A stretch of 64,000 nucleotides of DNA, from positions 1-64,000 of the forward strand of contig JAGWUV010000008.1 of the NCBI GenBank assembly GCA_028875875.1, written 5' to 3'. The position numbers were made by a program, and so were the translations under genes. Source of the stretch: Bacteroidota bacterium. Its GTDB lineage: Bacteria > Bacteroidota > Bacteroidia > Chitinophagales > Chitinophagaceae. Shown here piece after piece: positions 1 to 64,000 of the stretch (positions are counted from its first letter, which is position 1; each line of letters opens with the position of its first letter). The notes below the pieces were generated by a model. That model had not been told where the DNA came from. It did not search any database and saw only the letters and a program-made list of their open reading frames with translations.

Positions 1-760
1 TATCAATAACACCATCTCCAAAATATTTTTTAAAGGAATTGCCTTCAATATTGTATTGCACAAGCCCATTGGCCCATGTTCCGATATAAAGGTTTTGGGC
101 CTGGCTATCTGCAACAATAGAAGTAATTTCAAACCGCTTGTCACCTAAATAAATTGAAATAAGCTTTTTATTGACAGGATCATATTTATACAACCCAAAA
201 TTGGTACCCACCCAAATATTTCCTTTCGTATCCTCTGACAGGGCATTGATCGTAAGTGTTTTATCTACAATAGTGAACTTTCCATTCTTTAATATATATA
301 GTCCATGTAAGGCGCCGATGAACAGTTCCCCGGATTTATTGACCAATAAAGATTTTATTTCCTGGATTTTAATTACCCCTGAGGAGTTGTAATGTGTGAT
401 AGAGTCGGATAGAATATCGTAACTATTCAATCCCCCGATCTTATTCCCGATCCATAAGGTGTTTTTATATTCGGCTATAACCTCCACCGCCTGGTTTGAG
501 AGGTTATTAATAGAACTTGGGGTGGAGCGTAATGTATTGAAATCATATCCATTGTATTTGTTCAGCCCCCCCCGGGTACCAAACCATATAAACCCATAAG
601 CATCCTGGTGAATGGCCGTAACCTCATTATTGATCAAACCATTGTCTATTGTAATGTTATTTTCAACAGTAGTTTGTCCTACTGAATTCATATAACTACA
701 TAGGATGGCAATAGTTAGAATGCCAGTGATAAATGGCCTTTTTTTCTTACTCAAAAGCAT
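1..760 (-). CDS. Two-component regulator propeller protein, N-terminal part (probable hybrid two-component system sensor), cut by window edge
   Basis: Reading the minus strand from the ATG at 760 gives 253 open codons running off the window. The start has a lysine-rich stretch and a hydrophobic segment ending in SVGQ, a signal peptide or anchor. Repeated propeller blades follow, with motifs such as GFIWFGTRGGLNKYNG, NTLWIGNKIGGLNSYD, GNIWVGTNFGLYKYD and NLYIGTWANGLVQYN. These are the regulator-propeller repeats that form the periplasmic sensor of Bacteroidota hybrid two-component systems (HTCS), which usually continue into Y_Y_Y, kinase, receiver and AraC domains. Those parts lie outside the window, so the full architecture is inferred. 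It is divergent from the GH2/sulfatase/fucosidase row starting at 1030, so it is the obvious candidate regulator of that row. A run of eight G on the coding strand (566-573) lies within the first blade. Confidence 0.85.
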   Translation of the reverse strand, partial: MLLSKKKRPFITGILTIAILCSYMNSVGQTTVENNITIDNGLINNEVTAIHQDAYGFIWFGTRGGLNKYNGYDFNTLRSTPSSINNLSNQAVEVIAEYKNTLWIGNKIGGLNSYDILSDSITHYNSSGVIKIQEIKSLLVNKSGELFIGALHGLYILKNGKFTIVDKTLTINALSEDTKGNIWVGTNFGLYKYDPVNKKLISIYLGDKRFEITSIVADSQAQNLYIGTWANGLVQYNIEGNSFKKYFGDGVID

Positions 761-1029
761 CAGTCGTTATTAAATGGCAAGCCTGTAATTATAAATTTTA
801 TAACGGGGCTTTTAATTGGGGATTACCCTAAATTAAGCTATTCGAAAATTGCAAAGTCAAGATAAACCGAAAAATAAAATCCACCACACCTCCCACCCAA
901 ATGAACCATTTACCCCCCACTATTGAATGGATTTGCCCTCACAATATTATCGATTATCAGCAATCTTTGTTAGGATAACGTTCTAATTGATTTAATGTTT
1001 TTTAACCGGCTAAACCGAAACCATTCAGC

Positions 1030-3501
1030 ATGTCAAAAAACTTTGGCGGTATATTTTCAATCCGTAGATCTTGCGCTTTACTTTTTCTTGGGCTTGCAGC
1101 CTGGAATAATACTTTCTCCCAAACTGGAAGGGTTGTTACTGAACTTAAAACCGGCTGGCTATTTATAAAAAAAGACTTGCCTAACGCAGCTAAAAATACA
1201 TTGGATGAGCATAACTGGAAAAAAGTAACCCTTCCTCACGATTGGGCCATCAGCGGCCCCTTCAGGGAAGAAAACGATTTGCAGACAGTTCAGGTGGCCG
1301 AAGATGGCGAGAAAAAAGCAGCAGTGAGATCCGGCAGAACGGGTGGACTGCCCTATACGGGTGTGGGCTGGTACAGGCTTCATCTGAAATTGAATAAGGC
1401 AGATGAAACGAAAAATCATTACCTGGAGTTTGATGGCGCCATGAGCCATGCCAAAGTTTATGTAAACAATCGTTTAGCAGGCGAATGGCCTTATGGCTAC
1501 GCATCCTTTCATGTAAACATTACTCCTTACATTCATTTTGGAGAAGATAACGTGATCGCTGTTCGGCTCGAAAACTATCCGGAATCTTCCCGCTGGTACC
1601 CGGGTGCAGGCTTGTACAGGCATGTGCGTCTTGTTCAAACCAATACCACCAGAATCGCTCCCTGGGGCACTTTCATCACTACTCCAGAGATTTCAACAGA
1701 TAAAGCGTTGGTAAAAGTGCAAACCAAAATTGAAACTGAGGGTAACCCGCAGGAAAAAGTTCAGTTGATCACAACCATTTACAACCAGCAACATCAAAAA
1801 CTGGAAGAGCATATTACAGTTACCAATGCTGCCAGTACCACCATACAAGAAATAAATATTCCTCACCCTTTGCTATGGTCTGCCGAAAACCCTGTACTTT
1901 ATTACGCAGTAGCAACAGTAAAAAAGGGCAACCAGACCGTAGATGAGTATACAACTTCTTTCGGAATCAGGTCAATCCGTTTCTCTCAGGAAAAAGGGAT
2001 GCTGGTGAATGGAAATATCGTAAAGCTGAAAGGTATTTGTATGCATGATGATTTAGGCCCTCTTGGTATGGCGGTTAATAAATCTGTGCTAAGGTACCGT
2101 TTCGCGTTACTGAAAGAAATGGGATGCAATGCGATACGCGGCACCCATAACCCACATGCCCCCGAAGTGTTAGATCTCTGCGATGAAATGGGATTTTACT
2201 ACATTGACGAGGCATTCGATGAATGGAAATCAGGGAAAGTGAAAAACGGTTACCATTTATTGTTCGATCAATGGGCGAAGAAAGACATGGAAGCCATGAT
2301 AGAAAGAGACCGTAACCATCCTGCATTGATCATGTACAGCATTGGCAATGAAATTAAAGAGCAGAATGAACCCGATGGAGCCGCCGTGGCTACAATGCTT
2401 AGGAATATTTGTCATGCAACAGACTCTACCAGGCCGGTTACTGCCGGTTTCAACAATATGAACCCGGCCATTAAAAATAAACTGGCCGATGCTGTTGATA
2501 TCCCCGGATGGAATTATAAACCGGAATTCTATGCACAGCTCCACCGCCAACACCCTGAATGGGTGATCTATGGTAGCGAAACAGTTTCCACAGTAAGCTC
2601 AAGAGGGGCATATAAATTACCAACTACGATAGGGGTAATGAGAAAATGGTCGGATAATCAATCATCGGCTTACGACCTGGAATATTGTTCATGGTCACAA
2701 TTACCGGATATGGAGTGGGAAGGACAAAAAAATAATTTCGTGGCCGGAGAATTTGTATGGACAGGGTTTGATTACTTGGGTGAACCTACTCCTTACAACA
2801 ACAACTGGCCCAGCAGAAGTTCTTATTTCGGCATTATTGATCTCTGCGGTATTCCTAAAGACCGCTACTATTTATACCAGAGCCATTGGTCAGATCAAAA
2901 AGTATTGCACGTGCTACCCCACTGGAACTGGAAAGGAAAAGAAGGTACTAACGTTCCTGTGTTTGTGTACACCAATTATCATTCTGCAGAGGTATTTATC
3001 AACGGTAAAAGTTTTGGAAAAAAATCCTTCAGTAACGATAGCTTGCTAGATCGTTATCGCCTCAGATGGGAGAACACTGTTTACGAGCCGGGAGAATTAA
3101 AAGTGATAGCATACGATAAAGATGGAAATGTGGCTGAAACAAAAAGCATCAAAACGGCAGGTGCTCCTGCTAAGATCATTCTTTCTGCAAAAACAACTAC
3201 CATCACAGCCAATGGCGATGATATGGCCATGATTACCGCTTCTATTGTTGATAAAGACGGGAATCTGTGCCCGCTTTCTGATCATTTAATTCATTTTGAA
3301 ATTACTGGAGCCGGCAAAATAAAAGCTGTTGGTAACGGAGATCCTACCAGCCTGGCCTCTTTTGAACTGCCAGAAAGAAAAGCTTTCTATGGAAAATGTA
3401 TGATCTTTATACAGTCTACCCAAACAACCGGTAACATTACCTTAAAAGCTTCCGGTAAAAACTTGCAAACAGGTTCCATCGAATTGAAATCAATACAATA
3501 A
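1030..3501 (+). CDS. Glycoside hydrolase family 2 beta-galactosidase-like enzyme
   Basis: This is an 823-residue exported GH2 enzyme. A signal peptide ends near residue 31 (NNTFSQ). The N-terminal sugar-binding domain carries WKKVTLPHDWAISGPF. An immunoglobulin-like domain follows, then a TIM barrel with MVNKSVLRYRFALLKEMGCN-type motifs, the acid/base glutamate in SIGNEI (E441) and the nucleophile in YGSETVS (E517). The C-terminal part (about residue 640 onward) looks like the DUF4982 and invasin/Big-like beta domains common in Bacteroidota GH2 proteins. The likely reaction is removal of terminal beta-linked galactose in the periplasm or at the cell surface, but GH2 also includes glucuronidases and mannosidases, so the substrate is not certain. 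It leads a plus-strand row with two sulfatases (one base between stop and next ATG) and two fucosidases, and is divergent from the propeller sensor. Confidence 0.93.
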   Translation: MSKNFGGIFSIRRSCALLFLGLAAWNNTFSQTGRVVTELKTGWLFIKKDLPNAAKNTLDEHNWKKVTLPHDWAISGPFREENDLQTVQVAEDGEKKAAVRSGRTGGLPYTGVGWYRLHLKLNKADETKNHYLEFDGAMSHAKVYVNNRLAGEWPYGYASFHVNITPYIHFGEDNVIAVRLENYPESSRWYPGAGLYRHVRLVQTNTTRIAPWGTFITTPEISTDKALVKVQTKIETEGNPQEKVQLITTIYNQQHQKLEEHITVTNAASTTIQEINIPHPLLWSAENPVLYYAVATVKKGNQTVDEYTTSFGIRSIRFSQEKGMLVNGNIVKLKGICMHDDLGPLGMAVNKSVLRYRFALLKEMGCNAIRGTHNPHAPEVLDLCDEMGFYYIDEAFDEWKSGKVKNGYHLLFDQWAKKDMEAMIERDRNHPALIMYSIGNEIKEQNEPDGAAVATMLRNICHATDSTRPVTAGFNNMNPAIKNKLADAVDIPGWNYKPEFYAQLHRQHPEWVIYGSETVSTVSSRGAYKLPTTIGVMRKWSDNQSSAYDLEYCSWSQLPDMEWEGQKNNFVAGEFVWTGFDYLGEPTPYNNNWPSRSSYFGIIDLCGIPKDRYYLYQSHWSDQKVLHVLPHWNWKGKEGTNVPVFVYTNYHSAEVFINGKSFGKKSFSNDSLLDRYRLRWENTVYEPGELKVIAYDKDGNVAETKSIKTAGAPAKIILSAKTTTITANGDDMAMITASIVDKDGNLCPLSDHLIHFEITGAGKIKAVGNGDPTSLASFELPERKAFYGKCMIFIQSTQTTGNITLKASGKNLQTGSIELKSIQ

Positions 3502-3502
3502 C

Positions 3503-5026
3503 ATGAAGAGAAAAGCACTTTATTTATTCACACCATTATTATTGTTTACCTCTTACACTACAATATGGGCACAAAAAACCAAACGCCCCAACGTGGTGAT
3601 CATCTATTCGGATGATGTTGGTTATGGTGATGTAAGCTGTTACGGTGCTACAAAAATTCATACCCCTAATATCGACAGGCTTGCCAAAGAAGGCATCATG
3701 TTTACGAATGCACATGCTACTTCCTCTACCTGCACACCATCAAGATACGGACTCTTAACCGGGCAATATCCCTGGAGAAAGCAGGGAACAGGGATAGCCG
3801 CCGGAGATGCCGGATCAATTATCAAAGAAGACCAGTTTACGTTGGCAGACCTGTTTCAAAAGGCAGGGTACCAAACCGCAGCGATCGGTAAATGGCATCT
3901 GGGTTTAGGTGGTGCTAACGGGCCTGATTGGAACGGTGATATCAAACCCGGTCCCAATGAACTGGGCTTTCAATATTCATTCATTATACCGGCCACACCA
4001 GACCGTGTTCCCTGCGTGTATGTAGAAAATCATAAAGTGAAAAACCTGGACCCAAAAGATCCAATTGAAGTGAGCTATAAAGATCCCATCGGTACAGACC
4101 CTATCGGTACGGCACACCCTGAACAATTAACAATGAAAGCCGATCTGCAACATAGCGGCACCATCATTAATGGGGTGAGTAGAATTGGGTACATGAAAGG
4201 CGGCCATAAAGCCTATTGGAATGATGAGAGTATGAGTGATGTTATTACCAGCAAAGCCATAGAATTCATCAACAACAATAAAGCACATCCCTTCTTTTTA
4301 TACTTTGCTATACAGGATATTCATGTGCCCAGGGTACCCAATCCCCGCTTTAAAGGCAAGAGTGGTATGGGCGCCAGGGGTGATGCAATTCTGGAATTAG
4401 ATGAGAATACAGGTAAAATTTTGAAAGTGCTGGATAGCCTGAAACTCACTACTAATACGATTGTTATTTTCTCCAGCGATAATGGTCCTGTTTTAAATGA
4501 TGGTTACGAAGACGGTGCGGTTGAAATGTTGAATGGCCATACACCCGGCGGCCCTTATAGTGGTGGAAAATACAGTAAACTGGATGCAGGTACAAGAGTA
4601 CCTACCTTAATCAGGTGGCCCGGCGTAATTCGCACTGCCAAAGTTTCAGACGCGTTGATCGGGCAAATTGATTTGATAGCATCCATGGCAAAAATCATTA
4701 ATGAACAATTACCGGCCAACGCTGCACCCGATAGTAAAGAATTATCAGATGTATTGTTGGGCAGATCACAGAAAGGCAGAACCAGTATTGTAGAGCAAGG
4801 GATGACCGGCTTAGCCATCATCCGGGATAACTGGAAATATATTCCTCCGCATCCGGGTGCCACGATCATGAAAGGAAAAAACATGCTTCTCGGTAATGCC
4901 CCTTTCCCCCAACTCTATGATTTGCAAAATGATCGTGCCGAGAAAAATAACCTCGCAAAAGAGTATCCTGAAAAAGTAAAAGAATTATCTCAGTTGCTAA
5001 CAGATATACAACAATCAAAAAATTAA
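3503..5026 (+). CDS. Sulfatase, S1 family (arylsulfatase A type)
   Basis: The product has 507 residues with a signal peptide ending at IWAQ (about residue 24). The metal-binding aspartates are in YSDDVGYGD (D37, D38). The formylglycine signature is CTPSR with C77 as the residue to be oxidised, within STCTPSRYGLLTG. GKWHLGLGG is the standard lysine/histidine motif, and SSDNGP supplies the second metal-site residues. Family knowledge: S1 sulfatases remove sulfate esters from sugars in the periplasm once the cysteine has been converted to formylglycine. No maturase gene is in this window. The ATG follows the GH2 stop codon by one base, so the two are almost certainly co-transcribed. The target sugar position cannot be read from the sequence. 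Confidence 0.94.
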   Translation: MKRKALYLFTPLLLFTSYTTIWAQKTKRPNVVIIYSDDVGYGDVSCYGATKIHTPNIDRLAKEGIMFTNAHATSSTCTPSRYGLLTGQYPWRKQGTGIAAGDAGSIIKEDQFTLADLFQKAGYQTAAIGKWHLGLGGANGPDWNGDIKPGPNELGFQYSFIIPATPDRVPCVYVENHKVKNLDPKDPIEVSYKDPIGTDPIGTAHPEQLTMKADLQHSGTIINGVSRIGYMKGGHKAYWNDESMSDVITSKAIEFINNNKAHPFFLYFAIQDIHVPRVPNPRFKGKSGMGARGDAILELDENTGKILKVLDSLKLTTNTIVIFSSDNGPVLNDGYEDGAVEMLNGHTPGGPYSGGKYSKLDAGTRVPTLIRWPGVIRTAKVSDALIGQIDLIASMAKIINEQLPANAAPDSKELSDVLLGRSQKGRTSIVEQGMTGLAIIRDNWKYIPPHPGATIMKGKNMLLGNAPFPQLYDLQNDRAEKNNLAKEYPEKVKELSQLLTDIQQSKN

Positions 5027-5053
5027 ATTGTGATTGTTCCTAAATAAGCCGTA

Positions 5054-6646
5054 ATGAAAAAAACTTTTTTATACCTGTCACTATTCATTTCCCTGACCGG
5101 TATCCATACAGCTACAGCGCAGACACACCTGCAACAAAACACAACACAGCAACCGAATATTATCTTTTTTTTAGTAGATGATATGGGTTGGCAGGATTGC
5201 TCGGTTCCATTTTATCACGATACAACAGCACAGAACAAAAAATACCATACACCCAATATGGAACGTCTGGCATCCATGGGTGTTAAATTCACCCAGGCCT
5301 ATGCCACCTGTGTTTGTACTCCTTCCCGTGTAAGCTTACAAACAGGAATGAATGCAGCCAGGCATCGGGTGACCAACTGGACTGCCTTTTATAAAGATCA
5401 ACCCACAGATGAACCTTACCAGGGCATTACACTTCCTCAATGGAATTACAATGGATTGAGCCCTGCACCCGAAATTCCGCATACTACTTATGCCACACCA
5501 TTGGCAGAGATACTGAAAGAGAATGGTTATTACACCATTCATGTTGGTAAATCACATATGGCTTCTTACCCTACTCCTGGTGCAGATCCGCGCAACTTAG
5601 GATATGATGTGAATATTGCAGGCTCGGCAGTAGGCGGTCCTAAAAGTTATTTGGGAACGGAAAACTTTGGTAATGATACTAAAGGCGGATACACACCTGC
5701 CGCTATTCCTGGACTGGAAATGTATCATGGCAAAAACATCTTTTTATCGGAAGCACTTACCATTGAAGCTAAAAAAGCATTGGATAATGCCCGCTACCTG
5801 AAAAAGCCTTTTTATTTATACATGGCACATTATGCCGTGCATGCACAATACAAAGCCGATGACCGTTTTTACCAGCATTATATTGACGAAGGATTGAGCA
5901 AACAGGAAGCGATGTATGCCGCACTGCTTCAAGGCATGGATAAAAGCCTGGGCGACCTGATGGATTACCTGAAGCAATATGATATGATGAAAAATACGAT
6001 CATCATTTTCATGTCGGATAATGGAGGACTTTCATTGGTTCCACCCAGAGGCGGAGAAGCATTTACGCACAACCTGCCGCTAAAAGCAGGGAAAGGTTCC
6101 GGTTACGAAGGTGGCATCAGGGAACCGATGATGGTTTACTGGCCCGGCGTTACAAAAGCCAATACTACGAATGACCAGTATTTAATTATTGAAGATTTTT
6201 TCCCTACCATTTTACAAATGGCAGGAATCAATAACTACCATACAACACAAAAAATTGATGGAAAAACAATCGTTCCATTCTTAAAGAACAATAACCTGCG
6301 TGATACTACCCGGCCGATCATCTGGCATTTTCCTAATAATTGGCAGGAAGGTGCACAAAGGTCTAAGCAATATAAAATAGTACCTGAAACGGAGGGCATG
6401 GGGCCGTACAGTGCTATTCGTAAAGGGGATTGGAAATTAATTTACTTCTATGGGCTTCATAAAGCAGAACTATACAATTTAAAAAATGATATTGGCGAAC
6501 ATCATAACCTGGTTACTCAATATCCGGCCAAAGCAAAAGCCTTGATACAACAGTTAACAGAAATGCTCAAAGCAGAGAATGCACAGTTCCCCGTAGATGC
6601 AATAACAGGACAAATGCTGTTCCCGGAAATAGTAAACAACCAGTAA
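5054..6646 (+). CDS. Sulfatase, S1 family, second copy with a divergent GKSHM motif
   Basis: The product has 530 residues with a signal peptide ending near TATAQ (residue 23). It has the metal pair in LVDDMGWQDC (D42, D43), the formylglycine signature CTPSR with C88, and MSDNGG for the second metal site. It differs clearly from the neighbouring sulfatase. It carries a longer insert after the signature, and the usual GKWHLG motif is GKSHMAS, keeping lysine and histidine but losing tryptophan and leucine. This suggests a different S1 subfamily and therefore probably a different sulfated position or sugar. It begins 27 bases after the previous stop and is probably in the same transcript. Maturation needs an enzyme encoded elsewhere. 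Confidence 0.93.
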   Translation: MKKTFLYLSLFISLTGIHTATAQTHLQQNTTQQPNIIFFLVDDMGWQDCSVPFYHDTTAQNKKYHTPNMERLASMGVKFTQAYATCVCTPSRVSLQTGMNAARHRVTNWTAFYKDQPTDEPYQGITLPQWNYNGLSPAPEIPHTTYATPLAEILKENGYYTIHVGKSHMASYPTPGADPRNLGYDVNIAGSAVGGPKSYLGTENFGNDTKGGYTPAAIPGLEMYHGKNIFLSEALTIEAKKALDNARYLKKPFYLYMAHYAVHAQYKADDRFYQHYIDEGLSKQEAMYAALLQGMDKSLGDLMDYLKQYDMMKNTIIIFMSDNGGLSLVPPRGGEAFTHNLPLKAGKGSGYEGGIREPMMVYWPGVTKANTTNDQYLIIEDFFPTILQMAGINNYHTTQKIDGKTIVPFLKNNNLRDTTRPIIWHFPNNWQEGAQRSKQYKIVPETEGMGPYSAIRKGDWKLIYFYGLHKAELYNLKNDIGEHHNLVTQYPAKAKALIQQLTEMLKAENAQFPVDAITGQMLFPEIVNNQ

Positions 6647-6752
6647 AGCAAATAGTAAACGAGACTTCATATTGCTTTATACAGCTAAATATTTAACTAA
6701 GTCTTATCGCTAATTCCATCAAATAAAGGATTGAATAAACGATCGAATAACT

Positions 6753-8684
6753 GTGAAAATGCAAAAGAGATCAATTACAGCTAATCCAAAAAATATGAAG
6801 CTAACAAAATATCTGTTTTTCATTTTCGCAGTTTTCTTTTTTCAAAAAAAAGTACACAGTCAGAACAGCATTTCTTTCAACTTTAATGACAGCACAAAAA
6901 ACTGGCATGTAGAAAAAGGTCATGTAGAGATTTTAGAAAATGGTGCCCACAAAGGAAAAGCGATGAAGCTGTATGATAACACTTCTGTTTTTTTTGAAAT
7001 GAACCTTCAACCCGCTTCAACTTACAAAGTAGTTGCCTGGCTCCGTACAGAATCAGGCGCTGATAATATTACCCTGCAAGTAAACCATCTCGGGAAAAAT
7101 AACATAAGTATTAATTCGGCACTGGCAACATGGACAAAAACAGAAAGTTACTTCAATGTATCAGCCAATCAGCAAAAAGCATATTTGGAATTCGATTTTG
7201 GAAACTCACAAGGCAATACTGCTGCGTGGATAGATGAAATTACAATCACGAGGATAAGCGACTACAGTGAAAAAAAATATACAGGTATTCCCCCGGTTCC
7301 TCATCGTGAAGTAAAAGAAGAAGGCGGCATACAAATGCAACCCGATGAGAAAATGCAATGGATGCTGGATGCCAAATTAGGAATGTTCATTCATTGGGGC
7401 CTTTATGCAGGCCCGGCGCAGGGAGAATGGTATATGGAGAATAAAGGAATAGCCATTGATGACTATCGGAAATTGGCTTATCCGGAATCAGGAGATCAAT
7501 ATTTTGACGCAAAAGATTTTGATGCAAAAAAATGGGTATCGTTAGCGAAAAAAGTAGGCATGCGGTATATGAACATGGTAACCGAACATCATGATGGTTA
7601 TGCTTTGTTTAATAGTCATTACGTTAATGCATTTACTTCAAAACAAACTCATAACAGGGATTTCGTAAAAGAGTATGTAGAGGCTTGCAGAAACGCAGGT
7701 TTAAAAGTAGGCATTTATAAAACGCTCATTAACTGGCGGTACCCCGGCTACTATGATATAACCGGAACAGATTGTAAGCCCAATAAATTTGGATATACAA
7801 CTCAGGCCTGGCACAAAGAAAATGCCCGGATGATGAAAGAGGAATTGTATTGTCAGGTAAAAGAGTTGATGACGAATTATGGCAAGTTAGATCAGCTCTT
7901 CTGGGATGGCGGATGGCTTGGCCAACAAGGCTCAGATGCAGATGCAAGTTATTTTTGGGAACCCGGCAAATATTTAAGCAATACTAATCAATGGCCGGTA
8001 AGAGATTGTTTCCAGGATAAAGAAGATGCAACAGGAAAGCCTTTAGGCTTAATGGGTATCGTACGTAAATACCAGCCCGATATATTGGTCAATCCACGCA
8101 GCGGCTGGATAGGTGATTATACATGCGAGGAAGGCAGCGGCCCTGTAAAAGGGGATGTGCGTAGTGGTGTAGTTGAAAAATGCATAAGCATTGCTCCCGG
8201 CTGGGGATATACGAAACAAATGGAGAATCCTCAACGGATCATGCCCTTAGCTAACCTGAAAAAAATATTTGCAGACTGCATCGTTCGCAATATGTGTTTA
8301 CTGATTAATGTTGGCCCTAACAAGCATGGTGATATTCCTTCACTCGTTGAACAAAGATTACTGGAGTTGGGGAGCTGGGTAAATGAAAATGCTGCCGCAA
8401 TTTATGGAACAAGAGGCGGCCCCTTGAACCCGGTAGATGATCAATATGGATATTGTTACAAAGGCAATACCATTTACATATACTTACTGGGTAGTTACAC
8501 TAATCCCAACTTTGTATTGCCTCCTGTAAATAAAGGAATGAAAATTATTAAAGCATATAATGTAAGCACCGGTGAGTATATAAATTCAAAACAGCATGCC
8601 CAGGAAATAACACTAAAAAACATAAAAGCTCAAAAAGGAGATATTCAGGTGATTGCAGTGGAATTAAATAAAAACATAGAGTAA
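6753..8684 (+). CDS. GH29 alpha-L-fucosidase-like protein with N-terminal carbohydrate-binding-like domain
   Basis: The open frame has 643 residues. The second ATG at 6795 gives a cleaner signal peptide (MKLTKYLFFIFAVFFFQ...VHSQ) and may be the true start. Residues about 38-170 look like a jelly-roll binding module, including an AYLEFDFG-type strand. The catalytic domain follows with AKLGMFIHWGLYAGP, TEHHDGYALF, GIYKTLINW and LFWDGGW, where D385 aligns with the family nucleophile. NVGPNKHGDIP near residue 520 is the usual GH29 end-of-barrel motif. Family role: retaining hydrolysis of alpha-L-fucosides. Some GH29-like proteins act on galactosides, so fucose specificity is likely but not proven. 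It lies about 100 bases after the second sulfatase in the same orientation. Confidence 0.9.
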   Translation: MKMQKRSITANPKNMKLTKYLFFIFAVFFFQKKVHSQNSISFNFNDSTKNWHVEKGHVEILENGAHKGKAMKLYDNTSVFFEMNLQPASTYKVVAWLRTESGADNITLQVNHLGKNNISINSALATWTKTESYFNVSANQQKAYLEFDFGNSQGNTAAWIDEITITRISDYSEKKYTGIPPVPHREVKEEGGIQMQPDEKMQWMLDAKLGMFIHWGLYAGPAQGEWYMENKGIAIDDYRKLAYPESGDQYFDAKDFDAKKWVSLAKKVGMRYMNMVTEHHDGYALFNSHYVNAFTSKQTHNRDFVKEYVEACRNAGLKVGIYKTLINWRYPGYYDITGTDCKPNKFGYTTQAWHKENARMMKEELYCQVKELMTNYGKLDQLFWDGGWLGQQGSDADASYFWEPGKYLSNTNQWPVRDCFQDKEDATGKPLGLMGIVRKYQPDILVNPRSGWIGDYTCEEGSGPVKGDVRSGVVEKCISIAPGWGYTKQMENPQRIMPLANLKKIFADCIVRNMCLLINVGPNKHGDIPSLVEQRLLELGSWVNENAAAIYGTRGGPLNPVDDQYGYCYKGNTIYIYLLGSYTNPNFVLPPVNKGMKIIKAYNVSTGEYINSKQHAQEITLKNIKAQKGDIQVIAVELNKNIE

Positions 8685-8809
8685 GTTTAAGATGAAAAGT
8701 TAAATAAGAATATAACCAAAATGCACTTTCATAGATATACTAACGATACTAAAGCTTGATAAAAGATGATCCTGAAAGCTGCCTTTCATAAAAGTTTCAA
8801 TTCACAGTA

Positions 8810-10363
8810 ATGAACACTCAGAAGCTACATGCTATCAATCTAAATAAAATGTATTTTATACTTCTCATGAAGCGATATAAAACAATAGTTTTCGTTGTAG
8901 CAATTGCCATCATAGGATGCATTCGTGCTCATGCTCAGCTATTACAGCCGGGCACAACACCCAACGCAACACAAAAGGAAATGATTAAACGGGGCTATGG
9001 CATGTTTCTTCACTTTGGCGTCAATACATTTATGGATGTGGAATGGTCGGATGGTAGTATTCCGGCCAGTGCCTACAACCCTACTCATCTTGATCCCGAT
9101 CAATGGGTACGAACCGCAAAAGAAGCCGGCTTTCGTTATGTATTACTGATTACCAAACATCATGATGGTTTTTGTTTGTGGGATAGCAAGTACACAGATT
9201 ACGACGTAGCCTCTTCACCCGTTAAAACAGATGTAGTAAAAGCCGTTTCAGATGCATGTAGAAAATACGGACTAAAGTTTGCGATCTATTATTCGCTTTG
9301 GGACAGGCACGAGCCTTCATTCAAGAATAAAGATCCGCAGGTATACATTGATTATATGCTGCACCAGTTAACAGAATTGTTTACCAACTACGGTCCCATT
9401 TGTGAATTATGGCTTGATGGCGGATGGGCCAGGAAACCAACCGACTGGGGCATTGATCAATTGTATAAATTGGTAAAAAAATATGATCCGCAATGTGCAG
9501 TTAGCGTAAATCATACCATCGTAAATGAAGAAGGGAAAAGGCAATTCACCTTGCCCTCTTTGATGACGGAAGACAATAAATATTTCTTTCAATACTTTCC
9601 CAGTGATTTCAGGCTATGGGATCCGAAGATCATCACGCAATTTGATAAAAAGCAATACTTGCATGATGGTAAATCCTATTATCTTCCCTTTGAGCACACT
9701 ATTTGTTTAAGTAGCCGCTGGAACTGGTTTCAAAAAACAGAAGAACTGCCCGTACGTTCACTGGATGAATTACAGGAACTCTTTTACTGGTGTACAGATA
9801 ACAATAATTCACTCGTCATAAATGTACCACCCGATAGAACAGGCAGAATAAGGGAATATGAAGCACTTACTGTTATTGAATTAGGAAAAAGATTAGGTAT
9901 AGCAGCCAACAAACCTTTACCTAAAAACGGGAAAAACATTTCCGTTCGAAAACCGGTCCATGCCACAAGTGAGTTTACTGAGAAAAACAAAACCTATACT
10001 GCTTCATTGGTGAATGATGGAAGTTTAGATAGTAGGTGGCAAGCCGCAGATACGCTAGCTGAATTAACCATCAGTCTCGATTCAACAGACGCGTTTAATA
10101 AGATCAGCATATTTGAATACAAGGATACGAAGAAATTGTCCGACGAATTTTCACAAATAAGAATTGGAAGAATACAGGAATATAGTATTGATATATGGAA
10201 AAAAGGAGAATGGAAAACTATTTACTTGGGAGCGGAACCAATGGGAGATTGTAAAGTGATCAAATTACCCAAAAGCTATACAACCGATAAGCTAAGGTTC
10301 AAAGTAATCAAAGCGACTGCGCCTCCTTCCCTATATGAGTTATCTGTGATACAACAACAGTAA
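8810..10363 (+). CDS. GH29 alpha-L-fucosidase with C-terminal F5/8-type domain
   Basis: The open frame has 517 residues. An internal ATG at 8867 gives a compact signal peptide (MKRYKTIVFVVAIAIIG...AHAQ) and may be the real start. The catalytic barrel has YGMFLHFGVNTF, ITKHHDGFCLWDSKYTDYD, FAIYYSLWDRHEP and ELWLDGGW, with D203 at the nucleophile position. NNSLVINVPPDRTGRI closes the barrel. The C-terminal 130 residues (SLDSRWQAAD onward) look like a coagulation factor 5/8 type C (CBM32-like) module. This architecture is typical of subfamily-B-type bacterial fucosidases that act on 1,3/1,4-linked fucose, but that finer assignment is inference. It ends the plus-strand row and converges on the Leloir operon. 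Confidence 0.9.
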   Translation: MNTQKLHAINLNKMYFILLMKRYKTIVFVVAIAIIGCIRAHAQLLQPGTTPNATQKEMIKRGYGMFLHFGVNTFMDVEWSDGSIPASAYNPTHLDPDQWVRTAKEAGFRYVLLITKHHDGFCLWDSKYTDYDVASSPVKTDVVKAVSDACRKYGLKFAIYYSLWDRHEPSFKNKDPQVYIDYMLHQLTELFTNYGPICELWLDGGWARKPTDWGIDQLYKLVKKYDPQCAVSVNHTIVNEEGKRQFTLPSLMTEDNKYFFQYFPSDFRLWDPKIITQFDKKQYLHDGKSYYLPFEHTICLSSRWNWFQKTEELPVRSLDELQELFYWCTDNNNSLVINVPPDRTGRIREYEALTVIELGKRLGIAANKPLPKNGKNISVRKPVHATSEFTEKNKTYTASLVNDGSLDSRWQAADTLAELTISLDSTDAFNKISIFEYKDTKKLSDEFSQIRIGRIQEYSIDIWKKGEWKTIYLGAEPMGDCKVIKLPKSYTTDKLRFKVIKATAPPSLYELSVIQQQ

Positions 10364-10502
10364 GAAATAACGATTGAAAGAGAAACTATCGATGTATAAC
10401 TTTCAATTTTTATTGAACATATCTTTACAACCCCGGGGCAGCGCACTTTTAATAATTGCACTGCCTCAATGCAACTTGCAATCTTTAAAAGCGATCTCCC
10501 AC

Positions 10503-10697
10503 TTATTCTTCTTCAATCTTACTGAAATAAGATAACGCAACCATACTCATTCCAAATACAACAAATACAGAACCACACTTTAAATTTAAAGAGGTTTGTG
10601 TTATATCAGTATTTAACAGATAATACACAAGCAATAAACCTCCCACCAGTAGAAAAAATAATCCAATCACAAAACGCAGGTCTAATAGTTTTTTCAT
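10503..10697 (-). CDS. Small two-helix membrane protein at the end of the galactose operon
   Basis: From the ATG at 10697 the frame gives 64 residues (the longer frame from 10751 overlaps the symporter gene and is less likely). An AAAGAG-like sequence precedes this ATG. Two hydrophobic segments are visible, FVIGLFFLLVGGLLLVYYLL and GSVFVVFGMSMVALSYF, joined by a short polar loop, with a charged tail SKIEEE. It starts 16 bases after the stop of the sodium/sugar symporter, so it is co-transcribed. I do not recognise a named family. A small partner or stabiliser of the symporter is a reasonable guess from position only. Confidence 0.7.
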   Translation of the reverse strand: MKKLLDLRFVIGLFFLLVGGLLLVYYLLNTDITQTSLNLKCGSVFVVFGMSMVALSYFSKIEEE

Positions 10698-10713
10698 ATT
10701 CAACTCTTTACAA

Positions 10714-12366
10714 TCAGAAGAAAATAATATTGAGTGCAACGGTAATAACAAGAATGATTAACCCTAAAATCAAAGGATTCTTATACCAAACTTTAGCTGC
10801 ATCTTTTTGCTTAGGCGTTAAGCTGTATACTAGTCCAACTAAACTTTCCTCTGCCTTAGGCTTTGTAACTAAACTAACAAGTACAGTTACTGCAAAGCAA
10901 ACTACAAAAGCGATCCATGCAATCGTAAATGCCTGCCCCGTTCCTGAATAAAAAGTATGCCAATTGGCCAGCCAGCCTCCCTTGCCTTCTGCCATTGTTA
11001 AACCATGCGTTAACGCTGCCGCTGCTGTACCGCTTAATAAACCGTAAAAAGCACCGTTAGCAGTAGTTCTCTTCCAGAACATACCCAAAAAGAAAGTGGC
11101 AAATAAAGGTGCATTCACAAAGCCGAATACCAATTGCAGCAAATCCATAATGCTGTTAAAATTCCTGGCTACATATGCAGTGGCAATAGAGATGATGATA
11201 CCGGCAATGGTAGTGGCTTTCCCTACATATAAATAGTGCTTTTCCGAAGCATCTTTTTTAATGTACGACTGGTATATGTCGAATGTAAATACAGTATTGA
11301 ATGCCGTTACATTACCTGCCATACCACTCATAAAAGAAGCGATCAATGCGGTAATACCTACACCTAATATACCATTAGGATACAATTTAGAAAGCATTAC
11401 CGGCAGCGCCATATTATAATCCAGTTCACCCGCAGCATTTACCGGCAATTCAAATCCTTTGAACTCTGATTGTAATGCAAGCAATATAATACCGGGCATG
11501 ATCACAACAGCTGGCATCAATATTTTTGGAAGCGTAGCAATGATAGGTGTACGTTGTGCTTCATTCAAATTACGTGAGATCATAGCTCTTTGCACCACTA
11601 AAAAATCGGTACACCAATAACCAAAAGCCAATACAAAACCCAATCCAAATACCAGGCTGAATGCATCTACACCCATAGGGTTAGTAGAAGCGCTTGCCAT
11701 GCCTTTCCAAACATGCATCTTGGCTTCAGCCACATGCTGTACAATACCCTGCCATCCTCCTGCTTTATCCATTCCAATGATCACCAGCGGGGCAACACCC
11801 AGCACAATCAAAAAGAACTGTAACACTTCGTTATAAACAGCGCTGGTTAAGCCTCCCAGAAAAGTATAGGCCAACACAATGCCCGCCGCTAAGAAAACAG
11901 ACATATTAAAATCCCATCCCAATATAATTTTCAGCAACATGGCAAGTGCATACAATGATATGCCCGATGAAAACACAGTCATCACAGCAAAAGTCACAGC
12001 ATTAAATCCCCTGGTTTTTTCATCATACCGCAAGGCAAGATACTCCGGTACAGATCTGGCTTTACTGCCATAATAAAAGGGCATCATATATACACCAAGA
12101 AAGATCATGGCCAGTGATGCACCTAACCAATAAAAATGAACCGTATACAAACCGTATTTAACGCCGTTGGCTGCCATACCCAATACTTCCTGAGCACCGA
12201 GGTTGGCAGAGATGAAAGCAAGCGATGTGATCCATAAAGGAATATTACGGTTGCTCATTAAAAAGTCGTTCCCTGTTTTTATTTTCTTCTTCAACACATA
12301 CCCTATCGTAACCACGAAGAGAAAATAAACAGCGATGACCAGGTAATCTATTAATTGTAGTTTCAT
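10714..12366 (-). CDS. Sodium/solute symporter (SSS family), probable galactose/glucose transporter
   Basis: The product has 550 residues of almost continuous transmembrane helices, about 13-14 segments. It starts with DYLVIAVYFLFVVTIGYVLK and has the SSS-type region GNDFLMSNRNIPLWITSLAFISANLGAQEVLGMA, the same place as the sodium-site helix of vSGLT-like proteins. GYWCTDFLVVQRAMISRNLNEAQRTP is a typical sugar-symporter loop. The family imports sugars or other solutes with sodium. Galactose or glucose is inferred because the gene lies 9 bases after galE in the galK-galT-galE operon. No regulator is in the operon. Confidence 0.9.
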   Translation of the reverse strand: MKLQLIDYLVIAVYFLFVVTIGYVLKKKIKTGNDFLMSNRNIPLWITSLAFISANLGAQEVLGMAANGVKYGLYTVHFYWLGASLAMIFLGVYMMPFYYGSKARSVPEYLALRYDEKTRGFNAVTFAVMTVFSSGISLYALAMLLKIILGWDFNMSVFLAAGIVLAYTFLGGLTSAVYNEVLQFFLIVLGVAPLVIIGMDKAGGWQGIVQHVAEAKMHVWKGMASASTNPMGVDAFSLVFGLGFVLAFGYWCTDFLVVQRAMISRNLNEAQRTPIIATLPKILMPAVVIMPGIILLALQSEFKGFELPVNAAGELDYNMALPVMLSKLYPNGILGVGITALIASFMSGMAGNVTAFNTVFTFDIYQSYIKKDASEKHYLYVGKATTIAGIIISIATAYVARNFNSIMDLLQLVFGFVNAPLFATFFLGMFWKRTTANGAFYGLLSGTAAAALTHGLTMAEGKGGWLANWHTFYSGTGQAFTIAWIAFVVCFAVTVLVSLVTKPKAEESLVGLVYSLTPKQKDAAKVWYKNPLILGLIILVITVALNIIFF

Positions 12367-12375
12367 ACGGTTTGT

Positions 12376-13404
12376 TTAATGTGCATTACTTAATTGCTGT
12401 TGCCAATACCAGGCACTTGTTACCATATCCTGTAAACCCAAAGAAGCTTTCCAGCCAAGGTGTTTCCCTGCTTTAGATACATCGGCATACATGGCCTTAG
12501 CATCACCGGGCCTTCTTGCGCTAATACTATAGTTAAGTTGTAAATGATTGAAAGCCTCAAAGGCGTTGATGATTTCCATTACGGAATACCCTTTACCGGT
12601 ACCAATATTATAGGTCTCGTATTTTTCACTGTTATTCTTGCTGATCAATCGGTCGCAACTTTTCACGTGGGCCTTTGCAAGGTCTACTACATGTATATAA
12701 TCTCTTATACAGGTTCCATCCGGCGTATCATAATCATTTCCATACACCAGCAGTTGTTTTCGTATACCCGCCGCCGTTTGTGTAATATAAGGCATCAGGT
12801 TATTAGGAATACCAAGCGGCAATTCACCGATCAATCCGCTATTATGAGCCCCCACCGGGTTAAAATAACGTAACGCAATAGCGTTGATCGGCTTGGCAGC
12901 ACACGTTTTTTCTATAATCTCTTCTCCCATCTGTTTCGTGCTGCCATACGCAGACATGGCTTTCTTAAACACTGTTGTTTCCCGTATAGGCAATTCATCG
13001 GGATCGCCATACACGGTTGCAGAGGAAGAAAAAACAAGATTATTGGCCCCGAATTGCTCCATACACCTGAGCAGGTTAATTAAAGCATAGAGATTGTTAT
13101 GAAAATATTTGATAGGCTCAGCCACAGATTCGCCTACTGCCTTATGTGCTGCAAAATGAATAACAGCAGCAATATTTTCTTCTTGCAGAAACAGTTGGTG
13201 CAGCTTATCTTCTTCCAGCATGTTCAATTGGTAAAACTTAGGAGCGATACCGGTGATCGCTTTGATCCTGTCAAGTATGAATAACTGCGAATTACTAAGA
13301 TCATCCAAAATAATCACTTCATACCCTGCCTGCTGCAATTCTACTACAGTATGAGAGCCTATAAATCCAAGCCCCCCTGTAACCAATATTTTATGTGGAA
13401 ACAT
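12376..13404 (-). CDS. galE: UDP-glucose 4-epimerase
   Basis: The 342-residue protein interconverts UDP-galactose and UDP-glucose in the Leloir pathway. The NAD-binding glycine motif GGLGFIG lies at residues 10-16. SSSATVYG (about 126-133) and the catalytic YxxxK (Y153, K157 in SAYGSTKQ) are intact, and RYFNPVGAH follows, as in bacterial GalE. Its length matches the family. It starts 5 bases after the galT stop and is followed 9 bases later by the symporter, so it is translated from the galK-galT-galE message. Confidence 0.96.
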   Translation of the reverse strand: MFPHKILVTGGLGFIGSHTVVELQQAGYEVIILDDLSNSQLFILDRIKAITGIAPKFYQLNMLEEDKLHQLFLQEENIAAVIHFAAHKAVGESVAEPIKYFHNNLYALINLLRCMEQFGANNLVFSSSATVYGDPDELPIRETTVFKKAMSAYGSTKQMGEEIIEKTCAAKPINAIALRYFNPVGAHNSGLIGELPLGIPNNLMPYITQTAAGIRKQLLVYGNDYDTPDGTCIRDYIHVVDLAKAHVKSCDRLISKNNSEKYETYNIGTGKGYSVMEIINAFEAFNHLQLNYSISARRPGDAKAMYADVSKAGKHLGWKASLGLQDMVTSAWYWQQQLSNAH

Positions 13405-13409
13405 TTATA

Positions 13410-14453
13410 TTATTCTTGTTCGGTAAAATGAATATCACTCAACGATTGAAGTTTCTCCGCAGCTACTTCTGCCGTGATGTCTCTTTGCGGATTAGCCAGC
13501 ATCTCATAGCCCACCATAAACTTTTTAACGGTAGCACTCCTTAACAAAGGAGGATAAAAATGCATGTGCCAGTGCCATTCAGGATGCTCCCCGTCATTCA
13601 CCGGGGCCTGGTGCATGCCCGCAGAATAGGGAAAAGACATGTGAAAAAGATTATCGTATTTGGCTGTTAGCTTCTTTAAGATCGTAGCGAAAGAATGCTT
13701 TTCTTTTTCATTGAACTGCGTAACATGCTGCACCTGTCTTTTACTGATGATCATTGTTTCATAAGGCCATACCGCCCAAAAAGGTACCAGGGCTACAAAA
13801 TCTTCATTCTCCAATACAATCCTTTCCTTTTTCTCTAATTCAATAGCGAGGTATGCAGACAGCAGGCTTTGGCCATGTTGCTCATAATACTTTTTCTGCT
13901 GTACCGTTTCTTTGGATACTTCGAGAGGAATAGATGAAGATGCCCATATTTGTCCATGCGGATGCGGGTTACTGCATCCCATGATATCGCCTTTATTCTC
14001 GAATATCTGTATATACCTTATATACTCATTTGCAGCCAATGAGGTAAACTCATTTTGCCAGAGCTCGATCACTTTTTCTATGGCTTCAACAGTTAATTGA
14101 GGAAGCGTTAGATCATGCCTGGGAGAGAAACAGATCACACGGCAAATACCACTTTCACTTTTGGCCATGAGCAGTTCTTTCTCATTCACCTCTCCTGTGG
14201 GTGTATCAGACAAGAGTGCTGAGAAATCGTTTGTAAAAACATATGAATCTGTATACTGCGGGTTTACACTTCCATCCGCCCTTTTATTGCCAGGGCAGAG
14301 ATAACATCCGGCATCATACGCAGGCCGCAGCCCTACCGCCTGGTCTTCCACCTTACCTTGCCAGGGCCTTTTCATGCGATGCGGAGAAACCAGTAACCAT
14401 TCACCTGTTAAAATATTAAACCTTGTATGCGAATGCTCTTCTATTCTAAACAT
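13410..14453 (-). CDS. galT: Galactose-1-phosphate uridylyltransferase
   Basis: The 347-residue enzyme transfers UMP from UDP-glucose to galactose-1-phosphate. The HPHGQ active-site motif is at residues 164-168, with H166 as the uridylylated histidine. The metal-binding pair CYLC is at residues 50-53. The N-terminal HTRFNILTGEWLLVSPHR and the later HWHMHFYPPLLR are typical of the family. Both halves of the GalT fold are present at normal length. It sits between galK (2 bases upstream) and galE (5 bases downstream), a tightly packed operon that suggests translational coupling. Confidence 0.96.
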   Translation of the reverse strand: MFRIEEHSHTRFNILTGEWLLVSPHRMKRPWQGKVEDQAVGLRPAYDAGCYLCPGNKRADGSVNPQYTDSYVFTNDFSALLSDTPTGEVNEKELLMAKSESGICRVICFSPRHDLTLPQLTVEAIEKVIELWQNEFTSLAANEYIRYIQIFENKGDIMGCSNPHPHGQIWASSSIPLEVSKETVQQKKYYEQHGQSLLSAYLAIELEKKERIVLENEDFVALVPFWAVWPYETMIISKRQVQHVTQFNEKEKHSFATILKKLTAKYDNLFHMSFPYSAGMHQAPVNDGEHPEWHWHMHFYPPLLRSATVKKFMVGYEMLANPQRDITAEVAAEKLQSLSDIHFTEQE

Positions 14454-14455
14454 AA

Positions 14456-15619
14456 TTATGCATTTATGATTTGAGTACCTTCTTCAATAGAAGCAACATA
14501 ATAAGACAAAGGCAATCCCATTTCCTTCTCATACTCATTTTTTATGCTTTCCACCAATGAGGTTATTGCTTCTTCTTTCACCAGGTTAATGGTGCAGCCA
14601 CCAAAGCCTCCGCCCATCATTCTTGCCCCGATAACATTATCGTTATTTTTAACATGCGATACCAACCAGTCGAGCTCCTTACAACTCACTGCATACATGT
14701 TGCTCAACCCTTCATGTGTGGCAAACATCTTCTTACCTAATGATCTTATATCGCCGTTCTGTAAATCCTTACACCCGTTTACCAGGCGATCAATCTCCTG
14801 CACTACAAAGCGGCTACGCATATCAATCAATGCACTTTTCGGCAAAACATATTCATCCAGCATGGCTTCAGTTACATCACGCAGCGAATGAACGGCAGGT
14901 TGAAACGCTTGTACCCACTCAACTGCCTGGTTACATTCACTCCTACGGGTATTGTATTCCGATGAAGCAAGAGAATGCTTCACATTCGTGTTCAGTAACA
15001 ATACTTTTATGCCTTCCAGTTTAAAAGGAACATATTCATATTCGAGTGAGCGACAATCAAGTTTGATGACATGATCTTTTTTCCCCATCATAGAAGCAAA
15101 CTGATCCATAATACCACACATTACACCGGCATATTCATGCTCGGCCTTCTGTGCCATTTTTACAAGAGTAAGCCGATCTAAATTTGAATGCAGCAGTTCA
15201 TTCAGCGCAAATACAGTAGCACATTCAACGGCTGCGGAAGAAGATAAACCTGCACCCATGGGTACATCGCTCGTTAGAATAGCATTAAATCCTTGTGAAA
15301 CAAGTCCCAGTTTTGCAAACTGTGCAATAGATCCTAATATGTAATTGGGCCAGCTAACATCAGCAGCCGGATGTAAATCTGTAACAGAACCTTCAAATGA
15401 TTCATTCAGGTCTTGCGCAACCAGATGTATCTCCTGGTCATTTCTTATACTTACTGCGATATATGCAGCCTTATCGATAGCAGCAGGCAATACAAAACCA
15501 TCGTTATAATCGGTGTGCTCACCGATGATATTCACACGGCCCGGAGATGTAACAATGATTGGCTCCTGGTTAAATAAGGAAATGAATTGTTCTTTTAATT
15601 GCTTAGCAGTAATCGTCAT
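14456..15619 (-). CDS. galK: Galactokinase
   Basis: From the ATG at 15619 the protein has 387 residues, the usual GalK length. The longer frame to 15682 adds 21 residues with no family similarity, so I prefer the internal start. The galactokinase signature PGRVNIIGEHTDYNDG starts at residue 26 (GEHTD 33-37). The ATP-binding GHMP loop is PMGAGLSSSAAVE, and the C-terminal GHMP motif is GARMMGGGFGGCTI. It phosphorylates galactose at C1, the first committed Leloir step. It leads the minus-strand operon galK-galT-galE-symporter-small membrane protein. No galM (mutarotase) is seen in this operon. Confidence 0.95.
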   Translation of the reverse strand: MTITAKQLKEQFISLFNQEPIIVTSPGRVNIIGEHTDYNDGFVLPAAIDKAAYIAVSIRNDQEIHLVAQDLNESFEGSVTDLHPAADVSWPNYILGSIAQFAKLGLVSQGFNAILTSDVPMGAGLSSSAAVECATVFALNELLHSNLDRLTLVKMAQKAEHEYAGVMCGIMDQFASMMGKKDHVIKLDCRSLEYEYVPFKLEGIKVLLLNTNVKHSLASSEYNTRRSECNQAVEWVQAFQPAVHSLRDVTEAMLDEYVLPKSALIDMRSRFVVQEIDRLVNGCKDLQNGDIRSLGKKMFATHEGLSNMYAVSCKELDWLVSHVKNNDNVIGARMMGGGFGGCTINLVKEEAITSLVESIKNEYEKEMGLPLSYYVASIEEGTQIINA

Positions 15620-16124
15620 TGGTTTTGGTTTATGCTTGATGGGCAATGGAAATGGAAGAGTGAGCAACCTCAGGCAACTCATTTTTGTTTTATATTTCCG
15701 TAAAGCAACATTAGCAATGATTATAATGGTAGAGGGGGGACGAATAGATCAAAAGAAGGGTACAAACAGCTCAAAAAACAGCTTGATATAAACGCACACA
15801 CACTTGAAACTGGCAGCAATGCAATTAAGATCACTGTTTAAGTAAGCAGTGAATGTATCAATTCGGGCATACAGGGATGCCTAAGAAATGATCATCACAT
15901 CTATTGATTCGTAAAGAATTTTTGCGATAGAAAGGAATACAATAATTTATTCACGAAAAGGCAACTATTTTACGAGACGCAAAATTGAATCGCTCCAATG
16001 ATCTATAAAACTTCATTCCTAAGAGCGATATTTTACATTTCCGTCTTTTATATATAACAACAGCGCTTACATAAAAGCACAATATTGAAAATGCAGGAAG
16101 CGGGGGTTTATGAAGATTGCATGA
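15620..16124 (-). other. Intergenic region upstream of galK
   Basis: About 500 bases between the GH78 gene stop and the galK start, with both genes on the minus strand. It should hold the galK operon promoter and the end of the rhamnosidase transcript. I found no full match to the Bacteroidota TTTG/TAnnTTTG promoter. The only structure seen is a small hairpin GGCAT/ATGCC at 15866-15881. There is no supported gene. Confidence 0.4.
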
Positions 16125-19100
16125 TTAGTTTTTGACACTGGTTTTAAAATGATATTGCCCTGGCTGTACCCAACAACTTAAAACATCCTTATTAATTTGG
16201 ATCTGACTAACGTATTTATTGGATGCAGCCGCCGAACCCGATTCAGTTAGTTCTCCGTGGTCAAACCACGGTAATTGTAATAAAGCCGTTGTATTGGCAG
16301 GAACAGTAACATCAAAGACAAATTCTTTTTCAGTAAGTGTCCAGGAAACCCAGATCCTGCCATAGGGGCAATCATAATGTCCTTTGGCAGAAACCAGTTT
16401 TGAACCAGGATCAGGTTGCGGGGCAAGGATAAATGTTTTAAATCCCGGATGTGCAGTATCCGGTCTTATACCCAAAACAGACTGAAACAGCCATGCTCCT
16501 ACTGCTCCTCCACAAGAAGGCATTTGAGCACCTCCGCCATACCAGCCTTCCTGGAGCACTCCCTTTTTTATAAGTGTTGCCCAGCTTGGGTAATTTCGCT
16601 GGTTAATTATTTTATTGGCAAGTGCTGCTTCCCGATGGCTGGCAAGTGTTTGCAATAAAAAATTGGTTGAGATAAATCCGGTTCCGATATGATCACCTCT
16701 TAGATGAATAGCATCTACCAGGCGTTGGTAAGTCAAATCTGTTTTGTCTTCTGGAACCATTCCCGTTGCCAGTGGCAACACTTGGGCAGTTTGATTATTA
16801 GTACTGTCCCCATACAATCCTGTTTGTGGATGAAAATAACTTTCGTTGAATCGTTTACGTATATCTTCTGCAAGAGCAGCATATTTCACTGCATCTGACT
16901 TTTCTCCAAGTAAAGAAGCAGTTTTACCAACGATGTTGGCATAATAAAACCAAGCAGTCATGGTATTGATAGGGGTTGGAACAGCATGTTGGGTTCGTGT
17001 ATAAGGATTATTCCAATCCCCCGCGCCATTCCAGATAATCATTTTTTTCCTGGCAGCAGCCGTATCCAGGTTTTGCGTATAATAAGGATAAGCGTTCCAG
17101 GTCTGCCCTTCACCGGTGGCAGCGATTCTTCCTAAAAGACCAACATAGTTTTTCATGGCTTCGTAGCTCTTGCTGAGCATGGTAATATTGCCATAGTACA
17201 AATAATGTTCCCAGGGAAGAAAGATGATCATCCCACTCCACCAGGGTGAATTCCAGTCATACACCTGACGGTTTACCATGGGTACAACAGATCCAAGGTA
17301 ACCCTGCTGGTCCTGCGCATCGGCCATATCATCCCACCAACGTGCATAAATAGAACGAACATCCGTAAAATAAGCTGCTGTATTGAACATATTCTGAACG
17401 TCCTGCGTCCAACCCTGTTTCTCCCTGTTAGGATCCGCAGGAAAATCGTACATATAATTGCGATGCGTATGCATCGTAATATGAAATAAAGAATCCAAAT
17501 ATGGATTGGAGCAAGTAAAGTCTCCTGTTTGTGTTAGGTTAGCATTTACATATTGAATACAAATATTCTTTAGCGCAAGAGGCTGATCTAATCCATCAAT
17601 TTGCAAATCAATGGGGCCAGGCTGAATAATAAAACGGGGAGACAATACAATCGGCCCATCCTCTGCCAGGATAAAATTCAGTTTAGCACTTTTATATCCC
17701 GGCCCACTTCCTGAAATGGTAATATGCTGCCCTTTCTTACCTATTAACTTTAGTTGGGGCCATCCTACCGATACAGTTGAAAAATAAGCATGATTGTTCT
17801 GTACAGATATGGGATATATGATACCATTGATCTTATTGGGTGTCCCTTTTCGGGCTACCAATTTACCGGGTAACGATTTCATTTCAGCTGCCATCTGCCA
17901 ATTATGATCATCAAAGTAAGGTTGATCCCATCCTTGCTTGGCCAAATTCCTGTCTTCTGTATAGCCGGCCCAAACGTCATTAAAAGTAATTTCACTGGTA
18001 CTCCACTTCCATGTTCTGTCTGAACCTATCCATTCCTTTTTACCATCAGTATAAGTAATTTGAATTTGGAGAAGAAAGCGTGGGGGGCCATTCCCATTAT
18101 GCCGTTGCCCAAAACCCAATGAAGGAGGAGTAAAGAAACCATTTCCAAGAATTACGCCGATTGTATTATCGCCTGAGGTTAACAGATCGGTTACATCATA
18201 TGCTGTATACATGATCCTTTTGCTATAGTCTGTAAATGGAGGTGTGAGTAGCTCATCAGTTACTTTCTTACCGTTGATCGTAACATCTGTCATGCCAAGT
18301 GCAGCATAATAAACGGTGGCAGTCTTAATCTTTTTTGAAAGCGTAAATGTTTTCCTAAACTCCGGGGCAGCAGGACTCGGACAAGCATCTGCCGGGCATG
18401 TATCGCCTTCATTTTCCGAAGGCATGCCATCAACTAAAAAGGGAGCATGCCCATGATCCCATGCCGTATTGTATTCTCTTGTAAACTTCATGAGTGCCAC
18501 ATTCCTGCCATTGGAATACACTTCCATTTGACGAACAATCGTTTCTTTTCTGTTGGAAGAAGGTAGTATTTGCAGCCTGAGGAATCGATGACTGACAGAA
18601 GCAAAACTAAATTGTACAGACTTTTTTCCTTGAAGATGAAAATCTTCGTTGCTAAAATCAACCAATACTTTGCTTGAAATGAAGTTAAAGGTATCAGAAG
18701 CGATGATTCTAAATCTTTGCGGGAAAGAAATTGTATCATGCGCCACCAGGTTAATATGGTCTATCATTATTTTTTCGCCGAGGTCAATATCAGCCCAGCC
18801 GCCTTTGTCTCCAAGTTGTAATCCTTTAGGCCTGAACTGAACAGGGGTAAACCAACGGGAAGCGGATATCCATTTTGCTTTCCAATCTGAGGTATGTAAA
18901 AGCCCCATATGCCAGGATGCAACTTCACTCCAGGCACTGTCCCCACTATGATCCCATACCTGCACTTTCCAATAATAAGTTTTATCAGATTGAAGTTCTT
19001 TACCCTTGTAGCTTATGTATAAACTTTGTTCACTGCTTACTTTTTTGCTATCCCATAGATCACCCATGTTATTGGCCAACAGCTTTGGAGAAGATGCCAC

Positions 19101-19334
19101 TAAGATGCGATAAGCAATTTGCCGGGTTCCGGAAGATTCAGATGTTAACTGCCAGCTTAATAGTGGATGTAGATCATCAACACAATAAGGCCGGCTTTCA
19201 TAGTTGCAGTTTAACCCTGTAACCTGTAAAGCGAGGGATCGATTAAAGGAGGAAAAAATGAAAAAGCTGATCATAAAAGGTATTATCTTCCCTAAGATTA
19301 TATGAAGACAGCAGGAGCCATTATTTTTTTTCAT
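16125..19334 (-). CDS. Alpha-L-rhamnosidase, GH78
   Basis: The 1069-residue exported protein has the full Bacteroidota GH78 architecture. A hydrophobic N-terminus is followed by a fibronectin-like domain (NCNYESRPYCVDDLHPLLSW), an inserted galactose-binding-like segment (about residues 165-275), the rhamnosidase N domain (RKTFTLSKKIKTATVYYAALG...VTINGKKV), and an alpha/alpha barrel. The catalytic loop is ADPNREKQGWTQD with E638 and D645. The late glutamate in LQEGWYGGG (E929) fits the general-base position. The enzyme releases alpha-linked L-rhamnose from glycans. The first aspartate of the common DCPxRE loop appears one residue later here (D634), a variant I believe occurs in other Bacteroidota GH78 proteins. 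It lies 127 bases downstream of the third fucosidase, on the same strand. Confidence 0.92.
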   Translation of the reverse strand: MKKNNGSCCLHIILGKIIPFMISFFIFSSFNRSLALQVTGLNCNYESRPYCVDDLHPLLSWQLTSESSGTRQIAYRILVASSPKLLANNMGDLWDSKKVSSEQSLYISYKGKELQSDKTYYWKVQVWDHSGDSAWSEVASWHMGLLHTSDWKAKWISASRWFTPVQFRPKGLQLGDKGGWADIDLGEKIMIDHINLVAHDTISFPQRFRIIASDTFNFISSKVLVDFSNEDFHLQGKKSVQFSFASVSHRFLRLQILPSSNRKETIVRQMEVYSNGRNVALMKFTREYNTAWDHGHAPFLVDGMPSENEGDTCPADACPSPAAPEFRKTFTLSKKIKTATVYYAALGMTDVTINGKKVTDELLTPPFTDYSKRIMYTAYDVTDLLTSGDNTIGVILGNGFFTPPSLGFGQRHNGNGPPRFLLQIQITYTDGKKEWIGSDRTWKWSTSEITFNDVWAGYTEDRNLAKQGWDQPYFDDHNWQMAAEMKSLPGKLVARKGTPNKINGIIYPISVQNNHAYFSTVSVGWPQLKLIGKKGQHITISGSGPGYKSAKLNFILAEDGPIVLSPRFIIQPGPIDLQIDGLDQPLALKNICIQYVNANLTQTGDFTCSNPYLDSLFHITMHTHRNYMYDFPADPNREKQGWTQDVQNMFNTAAYFTDVRSIYARWWDDMADAQDQQGYLGSVVPMVNRQVYDWNSPWWSGMIIFLPWEHYLYYGNITMLSKSYEAMKNYVGLLGRIAATGEGQTWNAYPYYTQNLDTAAARKKMIIWNGAGDWNNPYTRTQHAVPTPINTMTAWFYYANIVGKTASLLGEKSDAVKYAALAEDIRKRFNESYFHPQTGLYGDSTNNQTAQVLPLATGMVPEDKTDLTYQRLVDAIHLRGDHIGTGFISTNFLLQTLASHREAALANKIINQRNYPSWATLIKKGVLQEGWYGGGAQMPSCGGAVGAWLFQSVLGIRPDTAHPGFKTFILAPQPDPGSKLVSAKGHYDCPYGRIWVSWTLTEKEFVFDVTVPANTTALLQLPWFDHGELTESGSAAASNKYVSQIQINKDVLSCWVQPGQYHFKTSVKN

Positions 19335-19461
19335 TTTTAAATTAGCTTACGATGAAAGATGTACAAATGAAGCGTATGGTTTTTATTAATTAAATCCTGT
19401 GATCAACCTTAACATCCGGTTCTTATGAATTGATTGATCATATACCGGGAAAAAATATTAT

Positions 19462-20823
19462 TTATAAAACCAACTCAACAACAGGTATCTCATACAAAGG
19501 TTTTTGAACAGGTAATTTCAGGATAATATCATTACCGTCTTCCACATACTTTAATTCAGAATTATCATGAAGGAATTGAGCATACTTGATTTTGTTTTTA
19601 TAACCGGGTAGTTTCAGCAAGCCATCCGAAGGATAGTCATATAAATGAAGGTATAATCGTTTAGTAGTGGCATTATACGTAAGCTTCGTACTATCCGGAG
19701 CCTTGAAGCCATCCGGGGCAAACGTGCAACCATATATAGCTTTACTGTTGGCGTGCATCCAATAGCCAATGCTATCCAATGCCTTATTAGCCCGATAGTC
19801 AAATTCTCCCCTTGCAGTTGGACCAACATTTAAAATAAGATTACCTCCATTACTAACCGAGGTAATCAGCAAATCCAATAATTGTCTGTTTGTTTTCCAG
19901 GTATGCTCATCCCTGTAATAGCCCCAGGATCCCGAAAAAGTTTGGCAAGTCTCCCATGTCTTTCCTTTGAACTTAGCCAATGCCGAAGTTTTTACCTGCT
20001 CCGGCGTAGCAAAATCACCACCATCTTCATATTCATTAAGATCGAGGCGATTGTTAACAATAATAGAGGGCTGAAGCTTTCTTATTTGTTTCAGCAAAGA
20101 AACAGAACCCCAATCATTTTTGTCTTTTCCATGACCATGACCTCCCTTATTTGGAAACGAAAAGTCCAGCCAAAGAACATCGATCTTACCATATTTAGTA
20201 AGCAGCTCAGTGATTTGATGATAAATATAGTCCCGGTACACAGCCATGTGCCTGTTTGCATTCAGGCGGTTGAAGGCAGCGGTATCGGCATCATTGGAAG
20301 GCCGTAGCGGATGATAATAATCAACTGTATAATCAGGATGGTGCCAATCCAGCAAAGAATAATAAAATCCAACCTTTATACCTTCTGCCCTGAAAGCATC
20401 CACAAATTCCTTTACCAAATCCCTTCCGGCAGCAGTATTCGTAGCCTTATAATTGGTGTACTTACTATCAAATAAACAAAAACCTTCGTGATGTTTGGTG
20501 GTAAGCACAGCATATTTCATCCCCGCTGCTTTTGCTTCCTTTGCCCACTTCTTAGGATCGAACAAATCAGGATTGAATAAATCAAAATATTTTTGATATT
20601 CTTCATTTGTTAATCGTTCATTACTCTTCACCCATTCATGCCTTGCAGGCAAGGCATACAAGCCCCAATGAATAAACATCCCAAAACGGTCTTGCTTCCA
20701 CCATTCCATTCGCTTATTCTTTTGTTCCTCCGTTTCATGACCAATCTTCTTTTGTGCTATGGCATTGTAAACCCATAGTACGAAACATATCGAAAAAAGA
20801 TAGCTGATAACCTTACTTTTCAT
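19462..20823 (-). CDS. GH29 alpha-L-fucosidase
   Basis: The product has 453 residues with a signal peptide ending at NAIAQ (residue 24). Catalytic motifs are DRFGMFIHWGLYALPARHEW, LTTKHHEGFCLFDSKYTNY, GFYYSLLDWHHPDY and VLWLDFSF, where D220 is the predicted nucleophile. ILNVGPTARGEFD ends the barrel. HHEGF, with glutamate in place of aspartate, is a known form within GH29. A small beta domain forms the C-terminus, with no extra binding module. It is the third GH29 protein in the window and differs from the two at 6.7-10.4 kb, so a different linkage specificity is likely. It is upstream of the GH78 gene and both may share a transcript. Confidence 0.92.
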   Translation of the reverse strand: MKSKVISYLFSICFVLWVYNAIAQKKIGHETEEQKNKRMEWWKQDRFGMFIHWGLYALPARHEWVKSNERLTNEEYQKYFDLFNPDLFDPKKWAKEAKAAGMKYAVLTTKHHEGFCLFDSKYTNYKATNTAAGRDLVKEFVDAFRAEGIKVGFYYSLLDWHHPDYTVDYYHPLRPSNDADTAAFNRLNANRHMAVYRDYIYHQITELLTKYGKIDVLWLDFSFPNKGGHGHGKDKNDWGSVSLLKQIRKLQPSIIVNNRLDLNEYEDGGDFATPEQVKTSALAKFKGKTWETCQTFSGSWGYYRDEHTWKTNRQLLDLLITSVSNGGNLILNVGPTARGEFDYRANKALDSIGYWMHANSKAIYGCTFAPDGFKAPDSTKLTYNATTKRLYLHLYDYPSDGLLKLPGYKNKIKYAQFLHDNSELKYVEDGNDIILKLPVQKPLYEIPVVELVL

Positions 20824-21220
20824 TTATTTCTATTTGCTTGTTTAATATAAAAAATTAACACCTGAGTTTCTCCCTTCTAATTTATATGCGATGCCGCTTA
20901 CTTACTACTAAAAACATTGACTTAATAAATTTTAAAACATGAATATATCGAGTTACTGCGTAAAGACGAGGTATATGTGAATCAAAAAGGGGGGGCTATT
21001 AATTCATCATAAAAGATTCCTGTAAGGATAAAGACTTATTGTTTCGTGTAGTTAAGAAAGATAAAAACAGTAGTATTAAACTCCTTAAATCTAGAAGGAA
21101 AGTGATAGTAAATTTAGGTTTGTAAATATGCTAGGAAAAATGAAAAATCTAATGATTTAATTAACACCTATTTTGTCTATAGGATCAGGAAGAAATTAAA
21201 TAGCCATAAGTAAAATAAAA
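20824..21220. other. Non-coding AT-rich region upstream of the fucosidase
   Basis: About 400 AT-rich bases between the fucosidase start and the terminator that follows the tRNA gene. It must hold the promoter of the minus-strand fucosidase/rhamnosidase pair, but no clear consensus match was found. No open frame with family similarity was seen. Confidence 0.4.
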
Positions 21221-21248
21221 AAGGATTCACATGTAACATGAATCCTTC
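21221..21248 (-). terminator. Hairpin terminator after the tRNA gene
   Basis: The inverted repeat AAGGATTCA / TGAATCCTT surrounds a short CATG-containing loop. On the minus strand it is followed by a T-rich tail (TTTTTTATTTTA). It lies 10 bases beyond the tRNA 3' end, the right place to end that transcript. Confidence 0.7.
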
Positions 21249-21258
21249 AAAATTTCTG

Positions 21259-21332
21259 TAGCGGGATCGGGAGTTGAACCCGAGACCTTTGGGTTATGAA
21301 TCCAACGCTCTAACCACCTGAGCTACCCCGCC
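21259..21332 (-). tRNA. tRNA with CAU anticodon (probably elongator tRNA-Met)
   Basis: A 74-nt cloverleaf can be folded on the minus strand: acceptor GGCGGGG/TCCCGCT, D-stem GCTC/GAGC, anticodon loop TTCATAA with CAT at 21296-21298, T-stem TCGGG/CCCGA with loop TTCAACT, and discriminator A. CCA is not encoded. The first acceptor pair is G-U and the last anticodon-stem pair is A-C. The C1-A72 mismatch and three G-C anticodon-stem pairs of an initiator are absent, so this is an elongator Met tRNA, or less likely the lysidine-modified Ile tRNA that also carries CAU. Confidence 0.92.
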
Positions 21333-21342
21333 AATTGGGGTG

Positions 21343-21372
21343 CAAATATAGGTGATTGAATGATTTTACAAT
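21343..21372 (-). promoter_or_regulatory. Predicted tRNA promoter (TAnnTTTG type)
   Basis: The minus strand reads TATATTTG at 21350-21343, a full match to the Bacteroidota -7 box, 11 bases before the tRNA 5' end. An ATTG, one mismatch from the -33 TTTG, lies 18 bases upstream at 21372-21369. The upstream half overlaps the last bases before the E1 gene's stop codon. Confidence 0.6.
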
Positions 21373-21373
21373 A

Positions 21374-23440
21374 CTAATAGGCTAAAAGTTTTGCGATTCT
21401 ATTCTGAACTTTTTCTACCGTAGGCAACATAGCTGCTTCCAATCCCATATTAATAGGTACTGCAGGCAAATTCAAAGCTCCTACCACCTCTACTTTGGCA
21501 TCTAAGAAATGATAACAATGGTTGGAAATTCTTAAGGATAATGCTTCTGCAAAAGAATTGTTTTGTTGTTCCTCGCTTAACACAATCACCTTACCATGCT
21601 TGATCACTGATTCAAAAATCATATTCTCATCCAGCGGATATAAGGTTCGCAGGTCTATCACCTCTACCTGACCGGGAAATTTTGCTGCTGCATTTTTCGC
21701 CCAGTGTACTCCCATTCCATAGGTGATGATACAAACCGTTTCTCCTCTTTTTACCTTAGCAGGATCAGGCTGCATGGCCACACCGGCTTTTCCAAGAGGC
21801 AGGATATAATCCCTGGCAGGCTCAATGGTTTTTGCCTCTTCCGTTCCGGCTACTTTGCTCCAGTACAATCCTTTATGTTCGAGCATCACCACAGGGTTAG
21901 GATCATGGAACGCAGCCTTCATCAACCCCTTCATATCTGCTGCATTCGAAGGATAAACGATTTTAATTCCTTTTATCGTTAATAACGTACTCTCAATGCT
22001 ACCGCTGTGATAAGGGCCTCCGCCACCATAAGCACCCACAGGTACACGCAATACCATTTGCACCGGAAATTTACCATTACTCAGGTAACTCGATTTGGAT
22101 ATTTCAGTAACCAATTGGTTAAACGCAGGGTACAGGTAATCTGCAAACTGTACTTCAACGATCGGTTTTAATCCTAAAGCCGACATACCTACTGTTGAGC
22201 CCACAATATAAGCCTCCTGTATGGCCGTATTGAAAACACGGTTATCACCAAATTTTTCAGCCAGGGTAGCGGCTTCCCTGAAAACACCTCCCAGCCTTTG
22301 GCCTACATCCTGTCCATATAACAAAGCTTCGGGATGTTCCTGCATCAATTCTTCCACTGCATGCAGTGCCGCATCCACCATCAGCACCTTCTCACCCGAT
22401 TTTGGAGCACGTTGTCCTTTTTCTTCTTTCACAGGCGTAGGTACAAACACATGTTCCTCCACCTCGGTAATATCAGGCTCTGCAGCCTCCCTTGCCTTAT
22501 TGAAGGCCTCATTTACCACCCGCTGTGCCTGTGCTTCTGCTTCATTAATTTCATGTTCGTTAAAACCTACACCGGTTAAAATGAGCCTTAATTTCGGGAT
22601 AGGATCATACAAACCATGCTTCAGCAGGTCTTCGCGGCTCCTGTAAAATTCCCTTCTCACCCCGCTGGTATGATGGCCCAATAAAGGTACTTTGGCATGC
22701 ACCAATACCGGCTTTCTTTCTCTCCTGGCATACTCAATGGCCTGGCTCATCACTTCATAACTTCTCATAAAATCACTGCCGTCTACCTGCATACGTTTCA
22801 GGCCTTTAAATCCTTCGGCGTATTCATAAGCGTTCATGGAACGTATCTCATTCGAACTGGCACTGATACTCCATTGGTTATCCTGTACAAGATAAATAAT
22901 AGGCAATTGTTTTAACACGGCAAACTGCCAGGCTTCAGCCACCTCGCCTTCCGTTACGCTACCATCTCCCATAGAACATATCACAACCGGGTTTTCACCA
23001 CCATCCCCTCTTTTTAATATGGAAAGATTATGCTGCTCAAGGTATTGTATGCCCTGTGCCAATCCTGTGGTAGGAATGGCCTGCATACCCGTTGCACTGC
23101 TCTGATGAATGATGCCTGGTTTATCCGCTACACGGTTATTAGGATGGCAGTAATAAGAACGGCCGGCAGAAAAAGGATCATCTCTCTTGGCCAGTAATTG
23201 CAGCATCAGCTCATACGGCTGAAACCCTACCGCAAGCAGGGTGCTATCGTCTCTGTAATAAGGGCTTACCCAGTCGCACGACAATAATTGTAAACCGGTT
23301 GCTATTTGTATGGCCTCATGCCCACGGGAAGTTGAGTGCACATACTTACAAACCTGGCGGTTTGCCTCGTAAGTGTCACACATCGCTTTGGCCGTAACCA
23401 TCAGCTGATATGCTCTCAATAATGTATCCCTGTTTAACAT
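21374..23440 (-). CDS. Fused alpha/beta E1 subunit of a branched-chain 2-oxoacid dehydrogenase
   Basis: This 688-residue protein carries both E1 chains. The alpha part (about 1-330) has the thiamine diphosphate motif GDGSVTEGE (158-166) ending at N188, and YYRDDSTLL and HPNNRVADKPGIIHQSS typical of E1 alpha. The beta part (about 350-688) has GQDVGQRLGGVFREAATLAEKFG, the transketolase pyrimidine-binding domain (VEVQFADYLYPAFNQ) and a C-terminal domain with VIDLRTLYPLDEN. It decarboxylates 2-oxoacids (most likely from Val, Leu or Ile) and acylates the E2 lipoyl domain. The single-chain fusion is frequent in Bacteroidota. No E2 or E3 gene is in the window. A FAH-family gene lies immediately upstream. 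Confidence 0.93.
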   Translation of the reverse strand: MLNRDTLLRAYQLMVTAKAMCDTYEANRQVCKYVHSTSRGHEAIQIATGLQLLSCDWVSPYYRDDSTLLAVGFQPYELMLQLLAKRDDPFSAGRSYYCHPNNRVADKPGIIHQSSATGMQAIPTTGLAQGIQYLEQHNLSILKRGDGGENPVVICSMGDGSVTEGEVAEAWQFAVLKQLPIIYLVQDNQWSISASSNEIRSMNAYEYAEGFKGLKRMQVDGSDFMRSYEVMSQAIEYARRERKPVLVHAKVPLLGHHTSGVRREFYRSREDLLKHGLYDPIPKLRLILTGVGFNEHEINEAEAQAQRVVNEAFNKAREAAEPDITEVEEHVFVPTPVKEEKGQRAPKSGEKVLMVDAALHAVEELMQEHPEALLYGQDVGQRLGGVFREAATLAEKFGDNRVFNTAIQEAYIVGSTVGMSALGLKPIVEVQFADYLYPAFNQLVTEISKSSYLSNGKFPVQMVLRVPVGAYGGGGPYHSGSIESTLLTIKGIKIVYPSNAADMKGLMKAAFHDPNPVVMLEHKGLYWSKVAGTEEAKTIEPARDYILPLGKAGVAMQPDPAKVKRGETVCIITYGMGVHWAKNAAAKFPGQVEVIDLRTLYPLDENMIFESVIKHGKVIVLSEEQQNNSFAEALSLRISNHCYHFLDAKVEVVGALNLPAVPINMGLEAAMLPTVEKVQNRIAKLLAY

Positions 23441-23462
23441 GAAACGGTATTGGTTCTTTTAC

Positions 23463-24074
23463 TTATTTAATCTCTATTTCAAAAACTTTTGTTTGCTCAA
23501 AAAATCCTTCCAATAAATCTCCTACCACACACTCTCCCACGCCTGCCGGTGTTCCGGTAAAAACGAGATCGCCAATGTTCAGTGAAAAATAATTGGATAT
23601 ATGTGCTACGATATAATCGAATGAATAAATCATGTCTGTACTGTTCCCTTCCTGCACAGTTTGCTGGTTCTTTTGAAGAGAGAACAGAATAGGTTTTTTA
23701 AGAAGATCAGGTGTGATGTCGAACCATTTGCCTATAACAGCAGAATTATCCCAGGCTTTTGCCTTTTCCCAGGGCAGGCCTTTTTTCTTTAACTCTGCCT
23801 GCACATCCCTGGCCGTAAAATCAATACCTACAGTAATTTTATTGTAATATTTAGAGGCATGTTTCTCCTGTATATATTTCCCGTTCTTGGAAATAGAAAG
23901 CACCAACTCCGCCTCGTAGTGAAGTTCATTGGAGAATTCCGGGTAATAAAAAGGCGTATGGCTCTGTAATAAAGCACTTTTGGGCTTCATGAATATTACA
24001 GGCTCTTCTGGAACAGCATTACCCAGCTCTTTAGCATGGTCTGCATAATTCCGCCCTACGCAGAATATTTTCAT
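23463..24074 (-). CDS. Fumarylacetoacetate hydrolase (FAH) family protein
   Basis: The 203-residue protein starts MKIFCVGRNYADHAKELGN and has EEPVIFMKPKSAL and ELHYEAELVLSISK, where the acidic residues bind the metal, and later VFTGTPAGVGE. Length and motifs match the compact FAHD1-like group (acylpyruvate hydrolase, oxaloacetate decarboxylase/tautomerase or hydroxyheptadienedioate isomerase activity). The exact substrate cannot be read from the sequence. The E1 fusion starts 22 bases after its stop, so the two are probably co-transcribed, but a shared pathway is not established. Confidence 0.9.
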   Translation of the reverse strand: MKIFCVGRNYADHAKELGNAVPEEPVIFMKPKSALLQSHTPFYYPEFSNELHYEAELVLSISKNGKYIQEKHASKYYNKITVGIDFTARDVQAELKKKGLPWEKAKAWDNSAVIGKWFDITPDLLKKPILFSLQKNQQTVQEGNSTDMIYSFDYIVAHISNYFSLNIGDLVFTGTPAGVGECVVGDLLEGFFEQTKVFEIEIK

Positions 24075-24197
24075 AGTTGTAGCATTAAATAGTAATTAAG
24101 TAACCTGCGACTAAAAGAGGCTAAGAATAGCCTGAAACCCGTCGGAATAGATTACTTACATTATATTTTCGCTACTATAACTGATGATGTGCGGATT

Positions 24198-24776
24198 TTA
24201 TTGTGTAAATGACGAATTATTTACAGTATTCATCGTTTTTTCGAGCCCTATAGTGGAAAAAGATTCAATCACCTCCACGCATTTCTCTATCTTCTGCCTA
24301 ACGATCGGCTCCTCTTCTTTCCACCACTTGCCCAATACAAATTCAGCCTGCATACCCTTTGGAAAATTATTGCCAATACCAAACCGTAGCTTGGGATATT
24401 TATCTGTACCCAGGGTGAGTTGAATATCCCTCAAGCCATTATGACCACCATCGCTACCCGATCCCCGTAAGCGTAATTTGGCAACCGGCAAAGCCAGGTC
24501 GTCTACAATAGTTAGCGTATTTTCTAACGCGATCTTCTCTTTATCCATCCAATATTTAAAAGCCTTACCACTTAAGTTCATATAAGTGGTGGGTTTGATA
24601 CAAATAAATGTTCTTCCTTTCCACTTTACTTCTGCAACGTAAGCAAGGCGGTCCATTTTAAACAGGCCGCCATGCTTTAGTACAAAAGCATCTACTACAT
24701 CAAAACCAATATTGTGGCGGGTATGATGATATTCTAACCCGATATTGCCTAATCCGATGATCAAAAACTTGTTCAT
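24198..24776 (-). CDS. pth: Peptidyl-tRNA hydrolase
   Basis: From the ATG at 24776 the protein has 192 residues, the normal size. The longer frame from 24812 would start inside the rplY terminator hairpin and is rejected. Catalytic and substrate residues are in place: N11 in IIGLGN, H21 in TRHNIGF, the asparagine in TYMNLSG, and the aspartates of VDDLALP (92-93). The glycine-rich GSGSDGGHNGLRDI is also typical. It recycles peptidyl-tRNA released from stalled ribosomes. Being next to rplY is a common bacterial arrangement. Confidence 0.96.
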   Translation of the reverse strand: MNKFLIIGLGNIGLEYHHTRHNIGFDVVDAFVLKHGGLFKMDRLAYVAEVKWKGRTFICIKPTTYMNLSGKAFKYWMDKEKIALENTLTIVDDLALPVAKLRLRGSGSDGGHNGLRDIQLTLGTDKYPKLRFGIGNNFPKGMQAEFVLGKWWKEEEPIVRQKIEKCVEVIESFSTIGLEKTMNTVNNSSFTQ

Positions 24777-24812
24777 GTTGTAAAAATAGAACCTGTACAG
24801 GTGTATGCACAA

Positions 24813-24845
24813 AAAAATCCTTCAGCAGGTAACTGAAGGATTTTT
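24813..24845 (-). terminator. Intrinsic terminator between rplY and pth
   Basis: A perfect 13-bp stem (AAAAATCCTTCAG at 24813-24825, CTGAAGGATTTTT at 24833-24845) with a 7-nt loop. On the minus strand it is followed by a T run. It lies 21 bases after the rplY stop and 36 bases before the pth start. Confidence 0.88.
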
Positions 24846-24866
24846 GTATCAGAAAAAGTTGATAGC

Positions 24867-25457
24867 TTATTTCTTTGCTTTTGCAGGAGTTGCAGCAGCT
24901 TCTTCCTGCTTTAACTGCCTTGTCATTACAACAGAAGCGATAGGAATACGAGGAGAGTTGAGGATCTCGATATTGTCTGCTTTCACATCTTCAACGCGTA
25001 TATTACCGTTCAATTGAAGATTGGTGAGATCAACCTCTATATTCTCTCTTAAATATTTAGGAAGGGTTTTCACCTTCAATGATTTGATCTTGGTAATTAA
25101 CTTACCACCTTCTTTAACACCGATAGAGGTACCTGTGAATTTAATAGGTAAGGTAGCGATCACTTTTTTAGTATCTACCAGTTCTAAAAGGTCTACGTGA
25201 ATTAAGGCATCAGATACTTTGTCAAACTGAAGGTCTTTCAGGATACATTTGTACGTTTTGCCCTCTACTTGCACTTCAGCCAGCTGGAACTCGGCAGTGT
25301 ACACTAAAGGCTTGAAAGCCTTTGCAGGAGCAGAAAAGTTAATCTCTGCAGCACCCCCGTAAATTACACCTGGCACTAATTCCTGAGAGCGTAACTGGCG
25401 GGTGGCTTTTTTGCCAATTTCGGTCCTCAGTTGTCCTTCGATTGTAATTGTTTTCAT
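24867..25457 (-). CDS. rplY: 50S ribosomal protein L25 (general stress protein Ctc type)
   Basis: From the ATG at 25457 the protein has 196 residues: MKTITIEGQLRTEIGKKATRQLR, LVPGVIYGG and the L25 N-terminal 5S rRNA-binding domain, then the TL5/Ctc-type C-terminal beta domain (about residues 95-185) and an alanine/lysine-rich tail. It binds 5S rRNA in the large subunit. The start at 25457 fits the predicted promoter just upstream; the frame extending to 25508 would begin upstream of that promoter. The gene ends in a strong terminator. Confidence 0.95.
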   Translation of the reverse strand: MKTITIEGQLRTEIGKKATRQLRSQELVPGVIYGGAAEINFSAPAKAFKPLVYTAEFQLAEVQVEGKTYKCILKDLQFDKVSDALIHVDLLELVDTKKVIATLPIKFTGTSIGVKEGGKLITKIKSLKVKTLPKYLRENIEVDLTNLQLNGNIRVEDVKADNIEILNSPRIPIASVVMTRQLKQEEAAATPAKAKK

Positions 25458-25478
25458 TATTTTTTGTTTTTTGGACGG

Positions 25479-25509
25479 CAAAGGTAGGGGAATGTGTTTA
25501 CTCCACAAA
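25479..25509 (-). promoter_or_regulatory. rplY promoter, TTTG-N19-TACCTTTG
   Basis: On the minus strand TTTG (25509-25506) is followed after 19 bases by TACCTTTG (25486-25479), a full match to the Bacteroidota primary sigma consensus. Transcription should start near 25475, giving a leader of about 18 nt before the ATG at 25457. Confidence 0.75.
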
Positions 25510-25583
25510 GTGAAAATACCCCATTCTCAAGGCTTTTAACCGAAGAATGAGGCATTCAATTATATCAAACTATGCCTGATGTT

Positions 25584-26540
25584 CTATTTATCCCTTCCTC
25601 TTAACTGGGAATGAATAAAAAGACTGGTGATGCTTTTATTCTCATAAGCATTGCGGATAGCGATAGCAAAAAGATCTGCTACCGATACCACTTTTATTTT
25701 TTTACTCTCAAAACGTAAAGGGATGGTATCGCAAATGACCAGTTCTTCCAATACACTGTTCTCGATGTTTTCCTGGGCTTTTCCACTTAACACGGGATGC
25801 GTACACAAAGCTCTTACACTCCTCGCTCCTTTCTCTTTCAGCAGCGCTGCTGCTTTAGCTAAGGTACCACCGGTATCGCAGATATCATCGATCAGCACAA
25901 TATCTCTTCCGGATACTTCACCGATCACCACCATACTGGCTATTTCGTTGGCACGCTTCCGGTGCTTATCGCAAATAACCATTTCCGAATTAAAGAAACT
26001 GGCTATTTCTCTCACCCTGTTTGTACTGCCTACATCCGGCGCAGCGAAAGTGAGGTTTTCTAATTTTAATTGTTCAATATAAGGGATAAAGATTGCCGAA
26101 CTATCCAGGTGATCAACGGGAATATCAAAGAAACCTTGTATTTGAGGTGCATGCAGGTCCATGGTAATCACGCGGTCTGCCCCTGCCGCCTCCAGCAAAG
26201 TGGCTACCAGCTTACTTCCGATGGCTACACGGGGTTTATCTTTCCTGTCTTGCCTGGCATAACCGTAATAAGGGATAACAGCAATGATCTTGTAGGCGCT
26301 GGCTCGTTTGGCCGCATCGATCATTAACAGTAATTCCATCAGGTTATCGGTAGGTGCATAAGTACTCTGTACCAGGAAAACATAATCACCACGAATGCTT
26401 TCCAGGAAAATGGGTTGAAATTCCCCATCACTGAATTTCTGGATATTTACTTTACCTAAAGGGGCTCCAAAACGCTGTGCAATTTTTTCGGCTAATTTCT
26501 GGGAACCATTACCCGAAAATATTTTAACTGATGGGTTCAT
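25584..26540 (-). CDS. prs: Ribose-phosphate pyrophosphokinase
   Basis: The 318-residue enzyme makes PRPP from ribose-5-phosphate and ATP for nucleotide, His and Trp synthesis. Class I motifs are complete: KIFSGNGSQKLAEKIA and KFSDGEFQ at the N-terminus, the flexible loop with YGYARQDRKDKPR, the metal site in TMDLHAPQIQGFFDIPVDHL, and the PRPP-binding loop DDICDTGGTLAKAA. It lies 126 bases upstream of rplY on the same strand, a neighbour pair common in bacteria, but rplY has its own promoter. Confidence 0.96.
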   Translation of the reverse strand: MNPSVKIFSGNGSQKLAEKIAQRFGAPLGKVNIQKFSDGEFQPIFLESIRGDYVFLVQSTYAPTDNLMELLLMIDAAKRASAYKIIAVIPYYGYARQDRKDKPRVAIGSKLVATLLEAAGADRVITMDLHAPQIQGFFDIPVDHLDSSAIFIPYIEQLKLENLTFAAPDVGSTNRVREIASFFNSEMVICDKHRKRANEIASMVVIGEVSGRDIVLIDDICDTGGTLAKAAALLKEKGARSVRALCTHPVLSGKAQENIENSVLEELVICDTIPLRFESKKIKVVSVADLFAIAIRNAYENKSITSLFIHSQLRGRDK

Positions 26541-26675
26541 AAGAAGAGTAAAAAATGTGCGGCGAAGATAAATATAAGGTTAAGAAATTGTGACCTGAAC
26601 GGAATTAATTTTTAATATTGTAATACACATTATCCCTTTCGCATATACCTCCATGATGAAGCTAAATAAAGAATC

Positions 26676-27365
26676 ATGGAAAAAAACTCAATTAAAAACT
26701 GGGCCGAAGACGACAGGCCCCGGGAAAAGCTTACCCAAAAAGGTGTTGATGCACTTAGTAATTCCGAATTACTCGCCATACTTATCAATAACGGAAGCAG
26801 GGAAAAATCTGCTGTTGACCTGGCTAAAGAATTATTGCAGGCGGTGGATAATGATTTACAAAAGTTAGGTAATCTATCAGTAAAAGAATTTCTTTCCCTG
26901 AACATTAAAGGCCTGGGGCCTGCGAAAGCCGTAACCATTGCAGCAGCTCTTGAATTGGGCATCAGAAGAAACCTGACAGAAAAAAAGATAACCAAAGTGA
27001 TAAGAAGCAGTGATGTTGCAGGTTACCTTAAAGCCAAGTTACAATACAGGCAAAACGAAGTATTTGTGGTAGTGTACCTGAACAACGCCAACAAGATCCT
27101 GCATCATGAAATAATTAGTGAAGGAGGCATTACCGGAACAGTGGCCGATCCCAGGCTTATCCTACGCAAAGCCCTTGAACACAGAGCCACTGCATTAATT
27201 CTGTCACATAACCATCCAAGCGGTAACCTGAAACCCAGCCGCCAGGATGAATTATTAACACATAAGATAAAAGAAGCCGCCTCCTATCTCGATATCAAAG
27301 TACTGGATCACGTAATCATCAGTAATGAGGGCTATTACAGCTTTGCGGATGAAGGACTGCTTTAA
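26676..27365 (+). CDS. radC: RadC family JAB-domain protein (UPF0758)
   Basis: The 229-residue protein starts MEKNSIKNWAEDDRPREKL, the standard RadC opening. It has an N-terminal helix-hairpin-helix-like part (NIKGLGPAKAVTIAAALELG) and a C-terminal JAMM metalloprotease fold with HNHPSGNLKPSRQD, giving H178, H180, S188 and D191 of the HxHx7SxxD motif. Despite the name, a role in DNA repair is doubtful and the cellular function is not settled. It is divergent from prs, and its last bases overlap the convergent DUF3467 gene. Confidence 0.94.
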   Translation: MEKNSIKNWAEDDRPREKLTQKGVDALSNSELLAILINNGSREKSAVDLAKELLQAVDNDLQKLGNLSVKEFLSLNIKGLGPAKAVTIAAALELGIRRNLTEKKITKVIRSSDVAGYLKAKLQYRQNEVFVVVYLNNANKILHHEIISEGGITGTVADPRLILRKALEHRATALILSHNHPSGNLKPSRQDELLTHKIKEAASYLDIKVLDHVIISNEGYYSFADEGLL

Positions 27366-27670
27366 GCCTGCGCCGTAGGACCGCCAAAACTCATAGGTAT
27401 TTCAATTTGTTCAAGGTCTTTAATCGTACCGTTGGCAGCTTCGTAACGCTCTATATTTTCGATCATTGCTTTCATAAAGCGCTTGGCATGCATAGGTGTT
27501 AGAATGATCCTGCTTTTTACCTTACTCTTGGGGGTACCGGGCATTACATTTACAAAATCTACTACAAACTCTGCGTGGCTATGGGTAATAATAGCGAGGT
27601 TGGCATATTCGCCTTCTGCTATTTCTTCGCTGATCTCAATATTTAACTGGTTGGGTTGCTGATCTTGCAT
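27362..27670 (-). CDS. DUF3467 domain-containing protein
   Basis: The 102-residue protein carries the DUF3467 pattern: ANLAIITHSHAEFVVDFVNVMPG, then SRIILTPMHAKRFMKAMIENIERYE. Small proteins of this family are widespread in Bacteroidota and their function is unknown. There is no signal peptide or membrane segment. Its stop codon overlaps the radC stop codon by 3 bases in convergent orientation, leaving no room for a terminator between them. Confidence 0.88.
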   Translation of the reverse strand: MQDQQPNQLNIEISEEIAEGEYANLAIITHSHAEFVVDFVNVMPGTPKSKVKSRIILTPMHAKRFMKAMIENIERYEAANGTIKDLEQIEIPMSFGGPTAQA

Positions 27671-27771
27671 GAATACTACATTTTTAGCAATATGGATAAT
27701 TTTCTACTACCGTCCAAACTATTTTACACGACACATATATTTATTTTGATAATTTTAAAAAAAGTCGTTAA

Positions 27772-28506
27772 ATGAAATATTCTTTATTAGGCTTGGTCTT
27801 CTTTTGCAACCAGGCTTATACTCAAATGTCCTCATCAGGTTTAGCTTCCGAATTTAAAGAAATGGCAGGAGTAGGTAAGCGGCAAAGTGGCTTCGAGGGA
27901 ATGCAAGCCTTTGGTACAGGAAAGATCCTGGGTACACAGTTTTTGGGAGAAGGATGGAGTAAAGGGATGCTGGTAACCTTTCATAACGATACGCTTCAAA
28001 ACAAGCTTTTGTTTCTGTTCGACAAGGTGAAGCAGGAAGTTTATATGAAAAAAGAAGGTTCCGAAGATATATTCGTTGCAGACAAACAGCAATTAAAAGA
28101 ATTTTTTATACTATCTGTAACTAAAAAAATCCGGTTTATCAATGCTGGAGTATTTCAGCCCGAATTAGCCGGACAACTACTCATGGCAATGCATTCTGAT
28201 CAAGACTCGATTTTAACAACCATATCACTTTTCAAAAAAGTTAACGCTGAGTTTCAAAAATACGATCCAGAAAATATGGAACTCGTAAAAGCAGGTATGA
28301 TGAATGACGCATTTATAGATAAGCCCCTTTATTATTTTCTAGAAAATAATCGCTTTTCTAACCCTTTCAAACTAAACAAAACAAATATCCTAAAAGCAAT
28401 ATCAGACAAAAAAATCAAAGCAAAGGCTTGGGAATATTTCAACCAGAATGACAATTTAGAAATTGATGAACAGTTTATGTTGGGGCTAATCAAGTATATC
28501 AACTAA
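27772..28506 (+). CDS. Exported protein of unknown function
   Basis: The 244-residue protein has a short signal peptide (MKYSLLGLVFFCNQAYTQ). The mature part starts with a Ser/Gly-rich stretch and a beta-rich region (GWSKGMLVTFHNDTLQNKLLFLFDKVKQEVYMKK), then a mostly helical half (KLNKTNILKAISDKKIKAKAWEYFNQ). I do not recognise the family. The middle segment resembles short exported proteins of Bacteroidota that carry a filled-in beta sheet and the phrase KEFFI, but this is weak. It stands alone, with its own upstream region and no partner gene. Confidence 0.75.
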   Translation: MKYSLLGLVFFCNQAYTQMSSSGLASEFKEMAGVGKRQSGFEGMQAFGTGKILGTQFLGEGWSKGMLVTFHNDTLQNKLLFLFDKVKQEVYMKKEGSEDIFVADKQQLKEFFILSVTKKIRFINAGVFQPELAGQLLMAMHSDQDSILTTISLFKKVNAEFQKYDPENMELVKAGMMNDAFIDKPLYYFLENNRFSNPFKLNKTNILKAISDKKIKAKAWEYFNQNDNLEIDEQFMLGLIKYIN

Positions 28507-28584
28507 ATATTTTTATAATACATTTATTCTGCTATTGTTGATACACAAACTATTAATCCAATTGATTTTACGTTTATTAATAAA

Positions 28585-28618
28585 AAGCCACCTCACATTT
28601 TCAATGACGAGGTGGCTT
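28585..28618 (-). terminator. Terminator of the SusC/SusD/DUF1735 operon
   Basis: A 10-bp perfect stem (AAGCCACCTC at 28585-28594, GAGGTGGCTT at 28609-28618) with a 14-nt loop. On the minus strand it is followed by TTTTTATTAATAAA. It lies 34 bases after the DUF1735 gene stop. Confidence 0.8.
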
Positions 28619-28651
28619 CCCTGCAAATTGTTACTATAAACTTATTATAAG

Positions 28652-29548
28652 TTATTTATAATAGGAATCAATGATATACCTGGCATTAGTTGTATACTGG
28701 AAAGTAAATATTTTAGCAATTGGATCTGCCAATAAAATATTTGGTCCATTGGTTACAGTCACGCCGTTTGCAGCCATTGTCTGTATGTCAGCGTTATTCA
28801 AAGAAACTTGAAAGTTACTTATTACACCGGCATTGTTTGTAAATGATATCTCATATCTGGGTTTGGTGAAATACCCACTGGCAACCTCTAAAGAAGTAGG
28901 AGATGTTGCTGAAAGAATCGTTGAATAACCTACAAATGATAAACCACTTGGGGTACCAGTATTAGAAGGCGTATTCCATCTGGTAAAATCCCAATTATAA
29001 ATTCCTGCTAAAGGATTCCCAATAAAGTGATAATAAATTGTTGCAAAATTTCCACTTACAGACGTACCATCACTAACCTTAACAATACTGATCGGCAACA
29101 TATAATTCCTTGTAGGATCTACTTTTGAAGGATGTACTACCAATTTTACAGTAGCATAATTATTGCCAGCAGAAACAGTTACTGTCGTCTGTGTAAATGA
29201 ATAAATGCTATCTGGAAATTTTTCATATTGCACTGCACTTCCCGAATTGTAACTACTTAAGGCATTGTTATCTACAGCTAAAGTAAAGGTAACATCAGAG
29301 GTTGCAGCTGTCTTTGAAGCATAGTTAACATGAAAAACTAAAGTATCAGTATCATCTGTTGGTGGTAAACTTAAAGATGTATTAGCAAAATTTGCAAATC
29401 CACCTTCTGGTATGGAAGCTGTCTTTTGTAAGCCGGAAAAATCCGTTTCCAATGGCTCCATATTTTTTATACAGGAACTCATAGAAAACACAGCCAGTAC
29501 CAAAACGATCACTGAAAGTCTACTGTTGTATTTTGAATATATTTTCAT
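28652..29548 (-). CDS. DUF1735 domain-containing surface lipoprotein
   Basis: From the ATG at 29548 the protein has 298 residues. The N-terminal hydrophobic segment ends in the lipobox-like SMSSC, so it is a predicted lipoprotein. The beta-rich DUF1735 (BT_3987-like) domain follows: ADVTF-type strand TSDVTFTLAVDNNALSSYN, then YMLPISIVKVSDGTSVSGNFATIYYHF. The C-terminal half (NWDFTRWNTP onward) is a second beta domain. Proteins of this type sit as the third gene after SusC/SusD and are thought to bind glycans at the cell surface. It starts 44 bases after the SusD-like gene. A longer frame from 29584 overlaps nothing but lacks a better signal peptide. Confidence 0.85.
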   Translation of the reverse strand: MKIYSKYNSRLSVIVLVLAVFSMSSCIKNMEPLETDFSGLQKTASIPEGGFANFANTSLSLPPTDDTDTLVFHVNYASKTAATSDVTFTLAVDNNALSSYNSGSAVQYEKFPDSIYSFTQTTVTVSAGNNYATVKLVVHPSKVDPTRNYMLPISIVKVSDGTSVSGNFATIYYHFIGNPLAGIYNWDFTRWNTPSNTGTPSGLSFVGYSTILSATSPTSLEVASGYFTKPRYEISFTNNAGVISNFQVSLNNADIQTMAANGVTVTNGPNILLADPIAKIFTFQYTTNARYIIDSYYK

Positions 29549-29591
29549 ATTTGTATTTTTAATTAGATTATAAACGATCATCAATCATTTT

Positions 29592-31061
29592 CTAAGGCAT
29601 CCAAAATATTTTAGAGGTATGATGATTAATCGTTCCCTGTGCATTCACGTTATCCGCATTGGTTTGGTATTCACTGGAGGGATATAAAATACGGTAAGGA
29701 ATAGCCAATACGTCTACATAAGGTGAAACAGATAACGGTATATCGGCAGGTAATCCTAATCTTCTATAATCTGCCCAGGCTTCGAAAGGTGTTACTGTAT
29801 TATTGGCCATCCATTTCTGCCTGATAATACAAGCCAATTGCTCGTTGAAAGTTGTACAAAAAGCCAAATTGGTATTTTTGTCAGACTGGCTTGTATAGGC
29901 AGTAGCATCTCCGGCACCCAAGTAAGTAAAGGAAGCCTGTACACCCTGGTTAAACAAGTTAACTGCATTGCCACTGATCCATCCCCTGATAACAGCCTCC
30001 GCCTGCAAGAAATAACTTTCGGCAGCACTGATCAATATAGCCGGCTGACTTACTGATTTTAAAACACCGGGACCAAATGTAGAAGCACTGTTAGCGGCAT
30101 GATTGGTAGCAGAGCCAATTACATTACCCTGGTAAATACCACCTGATGCAGTGGGAGCATATAAATACATATACCTGGGGTCGTTGTGATTCTGACAGAA
30201 AGTAATCGGAAACTGATTAGCTCTCCAGAAATCATTGATATAGGTACCTGAAGTATTATAATTTAATGCCCAGAAAGGATTCAGCTGGCCGGTATTGTTA
30301 GCATAACCTGGATTAACACCCGCATCTGAAGTTAAAAACCCACCATTATTCGCTGTAATTTTTGCAATTTCTCCTGAGATGTATGAAGAAGATCCAGACA
30401 TCTGGGATTGTCTCATAAGAATGCGGAGTTTCAAGGTATTGGCAAACTGTATCCAACTGCCATTAGAACCATTAAATAAAACATCACTATTGGCCGCAGC
30501 TACAGCATCTGCCCTGCTAAACAAGCTAACCGCAGTATCTAAATTACTTGAGATACTTCTGTAGATAGCCTGGGCTGAGTCATATTTGGGCTGAATAATG
30601 TTGGTACCCTTAAAAGCCTGGCTATAAGGTACATTATTAAACATATCTACCAATTGCTCAAACACATAGGCCTTCATTGTTTTGGCCGCCGCCTGGTAAA
30701 AGCTCTTGTTTTGTGTTTTTGCAGTTTGCTCTATATAGTCATAATCTTCAAGGTTATGATATAAATTACCCCACAAGCCATTACCAAAAGTAGTAGTTTG
30801 CTTATAGGATGCAAGGTCAGTAGCACTGATGGCATAACTACCGCTCGGGCACCAGTAAGCTAACCATTCATTAACGAATGTAAAGCCTGTAATCTGGTAG
30901 GATGCAGTTGTGGTTAATGCATTGGGCAATACCAACTCAGGAGTTGTATTGGTGGCTGCATTGGGATTCTGGTTAATATCCAGGTAGCTTTTGGAACACC
31001 CGGTACTTACTAAAAACAAGACTATTACCGGGATTAATATTTTGAAACTATAATTTTTCAT
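29592..31061 (-). CDS. SusD/RagB-type outer-membrane lipoprotein (SusD-like 2 group)
   Basis: The 489-residue protein has a lipoprotein signal peptide ending LVSTGC (cysteine at residue 22) followed by SYLDINQNPNAATNTTPELVLPNAL, the characteristic opening of the second SusD-like group. The rest is helix-rich with TPR-like pairs, and FWANQFPI-type and QAEAVIRGW motifs typical of the family. It caps the SusC barrel and delivers ligand, usually glycans but also peptides in this group. It is 38 bases downstream of the susC-like gene and is clearly co-transcribed. Confidence 0.93.
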   Translation of the reverse strand: MKNYSFKILIPVIVLFLVSTGCSKSYLDINQNPNAATNTTPELVLPNALTTTASYQITGFTFVNEWLAYWCPSGSYAISATDLASYKQTTTFGNGLWGNLYHNLEDYDYIEQTAKTQNKSFYQAAAKTMKAYVFEQLVDMFNNVPYSQAFKGTNIIQPKYDSAQAIYRSISSNLDTAVSLFSRADAVAAANSDVLFNGSNGSWIQFANTLKLRILMRQSQMSGSSSYISGEIAKITANNGGFLTSDAGVNPGYANNTGQLNPFWALNYNTSGTYINDFWRANQFPITFCQNHNDPRYMYLYAPTASGGIYQGNVIGSATNHAANSASTFGPGVLKSVSQPAILISAAESYFLQAEAVIRGWISGNAVNLFNQGVQASFTYLGAGDATAYTSQSDKNTNLAFCTTFNEQLACIIRQKWMANNTVTPFEAWADYRRLGLPADIPLSVSPYVDVLAIPYRILYPSSEYQTNADNVNAQGTINHHTSKIFWMP

Positions 31062-31099
31062 GTAATTCTATTTAGAATTTAAAGATTTCGTTTGAAATA

Positions 31100-34000
31100 T
31101 TAGAAGGTAACAGTTAAGTTAAAACCATAAAACTTAGTAGGAGGCAATTGATTGATATCTGTATTACCAACAGCGTTACCACTAGTATTAGCAAATTCGG
31201 GATCAGACCAAACATTTCCTTTAGCCCTGAATACCAATAGGTTTCTTCCTACTACAGATAAACTCAAATCATTAACCACTTTTAAAGATTCTAATAATTT
31301 CTTAGGGAAGTTATATGTTAATGAAATCTCACGTAATTTCCAGAAATCAGCGCTGCTTACATAGTTGCTACCAGCTGTATTCCATACGTTTGCCCAAAAC
31401 AGATTGTTTCCATCCTGTGTAACAACATTGGTATTGGGAACATATTTTCCACCAACCAGTACACTTGAGTTAGGAATTACAAATGGTTGACGTCCGAAAC
31501 TTGCTGAATAAGCTGATACTCCGGTGAAATCTAGACTGGGGCCCAAACCATTCATTATCACACCACCAAATCTGCCATCAACATTAGCATACAAAGTAAA
31601 CCCTTTATAGCTTAAGGTTGTATTGATACCCACTGCAGTTGGAGCGTTTGCAGTTCCAAATAATTTTAATTTTGGATCCAGACTTGGATAACCAGTATTC
31701 GGATCTACAATAATTCTGCCTTGAGGATCCCTTAACCAGTCATTGGTTTGTATTTGACCATATGGCAATCCTACCTGAGCTACAGAGGCAACAGGTACTG
31801 CGTTACTATTAGCAAATGGATTACCAATAGTAACTTGGCTTAAGCCATATTGAGAACCTGCATCAACAACAGTATTTTTATTATAAGAAAAATTAGCACC
31901 AACGTTCCAACGGAAACCACTCTTAGTTTGAAGAATAGGAGCGAATTTTAAATCCAACTCTATACCTTGGTTTCTCATTTGTCCAGAGTTAACATAGGCT
32001 GTTGTGTAACCTGTTGTAGATGAAATTCCAATAGGAATAGTTTGATTCTTTGTCAAAGTATTATAGTAGGTAGCGGTTAAGTTAACCTTACTCTTAAAAA
32101 ATCCTAACTCAAAACCAGCTTCAGTATTATTACTGATCTCGGGTTTAATATTTGGGTTAGCATAAGCGCCATTCACAGTGTAACCTGCCACGCTTCCAAA
32201 AGGAAATCCAGAGCCTGAATTAAAGGTATTCTGCAAAGCATAAGCACCGATACTAACCTGGGCTGTTTGGCTGTAAGCAACATGCACTTTACCAAAGTTC
32301 AATACATTGTTATTCTTGAGCGCCTTGATAGCATCTGTAAATACTAATGATCCATCAACCGCAGGATATAAATAGGATCTGTTAGACGCAGATAAAAGTG
32401 AGTTCCAGTCGTTTCTCAATGAACCGTGGATAAATGCGAAGTTTTTATAGCCTACGGTCAGGTCACCAAATACACCTAATACCCTTGTTTCTTCCTTATA
32501 TTCAGAAACAGTAGGATTACCCACACGGTTACTGATATTGTAAAAATCAGGGATTACCAATGCATTGGCAGAGCCACTGAACAAGCGCATTGTATTATCT
32601 ATCAATTGAGTACCGCCTATTAACCTGAAATCAAAATTTCCAAAAGTCTTATGAGCACTGGCAAGGAATTCACTGGTTAAGCGTTGGTTATAACTGATCG
32701 CATCACCCTCTGAAGGAGAAAGCTTTTTAACACCTGAAGGTATATTACCAGATCCTAAGGTATCAGCAATGGCCCATGGTGCAAAAGTATATCCTGCCTG
32801 TGTATATTTATTGCTGTAGTCATTACGGGCAATACCGGCTTTATAAGTAAGGTTTAACCACTCAAATGGTTTCAATGAAAGACTCAAATTACCAATCAGG
32901 TTATTACTTCTCTCATCCAGCCTGGTTTGATCAATCTGCCACCATGGGTTACCATAATAGGCATTAAAGTATCCATCAGGCGAAGCAAATGGATCGGTTC
33001 TCCAATTGCGATAACGCCTTAAATCAATATCAGGGGGCGTGTTGATAATAGTCCAGTACAACGGCCTGTTCTGAAAATAAGAACCACCGGTTCCGGCACC
33101 ATATCCTCCAACATAAGGAGTTGTACCCCAGGTAAAAGGAACACCGGAACCAGGAGTAGTATTGGTATGTGTTAAGCTATATCCTAAGTTATATTCAGCT
33201 CTGAAGATTCCACTTTCTCGAGCACCATTGATACGAATGGTATTCCTTCTGCTTTGGTCATTAGGAACGATACCAGTAGTGTTTACATCCTGGAATGACA
33301 TAAAGAAAGAACTTTTTGCATCCCCTGCAGAATAAGAAACGTTATTAATAGCTGAAAGTCCATGGTTAAAGAATTTTCTTTTGGCATCAGGAAGAGCAGA
33401 ATAATTAATTGAATCCTGCTGGATGTAGAAAGAACCATCTGGTCTGTAAATCCTTATTGGTGCACCCAATGGAACTCTCTGCCCATTAAAGCGAGGGCCA
33501 TAACTTTGGTTTTCATAAGGAACATAGTATATATAAGGATTACTTGGTAAGGCTACGATACCTGGATAAGCATTAGGATCGTTTTCTCCACCATACTGGC
33601 CAAATTCATTTTGGAAATCGGGCATGTAAGCAACTGATTCTACATTCAGGGTACTGCTAACAGTAACCTTAGGTTTACCTTTTGCACCGCGTTTAGTAGT
33701 AATAATAATTACGCCATTGGAGGCTGCAGAACCGTATAAAGCTGATGCTGAAGCTCCCTTAAGCACAGTCACGTTATCAACATCATCTGGGTTTAATGAA
33801 CCTAAATAGGATACATCCAATTGAACATCATCTACAACTAACAAAGGTTGGTTATTACCCAAAAAGGAGCGGTTACCCCTTAATACAATACGGGTGTCTG
33901 GCTTAACACTGTTATTAACAAGATTAATTCGTAAACCTGATACTTTGGCTGCAAGAGATGATGCAATATTGGGGTTTTTAGCTTCAGTTAATTCTTGCGA

Positions 34001-34378
34001 ATTAACTTTTTCTGTTGCATATCCTAATTCCCGTGCCTGCCTTTTTACACCCAAGGCGGTGGTTACCACTACCTCAGATAAATTAGCATCCATCCTCTTA
34101 ACACTGATGTTAAAATCGGATCCCTCAGTTACTTTAAATTGTTGTGATTGTACGCCAACCGCAGAAATATTCAGCATATCCCCGGTTTTGGCTTTGATCG
34201 TAAAGTTTCCATTTTCGTCTGCTGCCACAGCGGTTTTTGTTCCCTTTACAGAAACACTTACATATGGTACCGGGCTACCGGTAGCATCTGTAACCTTCCC
34301 TTTAATTACTCTGATTTGTGCGAAGGAGTTGGCAACAAACAATAAGACTGCCGCAAATAGCGAAAGCAATTTTCTCAT
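31100..34378 (-). CDS. SusC/RagA family TonB-dependent outer-membrane transporter
   Basis: The 1092-residue protein has a signal peptide ending NSFAQ (residue 21), a carboxypeptidase-regulatory-like domain (GKVTDATGSPVPYVSVSVKGT, about 25-105), the plug with LVVDDVQLD and ASALYGSAASNGVIIITTKRG (about 115-235), and a C-terminal barrel ending KFYGFNLTVTF. It imports oligomers through the outer membrane using TonB energy, with the SusD-like protein as lid. It starts the three-gene operon. There is no ECF sigma/anti-sigma pair or HTCS nearby, so the regulator is elsewhere or the operon is controlled from the long upstream region. Confidence 0.95.
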   Translation of the reverse strand: MRKLLSLFAAVLLFVANSFAQIRVIKGKVTDATGSPVPYVSVSVKGTKTAVAADENGNFTIKAKTGDMLNISAVGVQSQQFKVTEGSDFNISVKRMDANLSEVVVTTALGVKRQARELGYATEKVNSQELTEAKNPNIASSLAAKVSGLRINLVNNSVKPDTRIVLRGNRSFLGNNQPLLVVDDVQLDVSYLGSLNPDDVDNVTVLKGASASALYGSAASNGVIIITTKRGAKGKPKVTVSSTLNVESVAYMPDFQNEFGQYGGENDPNAYPGIVALPSNPYIYYVPYENQSYGPRFNGQRVPLGAPIRIYRPDGSFYIQQDSINYSALPDAKRKFFNHGLSAINNVSYSAGDAKSSFFMSFQDVNTTGIVPNDQSRRNTIRINGARESGIFRAEYNLGYSLTHTNTTPGSGVPFTWGTTPYVGGYGAGTGGSYFQNRPLYWTIINTPPDIDLRRYRNWRTDPFASPDGYFNAYYGNPWWQIDQTRLDERSNNLIGNLSLSLKPFEWLNLTYKAGIARNDYSNKYTQAGYTFAPWAIADTLGSGNIPSGVKKLSPSEGDAISYNQRLTSEFLASAHKTFGNFDFRLIGGTQLIDNTMRLFSGSANALVIPDFYNISNRVGNPTVSEYKEETRVLGVFGDLTVGYKNFAFIHGSLRNDWNSLLSASNRSYLYPAVDGSLVFTDAIKALKNNNVLNFGKVHVAYSQTAQVSIGAYALQNTFNSGSGFPFGSVAGYTVNGAYANPNIKPEISNNTEAGFELGFFKSKVNLTATYYNTLTKNQTIPIGISSTTGYTTAYVNSGQMRNQGIELDLKFAPILQTKSGFRWNVGANFSYNKNTVVDAGSQYGLSQVTIGNPFANSNAVPVASVAQVGLPYGQIQTNDWLRDPQGRIIVDPNTGYPSLDPKLKLFGTANAPTAVGINTTLSYKGFTLYANVDGRFGGVIMNGLGPSLDFTGVSAYSASFGRQPFVIPNSSVLVGGKYVPNTNVVTQDGNNLFWANVWNTAGSNYVSSADFWKLREISLTYNFPKKLLESLKVVNDLSLSVVGRNLLVFRAKGNVWSDPEFANTSGNAVGNTDINQLPPTKFYGFNLTVTF

Positions 34379-34426
34379 GTGTGTTTAAATTTTTGTTTTT
34401 TGAAACTTAACTTGTTAACTTTTGTG

Positions 34427-34440
34427 TAACGATTACGTTA
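34427..34440 (-). promoter_or_regulatory. Candidate operator upstream of the susC-like gene
   Basis: A perfect 5-bp inverted repeat TAACG/CGTTA around ATTA lies 49-62 bases before the susC-like ATG, where a transcription factor could act. No full TTTG/TAnnTTTG promoter was found beside it. This is a weak, position-based call. Confidence 0.25.
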
Positions 34441-34842
34441 AGGTTTTGTAAACAAAAATGACACCTTAGAGAAAATAATTGCTGCAATCATAGATTAAAA
34501 TAAGATTAGAATTGTCTTAAAACTAAAGCACCTATCTTCAACAAAATCAATAAAAGGCTTTACAGGACTGAATTTGAAGCCATTTTTTTCACTCATTTTT
34601 CAATCCTCTTCCTGAGAACATTTACATACCGATTTCCTTTGATACATTGCCATTCGAAGCAATTTGAAGCTTATCCAACTGTATCATCTATGCTAACAAC
34701 TAGCTTTTTTTCTAAATTGCTCATCTGAATAACCTCTGAAATCCAGATCCGCTATTTTACTGCCGATTTCTTACCAAACAGTGTAAAGCCTATTCAGGAA
34801 TAACCGTATACCTGTAAAGTAATTTCAGTACAAGACAAGGCC

Positions 34843-34934
34843 TTTTGTTCGATATTGCTTCGACCCTTCTTCGGATCGTGTTCGGATCGATCCGAAGACG
34901 ATCCGAACAATGTTCGGAAAAGTATCGAACAAAA
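34843..34934. repeat. 92-bp zero-spacer palindrome with an 11-bp-phased TTCG motif
   Basis: The centre is between 34888 and 34889. Counting outward, 38 of 46 base pairs are Watson-Crick complementary with no loop. The outer arms TTTTGTTCGATA (34843-34854) and TATCGAACAAAA (34923-34934) match perfectly, as does the central 16-mer at 34881-34896. TTCG occurs at 34848, 34859, 34870 and 34881, exactly 11 bases apart, and the mirrored CGAA occurs at 34893, 34904 and 34926. Transcribed from either strand it would form a very long hairpin. It could be a protein-binding array on one helix face, a bidirectional terminator or an extragenic palindromic element. Confidence 0.85.
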
Positions 34935-34992
34935 ATGCTGAAAGACAGGCGGAACAAGCCTTTTAAAATCCTGATCCGAACAATGTAACGGA

Positions 34993-35018
34993 ATTACTAC
35001 ACAGAAACCTGTAGTAAT
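34993..35018. repeat. Hairpin ATTACTACA / TGTAGTAAT
   Basis: A perfect 9-bp stem (34993-35001 and 35010-35018) with an 8-nt loop, 58 bases after the large palindrome. No T run follows on either strand, so it is not an obvious intrinsic terminator. Confidence 0.6.
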
Positions 35019-35214
35019 GAAGGGGTTGGCTTGGAATTATAGGCTACAGTGAAAGCCAAAAAATAGAGGAGAATTATAGCCAATTCCCCGTTCATCGTCA
35101 AAAAACTTCCTAATCCACAAATTCGGAATCCGAAAATCCTGGTTCGCCCTCCCTTCCTTCTTACTCCCTACATACGCCCTACATAAGCCGTATAGAGTTC
35201 ATGAAAATAACAAA

Positions 35215-35269
35215 GCGTTGATTATCAATACTTAAGTATCCTATAAAAAAAGTAGGATACTCACAACGC
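35215..35269. repeat. Nested hairpin GCGTTG...GTATCCTA / TAGGATAC...CAACGC
   Basis: The inner stem GTATCCTA (35236-35243) pairs with TAGGATAC (35253-35260) around an A-rich 9-nt loop. The outer arms GCGTTG (35215-35220) and CAACGC (35264-35269) are also complementary. It sits between the large palindrome and the folD promoter. Confidence 0.6.
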
Positions 35270-35414
35270 ATTAAAGCTCAATATTTTAAACTAAAGCCCG
35301 CACTTCCGTAAACATTCAATTCCCAAATATGATAATTTTCTTCACCAAAACTCAAAGACCATTACCCAAAGAATTCTCCATTCATCACGCTCATCACCTA
35401 CCAATTATAACTAG

Positions 35415-35446
35415 TTTGCCCCCTTACCAATAACCCTTTACCTTTG
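35415..35446 (+). promoter_or_regulatory. folD promoter, TTTG-N20-TACCTTTG, next to the start codon
   Basis: TTTG (35415-35418) and TACCTTTG (35439-35446) are full matches to the Bacteroidota -33/-7 boxes with a 20-base spacer. The -7 box ends 4 bases before the folD ATG at 35451, so transcription should begin at or just before the ATG and the mRNA would be leaderless or nearly so. Confidence 0.75.
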
Positions 35447-35450
35447 CGCC

Positions 35451-36326
35451 ATGATACTTTTAGACGGAAAAATCGCCTCTCAATCGGTAAGAGACAGCTT
35501 GAAGCAGGATGTAGCCAACCTGGTTAACCAGGGAAAAAGGGCGCCCCACCTGGCGGCTATTTTAGTAGGAAACAATGGTGCCAGCGAAACCTATGTGGCT
35601 AGTAAAGTAAAAAACTGCTCAGAGATCGGGTTTCAGTCATCCCTGATCCGTTTCGAGGAAAACATTCACGAATCTGTTCTGCTGGATAAAATTGCTGAGC
35701 TGAATAACGATCCGTCTATCGATGGCATCCTGGTACAACTTCCACTGCCCAAGCAGATCAACGAACAAAAAGTAATTGAAGCAATCATCGCTGAAAAAGA
35801 TGTGGATGGTTTTCACCCCGTGAATGCAGGTAAACTCATGCAAGGTTTACCTTCTTTCATCCCGGCCACGCCGTATGGCATCATGCTGATGCTGGAGTAT
35901 TACAAAATTTCTACCAAAGGCAAACATGCAGTGGTGATCGGAAGAAGTAATATCGTAGGCAGACCGATGAGTATTTTATTGAGTAGCAATAGTGCTTATG
36001 GAAACTGCACAGTTACTATTTGTCATTCTCATACCCATAACCTCAAAGAGATTTGCCTGCAGGCAGATATTATCGTTGCAGCGCTGGGCCGCCCCGAATT
36101 TGTAAAAGCGGATATGGTAAAAGAAGGTGCTATTGTGATCGATGTAGGCATTACCCGTGTGGAAGATGCTACCGCAAAAAAAGGCTTTCGTATCAAAGGG
36201 GATGTTGCTTTCGATGAAGTAGCTCCTAAAGCATCTTATATCACCCCCGTTCCCGGCGGTGTAGGATTAATGACGATTGCTGGTCTCTTAAAAAATACCC
36301 TACAGGCTTATTTACAAAACCAATAA
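35451..36326 (+). CDS. folD: Bifunctional methylenetetrahydrofolate dehydrogenase / methenyltetrahydrofolate cyclohydrolase
   Basis: The 291-residue enzyme interconverts 5,10-methylene-, methenyl- and 10-formyl-THF. Family motifs are complete: [17 protein letters not shown] (with the catalytic YxxxK), [24 protein letters not shown], the NADP-binding [11 protein letters not shown] and the C-terminal [13 protein letters not shown]. Its length is typical. queE follows 21 bases after the stop, and both reactions feed pterin/deazaguanine and one-carbon metabolism, but co-transcription may simply be local. The promoter abuts the start codon. Confidence 0.97.
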
Positions 36327-36347
36327 TTGGTTGCGCAAATCGAACAT

Positions 36348-37004
36348 ATGCTTCTTCAATCATCAAGAGAAATAACATCAATATCTTTACCGGTGATGGA
36401 AAGTTTCTATACCCTGCAGGGTGAGGGCTTTCACCAAGGAAGAGCGGCCTATTTTATAAGGCTGGGTGGATGCGATGTAGGTTGCGTTTGGTGCGATGTA
36501 AAAGAAAGCTGGGATGCGAGTATGCATCCTACTAAAACAGTAGAAGAAATTTTCAGTCAGGCTGAACAGGAAATAAACAAGGAAAAGATCAGCCAACAGC
36601 AAAAACCCATTATCGTGATCACGGGCGGGGAACCCTTATTGCATAACCTGGATGCCTTAACAGCTACCTTTCAGCATGCCGGCTATGAAACCAATATTGA
36701 AACATCTGGGTCTTCTCCTTTAAGTGGGAACTGGAACTGGATCTGCCTGTCTCCCAAAAAGTTCAAAGCACCTTTACCCGAGATCGTTTCCAAAGCCAAT
36801 GAACTGAAAGTGGTGATCTTCAATAAACATGATTTCGACTGGGCGGAACAATATGCTGCACAAACATCTCCCGGCTGTAAACTATACCTGCAACCGGAAT
36901 GGGAAAAGAGAGCGGTCGTTACCCCTCTGATCATTGATTACATCAAAGCAAACCCCCGGTGGGAAATGAGCATCCAGATCCACAAATACATCAACGTTCC
37001 CTGA
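36348..37004 (+). CDS. queE: 7-carboxy-7-deazaguanine synthase
   Basis: From the ATG at 36348 the protein has 218 residues. The frame can also begin at a TTG directly after the folD stop, which I think less likely. FYTLQGEGFHQGRAAYFIRLGGC is the usual opening. The radical-SAM cluster is CDVGCVWC (C42, C46, C49). ITGGEPLLH and IETSGS are the SAM- and substrate-binding motifs. The enzyme contracts carboxy-tetrahydropterin to the deazaguanine core for queuosine tRNA modification. No queC, queD or queF lies in the window. Confidence 0.93.
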   Translation: MLLQSSREITSISLPVMESFYTLQGEGFHQGRAAYFIRLGGCDVGCVWCDVKESWDASMHPTKTVEEIFSQAEQEINKEKISQQQKPIIVITGGEPLLHNLDALTATFQHAGYETNIETSGSSPLSGNWNWICLSPKKFKAPLPEIVSKANELKVVIFNKHDFDWAEQYAAQTSPGCKLYLQPEWEKRAVVTPLIIDYIKANPRWEMSIQIHKYINVP

Positions 37005-37064
37005 TTTTTAACAGGCAGCTTAATCGCATTTTCACGAACTTGTCAGTCATATCCTTTTGCATAC

Positions 37065-38972
37065 ATGAAACTATTCACACTCGTATTTGCTGTACTGCTA
37101 TCACAAGCTGCTCTTACACAGAACTACCATCCTGAAAACATAAATCCTAGGGCCGTTAGAATATATAACCAGGCCATTGAAAAACTGGGGAATGATGAAG
37201 TGAATGAAGCGATTCCTTTATTGGAGAAAGCCATTCAAACAGACAAGAACTATATTGATGCGTTTCTTTCACTGGCAGGAGTGTACGGCCAGCTTAAAAA
37301 CTACAACAAGGCTGTGCAACTGTATGAAGAAGCACAAGCAAAAGACAGTGCTTATTTCCGTGTGTATAAATTGCCCTACTCTATCAACCTTGCAGGCCTG
37401 GGAAGATTTACCGAAGCGCTGGCTGCCATCAACGATTTTCTTTCGATAGATGGGCTTAGTGAACGGAGCATTAAAAGCGCCAATTACAGGAAACACTGTT
37501 ATGCGTTTGCTGTGGCATATGCCGCTAAACATCCCAATAACGGTTATGTATTTACGCCGGTAAATTTGGGAGATAGTGTGAATACGGAAAAGTCAGAATA
37601 TTACCCCTCTCTAACAATAGACGATAGCCTGCTGGTCTTTACAAGACGTGGAGAAGGTATCACTGAGAATTTCATCCAAAGCAAACTGTTAAAAGATGGT
37701 TTTTCTAAAGCAACCCTTGTGGATGGAGATATCAATAATTATCCTTCCAAAGGGGCTATTACCGTTTCTGCCGATGGCGATTGGATGATCTTTGCAGGCA
37801 ATTTTGAAAACGGCTATGGCAGCTTCGACCTGTATATCTCTTACTGGACACCACAGGGATGGAGTGAACCGCAAAACCTGGGGGAGAACATCAATTCTCC
37901 TTCCTGGGATAGTTCACCCTCACTCAGTCCTGATAACCGTGTGCTGTATTTCAGCAGCAGCAGGCCGGGCGGTTATGGCGGGCAGGACCTATATATGAGT
38001 ATCCGCCAGCCCAATGGCAAATGGGGCAAAGCGGTGAATATGGGGCCTGTGATTAATACCATCGGAGATGAAGGAGCGCCTTACATTCATGCTGATAATC
38101 AAACCCTGTACTTCACTTCCAGTGGTTTACCCGGCTATGGCGGTACAGATCTTTATCTTTCCAAAAAAGACAGCCTGGGCAATTGGGGCATCCCTGAAAA
38201 TCTCGGATACCCCGTAAACACCATTGAAAATGAAGGCAGCCTTGCAGTATCAGCCAATGGATTAACAGCGTATTTTGCCAGTGACAGGAGCGATAGCCGC
38301 GGGGGACTTGATCTGTACAAGTTTGACCTGAGAGAAGATATCCGTCCGCATAAAACCTTGTATGTTAAAGGCCGTGTGTATGATAGCAAAACCAATAAAG
38401 GCCTGCCTTGTGCCATTGAACTGGTAGACAATAGTAACCGGCAACCGCTTATGCGAATCTCAGCCGATGAACTGGGCAAATACTTCGTTCCGCTGCCTTC
38501 CGGAAAAGATTACACCTTCACCGTAAACCGGAGAGGGTACCTGTTATATAGTGATGTGTACAGTTTAAGTTCCAAACAGGCCGACAGCACTTATCAAAAA
38601 GATATTGCTTTGCAGCCATTAGAAGTCAATGCAGGCTTTACTTTCAAAAATGTACAATTCGCCACTAACTCATCTGCACTAGAACCCGTGAGTGAAATAG
38701 AATTAAACAAACTGGTGCAGATACTTACCGAAAACCCTACGCTCACCATCCAGATCAATGGGCATACCGATAACACAGGTATAGAGGCCAATAACATTAC
38801 CCTTTCCAATGAAAGGGCAAAATCGGTAGCCAACTACCTGGTTAGTAAAGGCATTGCTAAAACAAGACTGGCATACAAAGGCTTCGGCGCCTCAAAACCC
38901 GTTGCAGACAATAACACTCCCGAAGGAAGGGCCCTCAACAGGAGAACGGAATGCATTATTACCGGTTTATAA
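37065..38972 (+). CDS. TPR / PD40 propeller / CRD / OmpA protein (PorE-like, possible T9SS component)
   Basis: The 635-residue exported protein has four parts: TPR repeats (about 28-125), a beta-propeller of WD40-like PD40 blades (about 165-425, with blades such as YFSSSRPGGYGGQDLYMS and YFTSSGLPGYGGTDLYLS), a carboxypeptidase-regulatory-like domain (about 435-510) and a C-terminal OmpA peptidoglycan-binding domain (about 525-632, INGHTDNTG and LSNERAKSVANYLVSKG). This order is that of Porphyromonas PorE, a T9SS envelope component. Bacteroidota have several paralogues of this architecture, so PorE identity is an inference. The signal peptide (ending ALTQ) has no lipobox cysteine. Confidence 0.85.
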   Translation: MKLFTLVFAVLLSQAALTQNYHPENINPRAVRIYNQAIEKLGNDEVNEAIPLLEKAIQTDKNYIDAFLSLAGVYGQLKNYNKAVQLYEEAQAKDSAYFRVYKLPYSINLAGLGRFTEALAAINDFLSIDGLSERSIKSANYRKHCYAFAVAYAAKHPNNGYVFTPVNLGDSVNTEKSEYYPSLTIDDSLLVFTRRGEGITENFIQSKLLKDGFSKATLVDGDINNYPSKGAITVSADGDWMIFAGNFENGYGSFDLYISYWTPQGWSEPQNLGENINSPSWDSSPSLSPDNRVLYFSSSRPGGYGGQDLYMSIRQPNGKWGKAVNMGPVINTIGDEGAPYIHADNQTLYFTSSGLPGYGGTDLYLSKKDSLGNWGIPENLGYPVNTIENEGSLAVSANGLTAYFASDRSDSRGGLDLYKFDLREDIRPHKTLYVKGRVYDSKTNKGLPCAIELVDNSNRQPLMRISADELGKYFVPLPSGKDYTFTVNRRGYLLYSDVYSLSSKQADSTYQKDIALQPLEVNAGFTFKNVQFATNSSALEPVSEIELNKLVQILTENPTLTIQINGHTDNTGIEANNITLSNERAKSVANYLVSKGIAKTRLAYKGFGASKPVADNNTPEGRALNRRTECIITGL

Positions 38973-39035
38973 TCATTTACATGAATACAAAATAATCATC
39001 AAATGTATTATCTTCAATGAACAAGAAGATGGTAT

Positions 39036-40124
39036 ATGATGTACAATATTGCATTAACCCTGGTGAATGGAATCGGTCCCGTACAGGCTAAGATTTTATT
39101 ACAGCACTTTGAAAACGCGGAACAGGTGTTCAGGGCAAAGAGAAAAGAACTGGCAGCCGTAGAAGGCATTGGTGAAATCAAAGCAAGTGAGATCAAAGCA
39201 TTTGAAGATTTTGCCACGGCTGAAGCAGAAATGAATTTCTGCGAAAAACATCATATCCAAATATTGAGTTTGAAAGAGGAAGCCTACCCGCAACGGTTAC
39301 TCAACTGCTACGACCCGCCAACAATAGTGTATTATCGCGGCAACGCTAATCTTAACCAGTCAAAGATCATCAGCATCATCGGTACAAGGAACAATACAGA
39401 GTATGGAAAACAAATCACAGAACAACTTGCCGAGGCATTGGCAGAACACCAGGTACTGATCGTAAGCGGGCTCGCCTTCGGCATAGATGCCATTGCTCAT
39501 AAAGCCTCATTGCAACAACACTTGCCTACCATCGGCGTATTGGCACATGGCCTGCACTCTATCTATCCATCACAGCATAAATCACTGGCAAAAGAAATGT
39601 TATTGCAGGGCGGGTTGCTAACGGAATTTCGCCATACCATTAAAGCAGATAAACATAATTTTCCCAGGAGAAACCGGATAGTGGCAGGTATGAGCGATGC
39701 CACCATCGTTGTTGAAACGGCTGTAAAAGGAGGTAGCATGATTACCGCAGAATTAGCCTATAACTACAACCGTGATCTTTTTGCCGTGCCTGGCAGAACA
39801 ACAGACAGCAAAAGCCAGGGCTGCTTAAAACTGATCCAACAGAATAAGGCCATCATCTATACCTCTCCTACCCAGCTTTTACAGGAATTAGGCTGGGCCT
39901 CAGCACAAAAAAGCAAACCTTCGGTTCAAAAAGCATTATTCGTTGAATTATCAGAAGAAGAGAAAACCGTAGTAGGTATTCTTGGGCAAAAAGAAACCAT
40001 GCATGTAGATGAACTGTATTTACAAAGTGGCCTCAGCAGCAGCGCTGTGGCCGCAGCCATACTCAACCTTGAATTACAAAATATCATTACCTCTTTACCC
40101 GGCAAACAATACAAGCTTTTATAA
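39036..40124 (+). CDS. dprA: DNA-processing protein DprA
   Basis: The 362-residue protein loads RecA onto incoming single-stranded DNA during natural transformation. It has an N-terminal helix-hairpin-helix part (LVNGIGPVQAKILLQHF), the Rossmann-like DprA core (SIIGTRNNTEYGKQ, SGLAFGIDAIAHKASL, THGL-type GVLAHGLHSIYPSQH, FPRRNRIVAGMSDATIVVE, GSMITAELAYNYNRDLFAVPG) and a C-terminal winged-helix DML1-like domain. All parts are complete. It stands between the OmpA protein and guaB on the plus strand. Confidence 0.95.
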   Translation: MMYNIALTLVNGIGPVQAKILLQHFENAEQVFRAKRKELAAVEGIGEIKASEIKAFEDFATAEAEMNFCEKHHIQILSLKEEAYPQRLLNCYDPPTIVYYRGNANLNQSKIISIIGTRNNTEYGKQITEQLAEALAEHQVLIVSGLAFGIDAIAHKASLQQHLPTIGVLAHGLHSIYPSQHKSLAKEMLLQGGLLTEFRHTIKADKHNFPRRNRIVAGMSDATIVVETAVKGGSMITAELAYNYNRDLFAVPGRTTDSKSQGCLKLIQQNKAIIYTSPTQLLQELGWASAQKSKPSVQKALFVELSEEEKTVVGILGQKETMHVDELYLQSGLSSSAVAAAILNLELQNIITSLPGKQYKLL

Positions 40125-40162
40125 GATGATCGTTTGCTTTTAACGCATCTTTTCAACTCAAA

Positions 40163-40194
40163 TTTGCGTGCAATGATTCTGCCATTTATCTTTG
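40163..40194 (+). promoter_or_regulatory. guaB promoter, TTTG-N20-TATCTTTG, next to the start codon
   Basis: TTTG (40163-40166) and TATCTTTG (40187-40194) match the Bacteroidota consensus with the same 20-base spacer as the folD promoter. The -7 box ends 3 bases before the ATG at 40198, again implying a leaderless or nearly leaderless mRNA. Confidence 0.75.
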
Positions 40195-40197
40195 CAC

Positions 40198-41694
40198 ATG
40201 GCAACAACAAAATCCCCACGCACTAAGACGATCAAAAGAAATTTCATCGATGGCTTAACATTCGATGATGTATTACTGGTTCCGGCGTATAGCCAGGTGT
40301 TACCAAGAGAAGTAGATATCCGTTCTCATCTTACTAAAGACATAGTTCTCAATATTCCCATGCTGTCTGCAGCTATGGATACCGTTACAGAAGCCAACCT
40401 GGCCATTGCACTGGCCCGCGAAGGCGGATTAGGCATCCTTCACAAAAACATGAGCATCGAACGCCAGGCCGACCAGGTGCGCCGTGTAAAACGCAGTGAG
40501 AGCGGTATGATCATTGATCCCATTACGCTAAATGTAGATTCTACCGTTGGCGATGCGCTACGGTTAATGAAAGACAATAAAATAGGTGGTATTCCCATTG
40601 TGAATGAAGCACAAATGCTGGTGGGCATTCTTACCAACCGCGACCTTCGTTTTGAAAGTGAGAATAAGAAAAAGAAAGTGAGTGAAGTGATGACCAAAGA
40701 AAACCTCATCACAGCACCTGAAGGAACCGATCTGAAAAAAGCAGAAACCATTCTCCGCAAATACAAGATCGAAAAACTGCCTGTTGTAAACAAACAGGGC
40801 AAACTAATAGGCCTTATCACCTACCGCGATATTTTACAGTTACGCAACTATCCCAACGCTGTTAAAGATGGCTTGGGTAGATTATTGGTGGGCGCCGCTT
40901 TAGGCATTACCAAAGACCTGCTCGACAGGGCCGCTGCCTTACAACACGTAGGCGTAGATGTGGTAACACTTGATAGTGCCCACGGCCACAGTAAAGGCGT
41001 GATAGAAGCGTTAAAAACATTAAGAAAGAACTTTAAGAACTTACAGATCATAGCAGGTAACGTAGGTACGGCCGCCGGTGCTTTGGCATTGGCAGAAGCT
41101 GGTGCCAATTGTGTAAAAGTAGGTATTGGTCCGGGCTCTATTTGTACTACCCGTATCGTGGCCGGAGCCGGCGTTCCGCAATTAACAGCCATCATGGAAG
41201 CCAGCCAGGCGTTGCATCGCAAAGGCATCCCCGTTATTGCCGATGGCGGTATCCGTTATACAGGCGATATGGTAAAAGCTTTAGCAGCCGGTGCCAACAT
41301 GGTGATGATGGGTAGTGTTTTTGCAGGTACTGAAGAAAGCCCGGGTGAAACCATTATCTACGAAGGCCGTAAGTTCAAAGAATACCGCGGCATGGGCAGC
41401 CTCGGCGCTATGAGCCAGGGCAGCAGCGACCGCTACTTCCAGGACGTGGAAGATGATATTAAAAAATTCGTTCCTGAAGGTATTGAAGGTCGTGTGGCTT
41501 ATAAAGGCTTTATCAGCGAAGTGGTGTACCAGTATGTGGGCGGCTTACGTGCCGGTATGGGGTACTGTGGCGCTACGAACATTAAAGAATTACAAAATGC
41601 CACTTTTGTTAAGATCACCAATGCGGGTATGAAAGAAAGCCATGCACATGATGTGGATGTTACGAAAGAAGCGCCTAACTATAGTCGTAAATAG
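40198..41694 (+). CDS. guaB: Inosine-5'-monophosphate dehydrogenase
   Basis: From the ATG at 40198 the enzyme has 498 residues. The upstream TTG at 40192 lies inside the -7 box and cannot be the start. It oxidises IMP to XMP, the committed step of GMP synthesis. The barrel begins [17 protein letters not shown]. Two CBS domains occupy about residues 95-215, and the active-site loop [13 protein letters not shown] carries the catalytic C316. [17 protein letters not shown] and [16 protein letters not shown] (the flap) are present. A strong terminator follows. Confidence 0.97.
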
Positions 41695-41714
41695 CAAATA
41701 AATCGTTAAGAATA

Positions 41715-41744
41715 AAAAGGTGATTACTTGGGTGATCACCTTTT
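41715..41744 (+). terminator. guaB terminator
   Basis: A perfect 10-bp stem AAAAGGTGAT / ATCACCTTTT (41715-41724, 41735-41744) with a 10-nt loop, followed by TTTTGCTTTT. It starts 20 bases after the guaB stop codon. Confidence 0.85.
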
Positions 41745-41852
41745 GCTTTTCATGGCATCGCCGCTTGCTACGCTCAGTTCAGGGTTCCGGTTACATGGCA
41801 ACAATTTATTCAAAAACATTCCCGAACTTTCGCACCAATTATGTATTCATTC

Positions 41853-43010
41853 ATGAAAAAAGTTTTCATACTCCTAATCGCTTTATTATTTTCATTTCAT
41901 AGCATCCAGGCACAACATGCTGATTCTTGTGGTTTACAGATCAGTATCCTAACCTGTGCCCCGGCAGATGAATTATACGCCACTTTCGGGCATTCGGCCA
42001 TACGAGTAATTGACAGTGTGAAGCATACAGATATCGTTTTCAACTACGGTACATTCGACTTTAGCGATCCCGACTTTTATACCAAGTTCATGCGGGGGCA
42101 TCTCGATTATTTTTTATCTATTGAACCTTACAATAGTTTTACCGAACAGTACATTGAAGACAAACGCACCATCTACGAACAGATACTGCACCTCACCTGT
42201 GAAGAGAAACAAAGAATATACGCTGCCCTCATTAAAAACTTAGAAGGCAGCAATCGTTATTACAAATACGATTTCCTGTACGATAACTGCACTACCCGTA
42301 TCAGGGATATGGTCTTCAATAACGTAAACGGTAGCAACGTTAGAGGTAAGATTACGCCCGAAGGCACCACCTTTAGAAACATGCTTCATGAATATTTAGA
42401 TAAAGGGGGGAAGCCCTGGAGCAAACTGGGTATTGATATTTTACTGGGCAGCCCGGTTGATAAAAAAGTATCTGTAAAGAATGCCATGTTTTTACCGGAT
42501 TATCTCATGAAAGGAATTGACAGTACCGTTGTAGATCACCACTCTCTTATTGTAGCTTCCAAAAACATTGCCTTACTGGAAACACCACCCGATACAGCAT
42601 CAGGCAAATACCAGCCACTCATCTGGTCGATGATTTTCTCATTGTTCATTGTTTGGATGTCTTTTACAAAAGCAAAATGGGCAGGTATTACACTAAAACT
42701 ACTTGACTCATTTCTGCTATACGCTACAGGCATCGTAGGTATATTACTAGCATTTATGTGGACGGGCACCGACCATTGGGTTTGCAAATACAACTACAAT
42801 CTTTTTTGGGCTTTACCCACCAACTTTGTAGCAGCATTCTTTATTTGGAAAAAACCCCAATTCATTAAAAAATATTTCACGGCAGCAGCAGTAATAACAG
42901 GTATGTTCTTAGCAGGCTGGTTTATCATGCCGCAACAGATCAACATAGCTTTACTACCCTTAAGTATTGTAGCATTATTCAGGTACATTAAACTAGCACA
43001 ACCCAACTGA
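41853..43010 (+). CDS. DUF4105 / Lnb-like membrane protein (possible lipoprotein N-acyltransferase)
   Basis: From the ATG at 41853 the protein has 385 residues; a start at 41841 adds four. The signal peptide ends SIQAQ. The periplasmic DUF4105 domain (about 25-250) contains TFGHSAIRV (H47), NYGTFDF and YDFLYDNCTTRIRD (C146), conserved His and Cys that would suit a thiol acyltransferase. Four hydrophobic helices form the C-terminus. I recall this domain being renamed Lnb N-terminal domain after a Bacteroides enzyme that N-acylates lipoproteins, the last step of lipoprotein maturation. Orthology to that enzyme is inferred. The alpha/beta hydrolase starts 2 bases after its stop. Confidence 0.8.
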   Translation: MKKVFILLIALLFSFHSIQAQHADSCGLQISILTCAPADELYATFGHSAIRVIDSVKHTDIVFNYGTFDFSDPDFYTKFMRGHLDYFLSIEPYNSFTEQYIEDKRTIYEQILHLTCEEKQRIYAALIKNLEGSNRYYKYDFLYDNCTTRIRDMVFNNVNGSNVRGKITPEGTTFRNMLHEYLDKGGKPWSKLGIDILLGSPVDKKVSVKNAMFLPDYLMKGIDSTVVDHHSLIVASKNIALLETPPDTASGKYQPLIWSMIFSLFIVWMSFTKAKWAGITLKLLDSFLLYATGIVGILLAFMWTGTDHWVCKYNYNLFWALPTNFVAAFFIWKKPQFIKKYFTAAAVITGMFLAGWFIMPQQINIALLPLSIVALFRYIKLAQPN

Positions 43011-43012
43011 TC

Positions 43013-43807
43013 ATGGAAAAACAAATCATATACCGGCAATATCCTGTTACTTATCGAATTGAAGGTAAAGGAAAGCCTGTAGTATTTATACACGGCTTTG
43101 GAGAAGCAGGAACCATTTGGGATGAGCAAATAAATTTTCTGGCAACGCATTGCCAATTGATTGTTCCTGATATTCCAGGTTCCGGTAAATCCCCTTATCA
43201 CCCAACGCTTGAAAGTATTGATGATTATGCTGAAGTGATAAATACTATTTTAACAGAAGAAAAAATTGATCGTTGCATCATGCTTGGCCATAGTATGGGA
43301 GGATATATTACGTTGGCTTTTGCAGAATATTACCCGCATAAATTATCCGGCTTTGGCCTTATTCATTCTACCGCTTTTGCCGACAGCGAAGAAAAAAAGA
43401 ATAATCGCTTGCGCGGTATTGCCATGATGGAAGAATACGGGGCTTATGCCTTTTTAAGAAATACCATTCCCAATTTATTTTCTTTAGCCTTCAAAGAAGC
43501 GAAACCCAACAAAATAGAATCATTGATAGAGCAAAGCAGGTTGTTTACAAAAGAAGCTTGCCAGCAGTATTACAAGGCCATGATGAACAGGCCCGACAGG
43601 ACTGCCTTACTAAAAAACAATCCTTTGCCGGTTTTATTCGTATGCGGTAAGGAAGATGTTGCAGCACCGTTAAATGACTTGCTTCAACAAATTCATTTAC
43701 CTGAATGTTCTTATATTCATATTATGGATCGTGTTGGGCATATGGGCATGTGGGAAGCAACTGAAAAAGTGAATTACTTTCTGCTTGAATTTATCTCTTA
43801 CAATTGA
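43013..43807 (+). CDS. Alpha/beta hydrolase
   Basis: The 264-residue protein has the oxyanion-type loop FIHGFGEAG, the nucleophile elbow GHSMGG (S94), the acid in CGKEDVAAP and the histidine in DRVGHMGMWE, so the Ser-Asp-His triad is complete. There is no signal peptide, so it acts in the cytoplasm. The substrate is unknown. The start is 2 bases after the DUF4105 gene stop, giving probable translational coupling with the membrane protein. Confidence 0.9.
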   Translation: MEKQIIYRQYPVTYRIEGKGKPVVFIHGFGEAGTIWDEQINFLATHCQLIVPDIPGSGKSPYHPTLESIDDYAEVINTILTEEKIDRCIMLGHSMGGYITLAFAEYYPHKLSGFGLIHSTAFADSEEKKNNRLRGIAMMEEYGAYAFLRNTIPNLFSLAFKEAKPNKIESLIEQSRLFTKEACQQYYKAMMNRPDRTALLKNNPLPVLFVCGKEDVAAPLNDLLQQIHLPECSYIHIMDRVGHMGMWEATEKVNYFLLEFISYN

Positions 43808-43859
43808 TACAATTCAATAGCCTTGCCCATTGCACTCTTTTTAAAAGCATAAGCGGCTA

Positions 43860-46274
43860 ATGAAAGTATTAAAAAAAATACTGTTCCTTTTTCTTGTTGT
43901 TCTGATACAATATAAAGTGAATGCGCAGGTACAGGCCTGCCCTGAAAATATTAACTTCTCTACCCAAAGCTTAACACATTGGGCCGCCTTTAACGGTAGG
44001 TATGAAGGTTCTATCTTACAGAAAACCATTCAGAAATTCGACTCCTCACAAAATGCTCCTACAGGAACGATAGGATTAACCAGTATTAACGAGTATGGCT
44101 TCGGAAATCCGGGAATACAGGTATTGAACAGTGCGGCAACAGATGCTTTCGGAGGTTTTCAAACCATCCCCACCATCAACGGATATAAATACACCAACAG
44201 CATTCTTTTAGGATCCACCACAGTTTCTCCGGGAACCAACAGGGGGTTGATCAGGGGCGTAAGTTATTCCATTTCTGTACCGGCGGGACCTCCGGGAACA
44301 CCGTATACCATTACGTATGCGTATGCAATGGTGTTGGAAAATGGAAGCCATGCTTCAGACCAGCAACCTCTTGCTAAAGCCACAGTAGCCGTTGGGGATT
44401 CAGTAATTACTTGTGCATCCCCGGTTTACCAGCTTCCTACCAACCGTACCGCAGGTGGTAATATTCTAGATCAGGCCACAGCGATAAAAGATGGTTTTAG
44501 GCTTAGTGCTGTGCCTTCCCCTAATCCAATCCAACAGGCCAGCCCTTACAGGGTATGGACGAAAGATTGGACTGAAGTAACTTTCGACCTTTCACCTTTC
44601 AGGGGCAGAACTGTTAGTTTAACATTTGAAGCAGATAATTGCATACCGGGTGGGCATTTTGCCTATGCCTATTTCGCCTTAAGAAATGAATGTAATGGAC
44701 TTAGCATCAGCGGCCCTTCGGTAGTTTGCACCAATGGCTCCGCCATGTATACCGTACCTGCTTTGGATAATGCAACTTATACATGGACTGTTCCTTCGGG
44801 CTGGAACAAGGTTTTAGATTCAGCCAACGTTTTAATCATTAAACCGGGCAATAACATTGGCACCATTTCTATTCGCGAAGTAAACAGTTGTGCAGATCTG
44901 CAGGCCAACATACAGGTAACAACCACACTGCCTACGATTGCCGGAACCCTTACAGGTGCCTCAACAGTATGTACGGGAAACAATAGTACAACACTTGTTC
45001 TACAAGGGAAAAGAGGCAATGTACTGCAGTGGCTATCCTCAACGGATGGTATTAACTATCAGCCAGTTAGTGCTACAGACTCCTTTTATCTTGCCAATAA
45101 CTTAACACAAACAACCAGCTTTAAAACGGTGGTACAAAACGGATCAGCCTGTTCCGTTGATACCACACAAAACGTGGTGGTAACAGTTTCTCCATTAAGT
45201 ATAGGAGGTAGTTTGTATCCACCCATACAACAGGTTTGTAACGGGCAAGATCGAAACTCATTTATCAATCTTTCCGGTTATACCGGCAATATCGTTAACT
45301 GGCAATCCTCTACCGATAAAATAGTGTGGAATAATTTTTCACCAACAAAGACAGACTCCATTTTAAATGTTGCGAACATCAATGCTCCCACTTCTTTCCG
45401 GTGTATTATACAGAGCGGTGTTTGCCCTGCTGATACGAGCCAGCTAGCACAGGTAAACATATATAATGCTTCCTTTCCTAAAGCAACAATAACACCCCGG
45501 GATACCACGATTTGTTTTGGTGATAAAGCTAATTTACAAGCAAATGTTACCATTGGTACATTTTATAGCTGGCAGAACACAACATCATTATATGCACCAG
45601 GCAATAATGCGAATATCATTGCGCCGGCAACGATCAATGCAACAGCGGCGCCATCTAAATCCAGTAGTTATGTGCTGGCTATTCAGAATGAAGGATGCCC
45701 TAACCTGTGGACAGATACCTTTCATATCAATGTTGAAACAGCCTTACCCATTACAGCCGGCCCCGATACTTCGATTGTGGGTAACCAGCCCTTGCAACTG
45801 ATTGCTTCCGGAGCCGACCTATCTGCGGGATTAACTTATTCATGGCATCCAACTTATGGACTTAATAATCCCAATGTATACAATCCGATTGCTACCTTGG
45901 GAAGCAATATAGATACCATCACCTATTTTGTGCAAGCCTCCACACCAATAGGATGCTTGTCTTTCGCCAGGAAAAAAATAACCATTTTCAAAACAGGTCC
46001 CGAAATATTTGTACCCTCAGCCTTTACCCCGAATGGAGATGGAAGAAATGATATTCTAAAACCTATTACTGTAGGAATTTCACAATTGGATTATTTCAGG
46101 GTATTTAACCGTTGGGGGCAATTACTGTACAGTACTACAGCAATAGGTGTAGGATGGAATGGAAGAGCCAATGGCACGGAACAACAGAGCGGAACTTATG
46201 TGTACATGGCTCAAGGAAAAGACTACACCGGTAAAACAATTTTCAGGAAAGGAACAGTTGTTTTGATCAGATAA
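43860..46274 (+). CDS. Large secreted protein with T9SS type B (gliding-associated) C-terminal domain
   Basis: The 804-residue protein has a signal peptide ending KVNAQ, then Ig-like and adhesion-type beta domains rich in Thr/Ser/Asn. Motifs such as CTNGSAMYTVPALDNATYTWTVP and repeated CTGNNSTTLVLQG/CNGQDRNSFINL resemble the PKD-like repeats of surface adhesins. The last 90 residues (about 713-804) are the CHU_C/type B sorting domain: EIFVPSAFTPNGDGRND, RVFNRWGQLLYS, GTYVYMAQGKD. It should be exported by the T9SS and anchored at the surface. It has the same C-terminal family as the next gene, so they are paralogous cargo. Confidence 0.9.
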   Translation: MKVLKKILFLFLVVLIQYKVNAQVQACPENINFSTQSLTHWAAFNGRYEGSILQKTIQKFDSSQNAPTGTIGLTSINEYGFGNPGIQVLNSAATDAFGGFQTIPTINGYKYTNSILLGSTTVSPGTNRGLIRGVSYSISVPAGPPGTPYTITYAYAMVLENGSHASDQQPLAKATVAVGDSVITCASPVYQLPTNRTAGGNILDQATAIKDGFRLSAVPSPNPIQQASPYRVWTKDWTEVTFDLSPFRGRTVSLTFEADNCIPGGHFAYAYFALRNECNGLSISGPSVVCTNGSAMYTVPALDNATYTWTVPSGWNKVLDSANVLIIKPGNNIGTISIREVNSCADLQANIQVTTTLPTIAGTLTGASTVCTGNNSTTLVLQGKRGNVLQWLSSTDGINYQPVSATDSFYLANNLTQTTSFKTVVQNGSACSVDTTQNVVVTVSPLSIGGSLYPPIQQVCNGQDRNSFINLSGYTGNIVNWQSSTDKIVWNNFSPTKTDSILNVANINAPTSFRCIIQSGVCPADTSQLAQVNIYNASFPKATITPRDTTICFGDKANLQANVTIGTFYSWQNTTSLYAPGNNANIIAPATINATAAPSKSSSYVLAIQNEGCPNLWTDTFHINVETALPITAGPDTSIVGNQPLQLIASGADLSAGLTYSWHPTYGLNNPNVYNPIATLGSNIDTITYFVQASTPIGCLSFARKKITIFKTGPEIFVPSAFTPNGDGRNDILKPITVGISQLDYFRVFNRWGQLLYSTTAIGVGWNGRANGTEQQSGTYVYMAQGKDYTGKTIFRKGTVVLIR

Positions 46275-46386
46275 AACGGCACACAGCTCAATCCTTGCAT
46301 TAATGTTAAAATCAACATATAAAATTGTTTCATCTGCTTTCTAATACATTCAACTGTAAATTGTGCTCTTTGCATGTAAGATTAAT

Positions 46387-49050
46387 ATGAAAATTAACTT
46401 CCCCACTTTTACTTATAAAAAATTAATCCTAATATTTTCACTGTGCATAATATCGATGCCCGGAATGGCGGCACACTTAAAAGGAGGATGGATTCAATAT
46501 GAATATATTAGTTCGGATTCTGTTAACCAGTTAAACAAATATAAAATAACGGTAAGGCAATACCTGCTTTGTTCTTCGCAAGGAGGACAGATAGATCAAA
46601 GCATTTACCTCGGTATTTTTAGTGCTTCTACCAATGCACAGTTTACGCAAGTAACCATCAATTTAACAGGAACGGATTTTACAGATAAAAACACTTTTGA
46701 CCCCTGTTTAAGTCCAACCCCTGCTGCACATTCTGTTTGTTACCGGATAGACAGATACGAAACCACTGTTGACCTACCTTTCAGTTCTGCGGGATATGTT
46801 CTTGCAGTTCAACGGTGCTGCCGCGTTAATGGCATTGTAAATGTATTTAACTCCTCAACTATTGGCATAACTTATTCAAATACGATCCCGGGAAATATCA
46901 ACAGTACAAGTTATGCTAAAAACAGCAGTGCCATATTTGCACAAAAAGACACGGTGATCATCTGTTACAACTCCCCTTTCAAATTCGATTTCAGCGCTAC
47001 AGATCCGGATGGAGATTCGCTTAGTTATAATTTTTGCGATGGACTAACAGGTGGTAGCCAGGCAGTTCCTGGTCCTGGCCCAGCTTCTCCTCCACCCTAT
47101 TCTTCTGTTCCCTATTCAGGTGTGTATTCTGGCGGTAGCCCTTTAGGCAGTAATGTTACCATAGATCCTAAAACCGGACTTATATCTGGTATAGCTCCGC
47201 CTGTAACCGGCGACTATGTTATTGCAGTTTGTGCCAACGAGTACAGGAACGGTGTATTGATAGGAACTACCAAAAAAGAAATACATGTTGCTGTGGGCAA
47301 CTGTTCGCTCAGTGCTGCCAAACTGAATCCTTCATACATAACGTGCAATGGATTTACGATGAGCTTTCAGAATGAATCTACAGCTTCTGATATCAGTACC
47401 TATTTGTGGGATTTCGGCGATACAAAAAGAACAACCGACACTTCCAGCAGCCCCACTCCTACTTATACATATACAGATACTGGCCAGTATGTACTGAAAC
47501 TAAAAGTGACCGCTACAGGGGGCTGTAACGACTCAACAACAGCATTAGTAAAAGTGTATCCTGGTTTTAAAGCAAACTTTTCCATCAGCGGAAGTTGTTT
47601 ATTGAATCCTTATCAATTCACTGATCAAACATTCACCAAATATGGTTACGTGAACAGCTGGCAATGGAAATTCGGCGATAGCCCTTTAACAACAGATACT
47701 TCATCCTTTCAAAATCCTTCTTATACATATTCTTCATTAGGTACAAAATACATTACTCTTATAACAACCAACAGTAAGGGTTGTACAGATAGTTTAACAC
47801 AAAGCCTAGCTGTATTCGATAAACCTGTCATTAGCCTTCCATTTCATGATACACTGATATGCAGCATCGATACATTACCGTTACAAGCTAGTAGCAGCGG
47901 CTCTTATTCCTGGACCCCGGCTTATAATATTTCATCCACCTCTGTTGCCAATCCATTCGTTTATCCTAAAGACACAACTACCTATATTGTAACTGTTGAA
48001 AACAATGGTTGTAAGAATTCAGATTCTGTTAAAGTAAATGTGCTGCAATTCATTACGGTAGATGCAGGTACCGACAGTAGTATCTGCCAAACGGATACTT
48101 TCCGGCTTCAACCGGTGAGTTATGCATTAAGCTATCACTGGACAAGCTCGCCAAGTTCCATCATCCCAAATAGTAAAAATCCAACTGTTCAACCATTAAC
48201 CAATACTACTTACTATGTTACTGCTAACTTAGGCAAATGCCAGGCTAACGACTCTATTCATATAAAAGTATATCCCTATCCATCTGCTATTGTTTCTCCT
48301 GACACTTCAATATGTTTCGGCAACAGAACACAGTTAAATGCGAGTATTGTGGGTTCGGCTTTTACATGGTATCCATCCAACTCATTACTTTACGCCAATA
48401 CAACTTCTCCGATAGCGGGACCAGATAAAACTACCGCTTATATACTAACTGTAAATGACACGATTGGCTGCCCTAAACCTACCAGAGATACAATTTTAGT
48501 GACAGTTATTCCTCCTATTATGATAAATGCAGGAAAAGATACAGCGATTGTACTGAACCAGCCTTTACAATTTACGGCCTCGATAAAAGATAGTACGAAT
48601 AAAACATTTCAATGGTTTCCCGCAGATTTTCTAAATAACACAACTATCCTTGATCCAATTGCAACAATCGATCAATTGCAGGGAGACTCTATCATCTATA
48701 CTATCAGGGCAACAGACAAAGCATCGGGTTGTTATGGAGAAGATAATGTTACGGTGAAGGTGTTTAAATCTGAACCAGACATATTTATCCCATCGGCCTT
48801 TACTCCTAATGGCGACAGTAGAAATGATATAGAAAGACCTGTTCTCATAGGCATAAAACAGTTGGATTATTTCAGGATTTATAACCGATGGGGGCAATTA
48901 CTGTACAGCACATCTGAGGCGGGGCAAGGATGGGATGGTACTTTTAATGGAACGGCACAACAAAGCGGCACCTATGTATACATGGCTCAGGGAACAGATT
49001 TTAGAGGAAAAATAATTTCTAAAAAAGGTACCGTTGTTTTGATTAGATAA
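46387..49050 (+). CDS. Secreted PKD-repeat protein with T9SS type B C-terminal domain
   Basis: From the ATG at 46387 the protein has 887 residues; a GTG eight codons upstream is less likely. The signal peptide leads into AAHLKGGWIQYEYI, a common N-terminal domain of gliding-associated surface proteins. Two PKD domains follow (about 318-390 and 395-480, with LWDFGDTKRTTDTSS and WKFGDSPLTTDTSS), then Ig-like repeats with cysteine pairs. The C-terminal domain (about 798-887) has IFIPSAFTPNGDSRND and IYNRWGQLLYS. Probable surface adhesin or gliding-related cargo of the T9SS. Confidence 0.9.
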   Translation: MKINFPTFTYKKLILIFSLCIISMPGMAAHLKGGWIQYEYISSDSVNQLNKYKITVRQYLLCSSQGGQIDQSIYLGIFSASTNAQFTQVTINLTGTDFTDKNTFDPCLSPTPAAHSVCYRIDRYETTVDLPFSSAGYVLAVQRCCRVNGIVNVFNSSTIGITYSNTIPGNINSTSYAKNSSAIFAQKDTVIICYNSPFKFDFSATDPDGDSLSYNFCDGLTGGSQAVPGPGPASPPPYSSVPYSGVYSGGSPLGSNVTIDPKTGLISGIAPPVTGDYVIAVCANEYRNGVLIGTTKKEIHVAVGNCSLSAAKLNPSYITCNGFTMSFQNESTASDISTYLWDFGDTKRTTDTSSSPTPTYTYTDTGQYVLKLKVTATGGCNDSTTALVKVYPGFKANFSISGSCLLNPYQFTDQTFTKYGYVNSWQWKFGDSPLTTDTSSFQNPSYTYSSLGTKYITLITTNSKGCTDSLTQSLAVFDKPVISLPFHDTLICSIDTLPLQASSSGSYSWTPAYNISSTSVANPFVYPKDTTTYIVTVENNGCKNSDSVKVNVLQFITVDAGTDSSICQTDTFRLQPVSYALSYHWTSSPSSIIPNSKNPTVQPLTNTTYYVTANLGKCQANDSIHIKVYPYPSAIVSPDTSICFGNRTQLNASIVGSAFTWYPSNSLLYANTTSPIAGPDKTTAYILTVNDTIGCPKPTRDTILVTVIPPIMINAGKDTAIVLNQPLQFTASIKDSTNKTFQWFPADFLNNTTILDPIATIDQLQGDSIIYTIRATDKASGCYGEDNVTVKVFKSEPDIFIPSAFTPNGDSRNDIERPVLIGIKQLDYFRIYNRWGQLLYSTSEAGQGWDGTFNGTAQQSGTYVYMAQGTDFRGKIISKKGTVVLIR

Positions 49051-49121
49051 GCATAAAGCACCTTCAATTCTTTTTATCAACTATCTTGCAGGTTCCTTGT
49101 TATTCTTTCAAACATTCTTTC

Positions 49122-49880
49122 ATGGCCAAGATTATATTAATTACAGGAGCAACATCAGGCTTCGGTAAAGCTATCGCAGAAAAGTTTGCTTCCAACCAAT
49201 GGGATTGCATCATTACAGGAAGAAGAGAAGATCGTCTTACTTCTATTGCGGATGATCTTCAAAATAAATTCAATGTTCGCGTTCTCCCCTTAGTATTTGA
49301 TGTGCAAAAAAGAAACGATGTATTCAAACAACTTTCAGCATTACCTGACGACTGGAAACATATTGATGTTTTAGTAAATAATGCAGGACTAGCGTTGGGA
49401 AGGGACAGTTTTGAAAATGCAAGTTTAGATGATTGGGATATTATGGTGGATACTAACCTGAAAGGAACAATGTATGTAACAAAGGCTATACTTCCTTTCT
49501 TGATTGAACAAAAGAAAGGGCATATCATTAACATTGGATCAATTGCAGGAAAAGAAGTATATCCTAACGGTAACGGCTATTGCGCCAGTAAACATGCAGT
49601 GGATGCATTGAGTAAATCCATGCGAATCGATTTACTGCCACACAACATTAAAGTAACAGCCATTCACCCGGGAGCTGTTGAAACAGAATTCTCACTGGTT
49701 CGTTTTAAAGGAGATGCAACAAAAGCAGCAGCGATATATGAAGGCTTTACACCTTTACATGCAGAAGACATTGCGGATATTGCTTATTACTGTGCTACCC
49801 TGCCACCTACTGTTTGTATTAACGATCTGATAGTAACTCCCGTTGCTCAGGCAAATTCAACATCATTCTATAAAAAATAA
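49122..49880 (+). CDS. Short-chain dehydrogenase/reductase (SDR), YdfG-like
   Basis: From the ATG at 49122 the protein has 252 residues; the frame runs back to a TTG at 49086 with no similarity. The NAD(P)-binding motif is TGATSGFGKAIAEKF, then NNAGLALGRDSF, NIGSIAGKEVYPNGNGYCASK (catalytic Y153, K157) and IHPGAVETEFS. The pattern matches classical SDRs of the YdfG (3-hydroxy acid dehydrogenase) type, which oxidise serine or 3-hydroxypropionate-like compounds. The natural substrate is unknown. A terminator overlaps its stop codon. Confidence 0.92.
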   Translation: MAKIILITGATSGFGKAIAEKFASNQWDCIITGRREDRLTSIADDLQNKFNVRVLPLVFDVQKRNDVFKQLSALPDDWKHIDVLVNNAGLALGRDSFENASLDDWDIMVDTNLKGTMYVTKAILPFLIEQKKGHIINIGSIAGKEVYPNGNGYCASKHAVDALSKSMRIDLLPHNIKVTAIHPGAVETEFSLVRFKGDATKAAAIYEGFTPLHAEDIADIAYYCATLPPTVCINDLIVTPVAQANSTSFYKK

Positions 49881-49900
49881 AAGAGGCATAAGCCTCTTTT
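49879..49900. terminator. Bidirectional terminator after the SDR gene
   Basis: A 9-bp perfect stem AAAAGAGGC / GCCTCTTTT with a 4-nt loop, with a T-rich tail on the plus strand. It lies between the SDR gene and the convergent small gene, so it can serve both. Confidence 0.85.
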
Positions 49901-49909
49901 ATTTTAGAA

Positions 49910-50110
49910 TTAATCTTTCTTTTTCCTATACCTCAATTTCCTGGCACCATAACCAACGCCAAGTGAAAGCAAGAAACTCAAACCTCCATCCAAGGGAGCG
50001 TTCACATCCATAATATCATCACTGAAATGCGGAGGAATAGCATATAAGATATTGGGAACAAAAGAAAATATTACAGGAAATAAAAAATATATACGAGAAT
50101 AAGTTTTCAT
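49910..50110 (-). CDS. PID-CTERM-like microprotein
   Basis: The 66-residue protein has an N-terminal signal peptide (MKTYSRIYFLFPVIFSFVPNILYA), a short acidic linker (HFSDDIMDV), then NAPLDGGLSFLLSLGVGYGARKLRYRKKKD. That last part has the layout of a C-terminal sorting tail: a short proline/acidic tripartite motif, a hydrophobic helix and a cluster of Arg/Lys. It resembles the PID-CTERM signal seen in Bacteroidota (Pro-Ile-Asp), with PLD here. The whole mature protein is little more than the tail. It starts 26 bases downstream of the T9SS type-A protein stop on the same strand and may be its partner. Confidence 0.7.
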   Translation of the reverse strand: MKTYSRIYFLFPVIFSFVPNILYAIPPHFSDDIMDVNAPLDGGLSFLLSLGVGYGARKLRYRKKKD

Positions 50111-50136
50111 AAACGCAGGTTTAAAAGATTAAAGTA

Positions 50137-52743
50137 TTATTGGCAGATCACTTTCCTTACTGCTTTCTGTTTTCCTACCTTTACTTCTAAGAAGTATATA
50201 CCCTTAGGCAAATCGGCAGAAGAAACAAAAGCATTGATGGCATTTGTTTTGCCTAATGAAAAAACTTTGACAGACTGGCCGCTTGTATTACACAAACGAA
50301 TATCACTTTGCATTGCTTCCGGAGCAGCATATTTGATTGTCCATCCTTTGTAACTATTGAGAATTGAGATATTGTTCAACTGTTGCTCTTCTTTCACCGA
50401 AACAAAAGCTTTTGCATTAAGTACAATTACAAATCTTTCTGCAACAACCTGATCCGTACCTTCAACATCAAGAATCACTTCCTCATCTTTTTTTAACGGT
50501 GTTTGCTGAGCGGTAAGCCTGTCCATCACATATCCATCCACGTCTTTTCCGGCAAAGCCCTGCATTTTCACTTTTAATACGTATCTATCGGGATTCAGCA
50601 AACTTGTGTGCAGCAAAATGGTATCAGAAGAAAATAACAAACTACGTCCTTCCGCTGCTAAGATTTGATCATGTTTACTTTTAATGAACAGATTGTCTGC
50701 CGGGTTATACAGTTTATCTATTCCGTATGAAGCATGTGAAAAATTATTGCTGTAAATAACTAAAGCCTTATCTGCCGCAGCCTCAGTAGCTTTATTTTCA
50801 TACAAGAATAAACCTACTGTTACAATACCCTTCGATTCTTCCTTATCAAATACCGAGATACTATTATTTGAAGCGGTGCTACTCTTGGCGCTTTCATCAA
50901 ACTGAACAATCGGAGATAAAGCCTTGGTTCTAACAAAGAACGATTGACCACTTTGTATATACCTGCTTACAGATCCAACGGCACCAGTATTTCCCGCTGT
51001 TCCCAATGTAACTGAATAATATGTATATCCGCCTTTACTGCCCGTATTGCTAACATTGGGATCCCATATGTAATAGTAATCCTCTATGTTTGAAGATGCG
51101 GTGCTTATTGCATGCCAATCAATAGCGCAGGCATAAGGATTACCGATCAAAGAATAATTACCTATAACATTACTTAGCAAGGTTGAAGCATTTACGTTGG
51201 TTCCTGTGCCGCTGGTATTGAACACCTGTGTACCGTTAATCAGTGTTCCTGTAGCGCTTAGTGTTACTGCATTAGCGGTAGAAGAATTATTATTAAGGTT
51301 AATGGATCTGTCGCCACGGATCATGATCCTGTACCCTTTACCACAAAGCAGGTTCGTTGCATTGGTATTCGTAAGAGCTGTCCAGCTTTGATTTGTGCCA
51401 GATGCATCAAAAGTAAACATAGAGGCTGCACCCGTAGCTGTATTATCAAAACCTGTAGCTGCATCTATCGTTCCACTCGTTCCTAGATTACCCGTAATAT
51501 GTGTGTTTTGTTGCCAATTATTGGAAATATAGGTAGCCGTTGTAACAGGAGAAGCCAGTAACCTAAAGGCACGTCTGGCAGGAATATACCTCTGCACAGT
51601 TACTTTGGTAGCATTGTTTAATGTACCAGCAATGGTTCCTATGGCAGCATTTCCGTTTGCATTAGATTGAATAATGACGTTTTGATTATTAAGATCAACC
51701 GTGCCTCCATTGGCAACAGTTAATACAGACAAAGGCCTTATTAATAAAGAAGTTCCGCTGCCAACACCAAAGCTTGAACCGGAAGGAATGTTAAATTCTG
51801 TAGAAGATAGACCATCTCCAATTACAAGAGCAGAACCTGTTCCGTTTACCGTCCAATTGGTACTGATTGTTGCTGCTGAGCGGTTCTGGATGGCATATAA
51901 AGAAAAATTAGAATTAAAGGAAGAAGGGGTAGTTCCGGAAGAGCCATCACTGTTTGTTGTCCACGTAGTTAACTGATCTAAAGCACCCGTTGATGCAGAA
52001 TAAAAATTATTAATCGGATCGATCAGTATGTTGGAGATATCAATCGTTTCAGTTCCGCTGCTGATCACAAATTTTATATCAGTAATGTTCTGGGAAGGTG
52101 TTTCTACCGCAACATCATTAAAAAGTTTTGCAGATCCCGCCCAAATATCAGCTTTATCGTTTGCAACTGATTCAATACTTCCATCCGGAGCAAAATAATA
52201 TAATAAGGCACCTGAATTATTCATTGCCCAGGTGATAGTTTGTGTCCCGCTCAAAGTGACACTGGTGTTGGTGTTGGTGTTTTTGTTGGAGATATCTTTG
52301 ATTTGAAAAGCCCCTTCGGTAGTGGTAGTGTTGATAGAAAAGCGGGCATACACATTGGCATTGCTTTCCGTAGTATTGGCTGTAGCAAAACCGCTTCCTA
52401 CCTGGAATACAGCCACAGAGGTAGCCGCCGTAGCAGAACCGCTAACCGCCAGATCTAACTTATAAATAATAGCCGATGGCACTGGTGAAAAATCTGTGGT
52501 ACGGGAAAAAGACCCCTTGTTAATTCCTCCTGTACTCACAAACCTCAACTTGTTAGACTGAACAGAAACTGTTACACTCGAACCGGATGAACCAATTGCA
52601 TTAAACTGTCCGTTCGAGGGAGAACTGTTGTTCACATAAGAACTGAGCGATGAAGAACTGGAAAAATCTTGCTTCAATAATTGAGCATTAGCCGTTGCTG
52701 TTAACAAGCATAACAGGGTCGTTTGGATTTTTAGACACCTCAT
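50137..52743 (-). CDS. Secreted protein with T9SS type A sorting domain
   Basis: From the ATG at 52743 the protein has 868 residues. A signal peptide ends TANAQ. A long Ser/Thr/Asn/Gly-rich beta-solenoid-like region (about 20-600) is followed by globular domains, then the C-terminal type A sorting domain: KYAAPEAMQSDIRLCNTSGQSV, AFVSSADLPKGIYFLEVKVGKQKAVRKVICQ, with the KGIYFLEV and final basic strand typical of the family. It is cargo of the T9SS, whose translocon sprA lies just upstream. The function of the solenoid part is not known. It is 103 bases from the sprA stop. Confidence 0.88.
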   Translation of the reverse strand: MRCLKIQTTLLCLLTATANAQLLKQDFSSSSSLSSYVNNSSPSNGQFNAIGSSGSSVTVSVQSNKLRFVSTGGINKGSFSRTTDFSPVPSAIIYKLDLAVSGSATAATSVAVFQVGSGFATANTTESNANVYARFSINTTTTEGAFQIKDISNKNTNTNTSVTLSGTQTITWAMNNSGALLYYFAPDGSIESVANDKADIWAGSAKLFNDVAVETPSQNITDIKFVISSGTETIDISNILIDPINNFYSASTGALDQLTTWTTNSDGSSGTTPSSFNSNFSLYAIQNRSAATISTNWTVNGTGSALVIGDGLSSTEFNIPSGSSFGVGSGTSLLIRPLSVLTVANGGTVDLNNQNVIIQSNANGNAAIGTIAGTLNNATKVTVQRYIPARRAFRLLASPVTTATYISNNWQQNTHITGNLGTSGTIDAATGFDNTATGAASMFTFDASGTNQSWTALTNTNATNLLCGKGYRIMIRGDRSINLNNNSSTANAVTLSATGTLINGTQVFNTSGTGTNVNASTLLSNVIGNYSLIGNPYACAIDWHAISTASSNIEDYYYIWDPNVSNTGSKGGYTYYSVTLGTAGNTGAVGSVSRYIQSGQSFFVRTKALSPIVQFDESAKSSTASNNSISVFDKEESKGIVTVGLFLYENKATEAAADKALVIYSNNFSHASYGIDKLYNPADNLFIKSKHDQILAAEGRSLLFSSDTILLHTSLLNPDRYVLKVKMQGFAGKDVDGYVMDRLTAQQTPLKKDEEVILDVEGTDQVVAERFVIVLNAKAFVSVKEEQQLNNISILNSYKGWTIKYAAPEAMQSDIRLCNTSGQSVKVFSLGKTNAINAFVSSADLPKGIYFLEVKVGKQKAVRKVICQ

Positions 52744-52845
52744 AAGCAAATTTTTGGGTTAAAGAATGACTGAGGGGATTTGCTATGAGATGAATAAATG
52801 TATTAACTAATTTTTAATTAAAAAAATTAAATTTATAACTACTAT

Positions 52846-55800
52846 TTAAGGAGCCAGTGACACACGTACCTGTACACCGGCACTGGTAACAATAGTAGGA
52901 GCTGATGTAGAAATATAGGGCGTAACCCTTCGCTGATCGAAGAAAAACTTCAGGTTGATCCGGTTATTATACACATAATCAATAGATGGCTGTATGGTTA
53001 CCACTCTTTGCCCGCCAGTTCCATAAGCATTCGCCTGGTCTAACCGGCTATTGCTCGTAGCATCATTACGCATTGAAAGATCCAGCTTAAGACTCAAATC
53101 GTTTTGCAGCTTGGAAGATTTCATTCCCGGCAATTTAAAAGGCAGTCGCAAGCCTCTTTTTTTCCAATTAAACCCAGCAACCCATTCTGTACTATTGGTT
53201 TCACTTAACTGGTAATCGATAAGGCTCAAGCTCATTTGCCTGCTTTTTTTGTACTCGAACTTCAGATTTAGTTGCCGTTTGGTTGTTACATCAATACCGA
53301 TCAACGGACTAAACTGTTCTTGTATTGTAATATTGGGAACAAGGTAAAAAGGAATATAGTTGCCACTTACCGTATCAATAAATCCCGGAGCTCCATACCT
53401 GAAAGGATCCTGGTATAAAAGTGCACTCGCAAAACTATTCATGCTCAAAGTTCCACTGTAAGCATGCGTTATGTTCACAGAAGAGAATATCCTTGATAAG
53501 AAAGGTACTTTACTCAACCCTGTATAATTCAATCTCCAATTGGGTTTTGGAAGATAGCCACTGAAAGGGTTTGACTTAATATTAGAATTACTTCCTTTTA
53601 ACAAGGAAATTGTGTTGGGATCTTTTTTAGTGTATGCGGCAAGAAATGAAGGGATCAATACATCCTGTGCATAGCGCCCATATCCGGTTGCATAACCATC
53701 TGCCGTGTACGTTGGGTTCAACTTCCAATATCCGTTTTGCTGTGCCACCCGATTAGAGATGATTAAACGATTATTTTCAAACTGTTTAAACGTTGCAGAG
53801 ACTTCATTAGGATTTGTTTTCCGAAATAAGGTTTCGAACGAGATAAAAGAAACACTAAAACCACCACTTGCATACGGATTTAAATGTTGTTGTTTTAATC
53901 CCGAATTAGTAGAGTCTTTAAATAACTCCGTGTATTCTTTATTGAAACTTTTCTCGAAATTAACATCTATGGTAAGTTCCCGTATAGGTTCCAGCTGGGC
54001 TGCCAGCCTGAACTTTTGTTCAAAGTTCTGCCTGTACAAATAGTTGAAGGTGCTGTCTCTTGTTATCAGGCCCTGTGCTGCTTTTCTATTCAGCCAGTTT
54101 GAGTCAGGTTGCCTTCCAAACACATAATCCAATCCCGGCTGAAAAGTTCTCCAGTTTTGCCCTAATGCTTGTGTACTATCCATCCAACCGGGAACACGGC
54201 TGTGATAATTTTCAGCATAATCGATCGATACATTTTTAACCATCGTAAGCAGATGGCCTGTAACCTTCTCTACACTGCCCAATTGAGGCATACCGCTGTT
54301 TTTTTGTAATCGCTCCGCTATTCTGACATCCCGTTTTTGCCGCCGCCATTTTCGGAGTGCTTCCCTCTTCTTCTTTCCATGCAATCCTTTTATTACTTCA
54401 TCCCTGGGTAAAATGGTGATCCCTAATGGATTACTTCCCGGTTTGTTTGTATTGCTTCTAACGGAAGCGGATTTAGGTGGTGGAGCATTATTTAAAGCCC
54501 TTAGCCATCTTGATTTTGCATAGAGCCTGTTAAAATCGAACTGTGTACTAAAATTATTCTCCTGGCTATTCTCTAAAGTATTACCCAAAGTAGTAGCAAG
54601 TAAACTGGCACCTATCCAATTATAGCTTGTGGCATACGTATACCTGGCAATGATCCAGTCTGTCAACGGGAATTTATTTAACGGCAAAGTATAACTGAGT
54701 GTGGCTCTTTGCTGATACATGGTATTCCTTCCACCTTTGAGAAAGTTTTGTAATACGGAGTCTTTTTTATTCTTCGTATTTAATAACCCATAAGGTTCAT
54801 CAATTCTTGCATTGTCTGTAGCAGAAAAGTCTAAATTAAGTGAGCGTGCCAGGTCCCATCGCATGTTATAATACCTGTCGAACGTAAAATACTTGTCGTA
54901 AGTCGTATCAACAGTAACAACCTGGGTTGACTGTTGATCTGTATTGATGATACGCGGAATAAATTGTCCCATCTGCCTGTTTATATCAGCTCTGAAGCTT
55001 AGTAAGGAGGGTTGTGGATTAAAGTTAAAATCTCTAACCAATCCATACCACGCACTCCTGCTTTTGATCACTTTTTTAAAAGGCTCTATATATTTTGATG
55101 GATGATTGTATGTATAACCAAGTCCTGCTCTCCATTTAACCAGATCATTTTTTAAAACAGTAGGATTACTGGATTCTGTTCTCGTATACGAATAACTAAC
55201 ATCAAAATTGCTGATACTCCACAAACGGATCTTCCCCTTGGGCATAACACGAACATTGGTAAAGTTGATCGTTTTGATGGTTGTTTGATCGATAGCCGCA
55301 TTCCTGATAGAATCTCTTGCAGCTCTTGATTTGGCGGCACTCAGTTTGTCCTTGTACAATATATCCTGATCGAAAGGATCATATTGTGGTGTATGTACCG
55401 TTCTGTTGATGCTGGCATACACAGGTATGGATAGCCTTGCTTTTTTAGGTACCAGTTTACCGGCATCCAAAGTTGCGGCGGCATCAAACTGAACCATATT
55501 ATCCCTTGCCCTATCGTTTATATGTGATTCCAATGAACCCCATCCCTGTGTATAAGTATTGGCCGACACAGATATCTTTCCTAAATCCGCCAGCGTTAGA
55601 TCAACCCTTCCTAACGCAGCATAGGCACCCTTTTCGTTGATCTGTGACAATCTTAATTCATCTACCCATGCTTCGGCATTTAATGCAGAGATATTTCCAT
55701 CTTTTGCATTTTCTACTGCAATTAAAATTCCGGTTACCTGGCCTAAGTTGGGATTTCCTAAAACACTCATCATCCTATTATTCACCAACTCCCTGTAAAT

Positions 55801-58800
55801 AGTACTTACGGATGCACTGCTATTGTTGTTCCTCCGTTGTTTTAGCTGTACCAAGTCCTGTAAAGTAAGATCAAGATTATTTTCAGCAGGCCATACCTGT
55901 AAAGCACTTGTAGCACTATAAGAGCCCGGAGGCGTTATTTTCAGCGGAATTTTAATTTCGTAATAGTTGTTTAGAAAATCCTGACCTATGCGAATAACCA
56001 AATTCAGTTCATTATCTTTCACAGGTACTTGCCCAACCACACTTTCGGCATGTGCGAACATAGACAGTTTACCATAGTTACGCATGTCTAAATTCACCGT
56101 TTTAAATACACCTCTTGCTTCTCCATCATTAAGGTTACGAACCTGTAAACTAAGCGACTGTTCATTCTGCAAAATATTAATACCGTTGTTGCTCAACTGC
56201 TGAACCCTTTCTATACCCGGAGGAATTACATAGTTTACCGGTGTTCTGCTACTGTTCTCTTCGATATTTACGGCGAGTGTATTAAATGATGTTGTACTAT
56301 TATTTATAGGCGTATAAGAACCTGTTGTATCTAGCTGGTAGGTGAATTGGCGCCACTGGTTTCTTACAAGATCTAACTTGGCAAAACGTAAAACAGCAGA
56401 ATCCTGAAAATCAGTCATATACATCCGTAAAAAACGAATAGATTTAAAATCGGGGATATTACCAACCTTCCGTATATAATCCCTGATCGGCACACGAAAC
56501 AAATACCAGTTCTCTGTACCAACATGATTATCTGCATACTGTACACTTACTACCCGCTTATCGGTTATGTATTTTGTAACCCCTACATCCATCCCGGGCT
56601 TAAGGTCAATCTCGTACTCGTAATATTGCTCAGTTTCGTTTAAAGAATTATCCCTGTTCAAATCTTCATTATCAGGATACAAAGTAGCTGCCGGAGAAAA
56701 CTGTGAAGTACCTGTAGCGATGGGAGAGTTTCCCTGGGGATTATTATAATTCTTATACCTTCCCAGAATCCCAGTTTTATTAGCATCGAACTGTCCATCC
56801 CTGTACCAAACATAATCATCATTAGACGGATCTTTTATAGCATGCTGGTACAAAGGAGAAGAGGTTCCGAAATTGGTAGCTACCTGGGTTAAGTAATTGC
56901 TTCTTTTTCTTCTTTCACCATCATCATCTAATCCATCAAAACCTACATCCTGGTAAGGCCTGTCGTTGGGATCATTACTAAACGCTTGTGTGATCTGTAT
57001 CGGATTCACAGGTGTTTTCCCCCATGCGTTCGTACTATCCACAGCAGCAGGAGAATTAGGCGTATTAAGTCCATTCTCATAAAAACGCCTTCCATCTTTC
57101 AAAATATCCTCACTGATACTTCCCAGGTTTAAGAACAATTTACCGCCGGTACTGCCCGGGTTTTTAATAAAAGGATCTTGTACCCAGAATTCTACAAACT
57201 CGAAATTGTTGGTTTCAAAATCGGTTTGATCGATGGCCCGCATGATACCACCCCATCTGGCTTTAGGATTTCTTAGTTTTCCGTTGGCATCAATTTGAGA
57301 AGGATTGGATTCGAAATTATACGGCCCTGGCTCTGTTGGATAATAAGCCATGTCGAACGTGGTGGTTAACGTATTGGTGATGTTCAGCGATTGATTCGGG
57401 AACAATTCTGTTGTTAATACAGAACGTACGCGGGGGTCACTTAGCTCTGCCAGGTTACTTTTTAATGGGTTGTAAATACTGTTCTTGTCTTGCAGGTTCG
57501 GTTCAATATTGTACCAGGCCAGTTTAGCCCTGTTCTTTCCATAATCAACAGAATCAGTTAATGTAGCTTCCGGGAAATTGGGATTTCCCTGGGGTGTTGA
57601 TGCCAGTGCCCAGGAAGTAAGTGGAAAACGTAAATCTATATCACTTCTCGTTCCTTCAAAATCATCTACATAAATCAGTCCGTTAGCACCACTTCCAATT
57701 TGAGGAGGGTGGCCAGGTTTGAAATAAGCGCCTTCACCATACGCTGTGATGCTCGACATGGTTTTGGTTGAATAAAAAGGAAGCTTATCGAGCATTCGCG
57801 TTAAAGAAGGCAGGTTTGATTTATAACTAAAATCTGCACCATACATAGTGTTACGGATAGGATCTTCTCCATAATTCATTTTAGTAAAGAAGGGTCTTTC
57901 ATTCAACCGCTCCATGGTTGCACCCAATGCTAATTTTTTATTTACCGCATAATCCAAACGCAAGCCTAAAAAACCTCTTTGTTGTAAACCAAAGCCTGCA
58001 TTATTTTCATATGATACATTCACCGGAATACCGGAATTCAAAATCGCCTGGTTCAAAATTTTTACAGTTCCTAAATTATAATCGATGATATAATCAACGC
58101 CTTCCGTTAATATTTGCCCGCCTGCATTTACTTTCACGGATCCCTGCGGAATATTAAATGCACCTAATGAAATATCGCCACCTCCGGAGCCCTTTACTTG
58201 TCCTTGCATTACAAACCGATCGAGGTTAGCATAGGTTTGTGCAATAGCTTTTATCGAATCATACAATTGCCTGAAGAGATACTTATCTTTCGTTGCCTGT
58301 GCAACACCACCAAAAGCCAGCGTTTCAAGATCGGAGCCAAAAGGTTCCAATACGGGGAAGATAATTTTGCCTTGTTGCGATAATACCGTAAAACCTTCTA
58401 CATAATCGAACAAACCATCTGGCTGTGGATCATTACGGCTATTCAATCGGTCTAAATTCAATATAGATAATAACGGCCTACCATTTACGGCAGTTGCAGC
58501 TTCGGGCAGGTACCTTTTCAAGCCACCGCTTGGCTGGTTATACATCACATTCAGCTGAAAGCCGTCCCTTGTTATTCCTGCAACATCTAATGAATACACA
58601 TTCTTCATCATCAGTCTCCAAATAGGAAGATCAACTCTTGCAGAAGTTGCTTTTAACAACTTTAAGAATAAAACCTTTTGCACACCCTGCGTAGAGTCTA
58701 ATGCTACATCCTGCGAAAACTCTCCCACCTGGTACACTTTTCCGTTGTATGTATATTGATAAGCAACCGCTAATACATCATCGGGTTGCAACTGAGCATT

Positions 58801-60114
58801 CAAAGAAAGAAAGCCGATCTGCGGATTGAAATAATATTCATTAGGATTTAACTTTCTTGCAAATGTTTTTTCATAATCCTGTACCGGCTGCAATCCTCTT
58901 GACTGTAGTCTTGAATTGATGAGTGATGGATTACGGTTTGTAACATCTCCCGCCAAAGAATTATACAACGTGTTAGCTCCATTGTATGGTAGCGGGCTAT
59001 TTGATAAAGACTGAATGCTATTGTTATAAGGGTTATTTTCACCCAAGTCCATCAAACCCACAATATCCCTTGCATCGGTTGTGCTTCCATTCCTGTTGGT
59101 TACCCAAACTTCTATTCTGAGAATTTGTGCCTGGCTGCGAACCACAGGCAGGTTGCTCATGGCATTGTTATAATTGCTTCTGAAATATTGGGCCAGCAAA
59201 AAGTGCTTATTCTCTTCATAATCGGATAATTTCTTCTGAAAAGTAGATAGTGCCGCTCCTCCTTTTAAAGTTTGTGTTTGCTGCTGTGAACGTTGATTGG
59301 CTAATGCAGCAGTAATAGATAATTTTCCAAACTGTAACTGTGTTTTTAAACCAAACAAATTTTGCGCACTGGGAATGAGCGTTCCTTTAGATTGAAAAGA
59401 TATATTACCAGCTTCGATACTTCGGATGATCTCATCATCCATTCCCTTATAATCGAGTTTCAATTGATTAAGGTAATCGAAGGTAGCCAGCGTATTGTAA
59501 TTGATAGGCAGCTTTAACTTATCACCAATGCTTGCATTTAAGTTAAGATTGGTGTTCATATTAAAATCAAAACCACCTGTTTTCCTGGCTCTTTCCGGTA
59601 AGGTTGGGTTGAGCGTATTCTGGCCATTATATCCCAATCTTACATCAACACTTCCCTGCGGTTTAATATCTACCTTTAAACCGTTGGGGCCAACCCCAAA
59701 TATCCTGTCAAACAACTTATCATACACACGCATCTTAGGCCTTGGGGCTTTCTTATTTAATAAGGTTAATGCATTGGCTCTTTCCTTAAAGTAATCTTCT
59801 TCCGATTGCCTGGAACGAAGTTTATAATATTCTTCAAATGTGAGATAAGTAGGTTTACGGTATAAATTTTTACCAACTTTTTCAACGATATAATACTGGT
59901 TGGTTTTAGGATCGTATTCTATTTTTTGCTTGATGTAGGAAGTATCACTCAGATCAAAAGGATTCTTGTTTTTCCAGGCAAAACGATCACCCCTCCTATC
60001 GTTAATTGGAAAACGAAGGGAATCATTCGACTGGCCATATATCTTTATGTTACTCAAGAACAGGATAACAGCAGTCAGTACAAACAGAGGTTTACAATAC
60101 AATGATCGATTCAA
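52846..60114 (-). CDS. sprA: SprA/Sov, outer-membrane translocon of the type IX secretion system
   Basis: The 2422-residue protein is the right size for SprA. After a signal peptide (ending IKIYGQ) come the regularly spaced DFNMNTNLNLNASIGDKLKLPINY and FGLKTQLQFGKLSITAALANQRSQ motifs, the GSGGGDISLGAFNIPQGSVKVNAGGQILTEG repeat, and the large C-terminal barrel ending VRVSLAP. SprA forms the 36-stranded outer-membrane channel of the T9SS, used for secretion and gliding. The frame opens at a TTG (60112-60114). There is no in-frame ATG before the signal peptide, and a TAA lies 15 codons further upstream, so translation probably uses the TTG. ruvA is 40 bases upstream on the same strand, an arrangement I recall from other Bacteroidota. 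Confidence 0.96.
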   Translation of the reverse strand: MNRSLYCKPLFVLTAVILFLSNIKIYGQSNDSLRFPINDRRGDRFAWKNKNPFDLSDTSYIKQKIEYDPKTNQYYIVEKVGKNLYRKPTYLTFEEYYKLRSRQSEEDYFKERANALTLLNKKAPRPKMRVYDKLFDRIFGVGPNGLKVDIKPQGSVDVRLGYNGQNTLNPTLPERARKTGGFDFNMNTNLNLNASIGDKLKLPINYNTLATFDYLNQLKLDYKGMDDEIIRSIEAGNISFQSKGTLIPSAQNLFGLKTQLQFGKLSITAALANQRSQQQTQTLKGGAALSTFQKKLSDYEENKHFLLAQYFRSNYNNAMSNLPVVRSQAQILRIEVWVTNRNGSTTDARDIVGLMDLGENNPYNNSIQSLSNSPLPYNGANTLYNSLAGDVTNRNPSLINSRLQSRGLQPVQDYEKTFARKLNPNEYYFNPQIGFLSLNAQLQPDDVLAVAYQYTYNGKVYQVGEFSQDVALDSTQGVQKVLFLKLLKATSARVDLPIWRLMMKNVYSLDVAGITRDGFQLNVMYNQPSGGLKRYLPEAATAVNGRPLLSILNLDRLNSRNDPQPDGLFDYVEGFTVLSQQGKIIFPVLEPFGSDLETLAFGGVAQATKDKYLFRQLYDSIKAIAQTYANLDRFVMQGQVKGSGGGDISLGAFNIPQGSVKVNAGGQILTEGVDYIIDYNLGTVKILNQAILNSGIPVNVSYENNAGFGLQQRGFLGLRLDYAVNKKLALGATMERLNERPFFTKMNYGEDPIRNTMYGADFSYKSNLPSLTRMLDKLPFYSTKTMSSITAYGEGAYFKPGHPPQIGSGANGLIYVDDFEGTRSDIDLRFPLTSWALASTPQGNPNFPEATLTDSVDYGKNRAKLAWYNIEPNLQDKNSIYNPLKSNLAELSDPRVRSVLTTELFPNQSLNITNTLTTTFDMAYYPTEPGPYNFESNPSQIDANGKLRNPKARWGGIMRAIDQTDFETNNFEFVEFWVQDPFIKNPGSTGGKLFLNLGSISEDILKDGRRFYENGLNTPNSPAAVDSTNAWGKTPVNPIQITQAFSNDPNDRPYQDVGFDGLDDDGERRKRSNYLTQVATNFGTSSPLYQHAIKDPSNDDYVWYRDGQFDANKTGILGRYKNYNNPQGNSPIATGTSQFSPAATLYPDNEDLNRDNSLNETEQYYEYEIDLKPGMDVGVTKYITDKRVVSVQYADNHVGTENWYLFRVPIRDYIRKVGNIPDFKSIRFLRMYMTDFQDSAVLRFAKLDLVRNQWRQFTYQLDTTGSYTPINNSTTSFNTLAVNIEENSSRTPVNYVIPPGIERVQQLSNNGINILQNEQSLSLQVRNLNDGEARGVFKTVNLDMRNYGKLSMFAHAESVVGQVPVKDNELNLVIRIGQDFLNNYYEIKIPLKITPPGSYSATSALQVWPAENNLDLTLQDLVQLKQRRNNNSSASVSTIYRELVNNRMMSVLGNPNLGQVTGILIAVENAKDGNISALNAEAWVDELRLSQINEKGAYAALGRVDLTLADLGKISVSANTYTQGWGSLESHINDRARDNMVQFDAAATLDAGKLVPKKARLSIPVYASINRTVHTPQYDPFDQDILYKDKLSAAKSRAARDSIRNAAIDQTTIKTINFTNVRVMPKGKIRLWSISNFDVSYSYTRTESSNPTVLKNDLVKWRAGLGYTYNHPSKYIEPFKKVIKSRSAWYGLVRDFNFNPQPSLLSFRADINRQMGQFIPRIINTDQQSTQVVTVDTTYDKYFTFDRYYNMRWDLARSLNLDFSATDNARIDEPYGLLNTKNKKDSVLQNFLKGGRNTMYQQRATLSYTLPLNKFPLTDWIIARYTYATSYNWIGASLLATTLGNTLENSQENNFSTQFDFNRLYAKSRWLRALNNAPPPKSASVRSNTNKPGSNPLGITILPRDEVIKGLHGKKKREALRKWRRQKRDVRIAERLQKNSGMPQLGSVEKVTGHLLTMVKNVSIDYAENYHSRVPGWMDSTQALGQNWRTFQPGLDYVFGRQPDSNWLNRKAAQGLITRDSTFNYLYRQNFEQKFRLAAQLEPIRELTIDVNFEKSFNKEYTELFKDSTNSGLKQQHLNPYASGGFSVSFISFETLFRKTNPNEVSATFKQFENNRLIISNRVAQQNGYWKLNPTYTADGYATGYGRYAQDVLIPSFLAAYTKKDPNTISLLKGSNSNIKSNPFSGYLPKPNWRLNYTGLSKVPFLSRIFSSVNITHAYSGTLSMNSFASALLYQDPFRYGAPGFIDTVSGNYIPFYLVPNITIQEQFSPLIGIDVTTKRQLNLKFEYKKSRQMSLSLIDYQLSETNSTEWVAGFNWKKRGLRLPFKLPGMKSSKLQNDLSLKLDLSMRNDATSNSRLDQANAYGTGGQRVVTIQPSIDYVYNNRINLKFFFDQRRVTPYISTSAPTIVTSAGVQVRVSLAP

Positions 60115-60153
60115 ACAAATAGCCTTGGTTACGTAGAAGTTTTCCCTATAAGC

Positions 60154-60735
60154 TTATAAATTTTTAAGTGCGAGTTTTATAATTTGCTCTAAAGATAGTT
60201 CACTATTGGATACGGTGATCTTTTTAACGGCCTGTTCTGCCTGTGGCCGGCCAATTCCCAAGGATGCCAGGGCTGTAATGGCATCAGTTTCAAGACTATT
60301 AACAGGGAGGGCTCCCGGTGTTGTTTCCAGGCTTTGTTTGCCAAGTTTGTCTCTTAATTCAACCACCAGTCGTTCCGCCGTTTTTTTCCCAATTCCTTTG
60401 ATCGTAGCTAAAAGCTGTGTATTCCCCTGCACAATAGCCCTGCTGATTTCCTCCGGCTTCATCCCCGATAACATCATCCTGGCGGTAGCTGCTCCAATAC
60501 CTGAAACGCTGATGAGTTGCAGGAATATATCTTTTTCAGCCAGGTCTGCAAAACCGTAAAAAGTCTGACTATTTTCAGTGATATGCAGGTAGGTTTGTAA
60601 CATGCCGCTTTCTTTGTCGGCAATAGCCGAATAGGTATTTAGGCTGATCTGTAGATCATATCCCACACCATTCACATCCACAATTACATGAGACGGTGAT
60701 TTTACTGCAAAATTGCCTCTAACAAATGCTATCAT
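60154..60735 (-). CDS. ruvA: Holliday junction branch migration protein RuvA
   Basis: From the ATG at 60735 ([31 protein letters not shown]) the protein has 193 residues, the usual RuvA size. The earlier start at 60762 adds nine residues absent from the family. An OB-fold (1-65) is followed by two helix-hairpin-helix motifs ([15 protein letters not shown] and [19 protein letters not shown]) and a C-terminal RuvB-contacting domain. It binds Holliday junctions with RuvB and RuvC. It lies upstream of sprA on the same strand and is probably co-transcribed with it. Confidence 0.95.
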
Positions 60736-60744
60736 AATTACCAT

Positions 60745-60752
60745 CAAAAGTA
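60745..60752 (-). promoter_or_regulatory. Possible -7 box for ruvA-sprA (TACTTTTG)
   Basis: The minus strand reads TACTTTTG, a full TAnnTTTG match, 9 bases before the ruvA ATG. No convincing -33 TTTG is found at the usual distance, so the call is tentative. Confidence 0.35.
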
Positions 60753-60852
60753 TGGTTTTCATTCATATGTGCTATGCATGAAAACCCATTTCCCCCGCTC
60801 TGAAATAATTTCAGATATTTGTGCCCAATTTTTAGAACCAGTTAAGTACATC

Positions 60853-61848
60853 ATGAGTAAAATTACAGCAGCGATCACGGCAGTAGGTGGATATGTTCCC
60901 GAAACAAAACTTACCAACTTTGACCTCGAAAAAATGGTGGATACCAATGATGAATGGATACGCACCAGGACAGGCATAGAAGAAAGAAGAATTTTAAGAG
61001 AACCCGGCAAAGGCAGCAGTGATATGGCTGTTCCCGCCATACAGGAGATCCTCCGAAAAAAAAATATGGATGCATCTGAAATTGAATGTATCATTTGCGC
61101 TACCGTTACCCCCGATATGGTGTTCCCTGCTACCGCTAATATCATTGCAGATAAAATAGGTGCCGTTAATGCTTTTGGATATGATATGAGTGCAGCCTGC
61201 AGCGGCTTTTTATTTGCACTTACCACAGGAGCCACCTACATCGAAAGCGGCCGCTTTAAAAAAGTGATTGTAGTAGGTGTTGATAAGATGAGTGCGATTA
61301 TTGATTATACAGATAGAACTACCTGCATTATTTTCGGTGATGGAGCTGGCGCTGTTTTATTGGAACCCAATACGGAAGGTTTAGGCATACAAGATAGTAT
61401 TTTAAGAAGTGATGGCTCCGGTGCCAAATACCTGCATTTAAAAGCAGGAGGCTCAGTTAAACCTGCATCAGTTGAAACTGTTTTGGCAAAAGAACATTAT
61501 GCCTACCAGGAAGGGCAAGCTGTATTCAAATTTGCAGTAAAAGGTATGGCTGATGTGAGTGCAGAATTATTAGAAAGAAATCATTTAACAGGTGATGATA
61601 TTGCATGGCTGGTTCCGCACCAGGCTAACCTTCGCATCATTGATGCTACTGCCAACAGAATGGGATTGCCAAAAGAAAAAGTGATGATCAATATTCAGCG
61701 CTATGGTAACACTACAGCCGGCACTTTACCTCTTTGTTTGTGGGATTGGGAAAAACAATTGAAGAAAGGTGACAACCTTGTGTTAGCAGCCTTTGGGGGC
61801 GGTTTTACATGGGGCGCCACTTTATTAAAATGGGCTTATGATGGATAA
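60853..61848 (+). CDS. fabH: 3-oxoacyl-ACP synthase III (KAS III)
   Basis: From the ATG at 60853 the enzyme has 331 residues. The longer frame from 60769 adds 28 residues not found in FabH. It starts the fatty-acid cycle by condensing acetyl-CoA (or branched acyl-CoA) with malonyl-ACP. The catalytic residues are C116 in AACSGFLF, H256 in [12 protein letters not shown] and N286 in NTTAGTLPL. The opening [21 protein letters not shown] and RTGIEERR are typical. Branched primers would suit the E1 branched-chain dehydrogenase at 21-23 kb, an inference. It is divergent from ruvA. Confidence 0.96.
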
Positions 61849-61868
61849 TTCTGTTGGAAAAAAACATG

Positions 61869-61895
61869 AAAAAGCAAGCGTAATGCTTGCTTTTT
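61869..61895. terminator. Terminator between fabH and the DinB-family gene
   Basis: An 11-bp stem AAAAAGCAAGC / GCTTGCTTTTT with a 5-nt loop, with T runs in both directions, between two convergent genes. It ends one base before the DinB gene's stop codon. Confidence 0.88.
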
Positions 61896-62387
61896 TTATT
61901 GCCTTGTAAAAGTAATATAGTCGGTTGAAGGAATGTTGTTGTTAACACCTAATTGCCTCAACATAGTAACCACCTGCCCACGATGATAAGTAGAATGATT
62001 AAAAAGATGTAATAAAATTTGCCATAATGGCTGTGTAAATTCCTCTTGCTTAAAATTTTGATACGTAAGCACCTTTTGTAATTCATTAATTTCAGCTTCA
62101 TTTACCCATGCATTCCACAACCTGCTTTGCCTTTGCAAACCTTCTGCCACTTTATGCATAGAAGGGTTTGTACTGCTCGGCCGAACAAATTCTCCCATAG
62201 TACCACTCACTCTATACCACCAGGCCGTCTGTGCATCCCATACATGCAGAAAAGTAGCATGCAAACTATTAAAACTGCTGGTCAGCTTTTGCTGGTGCTC
62301 CTCTTCGCTTAACGATAATACTATATCCAGTAATTTTTGGTTGGCCCAAGTATCATACGCTGCGTATGAACAAAGTAATTGCTTCAT
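61896..62387 (-). CDS. DinB family protein
   Basis: The 163-residue protein forms the four-helix DinB/YfiT-like bundle. Histidines that would bind the metal are in NSLHATFLHVWDAQTAWW and FNHSTYHRGQVVTMLRQLG, the normal positions. Family members are metal-dependent thiol transferases or hydrolases of mostly unknown substrates; DNA-damage induction applies to only a few of them. There is no signal peptide. It converges on fabH and is divergent from the PLP enzyme gene. Confidence 0.9.
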   Translation of the reverse strand: MKQLLCSYAAYDTWANQKLLDIVLSLSEEEHQQKLTSSFNSLHATFLHVWDAQTAWWYRVSGTMGEFVRPSSTNPSMHKVAEGLQRQSRLWNAWVNEAEINELQKVLTYQNFKQEEFTQPLWQILLHLFNHSTYHRGQVVTMLRQLGVNNNIPSTDYITFTRQ

Positions 62388-62450
62388 AGTTATAGTGTAC
62401 TTTTGAGTTGAAATAAAATTACATCTTATTCATTTATTATAACATTACAC

Positions 62451-63677
62451 ATGAGCAAATCTACATTTTCATTAAGCGGATTAAGTTCTGTAGCTATTCA
62501 TGCGGCAGGACATGAGAACGCAGATCATGCACACCTTACACCTATTTTCGCAACATCTACTTTTACATTCGATACGGCAGCGCAAGGTATGGAACGCTTT
62601 GCAGGCGATGATAAAACAAAAATATACAGCCGTTGGGGTAACCCAACGTTTGCTGCTGCAGAGCAAACCATCGCTGCATTAGAAGCATTCGGACTAGAAG
62701 ATGAAAACGGGCAGCCCTTACAACTCAAGGCTTTGCTGCATTCCAGCGGACAGGCAGCCATGACCACTATGTTCATGAGTAACCTGAAAACAGGTGATAC
62801 CGTCTTATCGCATTTTTCTTTATACGGCGGTACACACGAACTGTTCCTGAAAGTATTAGCCGAAACAGGTATCAATACAATCATTGCAGACCTGAGAAAT
62901 ATGAATGAAGTAGAAACATTGTTACAGAAAAATCCTTCTATCAAACTCATTCACATTGAAACCCCTGCTAATCCAACCATTCAATGCGTTGATCTTGAAG
63001 CGATCACATCATTGGCAAAAAAATATCGTAAGATCGTTACTGTAGACAACACGTTTGCAACACCTTACCTACAACAACCATTTAAGTATGGTGTTGATTT
63101 TGTATTTCATTCCACAACAAAATTTTTGAATGGCCATGGTACAGCCATCGGTGGTGTTTTATTAGGAAAGGATTTGGAATTTATGAATACAAAAGCATGG
63201 AAATGGCACGTACTATTGGGCGGCAACAGCAACCCTTTTGATGCCTTCTTATTAACAAATGGATTGAAAACACTGGAACTCCGTATGCAGCGCCATTGCA
63301 GCAATGCAGAACAAGTGGCCAATTACCTGGCACAACACAAAGCAGTGGCACAGGTAAACTATACAGGTTTAACTTCTCACCCGGATCATCTCACTGCTAA
63401 AAAGCAAATGAAGCATCCCGGGGCTGTGATGAGTTTTGAATTAAAAGGAGGATTAGATGCAGGCAAACAATTCATCGATCGTTTACAAATGTGCGTTCGT
63501 GCTATTTCTCTGGGAACGGTGGATACCCTGTTATCGCATCCTGCCAGTATGAGCCATAAAGGAGTAAGTAAAGAAGAACGGATCAAGTTTGGTATTACTG
63601 ATGGATTGATAAGGTTAAGTGTAGGCATCGAAAACATTGAGGATATTCTTAACGATTTTGAACAGGCATTACGATAA
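62451..63677 (+). CDS. PLP-dependent trans-sulfuration enzyme (Cys/Met metabolism family)
   Basis: The 408-residue enzyme belongs to the cystathionine synthase/lyase, O-acetylhomoserine sulfhydrylase and methionine gamma-lyase family. It has PIFATSTFTF, IYSRWGNPTFAAAEQTIAALE, SSGQAAMTT, VDNTFATPYLQQP and HSTTKFLNGHGTAIGG, with K224 as the PLP lysine. IETPANPT is also typical. It runs within normal length. Sequence alone does not decide between synthase, sulfhydrylase and gamma-lyase; the NPTIQCVDLEAI stretch and the LNGHGTAIGG loop are shared by several. Confidence 0.92.
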   Translation: MSKSTFSLSGLSSVAIHAAGHENADHAHLTPIFATSTFTFDTAAQGMERFAGDDKTKIYSRWGNPTFAAAEQTIAALEAFGLEDENGQPLQLKALLHSSGQAAMTTMFMSNLKTGDTVLSHFSLYGGTHELFLKVLAETGINTIIADLRNMNEVETLLQKNPSIKLIHIETPANPTIQCVDLEAITSLAKKYRKIVTVDNTFATPYLQQPFKYGVDFVFHSTTKFLNGHGTAIGGVLLGKDLEFMNTKAWKWHVLLGGNSNPFDAFLLTNGLKTLELRMQRHCSNAEQVANYLAQHKAVAQVNYTGLTSHPDHLTAKKQMKHPGAVMSFELKGGLDAGKQFIDRLQMCVRAISLGTVDTLLSHPASMSHKGVSKEERIKFGITDGLIRLSVGIENIEDILNDFEQALR

Positions 63678-63712
63678 CTGCAACATCATATTTTAATTTT
63701 TTAATTGCTACT

Positions 63713-64000
63713 ATGAATATTCAAATACGGAAAGCAGAGAAAAAAGATTGTGCCCGTTTGTTAGAACTGGTAAAAGAATTGGCTGTTTACGAAAAAGCCC
63801 CGGAAGAAGTTACAGTTTCATTAGAACATTTTGAAGAAAGTGGTTTTGGCGAAAACCCTGTATGGTGGGCTTTTGTAGCAGAAGAGAATAATACTATACT
63901 TGGGTTTGCGTTGTATTATATCCGTTACAGTACCTGGAAGGGCCAGCGTATGTACCTGGAAGATATTCTTGTTACCGAAGAAGCCCGTGGCGAAGGGATA
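63713..64000 (+). CDS. GNAT family N-acetyltransferase, N-terminal part, cut by window edge
   Basis: From the ATG at 63713 the frame stays open for 96 codons to the window end. MNIQIRKAEKKDCARLLELVKELAVYEK is the GNAT opening. YYIRYSTWKGQRMYLEDILVTEEARGEGI contains the beta-4 strand and the start of the acetyl-CoA loop (R/Q-x-x-G-x-G/A). YLEDILV and WKG-type residues suggest the diamine (spermidine/spermine) acetyltransferase-like subgroup, but the C-terminal half is missing. It lies 35 bases after the PLP enzyme gene. Confidence 0.85.
   Translation, partial: MNIQIRKAEKKDCARLLELVKELAVYEKAPEEVTVSLEHFEESGFGENPVWWAFVAEENNTILGFALYYIRYSTWKGQRMYLEDILVTEEARGEGI

Follow-up and report, generated by a model that had tools for sequence, protein, structure and literature searches.

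The question raised by this locus is what a loopless palindrome of 92 bp, built on short cores at 11-bp steps, is doing in the intergenic DNA of a member of the Chitinophagaceae. The window, by which we mean the whole 64,000-nucleotide stretch that was analysed, holds the palindrome between two divergent neighbours separated by 1.07 kb of intergenic DNA: on one side a gene for a TonB-dependent receptor, accompanied by a SusD-like partner, and on the other the tetrahydrofolate dehydrogenase gene folD. The initial annotation, made from the letters of the window, had offered three readings: a site for a protein binding along one DNA face, a regulator or organiser of the divergent susC-like operon and folD, and an extragenic palindromic element.

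The palindrome is real, and its pairing lies far above that of the shuffled window. We found 38 of 46 positions paired about a single centre, with no mismatch in the outer 12-bp arms or in the central 16-mer (8+8), just as first described, and every TTCG and CGAA core reported was recovered (Table 1); an extra TTCG at 34913, within the palindrome, is off phase. The runner-up among loopless 46+46 palindromes of the window reaches 25 of 46 pairs, and when the entire window was shuffled 30 times with dinucleotides preserved, the best one per shuffle had 24-28. Self-identity at lag 11, taken over 77-bp segments, exceeds 0.55 at two places only in the 64 kb, namely the palindrome (0.59) and a second repeat, here called R2 (0.56), the third-best value being 0.47. 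When lags 7-15 were scanned over 88-bp segments, lag 11 alone exceeded 0.55, with its best places at 34844 (the palindrome) and 35138 (R2).

Table 1. Features of the window palindrome and its repeats (window positions), and genes 3' of DUF6266 in other genomes (positions within the named loci).
Feature	Position	Strand	Basis or remark
Loopless 92-bp palindrome	34843..34934	.	dyad 34888/34889; 38/46 pairs
Left arm, four TTCG cores at 11-bp steps	34848..34884	+	TTCG at 34848, 34859, 34870, 34881; lag-11 peak
Right arm, inverted cores	34893..34929	-	CGAA at 34893, 34904, 34926
P repeat, dispersed, 13 genomic copies	34843..34988	+	genome-wide search and alignment
P tail	34935..34988	+	alignment; ATG...stop frame incidental
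R2, second dispersed 11-bp-periodic repeat	35148..35260	+	14 copies; second-best lag-11 peak of the window
DUF5675 or small hydrophobic-looking ORFs 3' of DUF6266	L330:1896-2297, L331:2040-2486, L351:1941-2345, L334:1989-2372, L341:2129-2512		

The palindrome forms the first ~60% of a longer, non-coding repeat of ~146 bp, here called P, in which it is followed by a tail that ends in GATCCGAACAATGTAA in the window copy and in GATCCGAACAATGTAG (...GTAG) in most copies. The genome search for which the initial annotation had asked found 13 copies of P, one interrupted by a contig end and one lacking 11 bp, and in this respect the extragenic palindromic element was borne out. In the alignment of 12 copies (the one cut by the contig end was left out), columns of the palindrome have a mean pairwise diversity of 0.10 and those of the tail one of 0.16, and directly outside P the value is 0.67 upstream and 0.51 downstream; since it is low inside and high just outside, the ends of P are common to the copies. 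The flanks are mostly unrelated, save for other repeats and a few longer stretches in common, and between copies the cores are hardly better conserved than the spacers (0.081 vs. 0.112). The copies on contigs C36 and C40 (L079, L081) lie in a larger duplicated segment that matches at 94% over at least 735 bp. Frames of ~70-115 aa overlap several of the copies, and no copy lies inside anything judged a gene. A coding repeat, that is, a small gene in P with an open frame running to MLK...RTM-stop, has next to no probability: most of the 12 aligned copies leave the frame open, but diversity at the three codon positions (0.111/0.232/0.150) does not make the third the most variable, the C14 copy has a 1-bp frameshift and the C40 copy an 11-bp deletion, the stop is lost in the C36 and C40 copies, and there is no common start at the upstream end of P.

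The position of the window copy in a divergent intergenic region is what speaks for a local operator or organiser of the receptor operon and folD. The 12 other copies adjoin unrelated genes, however, and the distance from P to the gene start varies, whereas arrays at many of the DUF6266 genes considered below keep to a narrow range. The local reading is largely refuted; we give it only a very small probability, and P is probably inert for susC and folD. The initial annotation had also held that many copies would make this an ordinary repeat family rather than a local site; the 13 copies do dispose of the local site, yet as a repeat family P is out of the ordinary. A gene that by eye resembles type II-C cas9 starts 332 bp beyond one P copy (L071:4001-4835); for its 119-aa contig-end fragment Pfam gave no match.

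Eleven base pairs is the pitch of A-form RNA, and P might act as a transcribed hairpin, whether as an attenuator, a stability hairpin or a small RNA. Folding of the single RNA strand, also called for at the outset, gives -47.8 kcal/mol against a shuffle mean of -21.8 (z -8.8), a very stable structure. Among the 12 copies, however, a two-sided change occurs at just one of the 38 predicted pairs, which speaks against a conserved RNA structure in P, and at the gathering score Rfam 15 finds only a tRNA in the 64-kb window, with no family matching at P. With the data on orientation and promoter position given below, an RNA role appears improbable.

A plain selfish or inert repeat of the MITE, REP or ERIC-like kind, with its hairpin recognised by a transposase in trans and the link to DUF6266 incidental, is a possible explanation that we consider somewhat unlikely. 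Thirteen dispersed, non-coding, palindromic copies with sharp ends argue for it. Against it, the Y1/RAYT transposase (PF01797) has no match in the source genome, which rules out a RAYT-driven REP as far as an assembly 97.5% complete, from which a RAYT gene might be missed, allows (a control finds the family in 5 of 14 known genomes). Outside the 13 copies, matches to P in the genome (E<=10) are only partial, 14-31 bases long, and neither a full-length IS nor any other longer element with the ends of P was found there. Target-site duplication shows no clear excess over permuted flank pairings: for the 12 copies, whose ends can be placed only to within a few bases, 3 to 22 of 60 permuted pairings reach the observed value, depending on the length taken. 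Such an element would also leave unexplained the exact 11-bp phase, the private cores and the gene linkage described below. The plasmid and phage collections searched with P gave no match. A transposase-like gene, by eye IS3-like, lies close to one P copy (C4; L074).

R2, with CCCTA-type units, lies ~250 bp downstream of the palindrome, and nine of its 14 copies have a P copy no more than a few hundred bp away, with both repeats on one strand and in the order R2-P or P-R2. It is a poor palindrome (15 of 33 pairs). One copy, on contig C15 (L082), is 55 bp from a transposase-like gene with an rve domain.

The same architecture recurs in other genomes, and the strict 11-bp phasing noticed in the window is real and not peculiar to it. 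We scanned the GTDB species genomes for three TTCG and two inverted CGAA, spaced 11 bp apart within each arm and separated by a gap of 5-16; this gave at least 119 stretches; among the matches listed, 108 of 119 are in Bacteroidota by record title and 11 are not, and four of the six non-Bacteroidota stretches among the first 80 lie inside frames of 103-534 aa. The Bacteroidota loci among those first 80, together with the window site, make up the set of 76 sites used below. Strict arrays are rare, occurring in three of 296 evenly drawn Bacteroidota genomes, the source genome included (the reversed control pattern occurs in none), and the search for TTCG arrays among relatives that had been recommended ends in a class that recurs sporadically in the phylum. 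The gap between TTCG and CGAA is 8 in 40 and 9 in 24 of the 76 sites (64 together), and the window palindrome, whose cores are exactly 11 bp apart and inverted about the dyad as in the class as we define it, has the commonest gap of 8. Beyond the searched pattern the next TTCG on the left is found 11 bp away in 52 of the 76 sites, 22 bp in 23, 33 bp in 16, 44 bp in 10 and 55 bp in 7, and at 10, 21 or 32 bp in 0-2; on the right, cores continue at successive 11-bp steps in 23, 35 and 10 of the 76, against 1-4 off phase. Because the cores continue at multiples of 11 and hardly ever at 10, 21 or 32, the period is exactly 11 and not 10.5, and this spacing holds over up to five further units. P is one member of this class, sporadic in Bacteroidota, of inverted arrays phased at exactly 11 bp.

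The B-DNA helix has 10.5 bp per turn, and sites spaced exactly 11 bp apart therefore drift round it, so that the simple one-face reading of the initial annotation has to be modified and would require a wrapped or untwisted complex. The spacers pair too, with a mean of 0.57 over the 76 sites (0.78 for the window palindrome) and values of 0.33 or less in only 8 of the 76, against 0.33 in a shuffled-spacer control that had a narrower axis range. Palindromy beyond the cores is thus the rule, with exceptions. This pairing past the cores at most sites favours both the RNA reading and the MITE/REP reading, and a hairpin-recognising enzyme would explain it at least as well as would a platform of duplex DNA. 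Orientation relative to neighbouring genes shows no strong preference, with 23 co-directional, 13 convergent and 12 divergent of 81 arrays or, under other ORF rules, 25, 17 and 26, respectively, of 68 with both neighbours; this agrees with a MITE or REP and argues against both a transcribed RNA and a local organiser of the divergent operon.

The array families themselves are not the same from genome to genome, and they change by gain or loss of whole 11-bp units. Genome GWE2_42_24 has its own dispersed family (12 copies aligned, with sharp ends and 11-bp indels), as does Pedobacter cryoconitis M2T3, in which the family occupies 11 places, some of them partial, again with sharp ends and exact 11-bp indels. 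In genome G179, from the source's own family, there are two copies of a 486-bp repeat, of which the palindrome is apparently the better-preserved part. Three relatives of the same family (L087/G006, L088/G030, L089/G015) carry long 11-bp arrays built on GCTT cores, which first surfaced as matches to the reversed control. The same TTCG pattern gave 22 matches in IMG/VR; their gaps spread over 5-16, mostly off 8 and 9, and as viral members of the class they were rejected as chance-like. Flanks compared across 44 Bacteroidota genomes have in common only AT-rich and promoter-like k-mers, and intrinsic terminators are not associated with the arrays (5 flanks toward vs. 2 away of 150; for the copies of the source genome, 1 vs. 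1 of 24). Several of the P. cryoconitis M2T3 arrays (L269, L274, L278, L280) begin, by eye, right after an apparent intrinsic terminator. The result listings of our literature searches held no description of such an array class.

The arrays are linked to one gene family. Among the best 25 of the 168 Pfam families matched by the 105 ORFs nearest to the arrays at 74 Bacteroidota loci, DUF6266 (PF19781) is the commonest, with five ORFs against three for the next, and there is no transposase, which counts against a plain MITE or REP. At those five loci and two more (L216 and L232, the latter with a weak homologue, E 0.0014), the array lies 113, 113, 322, 342, 459, 706 and 113 bp from the DUF6266 gene downstream of it. 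DUF6266 is present in 19 of 20 array genomes, the exception being C. pinensis YS-16, and in 5 of 59 relatives, two of these five matches being partial; because the 20 genomes were chosen for carrying arrays, the 19 of 20 is not from a random sample, the count being 12 of 13 for those not picked for adjacency of gene and array (the other seven were so picked). Within the 59 relatives, genomes with arrays and genomes with DUF6266 overlap in three (p about 0.006, or 0.01 with G008 counted), in a post hoc test that includes the two partial matches and counts as arrays those with the GCTT core. Our literature searches for DUF6266 returned no paper.

The linkage is seen most clearly from the side of the gene. 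We scored 700 bp upstream of 65 DUF6266 gene groups, derived from 76 of 97 matches and four genes of relatives. Lag-11 self-identity reaches 0.60 upstream in 33 of the 65 (34 with one dropped low-complexity case) and downstream in none; for six other lags pooled the upstream count is 4 of 65, and none of 148 control genes reaches 0.60 at lag 11 (79 from 19 loci of Sphingobacteriaceae and 69 neighbours of DUF6266 genes). The 33 arrays come from 14 of the 20 genomes, and since 18 of them have fewer than three phased TTCG, those 18 were not selected by the search pattern. The cores vary from gene to gene and are shared among related DUF6266 genes. Of 45 arrays tested, 23 are more palindromic than most of their unit-order shuffles, and in 15 of these 23 the dyad is placed 106-150 bp before the ATG, a geometry of about -130 that orphan arrays do not keep (6 of 71). 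In 9 of 26 cases a -7-like TATCTT box, a motif chosen post hoc, precedes the ATG by 20-60 bp; it would place the array upstream of the promoter, an apparent arrangement that argues against the array acting as RNA; the Bacteroidota promoter consensus TTG-N-TANNTTT occurs at 1 of the 26, against a shuffle mean of 2.4. Arrays are absent from both of the DUF6266 genes of G029 and all three of those tested in G361.

In the source genome no DUF6266 gene lies directly downstream of P. The only such gene of this genome (C13:18546-19133; L287:4532-5167, minus strand) has no array (upstream lag-11 self-identity 0.41) and no match to P or R2 above chance, and contig C13 carries no copy of either repeat; the plasmid and phage collections searched with its protein gave no matches. 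Since this gene has no array and stands apart from P and R2, P would be tied to the DUF6266 class by its architecture and by analogy with other genomes.

Array and gene can also be shared as one block. In Sphingobacterium sp. GVS05A, two DUF6266 loci on different contigs (L374 and L378) have 892 bp in common at 89.6%, the homology running from -232, the outer end of the array, exactly to the stop codon, with nothing beyond in the 3.2 kb compared. For the between-genome pairs L378/L380, L378/L381 and L344/L352 the homology also stops at the stop codon (+2 to +4); in several more divergent pairs it ends 10-44 bases before it, and in orthologous pairs it continues into shared flanks. The scattered family of P. 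cryoconitis M2T3 finds its best match among 65 upstream regions in the array of the DUF6266 gene of the same genome (E 7e-7; the next is 0.004), the relation that would be expected between a source locus and its gene-less copies. Directly 3' of DUF6266 in several genomes are DUF5675 proteins or small proteins, hydrophobic by eye, and some of the loci are therefore larger modules. DUF6266 with the genes downstream of it could be a larger, phage-like module.

Similarity between arrays tracks similarity between the DUF6266 proteins, most for residues 1-40 and least for the fibronectin-like part; among 43 arrays the partial rank correlations are 0.19, 0.14 and 0.09, values reached by 0, 1 and 12 of 500 permutations, respectively. 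Mere closeness on the DNA could also cause the N-terminus to follow the array. An AlphaFold2 model built on 65 homologues (pLDDT 95) predicts N-terminal strands, then helices and a C-terminal fibronectin type III (Fn3)-like domain, whose best structural match has a Z of 8.9 over 91 residues; whole-protein structure searches, Foldseek included, gave matches spanning residues 111-212 and none outside this domain. The best-kept residues are mostly glycines, with R31, Q45 and W133, among which no catalytic cluster was recognised, and PHROGs and NCBIfam yielded no name of weight for four DUF6266 proteins.

These observations make P most likely a dispersed, gene-less array. The explanation we prefer, tentatively and at a little short of an even chance, is that it is a gene-less member of a class in which the phased array serves as a protein-binding, oligomerising DNA platform, and whose full form includes DUF6266. 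We infer binding by a protein, which would take one unit per approximate helical turn and oligomerise, much as ParR does on the parC repeats; DUF6266, through its N-terminal half, is the first candidate for this protein, in the role of binder only. The complete form would be a platform, a promoter and a DUF6266 gene, together a unit of ~0.9 kb that is copied to new places, and P would be an orphan of the class that spread in the source genome. It is a further step, and one that we think unlikely though worth stating, to see in array and DUF6266 a new compact mobile or self-propagating unit of Bacteroidota, each private array being recognised by its own DUF6266 protein through the N-terminal half, with P and R2 as non-autonomous offspring; such units would each have a core of their own, a constant 11-bp phase and a dyad about 130 bp before the start codon. 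These findings lend a testable identity to a recurring and apparently unnamed type of Bacteroidota intergenic DNA, and DUF6266 gains a first lead. With many unrelated cores, one spacing and one gene family, the rule read by the putative protein (spacing, dyad and distance to the promoter) would be separable from the sequence. Mobile units and arrays would add a new source of rearrangement to these genomes, and purely regulatory ones would be an unusual promoter architecture.

The ERIC and RU elements, which are not known to have a linked gene family, resemble P in being intergenic repeats of a similar size range. They are described as 100-170 bp long and are said to carry open reading frames, but belong to a different phylum, and the description, as far as it goes, mentions no 11-bp array (PMC2759123). 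Closer in phylogeny is the BrickBuilt MITE of Porphyromonas gingivalis, likewise a dispersed Bacteroidota element containing short tandem repeats; these are given as 23-nt direct repeats, with IS-like terminal inverted repeats (PMC4596501), whereas P has inverted 11-bp units and no IS partner was found for it, nor does it have the ends in common with a full-length IS of the genome that would mark a MITE. The 77-bp inverted repeat of the P. gingivalis capsule locus, also long, imperfect and from a Bacteroidota species, lies upstream of an operon and is reported to be bound preferentially by HU protein; it is described there as one site, unlike the dispersed P (PMC3969353).

The REP/RAYT and REPIN systems share with P the dispersed, palindromic, intergenic repeats (PMC2817692, PMC3733652, PMC3116915), and in them, too, the repeat found at a gene locus may be akin to those dispersed elsewhere, a relation also seen in P. 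cryoconitis. REP palindromes are given as 20-40 bp (PMC3733652), against 92-146 bp for P, which is strictly 11-bp phased and comes from a genome in which no RAYT gene was found; the gene linked to the arrays is predicted to have an Fn3-like C-terminus, with no recognised catalytic cluster. The block that palindrome and gene form together suggests a comparison with integron attC sites, which are recombined in folded form by IntI in cassette arrays, whereas the loci with array and DUF6266 are dispersed, with the palindrome 5' of the gene. The likeness to the plasmid centromere parC of R1, with its 11-bp repeats bound by ParR (PMC9426499), lies in the short tandem repeats of about one helical turn, placed upstream of a gene and varying in sequence between systems; it differs in that the arrays described here are inverted about a dyad, dispersed and often gene-less.
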